Shown: positions 1 to 64,000 of the stretch, one piece after another | Layout: each line of letters begins with the position of its first letter | Position numbering within the stretch: position 1 is the first letter of the stretch | DNA from: Glaciozyma antarctica PI12 | Lineage: Eukaryota > Basidiomycota > Microbotryomycetes > Kriegeriales > Camptobasidiaceae | Length of the DNA stretch: 64,000 nucleotides | Assembly: GCA_002917775.1 (NCBI GenBank) | Contig: KZ627161.1 | Coordinates: 1,789,727 to 1,853,726, forward strand | Direction of reading: 5' to 3' | Made by a program: the position numbers and the translations under genes | The notes under the pieces: model-generated | What the model saw: the letters and a program-made list of their open reading frames with translations, nothing else | Told to the model about the DNA's origin: nothing | Databases searched by the model: none

Positions 1-89
1 TGGCGCGAGCTGAGCCAGCGATGGAGGAGTCTCGAGAGGTCGAAGCGATGGGGTACGACGAGGACGACATCCCGCTGCCTCTGGCTTGA
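1..89 (+). CDS. 3' end of an unidentified gene (partial)
   Basis: Only the last 28 codons lie in the window (frame 3), ending in an acidic stretch, DEDDIPLPLA, before TGA at 87-89. The start and any recognisable domain lie to the left of the window, so no function can be given. It runs tail to tail with the TMA16 gene. The 266 bases between the two stops hold no further gene that I can see. Confidence 0.55.
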   Translation, partial: ARAEPAMEESREVEAMGYDEDDIPLPLA

Positions 90-355
90 ACGGGGAAGCG
101 TGGGAGGTGCTGAAAGGGAGAATGCGCTGTGTAAAGTCGCGGCGCGCGTCTGCCAGCAGCGCGAGGGAGGTGGGGAAGGAAGAGAGGCAGCGCCGTCGAA
201 GTCGAGCTGGTCCTCTTCCCGGTCTAAGCTTCCTCAAGCTTCCTCTACCGCGTACCAAGAACGCTACGAGAGACTGTAACTGGGTAATCAACTCTATTGG
301 TGTCAAACAAATCTCCAAGCGTACACTCGTTCCCTCCCTCGACAGCGAGCAAGCG

Positions 356-1224
356 CTACTCGCTCTCCTCTGCCGCGTCCTCCTCATCCTCGCTCATCTC
401 GTCCATCTCCACCTCTCCATCTCCAGCTTCCCACTCGCCCTCCCTAGCTCCCTCACACTCCACAACCACGGTGTTGAGATCCTCCTTGAAGATTCGGACG
501 AGGCGGATACGACCCAGGAAAGATGGATCTCCTCCTTTGGTTCCTCTGGGGTCCTTGGCGGTGGGAAGAGGGTTGGTCCATTGTCGGCAGAGGAACACAT
601 TGGTAGCGAGGGTGAGATCAGGAATGACTACGCGCAACGAGGTCAGCGTGAGCAGGGAGTGAAGGGACGAGAGCAACGCACCGAATCCACTCCGGTACTC
701 GCTTTCGTCGCTCGTCTTCGTGTTGTCCAGCTCGACCTCACGCTTCGTCTTTCCCTCGCCCTTCCTCCACGACCGCTCTGCCCGCTCCTTCTGTAGCTCC
801 ACATGCTCCTCGTCGTTCCTCGCAATGTAGTCGGCCAGGAGCTGGTGCAGCTCGGGCAGGGAAAGCGAGGTCTTATCGTCGGGCAAGGCGTGCACAAAGT
901 AGAGGTGGCGATCCACTGCAACGCACGAGCGGGTGGTCAGCTTCCCGAGTTCTCTACTGAACACTGTACGAAAAAAAGGGGATGGGCTCACTTCGTCCAA
1001 TCTCGTTACTCCTGCGGACCTTGCTCTGGACGTCGAGCTTCTTCGTACGGAGTTCGATACGCTGGAGCTGCTTTGCGCGGCGCGAGTTGGGGTGAAGCTT
1101 TGCTCCTGTAACGCTCCCCTTCTTGGACTGAAGCGCCTTCAACGTCTTGACGCGGTTTCCCCTAAGGAACGAGTCCCCGTTAGCTGTGGCGTTCACGCGA
1201 GTGGCGAGGCCGGATGCCTTACAT
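356..1224 (-). CDS. TMA16: Translation machinery-associated protein 16
   Basis: TMA16 is a nuclear factor that binds pre-60S ribosomal particles. The joined exons (1224-1223, 1161-992, 915-356) give 243 residues, longer than yeast TMA16 (about 180) because of an acidic C-terminal tail. Diagnostic N-terminal features are the basic run KTLKALQSKKGS, the segment LHPNSRRAKQLQRIELR, and then DRHLYFVHALP and YIARNDEE, which match the family in order. The first intron (1222-1162) starts inside the initiation codon: exon 1 supplies AT and exon 2 supplies G, giving Met-Gly-Asn-Arg-Val-Lys-Thr. A second intron (991-916, 76 nt) has a CTGAC branch site and GCAG acceptor. The family call is secure; the split start is inferred from consensus splice sites. 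Confidence 0.88.
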
Positions 1225-1455
1225 TTTGATCAAGTTCTGGTGGTCGTTCTGGAGTGCAGGAGAGGTCGGGGGAGACTCAAGAAGTCAAGGGGAAGAATTG
1301 GCTGGAGAGCACTTGCGCACGGACCACAACTCAGGGTCAAAAGCTCGCTGGCCGAAACTCTCCTCTCCTTTCTCCTTCGACCAGGTCATCAAGCTCTCTC
1401 GTGCTCAGCAGCTTCCACCAGCTCAGAGGGGACACATCCGCAAGCCAATCACACC

Positions 1456-2683
1456 ATGGAATCCGCCCGCACCATCGCCCAAGGCCTCTCAGGAGCTCAC
1501 GGCACGGTAGGCCTCTTCGGCGCCTTCGAACGAGCGTTTCTGGCCTTCGCTCTCTGTGCTGGACCAGCGTGCTTCGTTATCGGTCAGTCCATCCTCCATC
1601 AGTCTGCCTTGTCGCGCGTTCCCAACTCCTCTCCACAGACGCTCCCTTTGGCCGCTTCACTCCTAAACGCCTTACTCTCAACGGACCAGTCTGCTGGATC
1701 GTGGCCGAAATCGTATCCCCCATCACCTTTCTAATCGCCCTCTCCACTCCTCCCTCCTCCGCCCCTCTCGCATTCACCGCTCCCACTTGGGCCGCCCTAG
1801 TCGAACGATACGATGCGGTCGCTTCCCTGCCGTATGCTCGACTACTCCTCGTTGGGCTGTACCTCCTCCACTACCTCAACAGAGCTATCATATCCACCTG
1901 GTGCGTTTCGATTCGCGAGAAGATTGGGCGCGAGCTGATCCCTCTCGATGACAAGGCGGAACCCAGGACGAGCCCGCATCCACATCTCCGTCGTCCTCTC
2001 CATGATCACCTTCAACCTCGTAAACGGCTTCCTCCTCGGCACCTCCCTCCCAGGTGGCCTCGAACCCCGCACCCTCCCCAACCCCTCCGGCCTCCAACCC
2101 ACCCTCACCCCCCTGTTCCTCCTCGGCCTCACCCTCTTCCTCACGGGCTTCGTTTCCAATATCTACTCCGACGAGATCCTCTACCGCCTCAAGCGCTCCC
2201 GACCTCCTACTCCCCCGAACGCACCGCCTCGACAACGCTATGCGATCCCGCACGGCTTCCTCTACTCCGCACCATGGGGCGGGATTTCCCACCCCGCCTA
2301 CTTCTGCGAATGGATCGAGTGGACGGGGTTCATGCTTTGCACGCTGGCGCTGGTGCCGGGGGCGTTTCCGGAGAAAGCGATGGAGCAAGGAGGGATGTTT
2401 GCGAGCTTGTGGAGGGGGAGGGAGGGGAGGGTTCGTGCGATGGTAAAGGAGGTTCCGGTGGTGTTGAGGCCGCTAAGTGGGTCGTATTTTCAGCGTACGT
2501 TCCTATTATGCTCGAGTGGGAGTGGATGCTGACGAGCGAGATCTCGCAGCTCCTGCGCTGTTCTTGTGGAACGAGCTATCGGCGATGCTCCCTCGAGCAT
2601 TGAGCGGGCACGCGTGGTATCATCGAGTATTCCGAGACGAGTTTCCGAAGGAGCGCAAAGCCGTCATTCCTGGGCTGCTGTAA
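1456..2683 (+). CDS. Steroid 5-alpha-reductase family membrane enzyme
   Basis: This is a probable NADPH-dependent 3-oxo-5-alpha-steroid 4-dehydrogenase (SRD5A1/DET2 family), a polytopic ER enzyme reducing a steroid or other enone double bond. The ATG at 1456 begins MESARTIAQGLSG. Introns at 1583-1638, 1901-1955 and 2495-2549 leave about 353 residues, somewhat longer than the usual 260 or so because of extra sequence before the last exon. Family marks are DAPFGRFTPKRL after the first membrane helix, a loop ending HYLNRAIISTW, SNIYSDEIL, GGISHPAYFCEWIEW, and a tail with NELSAMLPRALSGHAWYHR followed by PKERKAVIPGLL, close to the classic HKWY...KSRKALIP ending. Intron 2 has an AAG acceptor. The substrate in this yeast cannot be told from sequence. 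Confidence 0.85.
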
Positions 2684-2885
2684 CGAGACGAGCTTGGGAG
2701 AGTTTGCGTTTTTTTCGCGCTTTCGGAAGCGAGGTCGACGACTGCTCTCGCTAAATCATTCGAGGCCTAATCTTGCGGAAACGAGAGATGTAATCCAGAG
2801 GAACGGTATAGATGATACAGCCTGAGGTGACAAGCGACGAGTCAGTCAAAGTCGCAAGTCGCTGTGCGAAGAACGTCACGTACCC

Positions 2886-4175
2886 TCACTCATCAATCTC
2901 GCCCTCCTCCACTTCGATGATCTCCCCTTCTTCTACCGTACGCTCAATCAGGCGCCGAGAACGGCGAGTAGGAACCTCTTCGCTCTGCAACATCGTCGGC
3001 AGTAACTCGCGTTTCCGAGACAGCGATGAACACACGACGACAGTGGATGGGCGTGGCTTGCGAGGAATCTTGATGCCCGTCTGCGAAGGATGTGAGCCGG
3101 GTTCAACCGCAGCTGGAAGAAGAGAACGCACCAGTCTGGCCTTGAGATCGACCTTGGGCTTGCTTTCGATCTTGGGCTTGATCTCTTCGGCCTGCGCGAA
3201 AAGCCGTCGTTAGCTGATCTCAACGAAACCGCAAGTGAAGCTTACGCTGAGCGCAGGCTTGCCAACCTCGGCTCCCTCCAGCTTGATCTTCTTCGCTCCT
3301 CGCCTCAGGCTCTTCTGCAGCAGCCGAAGTCGTCAGCGCGACGCCCGTCTCCGCAAAGACGAAAAGCGCACCTTGAGCTTCTCGGGCTTGAAGTCCTCGT
3401 CCTTGATTGCCGGCTTGATGTCCTCCTCCTTGATAGCGGGCGCAACGCCGTCCTCCTCCTCGACCGACGGCTTGACGTCCTCCTCCTCGTCCTTGCCCCG
3501 CTTGGGCCCCCACTTCTTCGAAACCTGCGCACACAAACGTTAGCCCCCTACACTGTCAATCTCTTGAGCTTCAGCGCACCTCATCCTCGACCTCGGCCGC
3601 CAACTCGACCCCGGACTCCCCCTCCCCCTCCTCAGCCTCCACCTGCTTGCTCCTCGACGACCTCAACGGATTCCTCCTCCCCGGCACGTTCTCCCTATCC
3701 CACCTCTCCGCCTTCTCAGGAGCTCACTCGCTATAATCACTCGGATCGACTGCATGGAGTGGCTCAGCATGCAGCGAGTGGCGCGAGTGGCGAGAGGACT
3801 CACTGGACGCGGTGTTGAACGCTTCCGTCACTCGTTCTTGATCCGTTGGCATGAGGTTACTGACCCCGTCGATGAGTCTTGCCTCGCTAAAGTGCTCCGC
3901 CATGTTGGCGAGCTGAGTCTCCGTCACGCAGCCCCTGTCGCACGGAATCAGCTCCCTCTCCCCGCTTCTCCAGGCCGTATACGTGTCCTGCGAAAGACTC
4001 ACCAGTGCCTCCACTGCCACCCACTTCCCTTCGTGCCAAACTCGACAAAGACGCCCAGGACGAGAGCTCCCTCCTCGATGGACGAGCCGTGGTAGGGTTG
4101 CCGGCCTTTGCAGGTCGAGTAAGGCGAGCTGGCGTATTTAACACGGTATAGTCCTGAGAATCCGATGTCGTCCAT
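2886..4175 (-). CDS. PARP-type zinc-finger nuclear protein
   Basis: Exon 1 from the ATG at 4175 reads MDDIGFSGLYRVKYASSP and then CKGRQPYHGSSIEEGAL. After an intron beginning just after 4018, HWGCVTETQLANMAEHF follows. Together these form the zinc finger found in PARP1 and DNA ligase III, which binds DNA nicks. No PARP catalytic domain follows; the rest is acidic and lysine-rich (VKPSVEEEDGV, KEEDIKPAIKDEDFKPEK), like a nuclear tail, ending RTVEEGEIIEVEEGEIDE. At least six introns are needed. The acceptor near 3727 appears to be GAG rather than CAG or TAG, so one junction is uncertain. Small fungal proteins with this finger are known, but their role is poorly defined; nick sensing is an inference. 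Confidence 0.78.
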
Positions 4176-4560
4176 TGTGGTGGTTCGAGGAGAGAGAGGC
4201 GCTCGGAAGGAAATCCGAGGACCGGGCGGGCAGCGCTCAGGTCGCTGCCGAGTCGACCTGTTCTCAACCAAACCACGCTTAGCTCGAAGCGAGCAGACGT
4301 TGAAGTTTCAAGGGAGTGAAGTTTTAAGGAAGAACGATCTGGAAATGAACGACAGACGCGAAGAAGAGAGGGAACGCTTCAGGCCTCTAGATCTCACTTC
4401 ACCTCCTCATCCTTCCTCTTCTCCTCGGTCGCTTCCTCATCTCCTCACGATGGAGTCATGAAGCAGCACGAGGCTAAAGGCTTGCAATCCTATAAGAAGA
4501 GCTCTCCCGTTCTCTCTTCTCTCTCCATCCCAATCTCACACATCCTTCGCAAGCCCAACA
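4176..4560. other. Intergenic, probable divergent promoter
   Basis: These 385 bases lie between two start codons pointing apart. There is a pyrimidine-rich stretch near 4375-4450 and no coding frame or RNA gene that I can support. Confidence 0.5.
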
Positions 4561-4950
4561 ATGTCCACCTCCACCCTCCCCCTCAAGCCCATCGCGCGCC
4601 CTTCGCACCCTCTCCCCTCTCGCCCGCTCTCAGCAGCTCTATCCCCCTACTCCCGCCCCTTCTCCCCTCCCACCACCTTCTCCCCTCCCACCACCTTCTC
4701 CCCCACCCCCCTCCCCTCTCTCACCCCCTCCCAGCACTCGATCTAATCCTACCGCCGCCACCGTCGTCGTCCCTCCCAAGCCACTCGTCGACGCCTCCTC
4801 GCGCACTCGGACGTGCAGGATACCCCGCCGAGGTTACTCAATTTGGACAAGTACGAGGGGGACGCGAGTGAGGAGGAGTGGGAGGTGCTGGGGAGGGAGA
4901 TTAGGAGGTTTAGGAAGGAGATGATGGAGATGATGGAGGAGGAGATGTAG
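4561..4950 (+). CDS. Small uncharacterised gene with uncertain frame
   Basis: An ATG at 4561 opens a Ser/Pro/Thr-rich N-terminus (MSTSTLPLKPIARP...). The same frame near the end reads LLNLDKYEGDASEEEW and then an acidic, Met-rich helix before TAG at 4948. Between them this frame has TAA at 4744, while another frame reads well (SNPTAATVVVPPKPLVDASS). There is no GT donor upstream of that stop, so either an indel in the C-rich tract around 4700-4715 shifted the frame or this is not one gene. An 18-base unit is tandemly doubled at about 4670-4705. It ends 34 bases from the cyclo-ligase stop. No family is recognised. Confidence 0.35.
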
Positions 4951-4983
4951 ATTTTTGGCCGAGGAATGTTGTTGGATAGCGAA

Positions 4984-5896
4984 TCAGGGCGAGAGTGAGA
5001 GGTCGGGAGTGACGATCACGTTGGGTCGCTGGTCCCATTCTTCGGTCGGTACGAGTTCGCCTTCCGGAAGGACCTGCGCGCGCAAAGCCAAAGCCGCTGC
5101 TCGTCGTCCTCAGCTGCGTCCCGATCCTGCTCGAGCGAGAGAAACTCACCTGTGAACGGAGCGCTCTTTCCGAACTTGCTGGGGTAGCTCGCTTCTGCCG
5201 CATGGAGGTAACGGTCGTAGTACCCCCTTCCGTGTCCGAGCCGCTGTCCCTTCTTGTCGAAGAGTAGTCCTGGAACGAGGATGAGGTCCAATCCTCCGTG
5301 CTTCTCGTCCTCGGCTGCGATCGCTCGTCAGCTTTCCGTTCCCCGAAAGAAAGAAAAAAGGACGCGCCATCTTCGAGAGTATCTGCTTCGGCAGGATCAA
5401 CCTCGCGGATCCCCCAGCGATTCGGCTGAAGTCCTTCAAAGTGGTCGAGAGAGCGGAGACGCAGCATGCGCATCACGGTCGGGTCCGAGAGGGGACAGAA
5501 GGGAATGAAGAGGGATTTTCCTGCAAGTAACGTGAATTATCTGTGCTCACGGAGTACGAGGAGCAAGCCCACCTTCGGAGAGGGCGTGGCGGATGATAGA
5601 GTCGGTCTGCGAAGGGATTCAGCGGGTGATAAAACATGCGCGGAGAGGACGACGTACCTGGATTTCAGAGTGAGAAGTGGAGAGATAAATGCTGATATTG
5701 GCTGCGTTCTTGTACCAGGGTGAAGCAAGGACTCGTGCAGTGACGGCGGCAGCTGTGGGAGGTGGGCGTCAGCTTGTGAGGACGCAAAAGGAGGAAACAA
5801 CTCACTTTCGCTGGCGATTTCAGCGGGAGAGACTAATTTGAGCCTCGCAGTAGTTGCTCGACGTAAAGCTTTCTTCGCAGCTTGAATGGCGCTCAT
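4984..5896 (-). CDS. 5-formyltetrahydrofolate cyclo-ligase
   Basis: The enzyme converts 5-formyl-THF to 5,10-methenyl-THF with ATP, returning stored folate to one-carbon metabolism (yeast FAU1, human MTHFS). After the start [19 protein letters not shown], spliced exons give [15 protein letters not shown] with EIQ, then [17 protein letters not shown], and the conserved block [20 protein letters not shown] followed by GRGYYDRYL, the ATP- and folate-binding heart of the family. The last exon ends [13 protein letters not shown] before TGA at 4986-4984. At least five short introns are present. No clear mitochondrial presequence is seen, so the product is probably cytosolic. Confidence 0.92.
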
Positions 5897-6488
5897 CGTT
5901 GCCTGCCAGGGGGAGAGTTAGCGGTGGGTTCCAGCAGCCTGTCGCCACGGTCCCGCCACGCTCCAAACGTCTTCTACGCTTGCTATGGTACTGCCTAACC
6001 ATCCCCAAGTCGTCCTAGGGGCATCCTAGCTGTCCCCCGAGAGCAGCCCGCCCGAAGAGAGCCAGCTCCCAGGCTCCCTCTGTCTCCCTCTGCTCCACCA
6101 TTTCCAGGCCGTCCGCTCCCGCAGCCACCGCCCCTTCCACTGGCCAGCCAAAATACATGATACTGGACTCACGAGAGCAGGAGTGACGGTGCGGCGGAGG
6201 AGCGTCGGGAGCGTCGGGAGGATGGGTCGAGCTTGGAGCTTGGCGGGCTGGGTCGTGCGAGTGAGGTGACTCGGGCGTGTTAGACGTTGAGATTCGACGG
6301 GCGAGTAGGTCGGTTTGGCTGGCGTGTCCGCTTGGGAGAGAGTCGGAGGAAGGCAAGAACCAACTCGCTTGCCGTCGTCGCGTCCCCCTCCCGCCCGCCT
6401 TGAAGCGTTTGACCTCTTGCTTTCTCCCACCTCCCCTCGACCTCCCAGCATTGACGAGAGCTCGTGCTAAGCTCAAGGGCCAGGCCCG
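5897..6488. other. Intergenic, shared divergent promoter
   Basis: A 592-base gap separates the cyclo-ligase and CUE-protein starts, which point apart. Long open frames on the minus strand here are GC-bias shadows without family features. No RNA gene is seen. Confidence 0.5.
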
Positions 6489-9400
6489 ATGGACTCCTCC
6501 CAGTCTCCAACCTCGTCCAGGCTCGCTCGGCCTCCGCGCGCCTCCACTCGCCGCTCCTCCCTCAGCAGATCGACTCAGGACCAACCCTCCACGCCAAACG
6601 ACAGCAGGAGCAACCGAACTCGCTCCAACTCCACCTCCCATCTCTCCCCTGCCGCCTCCACTTCGAAAGGCTCTACTCCCTCCGACCCCGCCTCCGCCTC
6701 CCGCCTCACCAGATCCCCTCACCGAGACGACCTCACCAGCAGCACGTCCTTCCACTCCTCTTCCACCCCCTCCACCTCCTCCTCCTCCTCCCACGACGGA
6801 GGAAGCACGGCAACCCCCACTCATCGAAGAGACGCCAGCACGAGCCTCCTCCCTTCCGCCAGCACCTCCTTCACTCCCACTCCAACCCGCCGCGACTCTC
6901 TCCACTGTACACCTACACGATCGGACTATCTCTCCGGTTCTTCCGTCCTGGAAGCGTACACCTCGTCCTCCGACGTCCGCACGAGGCCGAACGCCGACTC
7001 TCCCTCTCGACTCAGGCGCGATGCCTCCCCCGCCGCGTCGAGTATTCGGCAGCAGAACCGTGGGCAGTCGATACAAGAAGGCAATTGGATGAGAGCTGGG
7101 AAGGAGCAGGAGGAGGTCGATACGGCGTCGCAGAGTTCGGGTTCGCAGTACTCGCTCGACGAGAGAGGGGTCACGGGGGAAGTGGGAGGAGGAGAGGAGG
7201 AGGGGGAGGAGAGTGATCCGTGGATGGGAGTCGACTTGGGAGACGACTCGCCTTCGCCGCCGAGATCACCTCTGTTGGCGGAGAACGTCGCGCGAATGAA
7301 GAGCGTTCAGTCGTTTGGCGAGCTGGGAAATAGTACTGGCGACTGCGGGACGGAGGTGAAAGGGATTAGGACGTCGACTGAGTGGGAGGACGGTGGAGAG
7401 AGCTGGGAAGCATGGGATAGGACGCCGCGGGTGGACGAGGGCTGGAGGGGAGCTGGAGCGAGTTGGGGAGATCGTCGGCGGGGCAGCGCGGAGGACAGCG
7501 CGTTCTCCGGGCAAAGAGCTAAGTTGGACGAGGACGACGAACGACGGTCGGAGCCGGAGACCGCTCCTTCGCAGAGCACGCACGTGGACGACACGCTGGA
7601 CGGGTACGCCGTGTATTCGGCCCAGCGAGGCGACGGCAACGTCGATTATGGTGTGGTGCCCGATTTGCCGCTCGTAACGAGTGCGTCAGAGGTCGGATTG
7701 GCTCTTGGGTGGGACGACTCCAGTGGGTCTCGCTCTCCCCACTTTGCGCCTGGGCGATCGCTGACTTCCACCCAGAAGCCCTACCAGCTCCCTCTTCTTC
7801 CTTATACCAACCCACCCGACCGTCCGCCGGAACGCCACCCGTATCTCCCCATCGTCAAGCCTCCCCCGCCCGCATGTCGCATTCCGACCACCTCTCCCGT
7901 CGCTCCTCCGTCTCCTCGACCTCCTCCCTCCTTCGCTCCGGCGCGATATCCGTCCCTCTCCCTCGCTCACGCTCACGATCACGCTCGCCCTCCACCATCC
8001 CCTCCCCCGCCGACCCTTCGACTCCTCGTCGCCCGGCGGCACTCAACCTCGCTCCCCGTAGTGGAACGCGCTCGTCCTCCCGCACTTCGTCACGCGGAGC
8101 AGTGGAGCACAAGGATGGACGCTCGTCGCCTGCGAGTTTCCACTCTCGCCCCGCTACCCCCGACCCCGTCACCTCCCTCGACGACGACTCGACGCCAGTC
8201 CGCAACCGACCACCCCTCCCTCTCCCCTCCGACCCCTTTCCCTCCTGTTCTCCTACCACCTACGGCATCTCAGTACCCAACAGCCTCCCACCGATTGCCC
8301 AGCCTGGAACGACTCCCGAACTGGACCACTCCCTCTTTCTCCAGGCAACACCTTCGACCTCGTCCGGATCAAGTAGCGCTTTCGTGCCTACGCCCTCGTC
8401 ATCGACGAAGGGAGAGGAGCGGAGACCTCTGCTCGAGGAGCGGAGACCGTCTTCGGAGGATCGGAGGGCTGAGAAGCCGAGGAGGGAGCTGCCGCTGCTG
8501 AAGGCCAAGAGCTCGAGGACGTCGAACGCGGTGGCCAAGAAGATTGCGCTGAACGACGGGGAGGATCCGGGAGCGTCGAGCGGGGTGGAGGGGGAGGGGG
8601 AGGATCAGAGCTTGAGCGTGAGCGCGAGTATGAGGGAGATGAGTCTGAGCGAATTGGGAGGGCTTCGAGCGAGGTGAGCTGGCTCGTGGCAAGTTTTGGG
8701 ACTTGACTGACGGTGCTTGAGTGTGCAGTGGCTCGACACCACTCTCAGCTTCCGACTTCGCCGACGCGTACGGCGACTTCAATCATTCGCCATCTGCCTA
8801 CGACTCGGAGCTACCTCACACCCACGCTCCACACTACAGCCCGTCTGGCGTAGCGATTCCTCCTCCCGCCGAGCCCGACTTCGTCCCCAACCTCGCCCTC
8901 CGCCGTTTCGACTCGGAATCGTCCTACGTCTCTCCCCCTCCTACCGCCGTCGACCCGACCACTCCCCTCCTCTCCGATCCCACCTCCTCGGTCGAGCCGA
9001 ATGACTCTCCCGCCCTCCCCGATACCTTCTTCGAGGCAGCCGAAATGCACACGTCGTACGCGTCCTCGTACAGTATCATGGAGGACCTCGACGCCCAGAT
9101 CTCGCACGCCATCTCGCACGTCAACCTCCACGCAACCCCCAGTCCCGACGTCGCCAGGTCGACAACGTCCAGTCTCTCGCCGGCAGCATTCACGGGCGAT
9201 CGTCCGACGAGCCAGGCGGTCAGCGACGTTAGCAACGATGCGAGCCTCGACGTCTACCACGATGCGCCGATGAGTCGAGGACAGAGCGGGGAGCGAGCGG
9301 GAGAAGATGGCGTCGAAGCGATTGAAAGGAGGTCAGCGGCTGCGAAGAGCGACGCCAAAGCTCGAGCAGCGGCGTTCATCGCGGACCTCAAGCGGGCGAA

Positions 9401-10670
9401 GGCTGCAGCGATTGCGGCGGCCGCGCTTGAGTCGCCGGCGATGGTCTCCTCTCCCTCGCCTTCGACCTCTGCGATTCAGTCACCTGCGCCGGCGGAGGAT
9501 CTCGTGGCGTTCGGCGATAGCGTGCATGCGACGCCGGTGGGGACGACGAGGATCCTTACCGACCTCCCGCCCCTCCCGACCTTCGAGCTCTCGCCCCTCA
9601 AGACCCCCACTGGTCCCCTCAGCAACGCCCCGCGCAGTTCAGCAACCCCCGCATCCATCATCTCCTCTCCGCGAGCAGCTCAAGTCGTCTCCCACGCCCT
9701 TCAGAACGCGACGACCGGCAGCTCGTACGATCTCTCGAAGCTATTAAGACGGCGACCTCTTCCGGCTTACCTCCATAATGGGGACCTGCGGAAGGCCAAA
9801 TCGGCTGGCGAGCGAGCGAGGATCTACGCGAGGAAGATCAACGCGCTTGGGTTGGAGGAGAGCGGCTTGGACGCCTGGATTGACGAAGTCAAGCGACGTG
9901 CTGCGCCCCGACGTGAGTCTACTTCCTGTCGCTGTTCCTGTTGAGTACCAAACTGACTCGCTTCTTCTTCAGGAACCGGATTCAGCTCCTCAGCGTCGTC
10001 GCCGCGGAAAGCTGCTCGCCACTCGCGCGAAGACCCGTCGAACGCCAGCTCCGTCGCCTTCCCCGTTCGCAACGATGGCTACCGCGCAAAGGAAATCCCG
10101 TTCGGTCAATTCGGACCAGGTGACATGGCGCCAACCGTACCCTACCCCGGCGTCCTCCAATCCTCCAGCAGCTCGATCAGCTCGCGGCACGGCGGGCCAG
10201 CAGGGAAGCCTCCGAGCGCGATCGCCAAATCGTCCTTCTTCTCGACGCTGAATCGCAAGGGCTCGAAGCGGTCGACGCCGCCTAGCCAACGCTCGCAGGG
10301 CGGGTACGTCGTCACCTCGCCCCTAGGAACCATCGGCGTCGTCAGTTCGTCGAGCGGACTTCGACCCGCTGGCCCGCGAATGCCAGGAACGACGCGCTCC
10401 AGCCTCGACCTCGTCGGACGAGGAGGATCGCCTCTGGCCCTCGCGCCACCGCAGATGTCGCAGCGCGCGTCGTTCACGTACGGATCGCTCAAGCTCTCGC
10501 TGCCGACGACGGACGTTGCCGAGGTTTCGGAGGACAAGCTGCAGAAGCTCGTCGATATCCTTCCGCAGGCGGATAGGGAGACGCTGAGGGCGTGCTTGGC
10601 GAAGGCGGGGGACGACGATGTGCTGGCGATATCGGTGTTCCTTTCCGAAGAGCAGAATAGGCGGATGTGA
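6489..10670 (+). CDS. Large Ser/Pro-rich protein with C-terminal CUE-like domain
   Basis: Introns at 7723-7775, 8674-8728 and 9913-9972 leave an open frame of 1,337 residues. Most is low-complexity Ser/Pro/Thr/Arg sequence (MDSSQSPTSSRLARPPRAS...), likely disordered and phosphorylated. Two folded parts stand out: a helix-rich block near residue 1080 (LLRRRPLPAYLHNGDLRKAK, then ERARIYARKINALGLEESGL), and the last 45 residues (VSEDKLQKLVDILPQADRET, then LRACLAKAGDDDVLAISVFL), which have the three-helix pattern of a CUE ubiquitin-binding domain. An Ala/Lys helix (AKARAAAFIADLKRAKAAAI) lies between. A ubiquitin-linked role is inferred from the CUE-like end alone; the precise family is not recognised. 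Confidence 0.72.
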
Positions 10671-11166
10671 GCCTGGGATGGGAATGGAACCCTCTTGTTT
10701 TGGGTTGCGAAGGGTTTCTTGCCTGCTCTCCTCCGCTCTCTCGACCCGCGTCTTCGCTCCCGCCGCCTAGGTGGACAGAGACGGGGGGATTCTGAAATGG
10801 AGAGGTCCGAGGAGGAAGCGCACTTCGCAACGTCGCCTCTGTCGAAGCTTACTCTTCCCTTCCCGTCGCTCGCAGCGGCTTCTTGACAACAGCGTAGGAT
10901 TATAGAAGGAGAGAGCTGCTCTTGTGTGCTACGCCTTGACAACGCGAGCTTGAGTCACGGCAGCTCACCTCGGGTCTCCCTCTCCGTTTCGCCTCCATCT
11001 CGCGAAACTCCTTTGCAGTTAGCATAGCTTCATATGTTCCGCTAGTCTGAAGCTACGGCAGACGAACAGTGAGCTGTTTGAGGCCAAGGGCTGTGCCCAA
11101 GCGCCCAAGTCGGAGCTCCTCTCCTTCCGCGCTGCGCGCTCCTTGTCCTCGACCAACGAGCCAACG
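10671..11166. other. Intergenic region
   Basis: This is the 3' flank of the CUE protein and the 5' flank of the RhoGAP gene, 496 bases in all. I see no coding exon, RNA gene or repeat. Confidence 0.45.
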
Positions 11167-14134
11167 ATGGCGTCTCCTTCAGAAAAAACGACCGCACCGC
11201 CTCCACAGGCCACACCCGCCAGCGTTACCCTCCCCTCCACCTTCCAGAACAGCGTTGCGTCCCCGCTCCTCCGGCCCCAGCTCGCACCGACCTGACGTCG
11301 TCGCTCTCTACAGTTCTGGACCCAGGACTACCGCTCTGGCTTCACCACTCTCTATGCGAAACTAGAAGCAGGACTTGTCGAGTCGGAGGAGCTCATAGGC
11401 AACGTCCGCAGGAGGGCAGCTGCGGAGCGCGCCCTTGGACAAGCTCTCCAGCCTCCCGCACTGAGGCACGATGGGTTCGGACTAGGTGCGTTATGCGGGC
11501 GGAATGGTGGGACATGTGAGCTGATAGGCTGTGGCTATGCAGACGAAGGCGCCTCGCTCAAGATGGGACTCGAAGCGCTGCTCTCGTCGGCGGTGCAAGA
11601 GAGCCGCGCACGACAACAGCTGGCGGACGAGCTTCAACGCTCGATTGCTATTCCGTTCGAGGAGTGGTCCGAGGCGCACAAGGGCAGGATCCGTAGCTCC
11701 AAGGCGCTCATCGAGTCTCACCTGCTGTGAGTTCGGTGTTCCAGGGGCTACCTTGGATGGGAGCTGACGAGACGTCTGCAGCGCGTACGAGAAGAAGCTC
11801 GGCGAGGTCTCGAAGCTCAAGGCACTCTACGACGATGCCTGCCGCGTCGCGGACTCGGCAGAGGACGAGCTGTCCTTCCTCAAGGGCAGTCCGGAGGAGG
11901 CCAAGCCGGTGCAAGCCAAGGACAAGGCGAAGGCGAGGCAAGAAGGATCGGACGACGGGATTGACGATATTGAAGACGACGATACGCTCATTGGTCGGTC
12001 GGGCGCGACGGGAGGGAGCATCATTGCGGCGCTGGGTCGAGCGGTCAGCGTTCGCAGGAAGCACGCGCCGTCGGATGCGGGCTCGCCTACGAAGGAGCTT
12101 CCCAGTACACCGCTCTCTGCCGAACCGAACGTTGGCGCCGCCTTGGATTGGAGCAAGACTACGTGCGTTCGAGGACTTGACCCTTCTCAGCGGGAGCTGA
12201 CTTGACTTTCGCAGGTTCACGTCGCTTCTGGAGAAGGTCGCGGGGCCGCAGACTGGAGAAGGAAAGAATGAGAAGGCTCACAAGGACGCTGAAACTGCGG
12301 AGGAGAGGTGCGTCTGCGGCCGGCGCTGACAGTCGAAGCGGCGATTTGACGCCCTCGGTGCAGGTACAAGACTGGAGTCGAGGCGCTCGACAGCCTCAGG
12401 TGCGCGATTGGCTCTCCTCCCTTGCGGAATCACAATACTGATCTTCTTCTCGCAGGCTCATCCTCGAGGAGACGCTGCACGAGCATCTTACCTACGTAAA
12501 CCGCTGCGAGCACGATCGCATCAAGGCGGCGGCGTCGGTACTTCGAGGATTCCATGCGAGCGTCATCGCCCTTCCCAAACTTCTGGCACCCTCGGGCGAG
12601 AAGGTATCCACTGCTCTTGAGCTCATTCGCCCTGAGCGAGATGCTGTCGCCATCATCGAGCGCCTCAGGTCGGTTCCTTTCGTCACAGGTCTTCGCGTCT
12701 CTTACTCTTATTCCACGCAGAACTGGGCCTTTTCATCCTCGTCCCACGGTCTACCACTCGCACTACTCGGAACCCGCCATTCACTCGTTCGGAATCGACC
12801 TTCGCAAGTTCGACGAGACCAACACTTCCCCCAACAAGGTTCCTCCCGTCCTCAGTTTCTTGCTCGATTACATCACGGAGGGCTACAAGCTCAAGAATAT
12901 CAGCGACGCCGGTTCGTCTTGCCTTCGCCGCTTTTGCGACTGTCTAACTGATTCGCTCCCCGCTGCAGAACAACGCAAAGCTTGGCTGTACGAAACTCCC
13001 CTCGCCGCTCAACACCACCTCCGCTCGGCTCTCAACAACCCCAGCCAGCTCAACCGCGCCGTTCTCGAAAAGTACGACCTCCCCGTCGTCGCGGCGACGG
13101 TCAAGCTCTGGCTTCTCGAGCTCGAGGTTCCCGTCATCATCTTCTCACACTACGATGAATATCGGCATTTGTATCCGAAGCGAGTAGGCGCGGAGATCAT
13201 CGAGGTACCGGCCAAGGCGATTGCGGCGCACGTCGCGCGCCTCCCTCCCGTCCATCTCGAGGTGCGTCCGTTCCTCCTGTTCTCCGTCCATGAGCTTACC
13301 AAGTTCACAGGTCCTTCGTGTCGTCATCTCCCACTTTGTTCAGCTTCTCGCCTCGACCCAGACGGAGGAGAGCGACGAGGTGTTCCTCCAGAAGCTTTCG
13401 CTGAGCGTCGCGAGGTGCCTTCTCCGCCCCAAGCAGGAAACGCCTTTGACACTCGATGACCGCTTCCCGACTCTCCTCTTCATCGACCTCATCAAGTCGT
13501 ACGACGAGATTTTCAAGAGCGCGGACGAGCTCAAGACGAAGCAGCGCGAAGATCGGTACGTCTCTTCTCTCCTTCGTCTCGCTCGTTAGCTGACATTCCG
13601 CGCAGCTACAAGCCTCGACGCCAGCGTACCAAGCCCATCGACCTCCGCCTCTCCCGCAGCAGCATGGGCTCCTCGGGCGCCATCGACCCCAGCACCGCGG
13701 GCGAGCTCCTCAAATCGCACCAACTCGCCACTACCAGCCCTCCTCCCGTTCCCACCGTCCCCTTTATCCACGCCGGCATGCCCACTTTCAACGAACCCCT
13801 CCCCTCCCCGCCTCTCCCTACTGTCCCCCTCCCTCGCTCTCCCTCTCCTTCCGCCATCAACACCCCAACCATCGCGCAGCCTGGGTCTCCTCCCGCCGTC
13901 CCCGATGCGCAACTCGGATCCCCCACATCGACATCAAGCCCGGGTTCTGGATCTCTTTCGCGCAGAGACGGTCGGCGCGGAGCGAGGGGTCCTCGACCGC
14001 TTCCTTCTTCGGTCGAGGGATCCGCGTCGCCGGTTTTGGCGGGCGTGGTGATGCCAGAGGGTGGGAGGAAGAGGTCCGAGTCGTTTGAGAAGAGGAGGGC
14101 GGCGTTTGAGGAGGCAGGGAAGGCGCCGAAGTAG
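11167..14134 (+). CDS. F-BAR domain RhoGAP-like protein
   Basis: After a short leader, intron 1 (11254-11313) joins to FWTQDYRSGFTTLYAKLEAG, the start of an FCH/F-BAR membrane-curving domain, which continues with SIAIPFEEWSEAHKGRI and LLAYEKKLGEVSKLKALYDD. An acidic insert (DDIEDDDTLIG) separates it from the second F-BAR half (LRLILEETLHEHLTYVNRCE). From about 12780 a RhoGAP fold follows: SFGIDLRKFDETN, VPPVLSFLLDYI, LYETPLAAQHHLRSALNN, LLELEVPVI, LRVVISHFVQLL. The tail is Pro/Ser-rich. The layout resembles yeast Rgd2, which acts on Cdc42/Rho5, but I see no DEP domain. The usual GIFR arginine-finger motif is not evident; the matching stretch reads SDAEQRKAWL. Expected site of action is the cell cortex. 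Confidence 0.8.
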
Positions 14135-14250
14135 GGTGGGATGGCGGGGTTTAGTTTTTGGCAGTACATAGCTTGTTTTTCGCAACGTCGGTGATTGGTA
14201 TGCAGGGTTGTTCTGAGAGACGTGCGAGAGGAGCGAAGAGCGAAGCTTGT

Positions 14251-14347
14251 CGAGAGCAGTGAGCGAAGGGGGCGCTGCGAATGCGGTGCGAACGCGAGAG
14301 CAGTGAGCGAAGGGGGCGCTGCGAATGCGGTGCGAACGCGAGAGCAG
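14251..14347. repeat. 44-bp tandem repeat, two copies plus a partial third
   Basis: Two perfect 44-base units (14251-14294 and 14295-14338), each starting CGAGAGCAGTGAGCGAAGGG, are followed by a 9-base start of a third. They lie in the 352-base gap (14135-14486) between the stop codons of the RhoGAP and MYND genes. The rest of that gap holds nothing else I can identify. Confidence 0.85.
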
Positions 14348-14486
14348 GAGTGGAGGAAGGGATTGACGACCTGCTTGACTGCTCTGCTTTATTGTACCGT
14401 CTTTCCCCCTTCCTGAGGTCTCAAGAAAGGTCCTCGCAGAGTCTCCTTCCCATTTCCATCCAACTCGATTCCCATCTGCGCACCAT

Positions 14487-15460
14487 CTACGTCGTATCGA
14501 GTCCCAGCAATCCCAGCACAAGTCTCCTCGTTCCCTCCTCTGGGTTGACGTCCCCAACCCACCCAAACCAGCCCTCTCCCACTCGACCCATCGCAATCGG
14601 CGTTTCCTCCTTCTCGACCGGCGCACTCGGAAACACCATGCTCTGCGTCCTAGACTCCTCGCTCGGCCTGTAGAGCGCAGCGTCGTCGGAGACGTCCTTG
14701 AGGAAGACGGATTTCATCGAGTAGGATGGGAGGAGGGGAGGGGAGAAGGAGGGGATGAGGGGGTGCGTCGCCTGGAGGTAGTGTGTCGTGCGGTGGTAGC
14801 CGGATACCTTCCATGGCAGCCCAAAGGCTTCGAAGATGGACTCCATCTCGGGGAAAGTACAGTGCGACTGGAGGCTTCCTCCGAGGATTACGCGGCCTCC
14901 TGCTTACGCGTACTTGACGAGAGCGGCGACGACGTCCGCGAGTCCGGGCTTGCAGATGACTTCGTTGGTCACAAAGACGGCGAAAGGGGGAGTAGTGGCG
15001 AGGTAGGAGAGGGTGGCGGAGGAGGTGGTGGTGCGGGTGAAGGAGGAGCGTTGGCGGATCGCATTGCGGAGAGGAAAGTTGTAGTCCTCGAGCGTGGCGC
15101 CAAGGTCGAGGTGGAGGATGGATCGGCGCGGGAGAGCGTCAGGAGCTCGGCAGTCGGTCTTGTGCGTCTGCCAGTGTTCCTGCGGAGGAAGAGTCAGCTC
15201 CGCCACGTGTTGGGGGAGGAGAGCTTCTACTTTCTGATGCTCAGTCGAGCAGTACCTGCGAGGTCGTGTAAGCTTTCCGTCTAACCGCATGGGGAGAGAG
15301 TACATACGCGACGGTCTTGCGGCGCGAGCACCTCTTCAGATCACCCTGTCCGCCGCAGACAGCGCAAATCGGGGAAGGGTCGGCGGCTACGCTCACCGGA
15401 AAGCAGAGAGTCAACGGCAACTTGCCGACTGGAGGAGAGCTGCTCACTAGGTTCCGACAT
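14487..15460 (-). CDS. MYND zinc-finger protein with in-frame stop
   Basis: The short first exon from 15460 (MSEPT-) splices to ADPSPICAVCGGQGDLKRCS. Two more introns join VAYCSTEHQK to EHWQTHKTDC, completing the C/H pattern of a MYND finger, a protein-protein interaction module. A longer domain follows: LDLGATLEDYNFPLRNAIR, FAVFVTNEVICKPGLADVVA, then RVILGGSLQSHC and FGLPWKVSGYHRTTHYLQA. The frame carries TAA at 14906-14904 between VKYA and AGGRVILGG, yet the sequence beyond remains protein-like and in the same frame for about 140 codons. A sequence error, a nonsense allele or readthrough could explain it. The C-terminal domain is common in fungal MYND proteins, with no function I can name. 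Confidence 0.75.
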
Positions 15461-16646
15461 TGCGGCAGAGCCAGAGCAGAGGTGTGGAGGAGGGAGAGAG
15501 CCGCCAGGGGCCCGGGCGGGGAAGGCGACGAAACAGGCGGTGAGATTGCGGACTGGGCTTGTGGGCTGTTGCTCACTAGTTTGGAATCCACTGCCTCTCG
15601 GGGGCGACACAACCTGCATTGCTTTTGTATTATCAAGCTTCAGACAGCGAAAAGACCAACAAACGCGAACGGTGGCGAGTCAACATCTGGCGGGTCGTCT
15701 TTCATTGGTACACTTCCCCTGGACTCCGTACTCGTGCATTGTAAATATTTGACGCACAAGGATCGGGTTTCCCAGCAAAGTCCAGCTATTCTAACGCCTC
15801 TTCCGCCGTTCAAAGGGGAGACGAGCGGCGTCGCAGTGATTTTGTCAATTTGCTGTTGTCTTCACTTCTCGCCTTCGCGCCGAACCGGCACAGATTGTGT
15901 GTGCTCACCCTATTTGAACTATTCTGCGTCCCGCACCTGCAGAGTACTTGCAGGGGGGAGGAGAGCCGAAGGAGGAAATGAGCGAAGCGAGCTCCCACCT
16001 GAGACGGTTCCTGCTGTCAAATCTCAGTCTCCCCTGGCTGCTTCCCGGTATCGCACAAAACAGATGCTTTTAGATCTCTGAACACGACAGATAGTGACAA
16101 GTTAGCCAAAATAATGGGAGGAGGGGGCTGAATGGGAGCTTCGCAAGCTGGTTTCACCGGGACGGTGGCGGAGGAGCTCTGCCTGCCTGGGAGCTACGCC
16201 ACCTGTAAATGATTGCGCGCACTAAGAGCAGAACTGTGGAGAGCTACAGCAAGGAGGAAGGAATAGATCTGGAGTGAAAGAAGGACAAAGGTCCTCTGCG
16301 CCTGGTCTCGTGAAAGCGTGCCCTCTTCCAACCGTGTTGCATTGCGTTTGACTGACTAGTGGCAGCACAGGGAGGAGGAATGATAGACGGCAACTGCAAC
16401 GAGGTGTGGTGAGGCGGCGACTGGTGGGGGATTTGGGAGGAATGTGGTGAGAATGGAAGGGGCAGAACACGGTGGCTTTGAAGCTGACTGAAGCCAGGAA
16501 TCAGTCTTCTGTGCTAGGAACACGGACAGCCAAGAAGGACGGGGAGTGAGCCAGGAAGCAAACGAGTGGACTCCTTGGGACGCTTCCGAGGGGTATGTGC
16601 ACACCGCGATTTCTGGGACGGCTTTTTTTGCATCCTCCCTCAATAA
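15461..16646. other. Gene-poor gap upstream of tRNA-Gly
   Basis: Nearly 1.2 kb with lower GC than its flanks and no frame showing codon bias or a recognisable domain. It probably contains the MYND gene promoter and little else. I find no tRNA, 5S rRNA or repeat here. Confidence 0.45.
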
Positions 16647-16718
16647 GGGTTCTTAGTGTAGCGGTTATCATCCAAGCTTTCCATGCTTGGGACAGGGGTT
16701 CGACTCTCCTAGGACTCA
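16647..16718 (+). tRNA. tRNA-Gly (anticodon UCC)
   Basis: A 72-nt cloverleaf can be folded. The acceptor stem pairs GGGTTCT (16647-16653) with AGGACTC (16711-16717), with two G-U pairs, and A16718 is the discriminator base. The D arm region is GTGTAGCGGTTATCAT. The anticodon stem CAAGC/GCTTG encloses loop TTTCCAT, so the anticodon is TCC at 16680-16682, reading glycine GGA codons. The T arm is AGGGG-TTCGACT-CTCCT. Internal polymerase III boxes are visible (A box TAGTGTAGCGG, B box GGTTCGACTCT). There is no intron. A short T run occurs only about 35 bases downstream. Confidence 0.85.
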
Positions 16719-17495
16719 CAGAACATGCGAGGTTGCTTCGGCAGCTTCGCATTCCCTTTTGATCACGTTCACTCTGATTTTTGGCGTCCCCGAACTTGAG
16801 TTCAGCTCGTCCTCGACTGGCAATCCTGAGGAAGGGAATAACAGTTTGCTACGCCCGAGCGTGACAAGCTCGTTCGCCGGCGCCAGGATCTCAGGACCAG
16901 GTGAGGCCGCTGCCGCTTCGCGAAGTCGGACACCTTCATCAAGAGATTTCTCAGATCAGCAAATTCTTACTTCCCAGGTGTGGGCCTTCCCTTGACCCGT
17001 TGCGCGACGAGTAGCTGACCTGCCGTCCAGGTGGAGGGGTCGTTTGGCGCTATCGTCGCGCGAATGAAGTTTGAGATGGGAAGGAGTTGCAGTAGCCTAG
17101 CAAGCGATCAAATTATCTCCAGTGCTTTGGTCGAGTCCGTCGTCGTCGTCTGAGAAGTTCAGCTGAGAAAGTCCTCCGAGCGTAGATCGACAAGTCCGCG
17201 GAGAAAAAAAAGCTTTGACAAAAAAGAAGCAACTTCTCCATCTCGGCCCATCTCGGTGCTCCCTCCTCCTCCTCGGACCTTGGCATGCTCGCTGTTCACC
17301 GACGTTCCTCCTCAGCAACATTTCTCTAGAACCGCTCTTCAAGGCCGCGGGGAGGAGACTCGACCGATCAAACCTCTGCTCAGCTTTCCGGGTTTAGAGA
17401 AGGACGAAGCTCGTTTGGGGGTCGGGAGGAGCGAACCTTGCTGTCGTTTGACCGGTCGCCTCTCTTCCTTCTACCAAACACTCGATACAACGAAC
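16719..17495. other. Gap between tRNA and ABCG gene
   Basis: These 777 bases form the upstream region of the ABCG transporter. A-rich runs occur at about 17200-17230. No coding frame or further RNA gene is supported. Confidence 0.45.
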
Positions 17496-20008
17496 ATGTC
17501 CGACACCAGCTCCCACCCAACAAACGGAGACCCTGAGAAGGGAGACGATTCGCGCCGACCCATCTCCCTCAGCTGGTCAGGCCTCTCCTTCGCCGTCAAA
17601 GGCCGCACCAACCCTATCCTCTCCGACGTCGACGGCCGCATCTCTTCTGGCGAGCTTATGGCAGGTACGCATCATTTCTCACTTGACGTCTCAGGGAGCT
17701 CCCAGCTGACTTTCGACTTGGAACTTGCAGTCATGGGTCCTTCAGGTTTGTGTTCGAGCTCGACCTGCGCCGACCCAGACTGACACCGTTCCTCTCTTCG
17801 CAGGTGCTGGTAAATCTACCTTTCTCGACGTCCTCTGCAAACGCCAGCCTGCTCTCACTGGCACCGTGCGTGACCTGGCGCGCAGACGGGGACGCAGCTA
17901 ATGCCGCTCTCCACAGATCCTCCTCGACGGCTCTCCCAACTTCAAGACGAACGAGGTCTTTTCTTTTGTCGAGCAGGATGATGCCTTGTACGGCGTTCTG
18001 ACTGTGCGCGAGACGGTCGCATATGCTGCGAAGCTCTCGTGAGTCGGTCGACGACGAAGATAGGACAAGAAAGCTAACGCGGCTTGCAGACTTCCTCGCG
18101 GCACCGTCGGAATCGAGGAACATATCGACGCGACGCTCAAGGCGCTCGGTCTGCAAGATATCGCCAACAACAAGATCGGAACGCCCTTGCAGCGAGGCAT
18201 TTCTGGTGGACAGAAGAGGCGTGTAACGATCGCATGCTCGATGGTGGCACGTCCTCGCGTGTTGGTTTTGGATGAGCCGACGAGTGGACTGGATGCGGCT
18301 TCGGGTCGTGAAGTTATTGCCTCAAGTGCGCTTGTTCCTCCTTCCGAACCTGGACTCCCGCTGACCTCGATCTCGTCGCAGTCAAGCGCCTTGCTGTCGA
18401 GACCAACACGATCTGCATCGCTACCATTCACCAGCCCAACTACGAGACTTTCTCGCTCTTCGACAAGCTCCTTCTCCTCGCTGGCGGTCGTGTCATGTAC
18501 AACGGTCCTTGCAGTGCGTTCTTCTTCCCAAATCTCTCTCAAAAAGCCGTACTGACTCTGCCTCGTAGACGAGCTCGACGGCTACCTCGAAGAACTCTCC
18601 GAGCCCACTCCTCAGCACTCCAACCCCTCCGACCACGCCATTCAAGTTGTCAACACCGAGTTCTACGACACGGCAGGCTCCGAGCTTACCGCCATCGAGC
18701 ACCTCGACCGCCTCGCGAAGGTCTGGCGCGAGCGTTCGGCAGCGACGATCCCGCCGCATGAGCAGATCAGCGAGGATCATTTCCACTCGGGACCCAAGGA
18801 GTCGGCGTTTACAAGCTCGCTTCACAAGACCGGGATCCTCATCGAGCGAAACTTTGTCAACTACATGCGCAACATCCTTGCGTTCGGAATCCGGAGTGCG
18901 TCGTTCCCCGCTTTTCATCCCGGGACCGAGACTGACGAGCTATTCGTCTTCGCAGTGGGAATGTACCTCGGAATGGCTTTGCTTCTAGCTACCGTGTGGG
19001 TAAACCTCGGTACCGACAGTGTCAAAATCAACGATCGACTCAGTGTCTAGTGAGCTCCTTCGCAAGCTCCACTATATCGACAAGCTCTGACTTCCTCACT
19101 CCACAGCTTCTTCTCCGTCGCATTCCTCGGATTCATGAGCGTCTCTGGAATCCCCTCTTTCCTCGAGGAGCGCGCCGTGTTCGTTCGCGAGCGCGCGAAC
19201 GGACTCTACGGACCTGGCGCGTACGTGATCGCGAACACGGTCACCGTCGTCCCATTCCTCTTCCTCTGCACCCTCTTCTACGTTCTCATCATGTGAGTTC
19301 TTCCCCCTCTCTTCCGAGTTGGCGTACTCACTCATTCCGTCGCAGTTACTGGGCCATCGGACTCAACCCCGGCGCCGCCAACTTCTTCAAGTTCCTCATC
19401 TACCTTTTCCTCGGCGTCTTCGCCGCCGAGAGCCAGTCCGTCCTCATTGCCGCCATCATCCCCATCTTTGTCGCTGCCCTCGCCATCGCATCATTCATGA
19501 ATGGGCTCTGGATGGTAAGCTCATCTCGCTAGCGAGGCCTTCGCATGCGACGAGGCTCACTTTCTCTTTCGCAGGTCGTCCAGGGCTACTTTATTCGCGC
19601 GAACTCGCTCCCTCGTTTCTGGTACTACACTGCTCACGTACGTTCTTCCCCCCGCATACCCCGAACCTCGTTAATCTAGCCCCACCGCAGTTCATCGACT
19701 TCCAGACATTCGCTTTCGAGCTCCTCGCTCGCTCCGACCTCAAAGGCCTTACTTTCCAGGTCCGTTCCTTACTCTCCCACATGTCGCGCTCGCTAACCCC
19801 CTCGCAGTGCCCAATCATCGAAGGAGCCTGCGCCTGCCCGATGGTCAGCACTCTCCCCGTCTCCGAGTGCGCGCTCGCAGGGAACGATATCCTCGTTGAC
19901 CTGGGGTACGCTGGAGTGTCGGATGGACTCTACGTCGGCATCTTGATCATTATCATCGTTGTGTACCGCGTCGCCATGTGGGCCGCGTTGGTCTGGAAGA
20001 AGCGATGA
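17496..20008 (+). CDS. ABCG (White) family half-transporter
   Basis: About 600 residues in the ABCG order: an N-terminal nucleotide-binding domain followed by one membrane domain. Visible motifs are Walker A GPSGAGKST, Q-loop FSFVEQDDAL, signature ISGGQKRRVTIACSM, Walker B VLVLDEPTSGLDAAS and the H-loop region IATIHQPNYETFSLF. Membrane segments include MYLGMALLLATVWVNLG, VIANTVTVVPFLFL, FLIYLFLGVFAAESQ and VGILIIIIVVYRVAMW. More than ten short introns are present; one 15-nt exon (17731-17745) encodes the core of Walker A. Half-transporters dimerise; lipids or sterols are usual ABCG substrates, but this one cannot be inferred. The ATG at 17496 sits in AACATGTC, directly before the first domain. 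Confidence 0.92.
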
Positions 20009-20191
20009 GGAGGCAGTTGGAGCGTAGTCACAGCGTGAATTTAATAGACATTTCTTTGTGTTCTCAAGCTCATTCTGGCGAGCAAACGAAGAGTGAAACA
20101 GGAGCCGAACGTAGTCGGCCTGCTCGAGCCATCCATCTTTACGGAGCAGAAAGACGGGCACGTTACGGAAGCACACCCATTCGCAAGCTCC

Positions 20192-21242
20192 CTACCCGAC
20201 GACAGGACACTCCCCAATCCACTTGCTCTCCCTCCCAACACCTCTCCCAACAATGAACCTCGTCACTTCCTCCCTCGAAACCGTCCACGGCCGCCTCTCA
20301 AACCCCTCCGATGCCTGCTCGCTACCAGCTCCTCTTCTCACTAGGGCACCAGAAACGCACCCTGTATTCCCGAGCCGAGAAGTCGGTGTCGATGAGCAGG
20401 GCGGGTCGGATGATGATGAGTTCTTTGAGGAAGGCGGGTGGGGAGATGTCGGAGGACCAGTTGGCGGGGAGGGCGGCGGGGACGGGCTCAGTGAAGGCCA
20501 GGGTAGGCCGGCAGAGTAGTGGAGGAGGTATTCGAGGACTGCGATAAGACGGCAAGCTTCTGCGCGAGAAAAGGGCAGAGAGAAAGGAGGAGGTGGAGGG
20601 AGCAAGGAGGGAGCGAGAGGAGGGAGCGAGCTTGTCCTTGTGCGCGAGGTGAAGGAGCCAGCTGTAGAGATGACGGAGGAGGAGAGAAAGCTTGCTGTGC
20701 TCAGCTTTTCCCAGACCGGAGAAGGAGATGGCGATGAGGCGGGGCATGTGCTCGACGGGGAGGGAGCGTAGGTGACGAAGGAGGGGGAGGATTGTCGATG
20801 CGCTGCTCGTTCAAACGTTAGCTCAAAAGCTGCGATAAAAGAGGAGAACGTACCAGACGTACGTAGGCTCAATCTTCAGTCCCTCGGTGAGGCTGAATCC
20901 CTCGATCTTGGTCGCTCCGATGCTGTAGATGACCTGGCCGGGGAGGCCGTTCTTCGCTCCACTCCCCGCTTCAATAAAGGCAGCCCCCACTTCAGACTGG
21001 ATCGCTGCATCCCCTTCGACAATCCTGAGCTGGCCGGAGCGGAGGTGCGGTTCGAGAGCTGGACAGGCGGTGCGAGTCGCGAGAGGGGAACGGAGGAGGA
21101 GGGTGCAGACGTTCGTGGGAGTGCCGAGGAGGAGCAGAGTCGTGCGTAGACCGATATTATACGGGGATGCAGGAGTGAGCAACGAGAAAGAGGAGATAAG
21201 GGAGAGACGTACGCGAGAGGCACCGCGGAGGAGGAAGTGCAT
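20192..21242 (-). CDS. NAD(P)-binding NmrA/atypical-SDR-like protein
   Basis: The start MHFLLRGASR resembles the Rossmann glycine loop of fungal atypical SDRs, followed by NIGLRTT, LLLRSPLATR, LRIVEGDAA, VIYSIGATKIEG, and after a splice VCASTILPLLRHLRSLPVEH and MPRLIAISFSGLGK. The later part has LIIIRPALLID, then ARE-YR|ASEGFERRPWTV and REEVTRFI. Two places are irregular: between GASR and NIG lies a 54-nt in-frame, intron-like segment lacking an AG acceptor, and around 20480-20600 two frames compete (one with CRLIAVLEYLLHYSAGLPWP, the other with LAFTEPVPAALPANWSSDI). The family is fairly sure; the exact product and substrate are not. Confidence 0.68.
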
Positions 21243-21846
21243 TGTCGCCGAGGGGAAGGATCCTGGAAGTTGACGGGAGTGCTGAAGCCGAATTCGTATG
21301 GAGCAGATAAAGGAGCGAGAGCAGAAGCAGCCTGGATCAAGGCTGTGAGTGCACGCCTGTTCGTCGAGCAGCAAGAGTCGTTCGCCGAACAAAAGAGGCT
21401 CCACGTCCGCCTACTCTGGAGACCGCCCACGCGTCGGCCGACCTCCGAGTCAGCGCAGATTGACTTGAAAGAGTGTCGAGGCGCACAAGTGAAGATGGTT
21501 GAGCGGACAATGAGATGAGGAGGTGAACCTCGGACTCGGAGTCCTCCTGCCGGGCTTCGCAGGAGCAGATCCAGCCGATGGGTGACTGAGCTCTTCGAGT
21601 TCGACACGCGTGCAAGCAGAGATAACTCAGGCTGGAACGCGTGCGAACGGGGTTGTGGAGGAGCACAAGGGCCTGAGCTCAGCCCGGCCAAGAGACCTTT
21701 TTCGCTGAGTGCAGCCCTTGCTCCTGCTCTCAAAGGGAACTCGATCCTATTCCCTTCTCCGCCAGCTTCATTCACTTGAACCTCGCCAAAGCCAGCAGCA
21801 CCCAGCCCTTCCCCGTGCCCAACTCGCTCCAGCCGACTTCGTCACC
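21243..21846. other. Intergenic, divergent promoter region
   Basis: These 604 bases lie between the starts of the SDR-like gene and eIF2A, which point apart. Open frames here look like GC shadows, with no domain and no RNA gene. Confidence 0.45.
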
Positions 21847-24578
21847 ATGGCAGCTCCTTCCCTCCAGTACGCCTGTGAGTCAACCCCGCGCCGCTCCCGT
21901 GCGATTAGAACGCTGACACTCCTCTCCCGACTTGCAGTCAGGTCGCTGAAGCAGCTTGGACTCGTCTCAGGACCTCCCGACTACGCGCCCGTGGCCTTCC
22001 AAAAGTGAGTTCACGCGCAGACGACCTCGACGACACGTCCGCCCCATTCAAGCGGCGCACGCAGACGCCTACTACGGTCAATGCGATGATGGGATGGAGC
22101 TAGTTGGCGCCAGGGCGGCACTTCGTGCTTCGTGGAGGATTGAGGAGGGCGGAGATGGGATGGATGGAGATGGAAGCTAGGGCGGCAACAGCGGGGACGG
22201 GCAGGCACCTGCCAGCAGTGCGTAGCAGGGATCTTAGAGCAACGTTGGCGTCCCGCACACCAGCTCTGGACGACCCTGGTCCCCGCGCAGCTCTTCGCAT
22301 CTCCAGGGACCTCCAGCTGACCTTCCCTACTCCCTCGCAGGCCCGAAACCGCCGTCAAGACGTACAAGTACTCCGCCGACGGCCGCTTTTTTGCCTCTGC
22401 CACCGCCTTTGGGTCCGCTTTCTTGCCCGCCACAAACGCGCCCTCCGCTGACCTTCGTGGCCCCTCCCAGCGTTCAGATCCTCAACGTCGAAACCGGCGC
22501 TCTAGTCTCTGAGATCCCGCTCAAGACCGTCATCGACATTAGCTTCTCGCCGCTCGGAACCCAGCTCTCTACCTGGGAGAGGCATGGTGCGTCCTTGCTG
22601 GATTCGGAGTGCGGGGGACGGACCTGATCTTGGACTGAGAACAGTCAAGGCGGAGGAGGGACAGCCAGGGCACAAGAACTTGAGGGTGTGGGACGTCGCT
22701 ACTGCTACCGAGATCGTTGGCTTCTCGCAGAAGGCGCAGGACGGATGGTGCGTCCGCTCTCTCGTTGTGCGCGAATGCGAGCTGATATCGGGTACGCGCA
22801 GGGCGATTCAGTACACCGAAGACGAGAGCAAGGCGTTAAGGATCGTTACGAACGAGCTGCACGTCTACGATCCCAAGGACTTGAACAAGGGCATCGTCGA
22901 GAAGCTTAGGCTGGAGGGCGTCACGAGCTTCAGCATCTCGCCTGGCAAGAGCCCGAGCGTTGGTCTATTTGTCGCTGAGAAGAAGGTACGCCCATTTGCG
23001 AGTGGAGAGCGTAGGAGCTAATCCATCTCGCGTGCAGGGAGCTCCCGCATCGGTCAAGATCCACTCCCTCTCCACCCTCGCCTCCATGAGCTCCTCCAAG
23101 ACGTTCTACAAGGCCGACAAGATCCAGATGAAGTGGAACAAGAGCGGAACGAGTCTCCTCTTCCTCACTCAGACCGAGGTGGACAAGACGGGCAAGTCGT
23201 ACTACGGCGAGACCAACCTGTACATGATGGCAGCGGCGGGAACGTTCGATTGCCGAGTGACGCTCGGTGAGTCGGTTTGCTGGACTGGAGGGGGAGTGGA
23301 GCTGACGAAGTGCGCACGCAGACAAGGAGGGAGGTATTCACGACTTTGCCTGGTCGCCCAACGACCGCGAGTTCTCCGTCACCTACGGCTGTTCGTCCCT
23401 CAGCTTCTCCCCCTGGACGCTGCTGACGCTCTCGTGTAGACATGCCCGCCAAGACTGTCATCTTCGACCAGCGCGTTAAGCTCCTGCACGATTTCGGGAC
23501 CCAGCCGCGTAACTTCCTCGCCTACAACCCTCAAGGTCGCCTCCTCTGCATCGCCGGCTTCGGAAACCTCGCGGGCCAGGTCGACATCTGGGACCGCAAG
23601 ACGCTCAAGAAGGTCTGCACGATCGAGGCGCCCAACACGAGTCATTGCGAGTGGAGCCCCGACGGGAGGTACCTCCTTTGCGCGACGCTCAGTCCGCGAT
23701 TGAGGGTCGACAACGGTATTCGCATCTTCCACTACACGGGTGGATTGATGCATGTCGACCACATGGAGGAGCTTTACCAGGTGCGTTCTCGCGGCGTCGT
23801 TGGAGAGGGTGAGATTGCTGACGAGCGATCCGGCACGCAGGCTTCATGGCGACCTGCGAACGTCGAGCTGTTCCCTTTCGGCGGTCCTCTTGAGGCAGCT
23901 CCTACCGCCTCCATCTCCGTTCAGACCTCCGCTCCTGCGAAGCCCGCCGGTGCGTCCCTACGCTCGTCCTCCCTCCTTCACTCACTAACGCCCTCACAGC
24001 CGCAGGCGGCGCTTACCGACCTCCTCACGCTCGAGGCACCCTCACGCCCACTTTTTTTAAGCGCGAAGACGAAGGAGGACTGGCGTACAACCCCACGAAC
24101 GGGACCAACAACTTCCCCGCCTCGGGCAACGGTCGTACCTCCCCTTCCTTCCAGTCTCGCGGTCGAAGAGCGATCCCGGGCGCCGCTCCTCCCGCCGAAG
24201 CGGTGGAGGTGGTCGAGGGCCAGAGCAGGCGGAAGAAGAAGGAGGCGGGCAAGAAGAGCGCCGCCAACTCGGGGGCGGCGACGCCCGTCGAGGCGCCTAA
24301 GGAGGTGCAGAGTCCTGCGGTGGTGGCGGCGGCGTTGGAGGCTGAGGCGGCGTTGACCAGCGACGATAAGAAGAGGAGGGCGTTGATGAAGAAGCTCACG
24401 GCGATCGATCAGCTCAAGGCGAAGAAGGCGGCGGGGGAGAAGCTCGAGTTGACGCAGCACAAGAAGCTGGACAGGTGCGTGGTTCTCGCTTTCTTTGCTT
24501 AGTGGAAACGGGCTGATGCGTTTGCATGTGCGCAGCGAGGCCGAGATCAGGAAGGAGTTGAAGGCGCTCGAGAAGTAG
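21847..24578 (+). CDS. Eukaryotic translation initiation factor 2A
   Basis: eIF2A is a WD-repeat protein linked to alternative initiation and ribosome association. The joined exons run MAAPSLQYA, VRSLKQLGLVSGPP, VKTYKYSADGRFFASATAF, IDISFSPLGTQLSTWERH, then blades such as HKNLRVWDVATATEIVGF, IHDFAWSPNDREFSVTYGYM, LLCIAGFGNLAGQVDIWDR and CEWSPDGRYLLCATLSPRLR with DNGIRIFHYTGG. The charged C-terminal third (DDKKRRALMKKLTAIDQLK, then AEIRKELKALEK) forms the helices typical of the family. Intron 2 (22005-22340) is 336 nt, far longer than the usual 55-65 nt. About ten introns in all. The stop is TAG at 24576-24578. Confidence 0.93.
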
Positions 24579-24788
24579 AGCTGGGATTCGGAAGGAACGG
24601 AAACCCAACGCATTCCCCTCATCACTCTCGCTGCATTCATGAACGCTCGCAATTATCGCACTTGTTTGCCATCATCCTCTCTCCCGCTTCGTAGCCCAGG
24701 ACGTTCGTGAGAAGCACTGCTTTCTCAAATAGGATTAACCCTCCCAGCGTCCATTACTCCTCCTCGCCCTCCTCCTTCCTTCCTCTCC

Positions 24789-26086
24789 TTAGACGACGAG
24801 CGCAACGATAGCTCCGAAGAACAACGTCGCTCCTCCCACCACGACGCGATCGACTCCGCTGTTCGCAGCCGTAGTGGCCGCCGCCGACGCCGACGCGCGA
24901 GTGGTGCTCGGCGAGGTCGTCGTTACGATCGCCGTGCCAGTCTCGGCAGCAGTCGTCTCAGCGGTCGTCTCAGCAGCCGTGGTGATGGTGGAGAGGGCGG
25001 TGGTGGGGTCGGCGGTGGTGCTGATGAGGGTGCCGGGGGAGACGGTTCCGGACGAGGCGGCGCCGACGAGACGGCCGGTACCCCAGGGGATTGCGGCACC
25101 GTCAGGCTGGAGGGCTTCAGTCGGGGTGGACTGTGAAGGGTGTGAGTTGGATAGAGAGAGGAGGGAGAGGGGACGAACGACTGCGCCGGCAGCGGAGGCG
25201 ATGGTGAAGCGAGTGGTCCAGGTGGGGTCGATGCCGTTGTTGGTGAATTCTACGCGAGGGTTAGTGGTAGAGATAGAGAGGGAGGTAAAAAGCCGCACGG
25301 TCTGTCGGTGCAAGAGGGTCAGCGAGAGCGAAGGACTGAATTTCGGCTGTCTGCCCCACACTCGAGTGTCCGACCCTCTGCTTGAGAGTGCAGCTCGAGA
25401 TGAATCTCCGCTTCCTCCTCGAGAACCACCCTTCCCTCCCTTCCTTGTACAGGCGCCAGTGTTAAAGGAGGGACGAACAGAAATATATGGTGCTGGTCGG
25501 CGTTACGGCGGGGCACTCCCAGGAAAGGCTTCCTGAGCCTGTGGTTCCGTCACTGAGGAGAGAGAAGGTCAGCATCTACGCTCGTACACGCGTGAGAGGA
25601 ACTCACAGCCCGGTGACAACGTTGGTGACCAAAACCTGCACGCGACAAAGGGGGCTCCGCAGTGAGCTCTCCAGTCCTTCCCGCTGCCCGCAAGGAGACC
25701 GTATCTACGCACCATTCCCAGATTAGAGCCGGTCATCAGGTCAATAGTCACGTTCGTCCAGGTCTGCGCGAGACACCAGGTCAGCTCCCCTGCTCTCGCG
25801 TCGCGCGCACGCGCCCCTTCTCGTACTCACGCCGGTAGTGTCCAAATCAAACTCGATAGGGCAGGCAGCTCCAACCTGGCGTTCAAGATTCTTGTCAGCA
25901 CCCTGGCGTAGAGAGACGAGCTCGGAAAGGACGGACATTGTACGAGTCGTTGGGGCCTATGATCGAGTTGGTCAGCGTTGCTCCGCCGCGGGAGAGAGGA
26001 GGGGACGTACCGGGACCGGTAGGAGTCACGGCACCACGGACGACGGAGAGAGAGGCGAGGAGAGCCAGGGAGAGGGTGGCGAACAT
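24789..26086 (-). CDS. GPI-anchored wall protein with KNH/Kre9-type N-terminal domain
   Basis: A secreted cell-surface protein. A signal peptide (MFATLSLALLASLSVVRG) is followed, across several introns, by an Ig-like domain of the KNH/Kre9-N type: CPIEFDLDTTGTWTNVTI, DLMTGSNLGMVLVTNVV, GSLSWECPAVTP, IYF-YQ-F, then TNNGIDPTWTTRFTIASAAG. A Ser/Thr/Ala-rich stalk follows (TTAAETTAETTAAETGTA), ending in a likely omega site (NSG) and hydrophobic tail VVVGGATLFFGAIVALVV, the pattern of a GPI-attachment signal. The Tyr-Gln step requires a 3-nt exon at 25299-25301; joining the flanking exons directly would create a TAA stop. The upstream intron there is 177 nt. The role is probably structural in the glucan wall. 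Confidence 0.82.
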
Positions 26087-26346
26087 GGCGGCTTCGGAGC
26101 GTGAAGGGAGTTGAATGAAGGCTTGTTGTTGAAGCGGCGCGGGGTGCGGTAGGGAGAGGGTGCAAGGAGTTTTGCGAGGGTTTAAGCGAGTGTGGGTGCG
26201 GGGAGGCTGAGAAGGAGGGGGGTAAAGAGGAGAGACCGCTGGCGCTGGCGCTCGGGAGAAAACTTCGGCAGGAACGGCGCGTTCCTCTGCTAGCTGCTCG
26301 ACCGCCCGCACCGCCCACACCTCTGCTCGCCGACTCGAACAGTCCC

Positions 26347-28911
26347 ATGGATCCCGTCCTCTTCGACGCCGAGCTGGCTGCACTCGCGGTCAAGTTGCGA
26401 ACCCTCACGACGAGCGATGAGCACCTGGACGCGATGGAGGCATTCGATCGCTTTCGAAGCTCTGCTCCTGCCCGGTTCAACCGAGTCGTGGAAGGAGGAA
26501 CCGACTACCGGCCGACGGACAAGGACGTTCAAGATCAAGCGCGTCGACTTGCGATTACGTTCAAGGAGGGAGGAGTTGAGCATCAGACGTTCGTGCGCTT
26601 TGCCGAGCTGCAGAACGGAAGGCACACGCCAAAGGTCGCCACGCTCCCTTGGATGCCGTGCGCGAACGTGTCGCCCACGCTGGTGGAGTGCAAGGAGAAG
26701 GGGAAGCTCGTTTGTAGCGCATGCGGTCTGGTTCTGTACTGCTCCAAGGTGCGTTTGAGAAGCAAAGTCTCGCCTTGCCGCTGACCCCTCCAAGCAGGAC
26801 TGTCAAACTGCTCACTGGAAGCAGCATCGAGCAGGTGCAATGCGAATCTGTCGTTCACAGACATCTAACTAACTCCCAACCGCAGACTGCAAGAACCCGC
26901 TGCGTGCGAAGGACTGGCAGCCCAAGTACATGCGCGAGCATCGAGATCCCGATTTCATGAACATGCCTCCCAAGGACGAATGGCTCAAGCGGAGAGGAGG
27001 CTTTGTGGAGCACCTGTTCGTTCTTTCCTTCTGCCGTTCGAGGAGACTGCTGACGCTTGCCTGTGCGGCAGCTGGGGCGGCGTTCCTGCGGTCGATATTC
27101 TCAATCTCCCGAAGAACGAGGGCAAGAGCTCGATGCAAGACCTCTCACTCGCTTTTGTCGGTCAGTGATTCGTCGTTCCGACTCCGCGAGGATTGTCTGA
27201 CGCCCTTCCTGGATCTCGCAGCCTCAGGCGACATCGCTAACCTCGTCAAAACCGTCAACTCCCTTCCTGACGACTATTCCGGCAACCTCACCCTCGTCCT
27301 CAACGACTTCAGCCCCTTTATCGCGGGACGCAACTTCCTCCTCCTCCTCCTGCTCGGTACACTGCCCGACGCGGACATGTCCGCCGAACTCGCTCTCCAT
27401 CTCTGGTACTCGGCCTTCCTCCCGGAGTACAGCCTATTCAAGATCTCCGGGGTCTTCTCGGACTGGACCGACACGTCCGGATGGGTAGAAGGAAGCCAGA
27501 CGCTCGCAGGCGGCAATTCGATGCTGCATTCGCACATGGAGAGGAAGCCGCTCGACTTGCTCAACTGGATGATCATCTCCAACCCGACTGTCGTAGGGCC
27601 TGATCCCGAACGTGCCACCTACGGTGATTCAGAGGCCGAGAACGCGTTCAACAAGGCGATGTGAGGTTCTCCTGCATTCCGCTCCTGATCCGTCTGATGA
27701 TTCCTCTCGCAGGTCTCCGGCGTTCAACTTGGACGAGCACGAGCGCCAGCTCGCAGGAGTCAAGCCTTCCCATCGCCTCGCGCTGAGCACGTACCGTCTC
27801 ACTGGGATCGTCCTTCCATTCGGCGCAACACGAAGTTCGTTCAACGGCACGAACCGCTTCCTCTTCTCCCCAGATGCCGGCAAGTGGCTCCAAGATGATA
27901 CGGTCTCGCCTCTTCTAGCTTGGAAGTGCGTTCCTTCCTCTCCCGCCTTCTTTCTGACGCCTCACTAACGCGCAGAAACCTCGCAGCATCGACGACGTCC
28001 TCAACTCCAAATCCCACGGCGCTCGCTCCGACGACGCTATCGGCTCCCTCTACTTCTACCTCGCCGACGAGCTACGGAATTTCAGCGACCGTCTCCGACG
28101 CTTCAAAATCTCGATCCACCTCTTCAGCCTCCCTCCTCTCGAGCTCGCCAAATCTCTCGCCGCGGGCAACTTCGCGAACGCCCGTCTCCCGCCGACGTTC
28201 GATAGGATCGACATTGGCAACTCGTTTGATGCGGCAAAGAGCGAGAAGGGGGAGATACTCGAAGCGTGGGGACCCAAGCTGAGCTCGACGAACCCGCACG
28301 CTGCGATCGTTGGGCGGTCGCAACACTGGTTCATGAATGCGGTTGGCGGTCGAGCGGGACCGGGAGATGATGGTCTGATGGAGAAGCTCGCCGAGTCTGG
28401 AAGAGTGCGTTGCCTTCGTCGTTCCTCCTCCTGGCGTTTGGGTCGTGCGAAACTGATGCCGAGATGATAGTTTCACCTCGGGAGCGACGTGAATGAGGAG
28501 ATGCTCACGCAGGAACAGCTTGGGCGTCACCCGGAGGTGTTCCAGACGCCTCGCTATTTGGAAGCCCTTCGCGAGAACGGGACGACTTTCCGGCAGTGGC
28601 TCAAGGATGAGGGAGTCGACGAGGCAGCAAAGGAGGGTGGCGTCAAGCTCAGGTCCAAGAACTTGATCCTTCCTCCCGTGCGTCCTTCTCGCTTCGCTCC
28701 GAAACGTGTGCTGACGACCGCTGCAGAGGATCTTGGCTCCCGTCGGCGGAGCGAACACGGCACTCCCCGTCTTCGAGAACGACGAGGAGTGGTACCGCTG
28801 GGTGAGTTTCCGCTCCTCCTCTGCGCTGCCAAGACGTTGCTGATTCCTTTCCAGACCAAGCTCACCAACGTCGCGTTCTCGGAACGCTACTTTGAGTATA
28901 CGAAGGCTTGA
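26347..28911 (+). CDS. MYND finger-DUF4470 protein
   Basis: From the ATG at 26347 (MDPVLFDAELAALAVKLR) an N-terminal helical part leads to a MYND-type zinc finger: LVCSACGLVLYCSK, DCQTAHWKQH, then DCKNPLRAKDW after short introns. A DUF4470 domain follows (PAVDILNLPKNEG, LAFVASGDIANLVKTVNSLP, LTLVLNDFSPFIAGRN, LLLLLLGT), a block seen in many fungal MYND proteins. The C-terminal half reads IVLPFGATRSSFNGTNRF, SLYFYLADELRNFSDRL and ERYFEYTKA before TGA. About eight short introns. The function is not established for the family. It starts 260 bases from the divergent GPI-protein gene, so the two may share a promoter. Confidence 0.85.
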
Positions 28912-29197
28912 GGCGAGCGGGAGAGGCGAGGAGCGGGAGGGCCCGCATCTGGGCGTGCTTTGCCAACTGTTTACTTCAGTCGATCTTGCAAGCCATTCGA
29001 GCAGTTCGTAGCAAGATTCGAGAGGATGAGTTCAACGTTTAGCGCGCTACCCTACCAAAATTCCGCCGCTCTCCGCTCTCCAAGCTCTCCCTCCATTCGA
29101 CAGCTCACAGCCTCTCGTTTGCGCTCATGATTCTGCACTTCCTTTCTGTATTCACAGCGTACTGCACGTACTACGGTACCCCTACGAAACGACCTCG

Positions 29198-32066
<2,869 letters not shown>

Positions 32067-33114
32067 TTGCTGAAGAGTCCGGCGTTGGGGGAAAGGAGAG
32101 GGAAGAGTGCAAGCGGGAGGACCGTCACTTCGAATTCGATGAGCCGTGGGAGACCTGGCTGGGTCTCAGCTCTGAGCGAAAGATTCCGGCGGATCCCGTC
32201 GAGTACGGCGTACTTGTGGAGATGTTTCAGCTGATAGGATCGTAGCCAAAGGTTTACCAGGTCCTGCGTGCTGTCCAGCGAAAAAATGTGAGAAAACGAG
32301 GCGTGCGAAGACCTCGCGATTCGAGCGAAGCGCTCCATCCTCCGCAAGACGCCCACACGAAAGAGCAGCCAAAGCAGCTGGAAGTCAAGTGAGCGCTCAG
32401 AGCATGACCAGCTCGAAAAGAGCCAGCCCTCGCTCTCTGCACGGCGCTGGGATTCCGGGGGAGCGAGATGGTTCGACCCGTGTTGTTGTCCCCCTTTCTC
32501 AGCTAGCAATAATAAAATGCTTCGAGCGTGTGCTGGAATTGGCGAGCGAAGTGTTGAGCGGGAGAGGACTAGGATCTCCTTGGTGCAGGAGAGTTGGACT
32601 TCGTTCAGCTTGGTGGTGCGAGAGTCGTCGACGACGGCGCAAGCGGCGTGGGTCGGTAAAGCAGAGTCTGTGGAGCTCTTGGCGTGTGCCGTGTAGGGAA
32701 GAGTATCGAGAACGGGCTGGTCACACGAGGGAGGACGCGGAGCTGCCTGACTGTGGGCGTAAGCAGTCAACGCAGAGCTGCCAGGACGAGCAGTCTTCTC
32801 CTCAAAACGTGTTGACACCATCCTTCTTTCGATAGAGCAAACGCAGAGGCATCTGAAGAGTTGTACGTCCAGACTGCGTCCTCCGTATCGCAGCAGAGGA
32901 GAAAGGGGGCAGAGCAGCTGGGCGGTACAGGAGCGAAGCCAGGAAGCGGCGCAGGGAGAAAGCAGGAGATCATTCGGTCGTTCTTTTCGAGATTGAACAT
33001 GCACGCAGTGAAACGGGAGAGGGAGAGAAGCGGGCGGAGGAAGAGCGCGTCCCCTCTCATGCTCTTTCGTCTCCCGCCACGTCCCTCTGCTCCCCCCTCC
33101 GCCGGCTCTCCACC
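32067..33114. other. Divergent promoter region, 1 kb
   Basis: This separates the branching-enzyme and oligoribonuclease starts. A minus-strand frame stays open across much of it but shows no domain, no conserved start and no splice logic; I regard it as a GC-bias artefact. No RNA gene or repeat is seen. Confidence 0.5.
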
Positions 33115-34044
33115 ATGAATGTCTCCACCAAGAACATCGTCTGGATCGGTACGGCTCTTCACGCCTCCGAACGGTACCCACTGACCCCTTACCTCCAGAC
33201 TGCGAGATGACGGGCCTGAACGCCTACCTTCCTCCCACCGACCTGGCTCCCGGCGCGACCTTCCTCCCTGACCGTATTCTGGAGGTGCGTTGTGCGATTT
33301 GGAATGCAGGGCAGGAGCTGATGAGGTGCGGGCGCAGATCGCGGTCATTGTCACGGATTCGGAGCTGGAGCCGCTGGACGAGGGGATTGAGCTTGTTGTG
33401 AAGACGGAGAAGGATGTGCTGGATAGAATGAATGAGTGGTGCGTGTGTTTTGCGGGTGGGAGGGGAGGTAAGCTGACGAGACGCAGGTGCATCAACCAGC
33501 ATGGGAAGGTGCGTCTTCCTCCTCGCGAGCTCGGAGGTGGAACGAGACGAGCTGATGCCTTCGCAGACGGGACTTACAGCGTCCTGCCTCGCTAGCACAA
33601 CGAGGATGGAGCAAGTGGACGACCTCGTTACTGCCTACGTCTCCCAACACTTCCCTCCCGGCTTCTCCATGGCGCTCCTCGCAGGAAACTCGGTGCATGC
33701 CGATCGTGCGTTCATCAACAAGGACCTACCAAAGCTGGCGGAGAAGTTGCATTATCGGATTTTGGACGTCTCGACGATCAAGGAGCTTGCGAGTCGGTGG
33801 TATCCCGAGTTTACGCTGCCTTCAAAGTCTGCGTCTGAGCATCGGTGCGTTCCCTCTCCTCCATCACTAGTCGGGCTGGTCTGACCCGACTTCACTGCAG
33901 CGCACTGTCAGATATCGAGGACTCCATCGCAGGTTCGCACGAATCGGCTGAGACCCTGCGAGAGGCGTCGCTAACGCTGTTTGCTCCTTCGCAGAGCTCA
34001 AGTACTACCGGCAGCACCTCTTCCAGCGCGAAGCTCAGTCGTAG
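33115..34044 (+). CDS. REX2: Oligoribonuclease (DEDDh 3'-5' exonuclease)
   Basis: This enzyme degrades very short RNAs to nucleotides. The start MNVSTKNIVWIDCEMTGL carries the first Asp and Glu of the DEDDh site; EIAVIVTDSELEPLDEGIEL follows across a splice, then MNEWCINQHGKTGLT, FSMALLAGNSVHADRAFINK (Asp), YRILDVSTIKELASRWYP and HRALSDIEDSIAELKYYR (His and final Asp), which is the complete catalytic set. The end is HLFQREAQS before TAG at 34042-34044. Six or so short introns. Length is close to the usual 180-210 residues. No clear mitochondrial presequence is visible, although yeast Rex2 is mitochondrial, so location is open. Confidence 0.94.
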
Positions 34045-34853
34045 CTGGTTCTACGCGGGCTGTAATATCATTCTGGGCGTTCATTGCGGCCGAGAGTGCG
34101 ATGCATACCGTTTCGATTCCTCCTATGCTCGCTTTCGCTCAATCAGCCTTGACATGCCCCAACCATCTGCGTCCTCGCGGCTTCAAGCTCAGCAAAAGAC
34201 TCGTCCACATCTCACTGGAATGCGCAGCGCAGGACAAAAGGAAGCGGCGAGAGGTTCGTGTGCGGTCCTCGGAGAACGCCGGTTCAAGTACGAGTGGTCA
34301 AGACAGCTTTGTAGGAACAACTACGCCGCCACAACTGCTTCGAAACGTAGAATACAAGTCTAGGAATGTAGCCACGATGACGGGCGTGCGCGAGAGTCCT
34401 CAGCCAAATTTCGTCTCCTTGAGCTGGGCGGGGCGAGTCGGTTGTGCCCTTCCTCCCCCCCCGTTCCCCTTCTCTCGCAGTAGGGCTACTCTCCTCCCAA
34501 CTCCAGCAGGCGGTAAATACCTGTCCCCAACACCCCTCCCCTCCTCGCCACTCCCCCTCCCAAGACCCGACCTCAGTCTCGGAGTCGCCTCAGCCAATTT
34601 TTCTCACCCCCCCGGTTCAGAGTCCCCTCGCCCGACCCTCTTCAAGGTACCGGCGACCGAATACAACTCAGCGCGCGGGAACTACCTCAAAGTCTTCCTC
34701 CCTTCGACCCTCCCCCCCCCGAGCAAGCACTCGCCCTCGTCTGTCCGCCACTCCACCGCGCCTACAGTCACCTTCCTCCCCCCTCTTCCCCTCCTCGCTC
34801 GCACTCTCCCCGCCACCTCGACAAGCTCCTCCCGTCAACCACCTACACGTCCA
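34045..34853. other. Upstream region and leader of eIF4G
   Basis: About 800 bases, very C- and T-rich from 34440 onward. The eIF4G reading frame stays open through this stretch, so a more upstream start (for example an ATG near 34377) cannot be excluded, but the sequence there lacks protein character. No other gene is seen. Confidence 0.45.
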
Positions 34854-37800
34854 ATGAGCAGCTCTCCTTCGACGACTCCCCAAGTTCAAGCCTCCAAAAC
34901 TACCTCTTCCGGCGCCTCCACCTCCAGCACTTCGACCTCTACCCCCAAGGCGAACCCTTTCGCTGTCCCTCCCATCCCCGCCTTCCGAGGACCCGTCAAC
35001 TACGCCGCCGCCGCTTCTAAGTCCAAGCCTTCGCCCCCCGCGATCAACGGCAAGGATGCCACTGCGACCGTAATCGGCACGTCGGGACTAGGCGCTACTT
35101 CTGCTGCCGCCCTGGCACCTGTGCACGCCGCCGCGGGAGGAGCTGGGCCTGCTAAGAAGCAGGGCATCAAGGTCGAGGGAGTTCAGGTCCCTGTTGCACG
35201 CGTGGGAGCGATTCGGGCCGCCGCTGCAGACTGTGAGCACGCGCTCGCTTGTGTTGGAGGGATCGGGATGGTAGCTGACAGGGTTCCTTGCACTCTCTAG
35301 CGAACAACGTTGCGATCGGAAACGTCAACGACAAGAACGCCGTCCTCTCGTCCTCCCCCGCCGCACCTCCCGCTCTCAAGGGCAACCCCCCTGCCGCTGC
35401 CCCCGCCGCGAACGCTTCTGCCGCCCCCAAGGCTCCCATCAACCTCCACGCCTTCTTCACCGGCAGCTCCTCGCCTTCGCCCGCCCCCGCGACGCTGCCC
35501 GCCGAGCGCCGATCCGTCGCGACTTTCGACCCCTCGTCCCGATCGCCTCAGCCCTCTCCCTCGACCATCCCCGGAGGAATCGGCGCCGCGCTCCACCACC
35601 CCTCGCAGCTTTCGAGCAACTCGCAGTCGTTCGCACCTCGCGGAAACCAACCTCCTCCCTCCTTCGTCCCCCAGCAGCAGCAGCAGTCGTCCTTCCCCTC
35701 CCCTTCCCCTCAGTACGCCCAGCACCCTCACCTCGGCGGACCTCCCCCTTCCTTGCCCTACCAGCAGCACCAAGGCCAGCCCTACCTCCAGCAGCAGCAA
35801 CAGCAGCAGCAGCACAACAAGCCCTCCCCCCAAAAATATCCCCAACGGCAACAACAACCAGCAGCCGTATGGTGGACCCGGAGGCGCCAACGTCGGAGGT
35901 CCTCAGAGCCAGGGACGGAACGGATCCTTCGTCGGCTCCCCCGTCATGCAGCAGCGCCAGCAACCCGGAACGCCCCAGCGAGGACAGTTTGGACCTACGA
36001 GTCCTAGGTTGCCCAACGTCGGCCTTCCTCAGGGAGGAATGATGGGATACCCTCAGCAGCAGCAGTGGCAGCAGCCCGTACGTCCCTTCTTCCACACCTT
36101 TATTTTTCTCCCCATCTCGACCATCCTCCGCTGTTTTCGCTCTCTCGCTCGATTCCGCGCGCGAATGCTGACCTTTCTCCTCCTCTTTCGCAGCCTTACG
36201 GCCAGTACCCCGGATACTACAACCCTGGCATGCAGGCCTACCCTCCCCCCGCCGCCTACGCCCAGCAGCAAGGCCCTCCCTCGATCCCTCCCGTCGCTCC
36301 CTCCGGCACCTCGACCCCCTCGACCGGCGTCCGCACTCCCTCCGTCTCTGGCCCCTCGGGCGTTCCTCCCTCCCCTTCCCCCGTCCCCAACTCGTTCGCC
36401 TACTCCTCTCCCCAGCCCCAGGCTTCGACCCTCCCTCACCACGGCTACCACGCCTCGCTCGGTGGAACTCCTCTTCGCGCTCCTGGCAGTCCGTTCAGCC
36501 TCAGCGCCGCGGCGCACGCGTCCGAGTTCAAGCCCAACGTCGAGGTTCCAGCGTTCGTTCCCAGCCCGAGGAGGAGCGCGGCGATCAAGATCCGTAACCC
36601 CAAGGACGTCGTCGTGAAGGATCCTATCAAGGAGGAGAAGCCTGTCGAGGTCGCCAAGGTCGAGCCCAAGGTCGAGCCCAAGGTCGAGGAGAAGGTCGAG
36701 GCCAAGGTCGAGGTCAAGGAGGACGAGTCGGTCAAGGTCGCTGAGGAGGCGAAGAAGGTCGCGGAGGAGAAGAGCAAGAAGGACGAGGAAGAACGCGTTG
36801 CCAAGGATGCGAGCGAAAAGAAGGTCGCCGAGGAGAAGGCTGCTGCTGTCGCCGTCGCCGCCACCGCCGCGAAGGAGAAGGAGGCTTCCGACGCTGCTGC
36901 TGCTGCCGCCAAGGTCGCTGAGGAGAAGAAAAAGGACGAGGAGGCCGCTGCCGCTCTCGCTCTCTCGACCGCTCTCGCCGCCGCTGCAAAGCCTGTCGTC
37001 GAGGAGCTCAAGGTCGAGGCTGTTCCCGTCGAGGACGTCAAGGTCGCCGAGTCCAAGGACGTCGTCGAACCCGTTGTCGCCGCTACTCCCACTCCCACCA
37101 CCACTCTCCCCTCCTTCCTCCCTTCCAAGCCCGTCAACGGCGCCGTCATCCCCGACGAGAAGCCCAAGCGCGCTGTCCCCGCCTCCCTCGACCTCTCGTC
37201 GACCAACGAGGCCGACGTCTCCGCCCCTCTCCCCTCCGTCCTCGCTTCCGCCCGCGCGATCGAGAACCTCGCCAGCATCTCGTACCCCGCCGACATCAAG
37301 TCCCCTCGTCCCGACCTCAACGCCGACTCGGAGCCGGGCAAGTACCGCTACGACCGAGAGTTCCTCATGCAGTTCATGATGGTCTGCACGGAGAAGCCCG
37401 AGGGTCTCCCCAACCTCGAAGCGATCGGCATGGTCGACTCGGGAGCCGACACCGCACGCGGAGGATTCTCCGGACGAGGCGGTCCCAGGTCCTCGATGGG
37501 TGCCGTCCCCCCGTCCCAGCTCGCAGCGCCTCGGGCGCTCAGTTCGGATCCGCCCGTAGCGCGAGCACTGGCGGCGCGTTCGGCGGCATGGGCAACTTTG
37601 GCCAGGGGCAGCAGCCTCTCGGCTCGAGTCAGGCGAGGTTCGAGGCGTCCCTCGCAGGAGGAGCGCGTGCGCCCGCTGGTTCATTCCAGGGTCGTGCGGG
37701 AGGAAGCATGTCGAGGCAGACGAGTCAGAGCGGGACGATTGGAGGAGCGAGCTTCGCGCCTGCGGCTGGTGGACGCGTTCCCAGTCGACGAGGTCAGCCG

Positions 37801-40053
37801 AGGGAGTCGAACCAGCGCGGTGGATCGGGAGGAGGAGGAGGTGGTGGAGGAGGAGGGAAGAACGGGCACGTCACCGGTCAGGGATTCGAGGACGCCGCTC
37901 CTCTCGAGGCGAGCGAGACGGGATGGAAGCCCGACATCCTCGGTCGCGGAACCGCCTCCGGAACGGCGACGCCTACGAGCGACTCCCCCGAGATGGTCGT
38001 TCGCAAGGTCAAGGCGCTCCTTAACAAGCTCACGCTCGAAAAATTCGACTCGATCTCCGACCAGATCCTCGAGTGGGCCGACAAGAGCGTCAACGAGACC
38101 GACGGCCGCATCCTTCGTCAAGTCATCGCCCTTATCTTCGAGAAGGCGACCGACGAGGCCAACTGGTCCGAGATGTACGCTCGCCTCTGCCGCAAGCTCA
38201 TGGAGAAGGTCTCCGTCAACGTCAAGGACGAGCGCGTCAAGGGCCCCGACGGCGTCCCGGTCGCGGGAGGAGCGCTCTTCCGCAAGTACCTCCTCAACCG
38301 ATGCCAGGAAGATTACGAGAGCGGATGGAAGCAGAAGGAGGTCGCCGCTGCCGCCGCCGCCGGCAAGGCCGCCGACGATAACGCCAAGAAGGAGGCGAAC
38401 GACGCGGCGAAGAAGGAGGAGGAGGAGAAGACGGGAGCGGGAGCGTCGGCGTCGTCGAGCGCGCAACCGAAGGAGGCGGAGCTGCTGTCGGACGAGTACT
38501 ACACTGCTCAGAAGGCGAAGCGTCGCGGACTTGGACTCGTTCGCTTCATCGGAGAGCTCTACCGCCTCTCGATGCTCACGGAGCGCATCATGCACGAGTG
38601 CATCAAGAAGCTCCTCGCCAACACGGAGAACCCCGAGGAGGAGGACGTCGAGAGTCTTTGTCGCCTACTCACCACCGTCGGTAAGGGACTCGACAACGCG
38701 AAGGCGAAGCAGCACATGGACATCTACTTCACTCGCATGAAGATGATCTCGGACAACATGAAGATCTCGTCGCGTATTCGCTTCATGATTCAGGTGCGTC
38801 CCGTCGACTTGTCCTCTGCGAGCTCGAAACTGACGATCGCTCGCTTCGCAGGATGTTCTCGAGCTTCGAGCTCAGCGATGGGCGCCTCGACACGACTCTG
38901 CTGGACCCAAGCTCATCTCCGAGATTCATTCCGATGTACGTCCTTCCTCTCCACGTTCGTCGTCGTTTCTCGCTGACGCACCTTCGTTTCGCAGGCTCAG
39001 AAGGCGAGCGAGGAGGCGAGTCGACGAACGGCCAGCTCGGGCGGAAAGGGCATGCCTCGTCTTCAAGACCAGCTCTCTCGACCTGGATCTCGTCGCGGTC
39101 AAGGTCGCGACCAGTTCGGCGTCGCCGCAGCCGGCGCGGACGGATGGAGCGCTCCCGTTCCTCAACGACCAGCAAAGGCAGGCGACCTCAGCTCCTTCGG
39201 CAAGATCCGCGAGCCGACGACGGCGATTTCTCTCGGCCCCTCTGGAGCGTTCGCCAACCGCGCCGCCAAGGCCAAGGAGGCCGCTCGCCCTGTCGCCCCC
39301 AGCAACCCTTTCGCCATCCTCAGCGCAGGAGGCGACGCCGCTCCCGAGCGGCCAAAACTGGTGCTCGCGCCCCGGACCAAGCCTGTCGATGGCAGCACGG
39401 AGGAGGAGAAGCCTGAGGAGGAGGAGGCTGCCGAGGAGGAGGACGAGGAGGAGGACGATGGAGCGATTGATCCCAACGCGATCAGTATGTCGCGTGCGGA
39501 GGGAGAGCGTAAGGCTGGCAACAGCGTTAAGGAGGTACGTTTCTTTATTTTCGCGTCTCGACGAGCTCGCGCTAATCTCGACTCGTACGCAGTTCTTCGC
39601 CGTCAAGAACATCTCCGAGGGAGTCGAGTCCGTCAAGGCTCTTCCCGCCGAGTACCGAAGCTTCCTCATCTCGGCCCTCGTCGACGCTGCCGTCAACAAG
39701 AAGGCCGACGACGTGAACCTCACTCGCCAGCTCTTCGTCGCCGTCGTCGCCAAGGAGGTCGTCACCCACGCCGTCATGCTCAAGTCTCTCGAGCCTCTCA
39801 TGAAGACGATGATCGACTACGCCGTCGACGTGCCCGGTCTATACGGTTTCGCTGTACGTCCTCTTCGCTTTCGTCCCTCACAACCCTCGCTGACGTTGCC
39901 TTGCGCAGGCCAACCTCGCTATCGGAGCTGGCGCATCGCGGGCCGAGGTCGAGGAACTCTCGCTCAAGATGGAATCGGAGGAGGATCAGGATGAGGATCA
40001 TCGAGCGAGGGCGCAAGTTGCTGCTCGCCGCTTTCGACAAGCTGCAGCAGTAG
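34854..40053 (+). CDS. Translation initiation factor eIF4G
   Basis: eIF4G is the cap-complex scaffold that bridges eIF4E, eIF4A, poly(A)-binding protein and the 40S subunit. The N-terminal half is Pro/Gln/Ala-rich (AAPKAPINLHAFFTG, QQQ runs, YGQYPGYYNPGMQAYPPP), then a long Lys/Glu/Ala/Val helix region. KYRYDREFLMQFMMVCTEKP matches the eIF4E-binding site (YDREFLMQF). From about 38000 the MIF4G domain follows (VRKVKALLNKLTLEKFDSIS, IFEKATDEANWSEMYARLC, RRGLGLVRFIGELYRL, TTVGKGLDNAKAKQHMDIYF), and after it an SNPFAIL segment and a short helical C-terminal part. Frame changes without introns occur at C runs (35826-35831, 37507-37512) and near 39990, before LLLAAFDKLQQ; these look like 1-base indels. 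Confidence 0.9.
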
Positions 40054-40415
40054 ACTCACGTAGATTTCCCGGTAATGCGACACGCTTTCCAGCTGTTTAT
40101 TGCGCGTGCGCGTGCGCGCGTTTGCTGGCTCCAGCGCCGTCGTTGTGGCTGCGAGCTCGTCACTACCTGCGCCGTCGTCGTCGTCGATTCCAGGCCATAC
40201 TCTCGTCGCCGTTCATCGTTGTAACTCGCTCGCACATGACTTCGAAGCGCACAGATGTTTTCAAGGAGCAAACATATCAAGCGGGGCTGTACAAAGGGTG
40301 GAGAGGGGAGCGGCGAACAAGCGGGGTTGGGAGCGCAAAGGAAGCGACGTTCTGCGGAGAAGTCAGTTCAAGCTCGTCGAATGCTGCTAAAGGACTTGCG
40401 TATTTAAACGTAGAC
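40054..40415. other. Tail-to-tail intergenic region
   Basis: These 362 bases lie between the eIF4G and Myb-protein stop codons. They contain a GCGTGCGCG repeat near 40100 and no identifiable gene. Confidence 0.45.
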
Positions 40416-42063
40416 TCAAAGAGCCTCCATCTCTTTGCGCTGAAGTGTCTCGCGAAGTCCTCGACGCACTTCTTTCAGGGTCAAGATCGTGTCCTGCCGG
40501 AGAGAGGTGAGCTGGCGACAGCGACGCAGTCCCGGAAAGACGCACGCGAATCTTCCTCTTCTCGTCGACTGTGGTAGCGATTCCAAAGTCAAGGTTGAGC
40601 CTGTCGAGCTCAGTGTTCTTGTCGGCGATCTCGTTCTTGATGCTGCGAAGCTCGTCCTTCTGCGCGTCGAGAGTGTGGAGTTTCTTGTTGGCTGGGGGAT
40701 CAGGAGCTTAAGCTCGGCGCTTTCCTTTGGACGTGGAAGCTGCGGGAGTGATAACGGCTTAGCGAGCTGGAGGTGGTGGTGGCAGCGGAGAGGGAGGCAC
40801 CTTGAGGAGCACGGGGCTTGGCGGGAACTTCGTCGTCGTCGTCCGAAGAAATGATGACAGTGTTCTGGGAGCACTAAGATTAGCTGCGGCGTGAGAGGGA
40901 GGGAGTGGAGGACAACGAACGCGGCGGGTTTCCCTCGTGAGGGCGCTCGTGGAAGTGCGCTTGGCCTTGGTGGGCTGGCGCTCGTGAGATCCCGATCTGC
41001 ACAACCTGATCAGTTACGGTATACAGAAAGAAGTCACCGGAGTGCTCACTGCTGAGGAATCTGCGAGGACAGCGTGTAAGCGCCACGAGAAGGCGATAAA
41101 CGGTCGAAAAGAACGCACGTTGGGCTTGACTTCGGGCTGTGACTCCCCGCCGTCCTTCCGGTCTTCGCCTCGATCGTCAGAGACGACAGGTTTCTCCTTA
41201 TCTGGAAGGCGGTAGAAGCGCTGCTTGCAGCTTGCCTCTGACCGGGGAGGATTCATGTCGACGCCAATGGCACGCCAAGCGAGGCCCTCGCTGCGCCCCT
41301 GGACCAGCTGCTGGTCGTCCGCTGGAGTAAACCTGAATGGAGAGAAAGAATTGTTTAAGCTCGACAAGCTGGCGTACGGTGGGAGCAACTCACCGTGAAG
41401 GAGAGTCTGAGGCTGGTTGGTGCTCGAACGGTGGGCCGACTTCGACTTCTGCGGTACCGGGGGCCTCTTGACGCCGGGAGGTCCCTTGTTCCAGCGAGTA
41501 CGGCAGCCGTTCACGTTGCGCGATCCCCCGATCTCCAAGCTCACCGCGTCCCAGTCGGTCCTACCGCCAGCCGCGTGGTTCTTGACAGCGCGTCGAGCAC
41601 CACGTACTCCTCACGAGTCCAACCTTCCCCTACTTTCGCTATTAACGTGGTCAGAGTTGTTTGGCGCGCAGGAGAGGAAGGAGCATACAGGCTTGCGGGG
41701 TGCAGTCCTGGAAGTCGTCCTCCGAATCCGAGGCTTTCGAGCTCGACGGCGCCGCTGCGCACTCATACGTGAGCTTCCACACCTCTACTGCCCAGGCCTC
41801 TGTGGCATAGAACCGCGCTCACTCTCGACAGGAACAGCTTTAGCGGCCGTGGTCTTCGGGTCGCCGAGCTCGACGTCTTCCTGCTTGACGCTCACTGCGG
41901 GCGGCACGGCAGTTAGGGAGTGCATCTGTAGCTCAGGCTGTACGTACGGTCGTGGTGCGACTTCTCCGTGAGAACAGGGCGTAGATGGAAAGGAGAAGGA
42001 CCATGCGGCGAAAAAGGCACAGACCCTCGCACCCGGTCCCCCCTTCGAATTTCGCATGGTCAT
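40416..42063 (-). CDS. Myb/SANT-repeat nuclear protein with coiled coil
   Basis: Two Myb/SANT repeats are visible. The first is built from GEGWTREEYVVLDA and VKNHAAGGRTDWDAVSLEIG with NVNGCRTRWNK, but these two halves are in different frames with no intron between them (41585-41594). The second is FTPADDQQLVQGRSEGLAWR, then SEASCKQRFYRLPDK. Downstream are basic sequence (HERQPTKAKRTSTSALTRE), NTVIISSDDDDEVPAKP, which looks like a SUMO-interacting motif, and a C-terminal coiled coil (DAQKDELRSIKNEIADKN, LKEVRRGLRETLQRKEMEAL). DNA binding in the nucleus is inferred. The 5' end is unsure: an exon ending TEKSHHD is supported, but the true ATG may differ from 42063. Confidence 0.62.
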
Positions 42064-42443
42064 GGTCCAGTGCCTTCCCCAACTAGATGATTCTAACGAG
42101 GGCAGTAGAAAGCACACGAAAAAGGTGAAAGCAAGTCGAGCGAGAGCAGACAGATCAGGACTTTGGCGTCGCAAACTGATCTCAGTGCTCACCCCCCTTT
42201 CCCTTGTTCGAGCCCTCAATCGTGAGCTTACCCGCTCTCTCCACAAGAGACGAAGGCGACCAGCTCGTCGCTCCTTTGCGAGAAAAAGATCCATACCTAG
42301 AAAGCGTTCCTCGAAAACCGCAAGGGAGCGACTCGTCGACGCAGCCGACGAAGGAAGCAGTTGAGCGAGCAGTGAGGACGACACGACGCCACAAATGCGA
42401 AACAGGCTAGTTACTAAACATGCAAGGAACCTCCCCCCCCTCC
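42064..42443. other. Intergenic region
   Basis: These 380 bases lie between the approximate 5' end of the Myb gene and the stop of the GATA-factor gene. No supported coding sequence or RNA gene. Confidence 0.4.
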
Positions 42444-45400
42444 TCAGATCTCCCCCTCGAGCTCTCGCCCACCGAGCAAGCTCTCATACAGCCTATCCAT
42501 CTCCTCCCTCTCCACCCTACTCTCCTCCCCTCCCTCCTCCCTCTCAACCCCCTTATTACTCTTCGCCAACAACGCCAACAACTGCGCGACCGTCGACCTC
42601 TCCAACTGAACCTTCCCTCCCTCGATCCCCAAACTCGCCAACAGGACTTTGACCGCGTCCTGCCCCGCCTCCTTGTCGACTCGCTCGCTAGGCCCTCGAT
42701 ACGTCATCGTCATATCGTCCCCACTCTCGAGGTACCCCTCCTCATCCGGCGTGATGCCTGACCCGAATTCGCTCGGCGTAGGTCCCGCTTCGGAAGGCAA
42801 GGCGGGAGGAGAGGACGGAGGGAGCGAACCGAAATCGAACTCGGCGTCAGAGGTGGCGGCGGTGTTGAGGAAGTGGGAGGGAAGGTAGGAACGCCCACCG
42901 GCGCGAGAGGGGCGGAGGAGGTGCGAGAGGGAGTACGTGTCGTCGGTGAGGGAAGGGTCGAGGAGCATCCCGTCTGAGCCTTCGTAAGGACTTGCGGGCC
43001 AGCCGTCCGAAGGAGTATCGCCGTCTTCTCCTCGGCCGAGCGCGATGGCGGGTACGAGGCCGTCGATGAACGAGTCGAGAATCGAAGGTGCGGGTCGTCC
43101 GCACGATGCTGGCGCCTTGGATTTGGATCCTGGAGTGGCGGAGCTGGTACGAGGTTGGACGCAGGGACTCGAAGGAGGTGGGGAGGAGGGGGCGGTGAGG
43201 GCGTTGGAGGAGAGGGAGGTGCTGAAATCCCTTCGTAGGTCCGAGATGACCGACTCGAAATCGGTACTGGGAGGAAGAGCGAGGAGGTCAACTCCCATCA
43301 TCGACGACGGCGCCTCGTTCTCCTTTTCCTTCTCCTCGGGCGTCGAACGAAGGTAGAGGTTGAAATCCTGCTCGAACGCCGCGTCGGCTCTCGCGCCATC
43401 GAGCTCCATCGGCATGTCGAAGCTCCCGAGGTCGATCGACGTATCGTTGAGAATCCGCTTGAGCGCCGTCCCCGGACTCGCCGTCAAAAGGTAGTCGGGC
43501 ACCGCCGCTTGCCTCCGCTGAGGCGACGGCGACCCCCCGCCGTAGAGCGCACTAAAGTCTAACGAAGGCCTCGACCCCTCGTCGCTCTCGTACCCGCTCC
43601 TCAGCCCTATCCCCAGTCCCGCCCCTCCGCCCCCCCTCACTGGACTCGTCGCAGCGCCCCACATGCCTTTCGAGCGAAAGCGCGGCGAGCGTCCAGGAGA
43701 AGTCATGACGATGCCGGGTGCGCGATGACCCTGCTGAAGGCGGAAGATGGAGCTGGGGGAGCGGTTCGGTCCGATGTGCTTGCTGGGAGAGGGAGGAGGG
43801 ATTGGGTTCGTGCGACGCTTCTTGGCCTTTTTGAGGTCGGCTTCGCAGGTCGCGGTGAGGCGGCCTTGGAGGGGACGACCGGAGGAGGAGGGTGCGGTGG
43901 CGAGGGTGCGGGAGGCGGCGGGAGAGGTGCGTTCGGCTTTCGAGCGGTGGAAGCCGTTCTTGTTGTAGAAGACGCCGCAGGCTGCAATCGACCTCGTTAG
44001 CGACGACGACGAAGAGAGAGGGAAAAAGGAACGCACCATTACACACGATCGCCTCGTCCTCGGGCTCCGTGCTCTCCCTCCAACTCGCCGCCTTCTTCCT
44101 CTTGCAATTCGAGCATCCATCCGCCGCGTTCCTCGGGTTCGCATTCCCGCTCTTCCCACTCCTCTCCTCCTTGGGAATCAGCACAAAGCTCTTCCTCGGC
44201 TCCTCCTTCTCCTTCTCCTTCTTCTTCTCCTTCTCCTTCTCCTTCTCCTTCTCCTTCTCCTTCTCCTTCCCCTTATCGCCCGTCTCAGGAATGTTAAAGA
44301 ACGTCGCGAGCGTCCGAATCGCCGCTGGCAGCGCCGCACGACTCTGCTCCGAGCTATCCCCCATCGGGAGCATCTGACTCAACAGCGCGAGGACTTGAGG
44401 ATCCTGCAGTCCTGCAAGACCATCGGGGAGGGGAGGGCGGGCGAGAGGGTGACGACGGCTATCCGAGTCGCGAGGACGCTTCTTTTTGACGGGGTCGCCG
44501 ATCGAGGAGGGGTAGGGCTGTCGACGACGGGGTGGGGAGGAGGCGCGGTCGGAGGAGTCGATGGGGTTGGGGTTGGCGAAGGAGCGGAGGGAGGTGAGGA
44601 ATTGAGTTTGGGTGAAGGATGGGCGCTGGAACGCGTGCCGTTAGTCGTGCTCGCGATGACTAGCGACGAAAGGGACTTACCTCGACGAGCTGAAGCCAAA
44701 CTTCAAGCGTATCGCTGCCCTCCTCCTCCTCATCACTCCCCTCTCCATCTCCATCATCCTCCTCCTCAACCTTCCTCCTCTTCGCCCCCCGCGCATTCTC
44801 ATCCACAACCACCTTCCCGCACACCCACGTCGTTCCCTCCCTCTTTTCCGCCAGGTTCCATGACAGCATCCCCTTGCCCTCCATGAGGCCCTGTCCCGCG
44901 GTCGAAGCTGGCGAGGGCTGGAGAGACGATTCGTACGGGTCGACGGCGGAGACGGCGTAGTCCTTTGTTGGGTCTGTGACGAGTTCAGGTCTATGGTCGC
45001 GGGATTAGCTGAGAAGAAAGAAGGGACGAGAGGAAGGGACGAACCGAGAGATGCAGATCGCGGAAAGGCACGTCTTGAGCGTCAACTTGCCGTACTCGGT
45101 CTTGGGCCCTCCGTTCGTCGCATCGACGCTGTTGTTCGGGCCGAGGAGCTGAACCCAAACGGGGGCAGAGAGACGCGCGAGACACGTGTAGCTCTGATGT
45201 TGTGATGGCGGCGCGGGGTCGGGAACAGGATCGGGGAGGAGGGAAGGATCGATAGCGCCGACAAAGGACGAGGTCGACGCGAAGGGAGGAGTGGCTGCGG
45301 GTGTCGTGGATGCTGGTACGGGGTTGTAGGTTGGGGAGGAGAGGGAGTAGAAGACTTTGACTGTGGTGGTGAGGTGGGTGGTCAGCTTGGTTGGCCTCGT

Positions 45401-45663
45401 CGAACGCGGTAAGGAGACGCACCCATCATCATGCGCCCTCGTCCAGGTCTTCGCTTCCTCGCCATACGCGCTGGCACACCTCCATGTACTCCTCCCACGC
45501 CGGGTGCCCCCGTTCGCCCCGAGTCGTCCTGCGCCGGCGTCGGAAGTGCCGAAGTCGACGCGACGCTGCCTGCTTCACTGTGGGCGCGTTGACGAGCACA
45601 TTCTTGGGCTGAGATGGAGGGGAGACTGAGGCCCGTGGCGGTGGGGTTGGGAGAGGTCGCCAT
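42444..45663 (-). CDS. Ams2/Spt21-type GATA zinc-finger factor
   Basis: The N-terminal part (VKVFYSLSSPTYNPVPAS, SYTCLARLSAPVWVQLLG, KLTLKTCLSAICISRPELV, EGKGMLSWNLAEK, TLEVWLQLVE) matches the Ams2/Spt21 N-terminal domain; those fungal proteins drive histone gene expression. Downstream is a GATA-type finger, C-x2-C-x20-C-x2-C: CSNCKRKKAASWRE, then VCNACGVFYNKNGF across an intron. A Lys-Glu repeat (KEKEKEKE) precedes the finger. The rest is Ser/Pro/Asp-rich and likely disordered, ending SLLGGRELEGEI. By analogy with S. pombe Ams2, the protein may bind GATA-like sites at histone genes, which is inference. The ATG at 45663 begins MATSPNPTATGLSLPS; about five introns. Confidence 0.82.
44201..44274. 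repeat. CTCCTT hexanucleotide repeat (codes for Lys-Glu run)
   Basis: About ten near-perfect CTCCTT/CTTCTC units on the plus strand encode the KEKEKE stretch in the GATA-factor gene. Being 6-base units, length changes would keep the frame. Confidence 0.85.
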
Positions 45664-47410
45664 CGGGAGAGGGAGGGCGCGCGCTGGGCGGAAGGGAGGT
45701 GATGCTGATCGAGCGCTTCGAGAAGGGGAGAGTCGAGTCAGATTTGATCTTTCCGAGTATATCTGATAGTAGGGCCAGTCGAAGGAGGGCGCGCGTAGAG
45801 GTGTTAACACCCTGAACGACCATTGTTTGGTCCATCACTTGAGGCGAGCCATCACGACCTTGAGTCCCTCCATCTCCTGTGCCGCGAGCCGCCGATGCAC
45901 CAGGTCCTTACAAGGATGCTCCTGCACCTGAAGCGGAACCAAACTCACCTCTTCTTCGTGTGATTGTGTGGGGTTGTGTGATTGAGAGAGTCGGGAGGAA
46001 GCACGCGTCTCAGTGGCGCGAGTTGAATTGGCTGAGTCGAGCGCCGCCGGGGGTGAAGTCGCTGGTAGAAGGTGTTCTCGAGGTAGTCGTGGGTGAGGGT
46101 GTTACTCTAAGGGAGGAGGGGATGGCGAGTCGAGAGCACAACACGCGCTGGCTCAGGCTCAGTTCAAAAATTGAATTGTTTTCGTCAACCTTAAGTCCCC
46201 CTTAGACTAACTAAATTTAATCGATCGACTTAAATTCGGCTCAGTTGCGCTGCTGGTTGTTTCCGCATTAGTGTGGAGGCGTCTTCATTCGTGAAGTCGT
46301 CTTTCTATGAGAGTCTTATAAGGTGAGCACTCTCTCCTTGCCTCCACCAGGGACTCAGCTAACCCTCTCCTCCAGTTGCACCCTGGACGCTCCTTCGTGG
46401 AAGCATGTTCCTTGCGTAGATTAGCCGTTCCGGACTCTCAGAGTGAATAGGTCCTCCGTCTCCGGGCGTATACGCCTTCCCTGGAACCTCGACCAATCCC
46501 GCACGAGACGCGCTGCCCTTCACGGGGATGTGTGTCGTCCTTGACGGCGGGAGGCGACGAGGCAGGAGGGATGAGGACCGACATTTTTTTCTCCACCCCC
46601 CTCCTTCGACTTTCTACTCGCGGTTCGTGGGCAGTGGATGGTGGAGGAGGAGGCTACTGTGGGGCAAGGGTAGAGCTGAGCGACCGATGGGAGTCGAGGT
46701 GTCGGCGGCAAATTTTGCTGTTGCTCCCCTTTTCGACCAGCTGTCCGCAGGGACCTTGGAGTGATGGAGCAATGCACAACTGATCCATCGTACCGTGTGG
46801 CTGTGGACCTGCTTCCTTCCTCTGCTTTCTGCTTCGAGCTGGCGTCGGACGTGACTGCTCATTCCTCCCTGCTCGCTCAAGCTCCTCCTTCCTTCCGCAA
46901 CTCAAACTCCAACCGCTGCTCTCGTTCTCTTCCTTCGCCAGCTCCTTCCTGCGCTCATTTCTGCGCTGCCTCTCCCTCGCACTCGTCGCACGCCGCACGT
47001 GCAGCAGCAGGGACTGACCCTCTCTCGATGGGACCAGCTTCGCTCTCTGCGACGTGTCTCCGATCGGTTCAACGAGCTGAAACGGACATGTCCCTTGCTA
47101 TCGTGCACAGGAGTAAGCCTTGATCGCTGACAAGGGAGAAACGTGCTTGCGAGCGTGCACCCACTTCGCACGCAGGGATGAGTCTGACCTCGAGCCTGGA
47201 TTCGATTCGACTCGTTCGCGGTAATACTGAGCGTGTGTCCAGCACTGAGCAGAGCAACTACGAAAAGCAGCTGAAGACCGTCGGGAGCGGAGTCCAGCCC
47301 AGCCCGAAGCCCTCTCAAAAGAGGCCCTCGTCGCCCCCACGATCAACGTTTTCTTCGCGTCTCAAACCCTCTCTCCCCCCCACTCCCTTCGACGCCTTCT
47401 CCCTTTGACC
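45664..47410. other. 1.7-kb gene-poor gap with orphan intron and AT-rich palindrome
   Basis: The longest gene-free interval in the window, between the GATA-factor start and the elongase start, which point apart. It holds an AT-rich patch at about 46165-46240 with a near-palindrome, and a well-formed intron (46323-46375) not linked to any gene model. Short open frames do not look coding. No tRNA, 5S or transposon features were recognised. Confidence 0.45.
46323..46375 (+). other. Orphan spliceosomal intron
   Basis: The segment begins GTGAGC, has a GCTAACC branch site and ends CTCCAG, and its 53-nt length is typical for this genome. One frame stays open across the joined flanks (YESLI-SCTLDAPSWKHV), then stops, with no upstream ATG found. 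It suggests a short coding or noncoding transcript. Confidence 0.45.
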
Positions 47411-48844
47411 ATGGTTTCCGCCGTCGCCACCCGCCCTATCTACAACTTCCTCGCCTCCCTACCCCTCCCCTCGCCTCCCTCGAGCCTGATCAAATGGGCT
47501 CCCGGCGTCTCGCCCTTGTCGACTCACACGGAGGTCTTCTCAGCCCTCGTCGTCTACCTCGTCGTCATCTTTGGAGGACAGTGGCTTATGGCGGATAGGA
47601 AGGCGTTCCGTGAGTCGGTCGTTTGAGGCGCTGGGAGACTGGGGAGAGGCTCGTGCGGCGCGTTGCTGTTGACGCGACGAGGTTGGGGTCGCTTGGGGGA
47701 AGACGGGCAGAGGGTGGCAGCGGCGATGGGGGGAGGAGGAGCACGCTTAAGGTGGATTAGCCTGCACACGGCGTCGCCATCTCCAGTGCGCGAGGAGGAG
47801 CGGCTGCCTCGGTCTCGCTGCAGAGGTACCAGTTGGGTACACCCGGAAACTCTTTCGCTGACGCCCAGCTCCCCTCCTCGCAGGCTTCAAGCCTCTTTTC
47901 ATGGTGCACAACGCGCTTCTTTCTGCCGGCTCTGGCCTCGTGCTCGGCCTCATGCTCGAGGAGGTCCGTCGTCCTCTCCCACCAGCTCCCGTGGAACCGC
48001 GCTGATGATGTCGATAGATCCTCCCTATCGTCTGGAACCACGGTCCCTTCTACGCCATTTGTCACACGTCCGCCTGGACTCCTCACCTCGAGACGTACTA
48101 CATCATCAACTACTACGTGCGTTCCTCCTCCCACCCCAGGCGCCGTTCTGCAGCAACTGACGAACGAACGAACGCAGTTCAAGTTCTGGGAACTCGCCGA
48201 TACCGTCTTCCTTGTCGTCAAGAAGAAGCAGCTCCAGTTCCTCCACGTCTTCCACCACACCGCTACCGCCCTCCTCTGCTACACCCAGCTCAACGGCAGG
48301 ACCTCCGTCTCCTGGGTCCCCATCACCGCCAACCTCACCGTCCACGTCCTCATGTGCGTTCTCCCAGGAAGACGCGTTCGGAAGGGAGAGCTGACGCGCG
48401 TTCTGAACGCAGGTATTACTACTACTTCGTCACCGCTGCCGGCGGCAAGATCTGGTGGAAGAAGTACCTCACGACGCTCCAAATCACCCAGTTCGTCGTC
48501 GATATCGTCGTCGTCTACTTCGCCGGTTCGTCCCCCTCACTTCCTCCTCCTGGCGCCCGCTGACCTCGAGCGACAACAGCCTACTCGTACTTTGCCTCCG
48601 AGTACTTCCCCAACATGCCTACGTACGGCAGCTGCTCTGGCACCGAGGGAGCAGCTGTGATGGGCTGCGGACTCCTCACCTCCTACCTCTTCCTCTTCAT
48701 CGTGCGTTCCCCCTCCACCGGCGCGTAGGAGACGAAGCTCAAGCGATTTTGGCGCAGGGATTCTACAAGGCTACGTACAAGCAGCCCGTCGTTGCTGGCA
48801 AGAGGCCTACGACCGCCATTGCTGATTTCAAGAAGGCCCAGTAG
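47411..48844 (+). CDS. Very-long-chain fatty acid elongase (ELO family)
   Basis: This is the condensing enzyme of the ER fatty-acid elongation cycle, joining malonyl-CoA to acyl-Co[20 protein letters not shown] leads to membrane helices ([38 protein letters not shown]), then the catalytic region [37 protein letters not shown] (HxxHH histidine box), [34 protein letters not shown] and [17 protein letters not shown], with a Lys-rich tail. These are the ELO2/ELO3-type hallmarks. Intron 1 is about 270 nt, longer than the other five. Its tail faces the ketoacyl-CoA reductase gene, whose product performs the next step in the cycle. Confidence 0.93.
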
Positions 48845-49268
48845 ATGACCTACAAAACTCCACCCCACCGCAACCCCTCTCTCTCCCGCTCTCTACACCG
48901 CATCGCCTATACCCCCCTTCACCCCCTTCTCACCGGCTCGCTTACGCGAACGGATATTTGACCCCCTTTTGGCTTCTCCTCATGTAGTTTTTGGAAACGA
49001 GTGTGGGATTAGGATGCGCTCGAGGTGTCCTCTGCTGCTCTCGGATCTGCGGTGGTCGCGTGCTCTCGATTCTTGATTATTGATCGCTGGAATGGCCTTT
49101 GAGATACTCGCGATACGCTTGCTGGGAATTCCTAGAGCGAAGGTCTTCGAGGCGATCCGAGCTCTTCTTCGCTCTTGACCGTCCGACGAGTGGAAAACCT
49201 GCGAGGAATGGCAACGGACGAAGAGCTATGGTGCGAACCTCCACAGCATCGTTGCAGCCAATAGTCGT
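48845..49268. other. Tail-to-tail intergenic region
   Basis: 424 bases shared as 3' flanks by the elongase and ketoacyl reductase. No gene or stable repeat seen. Confidence 0.45.
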
Positions 49269-50802
49269 CTAAAGCTTCTTCGCCTCCCTCTCCTGCTTCC
49301 TAAGCACGCGCTTGCGAATGTCGACGTGCAACTTCCTGTTAAAATTAAGCCAGTAGCTGTTCGTTCCGAAGTGGTCCACGACCCACTGCGCCCTGCGTCA
49401 GTCATCGCACAAAAAGCCAAGGAGGGAGCGACGTACTTGAACGGGCGCGTGTCCGTGGTAAGGAGTCGAGACGTGAGGCTGGCCGACGGCGCCGCCGTTG
49501 ACGCCAATGTGGGAGAGGACGGAGCCTGGGAGGTTGTTAGGGACTTGCGGGGAGAGGGGAGGGGAGGAAGAGGGGACGTACGGACGTAGGTCGAGGGCTT
49601 GGGGATCATCCAGGAGCTCTTGCGGATCTTGCTGAGCTTTGACACCTGCACCATTTCGTCAGTATGCGGTGATGATGAGTAGGAGAGGAAGACGGACGAC
49701 AAAGTACGTGTTGAGCAACTCGACGGTCACGCCGGAGCCCTTGAGCTCGCTCCCGAGCGCCTGAGACCAGGTCTGAACGAACGCCTTGCTGCCTGAGTAC
49801 ACCGCTAGGAGAGGAGAGGGGATGAGAGCGGCAAAGGAACCGACGGTGAGGATTAGACCGCGCTTGCGGGAGATCATGCCGGGAACGACGAGCTTGGTCA
49901 CTTTGAGAGTCGCGTTGCTGGGAGAAGGTCAGCGGGAGTGGAGGAGACGAAGGGAAGGGACGAACACGTTGATCTCGACAATGTCGGCAAGGTCCTGGTC
50001 GGGGAGGTCCTGGAAGAAGACGGGAGAGTCGTAGCTCTTGCCAACGTTGTTGACTGCGACGAAGCGAGTCAGCAAGGTCAAGCTCCCGCAAAATCGCGCG
50101 ACGCACTGAGAACTCCGACGTCCAGAGGCGCAAGAGCAGCTCCCAGCGCCGCGTAATCAGCTGAAGAAGCAGCGGCAAAGTCGATGGCGTGGATTTGCGT
50201 CTTGGTGTTGGGGTACTTGGCGACTGAGGCGAGGTGGGATCAGCGCCAGTCCGCGTCTCACGCGATGAGAGTATGCACCAATCTCAGCGCTAATCTCCTC
50301 GAGCTTGGACGCGGTCCTGCTGGCGAGGAACACGTTGAATCCAGCTCCGGCAAGCTGAATCGCAAAGTCGCGCCCGATGCCCGCCGTAGCTCCAGTCACC
50401 ACTGCAATCCCCAACGAGAGTGAGCAACCTCGCCCGTATCCTCAGCAAGCTCAGAGACGCACCTGCCCAAGCTCCCTGCTTTGCTCCAAACTTCTTGAGC
50501 TGCAAGGAGATTGTCAGCTGCCGGCGACACCTTCTCGGCTACGTGCGAGCATACCGGAATACCAGGCCTAGCGAGATCGAGGAGCATGCGAGTGAAGCTT
50601 AGCACGTAGCTGGCCAGCCATCCTGCGCCGAGAACGGAGAAGGCGAGGAGAGCCCAGGCGCTGCTGTCGTCTGCGTTGGGGGAAGTGGTGAGCGCGTGCG
50701 CCGCAGAAGCTGGAGGACTTGGGACGGACTGAGAGCTTGCAGGCGGAGTGCCTTGAGGAAGTCAAGCGACTGAGCAGCACGCAGCGTTGCCGTGGACGCC
50801 AT
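49269..50802 (-). CDS. IFA38: Very-long-chain 3-oxoacyl-CoA reductase
   Basis: This reduces 3-ketoacyl-CoA with NADPH in the ER elongation cycle (yeast Ifa38/Ybr159w, human HSD17B12). The first exon ([19 protein letters not shown]) is followed by a membrane segment ([16 protein letters not shown]) and [20 protein letters not shown]. The short-chain dehydrogenase core has cofactor loop [34 protein letters not shown], a VNNVGKSYD motif, [20 protein letters not shown] with catalytic Tyr and Lys in YSGSK, then [18 protein letters not shown]. It ends [17 protein letters not shown], a lysine-rich tail suited to ER residence, before TAG at 49271-49269. About seven short introns. Confidence 0.94.
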
Positions 50803-51031
50803 TTCGATTTCGGGAGGAGAGGGGAGGAGCGCAAGCCAGGAGGAGGAGCCTGATCACTTCGACGACTTCGTCGGCCGATGCTCTCTCCCTCTCAAAACAC
50901 CTCTCGAAGCAGCACCGACAGAACACTGAGCTACGCAAGCACAGCCACGCGCCTCGCCTCCCGACCACTCCGCCCTCAAGCTTGTTGAGCTCCCTCTGTG
51001 AGCCCCGGCTCTGGCCGCACCAACACTAGCC

Positions 51032-53713
51032 ATGTCAGCAAGCAGGTGCCGATCCGTCGCCCAGCTCCTCCCCAAAAGCTCTAACAGAGCATCCGCCTTC
51101 GCCTCCACCACTCGACTCTCTTCTTCCCTCCCCCTCACTCCCTCTCGAATCGCCGTTCGACATTTCGGAGATCGGCGACTCACTCCTTCCACCAGCTCGC
51201 CGGAGCTCTGGCGCTCAACACGATCGCCGGGAGCAGCAGCGAAGAACGGACTACCGTATGCTCAGTTGAAGGCGCGGTTACAGTCGACCAAGGCCGCCGA
51301 CGCTCCTGTGATCGCATCATCGACGGGAGCTGCCGCGGCGACTGAGGAGGGGGAAGTCAAGCCAGTCAAGGAGAAGCTTCAGCTGGGAGAGGTGCGGCGA
51401 TTGGCGGTGCTGGCCAAGCCCGAGTCGAAGACTATAGCGATTGCTATCGGACTGGTCAGTCGAGTCTGCACGGGCGAGGACAGGACGATGGGAGCTCATG
51501 CCTGCGCTATCAACAGCTGTTCGTCTCGTCGAGCGTATCTCTCTCCATTCCCTTCACTATCGGACGCATCATCGACCTCTTCAGCGGCTCAGCAGCCAAC
51601 TCCCTCCCGGTCTCAGTCCCCACAGCAGCCGCCATCCTCGCCCTCTTCTTCGCAATCGGAGCTTCGGCCAACATGGGACGAACGATTCTGATGCGTATCA
51701 GCGGGCAGCGGATTGTTGCGCGCCTGCGTGAAGCCGCCTACACGAACGTCTTGCGCCAGGTGAGCTGGCGTGCTCTGTTCGAAAGTGGAGAGCTGGAGCT
51801 GACGAGCGACGCAGGATATCGGCTGGCACGACCTACAGGGAAGCGTCAAGGCTACTCCCAAGTCGGACGTCTCGCCCGTTGCCGAGAAGTCTACTCCTCC
51901 TGCTACTGCGGTCGTCGCGGCGAAGGACACGGGCGTGCGATCGACTGGCGACATCATCTCGCGACTTGGAAGCGACGCTGGAATCGTCGGAGAGAGCTTG
52001 ACGCGCGAGCTCAGCGAAGGACTCAGGGCTCTCGTTACTGCCACCGTCGGCATCGGAGCCATGTTCTGGATCTCAGCAAAGCTTACGGCCGTCATGCTCC
52101 TCAGTGCGTTTCTCTCTGATCCCTTCTCCAGACAAGGCTGACGACCTCTCACAGTCGTCCCTCCTATCTCCATTGCCGCCGTCTTCTATGGTCGCTTCCT
52201 CAAGAAGCTCAGTCGCGAGACGCAGAAGAGCGTCGGCGAGATGGTTGCTGTTTCGGAGGAGCGCCTCGGAGCGATTAGGACTGTGCACGCGTTCAATGGT
52301 GTCGAGCCCATTGAGACCAAGCGGTTCAAGGAGAAGGTCGACACCATCTTCGGGCTTGCGAAGCGCGAGGCGTGGGCTTCAGGTGAGCTTCCCGCAGACG
52401 TTTCGCGGAGGAGGAGGCTGAGCGATTCTTGCAGGTCTCTTCTACGGCGGAGCTGGATTCGCTGGCAACCTTACGATGCTCGCACTGTTGACTTACGGCG
52501 GAACTCTCGTCTCGCGATCTGAGATCACCGTTGGGTTCGCTGCCTCCTTTCGCAGGCTTAACTCCCGCTAACGACCTTCTTCCGCAGTGACCTCACCTCT
52601 CTCCTCGTCTACACCTTCTACATCGGCTCCTCTCTCATCGGCCTCACTTCCTTCTTCGGCACCGTCATGAAGGGCCTCGGAGCCTCGACTCGCATCTTTG
52701 AACTCCTCGACGCAAAGCCCGTCTCGGTCGTCCTAGGCGTCGGAAAGCCTCTCCCCGTCTCGACTCCTCCCAGCCGACTCGTGTTCGACGACGTCCACTT
52801 CTCGTACCCCTCCCGTCCTGGAGCTGAGATTCTTCGCGGAGTCAACCTTGTCATCGAGCCAGGTGCGTTCAATTTCTCCACCGAGCGAGGCGGAACTGAC
52901 GTTATCGAGAACAGGGTCGATCGTTAGTATCGCTGGAGGATCAGGAAGCGGCAAGTCGACGCTCGCCAACCTCCTCGTGAGGTACTACGACCCGACCGCT
53001 GGACGTGTTCTTTACGGGGACGAGAACATCTGCGACTACACTGCCGAGTCGTGGAGGAACCGCATCGCGATCGTCCCTCAAGATCCCGCTCTCTTCTCCG
53101 CCACCATCGCCGAGAACAGTACGTTCGTTCCTATCCTCTCCTTAAACGCAGCTAACGCCACCTTCGCAGTCGCTTACGGCCGACCGAACGCTACGCGCCA
53201 GGAGATCGAGGAAGCGGCCCGCCTTGCCAACTGCGGCTTCATCGACGCCCTTCCCCGTGGCTACGACACTCAAGTCGGATCTCGCGGCGCTCAGCTCTCT
53301 CAACGCCAACGACAACGACTCGCGATCGCTCGTGCGCTGCTACAGAAGCCTCGTATCCTCGTGGCTGACGAGTGAGTCTTCTCGCTTGCTTGACGAGAGA
53401 GGAGCTAACGAGCTTTCGCAGAGCTACCTCCGCTCTCGACGCGGCGTCAGAGTCGCTCGTCAACAAGGCTATCGCCAACATCACCGCCTCTCACTCTCTC
53501 ACGACGATCCTGATCGCTCATCGCTTGTCGACGCTCAAGACGGCTGATGTGGTGGTGATGATGGAGCACGGACTCGTCGCGGAGCAGGGGACGTACGAGG
53601 AGCTCAAGAGGGAGGGAACGAGGTTCAACCACCTTGTGCGGAGTCAGATGCTGAGTTCGGCACCGCATTTGGAGGAAGTGGAGAGGAACGGGGAGGGGAG
53701 GGTAGAGGGGTAG
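51032..53713 (+). CDS. MDL1: Mitochondrial ABC transporter, MDL1/ABCB10 type
   Basis: A half-transporter of the inner mitochondrial membrane linked to peptide export. The Arg/Ser-rich N-terminus (MSASRCRSVAQLLPKSSNRA) is a likely targeting sequence. The membrane domain includes VSLSIPFTIGRIIDLFSG, IGASANMGRTILMRISGQRI, GDIISRLGSDAGIVGESLTR and LGAIRTVHAFNGVEPIETKR. The nucleotide-binding domain has Walker A GGSGSGKST, Q-loop IAIVPQDPALFSATI, Walker B RILVADEATSALDAAS and switch AHRLSTL. The signature motif reads LSQRQRQRLAIARAL where the family has LSGGQ, an unusual change in a residue pair that contacts ATP. About nine short introns; start at 51032, 230 bases from the divergent reductase gene. 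Confidence 0.9.
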
Positions 53714-53810
53714 TTTTCTCGAGTCAATGTAGAACAGCGCCATTCATAATCGTTGCGGGTGCGAAGTCGGGATAGATTACGCGGTTCTACGCGGTTCTAC
53801 TAAGGCGATT

Positions 53811-55294
53811 CTAGATCTCATCAGGGCGAACCATCTGCTCCGTCTTGAGGACCTTCCGCTCCGTAGGCGCCCACCCGCGCGAAGCGTCGCCTTTGTTGAC
53901 TTGCAGCCGAGCGAATCCCCACGTCGCCTTCTGCTCCTCGTCGAGAGTACCTTGCAGAGCTCCGAGGATGAGTTCGCCGATGATGGGGAGGAACTGGAGA
54001 GCTCTTCAGTTGGGCAGCGGGTGGGGTAGAGGGAGAACGAACTTTGAAACCGTGCCCGCTGTCGCCGGCTGCGATGAAGAGAGAGGGGTACGAGGGGGAG
54101 TAGTCGAGTAACCAGTCGGACGAAGGGCTGTCGCAGTACCTGCGAACCAAAGCGCGTCAGCTCGCGCGAATTCAGGAAGGGGGCGGGCGAGAGCGCACCA
54201 GCAGATCCGCGTTCCAGCCCACTTTTTCGCCAACAATCCAGGGTGAATGCGAGCGAGTCCGTCGCGGAGTGCCTGCACGGCTTCGCGTGGGATCTGGTCC
54301 GCTGAGCAGCCAGGAGTCGACGTGGTGCGAGGGACAGAGGGAGAGCCTGGGAGGGAGAGGGAAGGGTTGAGGAAGCCAGCACCGTGGATGGCGAACTTGA
54401 TCGTGTTGTCGGCGGTGGGCTGCGAGCGGGAAGATGAGAATGTGGAGTGCCGGAGGGAGAGCGAAGACGCACAGGAAAGACGTAGAAGCCTGTATCCATG
54501 CAGAGTGACACAGGAGCGGAGCGATACTGGTCCGCTTCCTCCTGAGTGAGCTGGATCGTAGCTACGACCTGCCCAGTGGCGAGAAGCTCCGGGCCCATCT
54601 CAGGAAGCAGTGCCGCTGTCCAGCTCCCGGTTGCGAGAATGACCAGATCGGCCTGTAACGTCTCCCCCGCCTTCGTTCGAACACCTTTGACGTCCTTCCC
54701 TGCTCCCTCGCCCTCGTAGACGAGCGACGCAGCTTCTCCCACCGCAAACGTGACCCCAGCAGCGCGCACTCGAGCACAGAGTGCGTCCATCGCTCCTCGC
54801 GCGTTCGCCCATCCGCAATGAGGGTTAAAGTACCCCACTTCTCTCTCGAACGTTCCCTTCTCCACCTCCTTGGGATAACGCGCTTGGAACGCTTCCAATC
54901 TGTGGAGCGCGGCTACGCTCTTGCCTTCGACCGCGAGCTTCGGGTCCTTGTTGACGGCCAGCGCCTTGTGGACGTACGCCGATCCGACGGCGTGAGAAGC
55001 GGAGGAGAGGATGACGGTGCCGGAGGGGAAGTAGAAGTCGCTCCACAGGGGTGTCTTCCACTCTGCGATCGCGCGACCTGCGAGCTGGGCGTGGAAAGCG
55101 TCGGAGTAGTCGGAGCGGACGATCTTGTTGATGTCGGAGGAGGCGGCGTCCAGAGAAGGAGGAGAGGAGGAGCGGTCGAGGACGGTGATGAGATGGGGGG
55201 CAGAGGAGTAAGGACCTTCGGCGAGCGCCAGGGCGGTCGATAGCCCGTACTCTCCTCCTCCCACGATGAGTACAGTCTGTGGTGGTGCTGGCAT
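53811..55294 (-). CDS. FAD-dependent amine/amino-acid oxidase (DAO superfamily)
   Basis: The start MPAPPQTVLIVGGGEYGLST is the FAD-binding Rossmann loop. KIVRSDYSDAFHAQLAGRAI, FNPHCGWANARGAMDALCAR, ADLVILATGSWTAALLPEM and DTGFYVFP follow, then PTADNTIKFAIHGAGFLNPS, TRICWYCDSPSSDWLLDYSP, LFIAAGDSGHGFKFLPIIGE. This arrangement fits the sarcosine oxidase, pipecolate oxidase and fructosyl-amine oxidase group; the Cys in RICWYCD lies where that group attaches FAD covalently. The last residues are TEQMVRPDEI before TAG at 53813-53811. The substrate cannot be set from sequence. The C-terminus has no clear SKL signal, so peroxisomal location is not supported here. About four short introns. Confidence 0.87.
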
Positions 55295-55545
55295 TGTAGT
55301 GGGAGAACAAGAGGGGGGAATCTGGGGGACTCAGCTGCAGCTCCCAAGCGCAAGATCGCGTCGCCTGCAGCCTTCCGCCTCCCATCCACCCCACCCGCCC
55401 AAGTCTGCAACGCAGGTTTAGAGCGCTCTTAGACAGCAGCGATCAAGAGGCGAACGCGTCCTTGGGCAAACCGTAGCGTTCTCGGAGGAACAGGAACAGC
55501 CGAAGAGGTAGTGCGTCGTCGGCAGCAGCTTCCAAGCAAGTCAAC

Positions 55546-58500
55546 AGTGCGTACACAGCTACTTGACGAGGGACAAGCTTAATTTACCTTCACCGAACGC
55601 AGTGGACTCTTATCCCGGCGAATTCACCCAGCACCACACCCCACTCCTCTTCGTCGCCGGCATCTCTCCTCCAGCTGCACCTGCTTCTCCCTCCCCCGAC
55701 GCCGCCTCAAAAGCACCTCCACCTCCTCCAGAACTTCCTGCCGATGCATTCGAGCCCCTCGTCTCCGCCCTCCGCAAGACGCTCGTGACGCGCAAGGGGT
55801 TCGCGATATACGACAACTCGCGAGGGGTCAACCACGACTTCCATGTCGTACTCGTGGACAAGGTGCGTTGTCCTAGAGGGATAGGGTGGGAGCCGTGACT
55901 GACAGCTCGTGCTCGCAGAACGTCCGCTTCCCGCCGCTGAAAGCGCGTCCCTCCTCGGCAGAGCAACCCCCAGCTGCCCTCCACTCCCCCATCTCCCCGC
56001 TCTCTCCCTCCTCGCCTCTCTACCCCGATGGAATCATGGCGCCCATCTGGATTCGGAAGCACCGCGAAATGGTCCCCTCCGTCTTCGTCCTCGTCCTCCG
56101 GCTCGGAGAGCACTCGTCCCTTTCTCCCCTCGACAGCGCGCGGAAGGTGGAGGACGAACGCGCCAAGGATGCCGAGCTCGTGAGGGAGGTGGTGGAGCGG
56201 AAACAATCTACCGTCGAACGAGGGATCAAGCTGGCTGTGGTCCTCTTGTGCTCGCGAGAGCTGCTCGACGACGCCAGCCTCGACGCACGTCTCTCCCTCA
56301 TTCGCAGGCAGTCTGGACTCGATTCGCGCGCATCGTTGTTTGTGATCTCGCCGGTTCCCCAAGCGGAGGTCACGAACTTCGTTAGCAGCTTAAAGGCGGA
56401 GTTATGGCCGCCAGCGCTGGATTATTATCGCGAGCATGGGCGGAGGGTGCGGAGGAAGCGAGCGAGGCAGGTACCGAAAGGGCGTCTGAGCGATAAGGGG
56501 TGGAACGTGCGGTATGACTACAAGATGGGGTTGTTCTCGGAGATGAGGGGAGAGATGGAGGTCGCGCTCAAGTGAGTTTCTACGCTGCGACGAACGGGGA
56601 GGGAAGCTAATTCCAGTACGAAGACACTACGAGGACTGCTACGATACGCTTACCGAGATGTTCTCCTCGACCAGTCTGCTGACGCCGCGAACGAAGCGTT
56701 GGGCCGAAGCCAAGGTCCTCGCCGATTGCCTGACCGTCAAGGTTCGTCCATCGCAGGCCTCCCTTCCTCACTCGCTGATCCTTTATCTAGGTCTGCAAAT
56801 TGTATCTCTACCTGAACGAACCCTCGCGATCCGTCGCTCAGCTCAATCGGCACGTGTCGCACTTTCGCGAGCTCAGTAACACTTGGGGCATCGGCGAGCA
56901 GACCTTTGAATTTTGGTCCTGGCTCTCGAAGCAGTACGTTCTAGCCTTCATCCTCCCTTCCTCTCACCAACCCGCTTTCCTTTTGCAGATATCGCCTCTT
57001 TGCCGACCTCGTAGCGATCGCCATCCGCGCCGGCTTTCGCCTCCCCTCCCCTCGTCCTCCTCCAACTGCAAGATCAACACCTGCTGGCATACTCCAGCCT
57101 CCGTCACCAGGATCGGCACAAGCGAACGTGCTGCAGCACCCAGGATACTACTTCTACCTCTCGGGAACGTGTGCGGTCGAGCGAAGGGAGAGGTTCAGGG
57201 CTATCGCGAAGGCGGAGGTGCGCTACTTTCCTTTGCCGGTTGATATAGGCGAGGACTGACGACTCGTGCAGAGTCTCAACGAAGCTACACCTGTTACTCC
57301 AGCTATTGCGCACGAGACGAAGATTGACCATGCGGAGATCATTATCGACGTGAGCGCTTCGTCCATTCCTTGTCGAATCCTTCTGATGCTGTTCTCGCAG
57401 CTATTCACGAAGGCTTACGAGTACTTCAAAGGTCATCGCGCGAGTCGCATGACCCTCTTCATCGCCTCTCAGATCGCGTTGGCGCACTACGAAGCTGGTA
57501 ATCACGAGATGGCTCTCAAGTACGTCCTCCGCTCCTCTTTCCTGGTGCTTACGCTGATACGCAAGTATTGCAGGTTCCACGATCGTATCGCGCGAACGTA
57601 CAGGCGCGAAAAGTGGAGAGAGATCCTCGATCCCATCCTCCAGCTGTCGTTCGATTCGGCGGCCAAGGTGAGAGACGACGAGAGTGCGCTCAAGTTGCTG
57701 TTTGAACTACTTGCTCCTGGTTCGTACTCTCTCCGCACCACTGTCCCCGTTTCTGATTTTCTTCTCCCAGATTCCCGGATTTCGCTCGAGCAGAGGGAGG
57801 CCTACGCCGCGAGTCTGCTAGAGCTTCTCAAGGTACGGCGAGCCCGTTGTCTTTGAACGGAATTCCTGCTAACGAGTCGTTCTCAGACCAAGACGCCTGC
57901 GACGCCCGAGGCAGGCACCTTAACCATCGACCTAGCTGACGCTGCTCCTCTCCGTGCGCTCCTCCTCTCCCAGCCAGCGCATACCTAACTCTTTCATTAG
58001 TCGACTGCCGAATCGTCTTCTGGAAACCGACTTCCGACATCGGTGCCCCAGTCCCCTTCCAGCTCTCTCTCACCTCGCCTTCGACAGCCCGCGCCTCCAC
58101 CCTCGTCTTCTCGAAGCTGCAAATCCAGTTCAACGATGGCCGACCTCCTGTCGTCGTATCGAACGCTGAGCTGCCGACGGAGGGAGCGGTGGTGCATCAC
58201 GCGGTTGGGGAGTTGGGAGATGGGTCGCTGGAGGTTGGGGAGGTGGCGGTACCGCTCGTGTGGAGGGACGGGTCGACGAAAGTGCTTACGGGGACGGCGG
58301 CCGCTGCGAGTGAGCTGAGCTTGACTGTGAGCTTCGTTCGGTCTTGAATCGAGTCGTAGGATCGAGGCTGATGTTATGTCCCAGGTGTCTACCGTCACGC
58401 TGACGCTTGCGGAGGGCGATTGGACCGTCAACCTCGTTCTCCGGCCCGACGATACGCCTTTGGGCAAGGGATCGGTGTGGCGCACGGAGTCAGTTGCGGA

Positions 58501-60091
58501 ACCTTCTACGCTTGCATTGATTCAACCTAGTCCTTCGATGTGCAGGTGAGTTCACGCCCTGCTTCTCCCCAACTCGTTTCTCATGGAGCTCGCAGCGTTC
58601 GGCCTCGAGAACTCAAGATTGACGTTGCGGTCGTGCACGAAGGACCTGCGTACCTCGACGAGGAGTTCTCGATCCATGTCGACGTGGTCAATCAAGACAA
58701 CGTCCCAGTCGAGATCTTCCTCGATATCCTGCTGCAACCCGGCGAAGACGACTCGCGTGCGTCCCGTCTCTCCTCCCTCGTCTTCACCACTGACTCGCGC
58801 TCGCAGCAAACCAACTTCTCATCGACGACCTCTCCTCGACCTCCCTCATCAAAGCCTTCTCTCTCGGCCTCCTCCCTCCCTCCGCCTCTCTCCGCCGAAC
58901 CTTCCGCCTCCTCAGCCTTGGCACTCCAGGCGACCGGCTCCTGGACCTCTCTGTCCGTTCCCAACCTACCGCCGACGCCAGCTCATCCACCCTCTCATCC
59001 TCAACCGAGACGCTACGCACGCTCAGTATCCCCGCTGTACAGCCGCTGTACGCGACGTTCGATACGAGGTTCTACAGGAGGCGGAAGTCGGTGCAGAAAA
59101 TGCTGGATTTGGAGGAGCCGACCGGGTGGGAGGGGGCGAGCGACGTCTTGCTTGTCGCAAGGCTTTGTGCAGCGGGTCCTTGGGAGTTGGAGGTGGTGGG
59201 ATTGCGTTTGGCCTGCGAGGTGCGTTCTTGAGTTGTGTGGTGTGGGTAGTGGAGCTGATGGGGGTTCGCAGGACGCTACGGGGATTCGGGTTTCGCAGTC
59301 GTCGTTGGATGGGATGGTGGAGCCTCTATCTCTCAGTGATTCAGTGCGAAGGGATTGGAGGAGGCCTGTTGATCGTTTTCTCGCAGCGTGGCGACCTCGG
59401 CACCTTTTCAGTATCATCTTCCGACTCGACGTGGCGCCTGCTTTCTCGGAGACGGATCTACCGATAGAGGGAGCTTACGTCGAAGTACTTTGGCGAAGGT
59501 GAGCTCCAGATCCAGCTCTTCGCGTGCGTACCTGACCTAATTTTGTTCGCAGACAAGGATCCACGACTTCTCCCTCCCGAACGACCTCCCGAACGATTCT
59601 CTCCCTTCCCTCTCTCCCCCCTCTACTCCCTCCATCCCACGATTACTCTCCGCCTACCTCCTTTTCTAACCCTCCACGAACCAGCCAACCTCACCTACCG
59701 CTTCTCGAACCCCACTCGCCGACTCCTCACCCTCTCGACTCAAGTCGACAGCTCAGACAGCTTCGTCTTTGCCGGGCCTCGCAAGTTCCCTGTCCTCGTC
59801 CTCGCGCCTTCGGAAGAACGGTTGCTGGACCTCGCTATCATTCCTCTCGTCGTTGGGCCATGCGTCGTCCCGCGACTGAGGGTGTTCGAGCATGAGCGGA
59901 GGGGAGAGGAGAGCGACGAGGTGGGGAAGGTGGTGGAGCTGGGGGTGTGGGAGGAAACGTATGTGGTGGAGATCAGGGATCCGGCGCAGGTCAGTTTGGA
60001 GGGAGAACTCAAGGCGGCAAGAGGGGAGGAAGGTGGGGAGTTGCGAGAGGGACCTGCGCAGGAGTTCGTCGTGACCGTTCTGCCACGATAA
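55546..60091 (+). CDS. TRAPPC11: TRAPP complex subunit TRAPPC11 (foie gras/gryzun)
   Basis: A vesicle-tethering subunit acting at the ER-Golgi and Golgi. The initiation codon is made by splicing: A55546 joins TG at 55603 after a 56-nt intron, giving MDSYPGEFTQHHTPLLFVAG, the expected start. The foie-gras domain includes NHDFHVVLVDKNVRFPPLK, GIKLAVVLLCSRELLDDASL, VTNFVSSLKAELWPPALDYY, KGWNVRYDYKMGLFSEMRGE and YYFYLSGTCAVERRERFRAI, then LFTKAYEYFKGHRASRMT. The C-terminal gryzun-type beta region has VAVVHEGPAYLDEEFSIHVD and LHEPANLTYRFSNPTRRLLT. About 1,150 residues across 15 or more short introns. This subunit is absent from S. cerevisiae but present in many other fungi. The end is EFVVTVLPR. 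Confidence 0.92.
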
Positions 60092-60296
60092 TCGACTTTG
60101 TCTCTCTGAGCCTTTCGAGAGAGAACCAGGAGCATCGTGAGCGAGGTGAGGACTCCCCACGAACGCAGACCACTCGTGCGGAATATGAGTTCTTCGAGAA
60201 GAAGAAGTGCTGCCGCGTTCTCGCCGCTTGCCTTTCCACCACCACACTCCCCCACAACCCTCCGCCGACCGCACAGCTGCCGCCTCAACCCCTAGT

Positions 60297-62446
60297 ATGA
60301 GCTCAGCTCTGGATCCGCCCTCCCTTCCTCTCCGACAAGCCACCTCGTCGCTGCTCATCGAGACCGCCGTCCTCGTCGCCCTCCGGGGGGTCTTCTTCCT
60401 CGTCTGCCGGCACTTTGTTAACGACTCCCTCTTCTCCGACCTTCGCTCCGTCATCCGCGAAGACGGCTTGGACGGCGCGCTCGACGGCTCCGACACGAAC
60501 GAGATTGCACTGGACGAGGTCGAGAAAGGGGGCTACTTCCCTGTGAGGACTGGAGGAGGAGGAGGAGCAGGGAGTGCCAGTCCGAGCTTTGGAACGGCCA
60601 AAGGGAAGGGACGCTTAAGGAGTGACAGCACTGGATCGGGGACGGGAGGGAGCGCAGGGTCTTCGTTGTTGACGATCAACGCGAGGCTGAGCGCGTCCTC
60701 CTCCGTTTCTCCAGGTGGTTCCCCACCGGCGAGCCCAGGGATGGTGAAGAAGCTCTCGCTGGCGAGACAACAGAACTACCTCTACCCCAAGCTGTCGGCG
60801 TCGCTCTTCTGCCTGTCCTTTTCCGAGTCGTGCATGCTGTTTACGCTCGTGCTGTTTGGCGAGGTGGTGGGCGCGAGGTGAGTCCCCCTCCAGCTTCCCT
60901 GCTTCTGCGCTAGCTAACAGAGGGTTCAGGGCGCGTTCCTTCAACTGGGCGCTGTCTATCCTCTCACTCATCTTCCTCATCATCTTCGTCATATCCCTCG
61001 GCCTATCCCTCCTCCTCACCCACCGCACTCGCACAACACCCGCACCACGTACCATCGCCCTCACTCTCATTCCCTTCAGCATGTACCTCTTCCTTTTCTA
61101 CCGAGTTGGATCCTTCCTGGCGTCCCGAGCTGTTGTCGAGGGACGCTCGCTAGGTATGATGTCCTGCCCTCCCACGCAGCTCGAGTGCTAACTTCTCGTT
61201 CCAGGTCTCATCAACGATTCTCGCGTTTCACGCGTTTGCGTCCCGGGAGTCTTCCTCATTGCTTCCCTCTCCGGTGGTGGAGCTGTCAACACCGCCTGGC
61301 AAGCCTACGAGTGGCGCTCCATCTCCTCCGCGTTCGTTCCCTTCCTCCGACCATCTCTCCTTCCCCACTGATACAAATTTATTGATAGCGAACCCGTCAC
61401 CGACGCACAAATCACCTCTGCAGAACGATCCCTCTACCGCGCCCGCCTCGACATCCAACAACGCACCCGCTCCCTCGCCCTCGCCACCTCCTCTGCCGCC
61501 CGCGAAGCCGAAGCTACCGCCGCCCAATCTCTCTTCTCGCGCTGGACGACCAGCACGCCCGCTGCAGCACATCTTGCGAGCCTGGAGGTCGAGTTGAAGG
61601 CGCTGGAGGGACTGGAGGGGCAGATGATGCATGATGTTGCGCTGTTGAGGAGGAGGATGCGAGATGCGGGAGCTGGGGAGCTGGCTTCAAGGGTCGTTTG
61701 TGGCTGGCGGCGGGATGGGCGTTGAGCGTGTACTGCGTCTTCAGGGTGTTTCTGGCGAGTCTTCGTGCGGGAGACGGAAGGCGTGAGCTGATGACTTGTG
61801 CAGTCGTGCGTCAACCTCGTGTTTGGTTACTCGCAAAGACGCCATCATGTACGACCAGTACTGGGAGAGGATGCGGAGCCAATATCACCGGAGGATAGTC
61901 CGTCGGGGACGGACTTGCTCACGTCGCTGCTCGGACGACTCGTCGTGCTGCTCGACATCGATATCGACGTCGCAACGTGGTCGAGGCTCATCGGTCTCAT
62001 CCTTATCGGCAGTATCATCATGGCCAACATGCGGAACGTGCTAGGCAGCGTGTCCAAGGTGCGTTTCTCGCTGTTTCGAGGGCCTCGCGCGGAGCTGAAC
62101 GATTCGGATCTCGCAGATCTTCAAAGTGGCCTCGACGGGTGTCAGTACCTCCTTCATGCTTCTCTTCCTTGCGCAACTCATGGTGCGTCCCCACTCTTCC
62201 TCCTACCCACTCCCCGCTGAACCTCCCTCGCAGGGGATCTACCTCCTACACCTCACTCATCTCCCTCCCCCAACTCTCCCAACCGAAACCAACCACCTCC
62301 CTTCCTCGACACCCTCCCCTCCGTTCGACGTCTTCTCCCGCCTGTTCGACAGCGTCTTCCTCATCGCCGCTGGGACGGTCTTCTCGCTGCGGTGGGTCGA
62401 GCGGAAAATCCGGGTCGAGGAGACTGTGGGAGGGCAGTATTCGTGA
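60297..62446 (+). CDS. GPHR: Golgi pH regulator / GPR89 homologue
   Basis: A multi-span anion-channel-like protein of the Golgi/ER. N-terminal helices (SSLLIETAVLVALRGVFFLV, LFCLSFSESCMLFTLVLFG, ALSILSLIFLIIFVISLG, RTIALTLIPFSMYLFLFYRV) surround a Gly/Ser-rich loop. SGGGAVNTAWQAYEWRS, the family signature, is followed by a coiled coil (EPVTDAQITSAERSLYRARL). The ABA_GPCR-type C-terminal half has WLAAGWALSVYCVFRVFL, SCVNLVFGYSQ, DVATWSRLIGLILIGSIIMA and SFMLLFLAQLMGIYLLHLTH. The coiled-coil and C-terminal halves are in different frames near 61675 without an intron, suggesting one missing base, and the next intron (61755-61803) appears to use a GC donor. Start chosen at ATG 60297, 205 bases after TRAPPC11. 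Confidence 0.87.
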
Positions 62447-62849
62447 GAATTAGAGCTTTGTAGTGCATAGAGCGTAGTCCCGTCAATACCACCACCCGCA
62501 TCGTATTTACATCGCTAAGGAGCTCGCTTCGCAATACTCGCTTGTCAATCTCCTCTCTTTGTAGAGAAGAAGGATGGCCTCGGAACGAATTCTGCGAGAC
62601 AAAAGTGCTTCTCCCTCGTCCTCCAGCAGCGAGTCTTTGAGCATATTTAACCCGTAGAGGTCACTTTGTGGGCGAAGTTCCGCGATTACGTGCACCATTT
62701 CTCTCGCGGTTTGCTATTCGATTCAGTTTGATTGCGAGACTAGAGACAAGGGGAGGCGCAAGTACAGCAAGGGAGAAAGGGGGGAAGGAGGCTAAGAGGA
62801 GTGGGTGGGGGAGTACAGGCTTTGCGTGATGAAGGCGACGAACAAGCTC
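62447..62849. other. Tail-to-tail intergenic region
   Basis: 403 bases between the GPHR and subtilisin stop codons. Lower GC than the flanks; no gene or RNA seen. Confidence 0.45.
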
Positions 62850-64000
62850 CTACTCGTTGAGCTCAGCCTGAGCCTCCCTGATAGCAGCTCCCAGCGAGGT
62901 GGTCGTGTAGTTGTTGAAGATGAGGAGGTTGGGCGTTCCAGCGGGGAGGTCCTGTGCGAGAATCGTCAGCTAGATTCCTCGAGAGGTAGGAGGAGAGGAA
63001 CGCACGGTGAGCGCGCCCTTGGTGGCGACCTTGGCGAGAGCCTTCTTGAGCGCCTTGGGGCTGAGAACCTTCTCCTTGGGAGGGATAGGCGCGAGGCCAG
63101 CCCACTGCTGAGCGGTGCCGAAGACGAACTGGATGCTCTGCTTGAGGAACGAGGTCGAGGGAGAGGCCGAGAGGAGGTTGTCGTAGACCTCGGGGAAGAA
63201 GTCGTCGTCGGCGACGTTGAACGACTCGGGGTAGAGGGAGAGGAAGTAGGCGGCGAGACCAGCGACGTGGGGAGACGCCATCCTGTTTTTGAGTCGTCAG
63301 CAAGGATCGTGTGAAGGTCGAGAAAGAACGCACGAGGTTCCAGAGATGGTGTTGAGCGAGTAGTTGCCCGTGTTCCAAATGCTGAGAATGTTCTGCGAGC
63401 GAATTCGAGTCAGTGTCGGAGAAGTGAGAACGCGAAAAGGAGAACGCACGAGTCCAGGAGCGAGGATATCGACACACTTGCCGTGGTTGGAAAAGTACGC
63501 GCGCTCGTCGCCGATGGTCGAAGCTCCGACCGTGATAGCGTTGACCGACGCAGCAGGCGAGTAAGCGCAGGCGTCCTTGTTGTCGTTTCCAGCCGCGACG
63601 GCGAAATGGAGTCCGTCGTCGACGGCAGCATCGACGGCCGAGTCGAGAGCCTGCGACTTGCCTCCTCCGAGACTCATGTTGGCGACACTGCCCTTGTGCT
63701 TGGGGTTCTTGCCCTCAGCCTTGGCCTTGGCCGCAGCGTAGGCGGCGTCGGCGGCCCAGGCGACTCCCGCGACGACGTCTGACATCGAGCCTGATCCTCC
63801 GGCGCCGAGGACCTTGACGGCGATGATGTTAGCCTGCTTGGCGACTCCGTACGTCTTGGAAGCCATCGTACCCTATGCGCGAGGAGAGAGAGCGGTCAGG
63901 CGGGGGATCGAGGGGGCTGGAAAGAGGGGGAGACGAACGGCGACGTGAGATCCATGGCCGTTGAGATCCTCGTCGGGGTCGGTAGGAATCGTCTTGCCCC
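62850..64000 (-). CDS. Subtilisin-like serine protease (S8), 5' part outside window
   Basis: A proteinase K/cerevisin-type subtilase. The window contains the histidine block (DPDEDLNGHGSHVA, joined after an intron to GTMASKTYGVAKQANIIAVK), the oxyanion region SLGGGKSQALDSAVDAAVDD, GLHFAVAAGNDNKDACAYSP, GDERAYFSNHGKCVDILAPG and the serine block SGTS-MASPHVAGLAAYFL. The first catalytic Asp and the propeptide lie beyond 64000. A C-terminal extension (FNVADDDFFPEVYDNLLSAS, TKGALT, then LPAGTPNLLIFNNYTTTSLG) ends in AELNE before TAG at 62852-62850. Such enzymes are vacuolar (Prb1) or secreted; which applies here depends on the missing N-terminus. Confidence 0.9.

Follow-up and report, generated by a model that had tools for sequence, protein, structure and literature searches.

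Introduction

Internal exons shorter than 30 nt, the limit for microexons given in PMC9142197 and followed here, have been described in several fungi, and four papers provide the closest comparisons for the candidate 3-nt exon, ACC, that we analyse in a gene of the basidiomycete yeast Glaciozyma antarctica PI12. The extreme case is the 1-nt exon of Fusarium CYP621A, which the abstract of the report assigns to 20 orthologues and the discussion to 24 genes, and which 18 SRA reads confirm (PMC12940212); in contrast to this exon of many orthologues and RNA reads, the ACC candidate measures 3 nt, concerns one gene and is known from sequence alone. The bglA genes of Sirobasidium magnum and Rhodotorula minuta have smallest exons of 5 and 6 bp, as established from mRNA and gene, and the likeness to the present locus lies in very small exons within intron-dense genes of basidiomycete yeasts; the bglA exons, however, are 2–3 nt larger than ACC, belong to beta-glycosidase genes and are flanked in some cases by GC-AG introns (PMC9142197). 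The P450 genes of Phanerochaete chrysosporium, in which introns of 45–55 bp are frequent, are likewise basidiomycete genes with very small exons, but their reported minimum is 6 bp (PMC1184071), whereas the microexon of Trichoderma Xlr2, similar in being a small exon essential for a domain, differs in its 20 nt and in its regulation by glucose (PMC11121469). In the accessible portions of two further papers, microexons are mentioned only as a mapping setting (PMC8022950; PMC3990503). Full-text literature searches returned no paper on a fungal 3-nt exon, a Rhodosporidium mini-exon or very short Cryptococcus exons, and the combination of microexon with Rhodotorula retrieved the bglA and P450 papers only.

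An earlier note on this locus regarded 3 nt as near the physical limit for an exon, a view weakened by the reported 1-nt Fusarium exon (PMC12940212) and 5–6 bp exons of bglA (PMC9142197). Tiny fungal exons are thus already known, a smaller one being in print, and the ACC candidate probably extends the list without opening a new kind.

Results and discussion

Architecture of the gene and of the junction

The genome comprises 19.98 Mb in 18 contigs, and the window, that is, the whole 64,000-nt stretch of DNA analysed, has a G+C content of 60%. Its other features include a tRNA-Gly (anticodon tcc) at 16647–16719 on the plus strand and a predicted 11-nt internal exon at 41060–41050 on the minus strand, within a gene spanning 42063–40277. 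The gene under study, recognized from an open spliced frame and a Kre9_KNH match, occupies 24789–26086 on the minus strand; its nine exons measure, in transcript order (26086 to 24789), 76, 20, 45, 51, 29, 74, 3, 71 and 342 nt and, with ACC included, form a frame of 236 codons without stops. Inspection by eye suggests an N-terminal signal peptide, a Thr/Ser/Ala-rich stretch and a hydrophobic C-terminus, so that the 236-aa product is probably a secreted, putatively GPI-anchored wall protein, the signal peptide and the GPI tail having been judged by eye. Residues 25–116 match positions 2–94 of the 94 positions of the Kre9_KNH profile (PF10342) at 28.3 bits, above the curated cut-off of 24.6, in agreement with the KNH/Kre9-type domain previously proposed.

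All coordinates and bases given earlier for the junction, which lies on the minus strand, were borne out. Exon 6 (74 nt, 25479–25552) ends in ...ATA TAT TTC T, in phase 1. It is followed by intron 6 (177 nt, 25302–25478), which has the donor GTTCGT, the branch site GCTGAC and the acceptor CGACAG, by the candidate exon ACC (25299–25301) and by intron 7 (49 nt, 25250–25298), with the donor GTGCGG, the branch site ACTAAC (within CACTAAC) and the acceptor GCGTAG. Exon 8 (71 nt, 25179–25249) then begins with AA TTC ACC (Q-FTNNGIDPTWTTRFTI). At 3 nt, ACC lies within the size range of microexons, and both of its flanking introns possess GT, a branch site and AG. The predicted fold of intron 6, with its 5' end paired to a purine-rich stretch, is unremarkable (z = −1.54).

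With ACC included, T-ACC-AA reads TAC CAA, completing a Tyr codon and starting a Gln codon, and the frame continues as IYF-YQ-FTNNG. Direct joining of exon 6 (...TTC T) to exon 8 (AA TTC) creates a TAA stop, as had been pointed out, with the frame otherwise kept, and retention of intron 6, of intron 7 or of both leads to a stop in each case. Nevertheless, there are other solutions in which no stop occurs before exon 8 ends: 27 have one intron of at least 40 nt and 584 have two introns, and the exon-8 peptide is retained in 20 and 169 of them, respectively. Frame logic alone is therefore insufficient to pick out ACC.

Splice signals

The strength of the signals was assessed with a self-written semi-Markov gene finder trained without supervision, and percentiles refer to 701 introns that the finder itself predicted. 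Training yielded a genome consensus of GTG[C/A]GT for the donor, GCTGAC for the branch site and GCAG for the acceptor, with a median intron of 56–57 nt. The branch site of intron 6, rightly called good before, is identical to this consensus, and its A lies 18 nt before the ACC exon; the donor ranks at the 27th percentile, the acceptor at the 13th and the total signal at the 14th, and 22 of the 701 introns match or exceed its 177 nt. For intron 7 the donor, branch site and acceptor rank at the 16th, 32nd and 45th percentiles, and with a total at the 24th the description of this intron as 'perfect' was too strong. The signals of both introns are usable and lie below the genome median; they are not strong.

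With the scores of the ACC site as thresholds, a scan of 264 kb on both strands (528 kb in all) gave three sites at which an acceptor and a donor that equal or surpass these scores lie 3 nt apart, the ACC site among them, and two of the three (the ACC site and one at 55919) also had a good acceptor 40–90 nt downstream. The site at 55919 was rejected as a tiny exon, since it is the ordinary start of an exon in a predicted gene. The two sites other than ACC correspond to approximately 0.001 expected per 229-nt stretch, and 1.2 Mb of order-2 Markov sequence gave one acceptor-donor pair, with no further acceptor downstream.

Competing structures were enumerated with GT-AG introns only, of 40–300 nt, at most three in the stretch, and with sites above a score floor. 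An untrained first pass used the ACC exon with a different upstream exon. After training on 264 kb from which the ACC gene was left out, the finder, in a version that permitted 0-nt exons, predicted exactly the ACC structure, which ranked first of 698, ahead of the next two by 0.2–0.4 nats. With training on 200 kb wholly outside the window, the exact structure ranked sixth of 697, 2.6 nats under the best. ACC was nevertheless an exon in six of the seven highest-scoring structures, five of these six differing from the exact one in the exons upstream, and forbidding it cost the best structure only 1.4 nats. Within the best 40 of the 697–698 structures, those with ACC held 0.74–0.79 of the weight, a share that fell to 0.28–0.34 under a penalty of 2 nats per exon shorter than 10 nt and to 0.05–0.07 under one of 4 nats. 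Given these small margins and the reversal under a tiny-exon penalty, the splice signals alone leave ACC undecided.

Homology and the competing structures

It is homology, unlike the splice signals alone, that decides for the predicted ACC structure. In a scan against Kre9_KNH, the ACC protein scored 30.7 bits, whereas nine rival structures reached at most 22.3 bits and two of the nine gave no match (ranks 5, 9 and 10 of the list from the model trained outside the window were among those left out). When the residues at the junction were varied within one construct, the score was 30.2 bits with YQ, 25.3 with one residue and 24.9 with none, so that skipping, besides introducing the stop, would lower the match to the conserved domain. 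The 18 residue pairs that a 3-nt exon could encode at this place span 27.9–34.4 bits, YQ being eighth; Gln is the best of the three options for each first residue, and Tyr is fourth of six. The earlier statement that ACC restores Tyr-Gln accordingly stands in part: as judged from the profile, a length of two residues at the junction is supported as fitting the family, whereas the identity of the Tyr is not supported, the profile having no preference for Tyr over Phe or Leu.

Searches for relatives added little. A protein search of the genome itself gave six matches, all within the ACC gene, and a search of the genome for the Kre9_KNH family found nothing, missing even the ACC gene, which means that this Pfam search is blind to genes split into short exons. 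Degenerate WTTRFTI motifs occurred in the genome in the ACC gene only, and YFY[QE]F did not occur. In collections with few or no fungi, the 10 viral and 93 bacterial or archaeal pattern matches included none that was related, and exact motif matches (one in a viral contig, 17 in bacterial or archaeal records) were attributed to chance. The PDB contained no relative of the KNH protein (best E 0.34). To our knowledge, YFYQF and WTTRFTI are common to basidiomycete members of the Kre9_KNH family; a full-text literature search on YFYQF and on WTTRF turned up nothing of relevance.

The alternative that fares best dispenses with the tiny exon altogether, in that a single longer intron would start at another donor (e.g., 25516–25336 or 25506–25302) and the stretch of intron 7 would be coding. 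Both of these structures are in frame, and the first is only 0.4–1.5 nats under the best ab initio structure. They lose, however, the IYFYQF end of the strand, both scoring 21.8 bits against Kre9_KNH; their donors rank at percentiles 4.4 and 1.1, respectively; and the reading translates a stretch that carries a donor, a pyrimidine run, CACTAAC and TAG. We consider such a structure unlikely. Still less credence is due to a broken gene or a small assembly error near the junction, the true transcript having one 229-nt intron: direct joining is in frame save for the TAA at the joint, a stop that one base error could produce, but the 229-nt stretch contains a complete second set of signals, consensus branch site included, and the remainder of the 236-aa frame is intact. 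Least probable is the replacement of ACC by a 48-nt exon (25299–25346, minus strand), which keeps the frame, inserts a net 15 residues in a loop (SEIQSFALADPLAPTDQ for YQ) and still yields 24.6 bits against Kre9_KNH, but whose acceptor at 25347 has a poor branch site (1.4th percentile; intron total at the 0.4th of 701 introns), whose structure lies 9.2 nats under that with ACC and whose protein scores 3.7 bits less than the 28.3 of the ACC protein, the constructs differing in length (171 vs 236 aa).

A second candidate in an SDO1-like gene

When 200 kb of the same contig was analysed with the corrected finder, three internal exons of at most 9 nt were predicted among 472, two with weak signals and only one, of 4 nt, with strong ones. 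This candidate exon, ACAA (C16:1193565–1193568, plus strand), belongs to an SDO1-like gene and is flanked by introns of 118 and 64 nt. Against SBDS_N, the predicted protein with the exon scores 66.6 bits; skipping the exon causes a frameshift and abolishes the match, whereas dropping just its two residues in frame leaves 63.7 bits. As the latter loss is only 2.9 bits, support for the exon comes mainly from the frame. The best PDB match is 9phc_HS, 'SDO1-like protein C21C3.19', presumably, from its name, a fission yeast protein, in which DKT is aligned with the place where the 4-nt exon contributes to the codons for D and K. As a prediction made apart from the ACC gene, this candidate independently supports the occurrence of very short exons in the genome.

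A model for the candidate ACC exon

We regard ACC as a 3-nt exon as the most likely structure of the gene, with a probability of roughly 0.77. The case rests on four elements, namely the sequence, frame logic, the advantage in homology over the rivals tested and the similar 4-nt candidate elsewhere in the genome. The proposal of a 3-nt exon has thus become the best-supported structure once homology is added, but in-frame rivals, unlisted earlier, do exist. Recognition across the intron, in a genome whose introns are short, should favour the accommodation of tiny exons and not hinder it. ACC would be a constitutive exon; the 177-nt and 49-nt introns, each recognized across the intron, would be excised separately in two reactions, and T-ACC-AA in the product would encode Tyr-Gln within the Ig-like Kre9/KNH domain of a protein with a putative role in the wall. 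Direct joining of the outer exons would introduce the stop and presumably give a non-productive transcript. Because this stop arises exactly at the joint when the first donor is paired with the last acceptor, skipping of ACC could act as a switch, and a more speculative extension of the model is that inclusion is regulated, turning the wall protein on or off, and that the lineage uses exons of 3–5 nt regularly; we hold this to be improbable.

If confirmed, the constitutive ACC exon would add a 3-nt coding exon for a basidiomycete yeast. Taken with the 4-nt candidate described above, it suggests that exons will be overlooked or misplaced when such genomes are annotated automatically, and that short introns permit exons too small for exon-spanning recognition.
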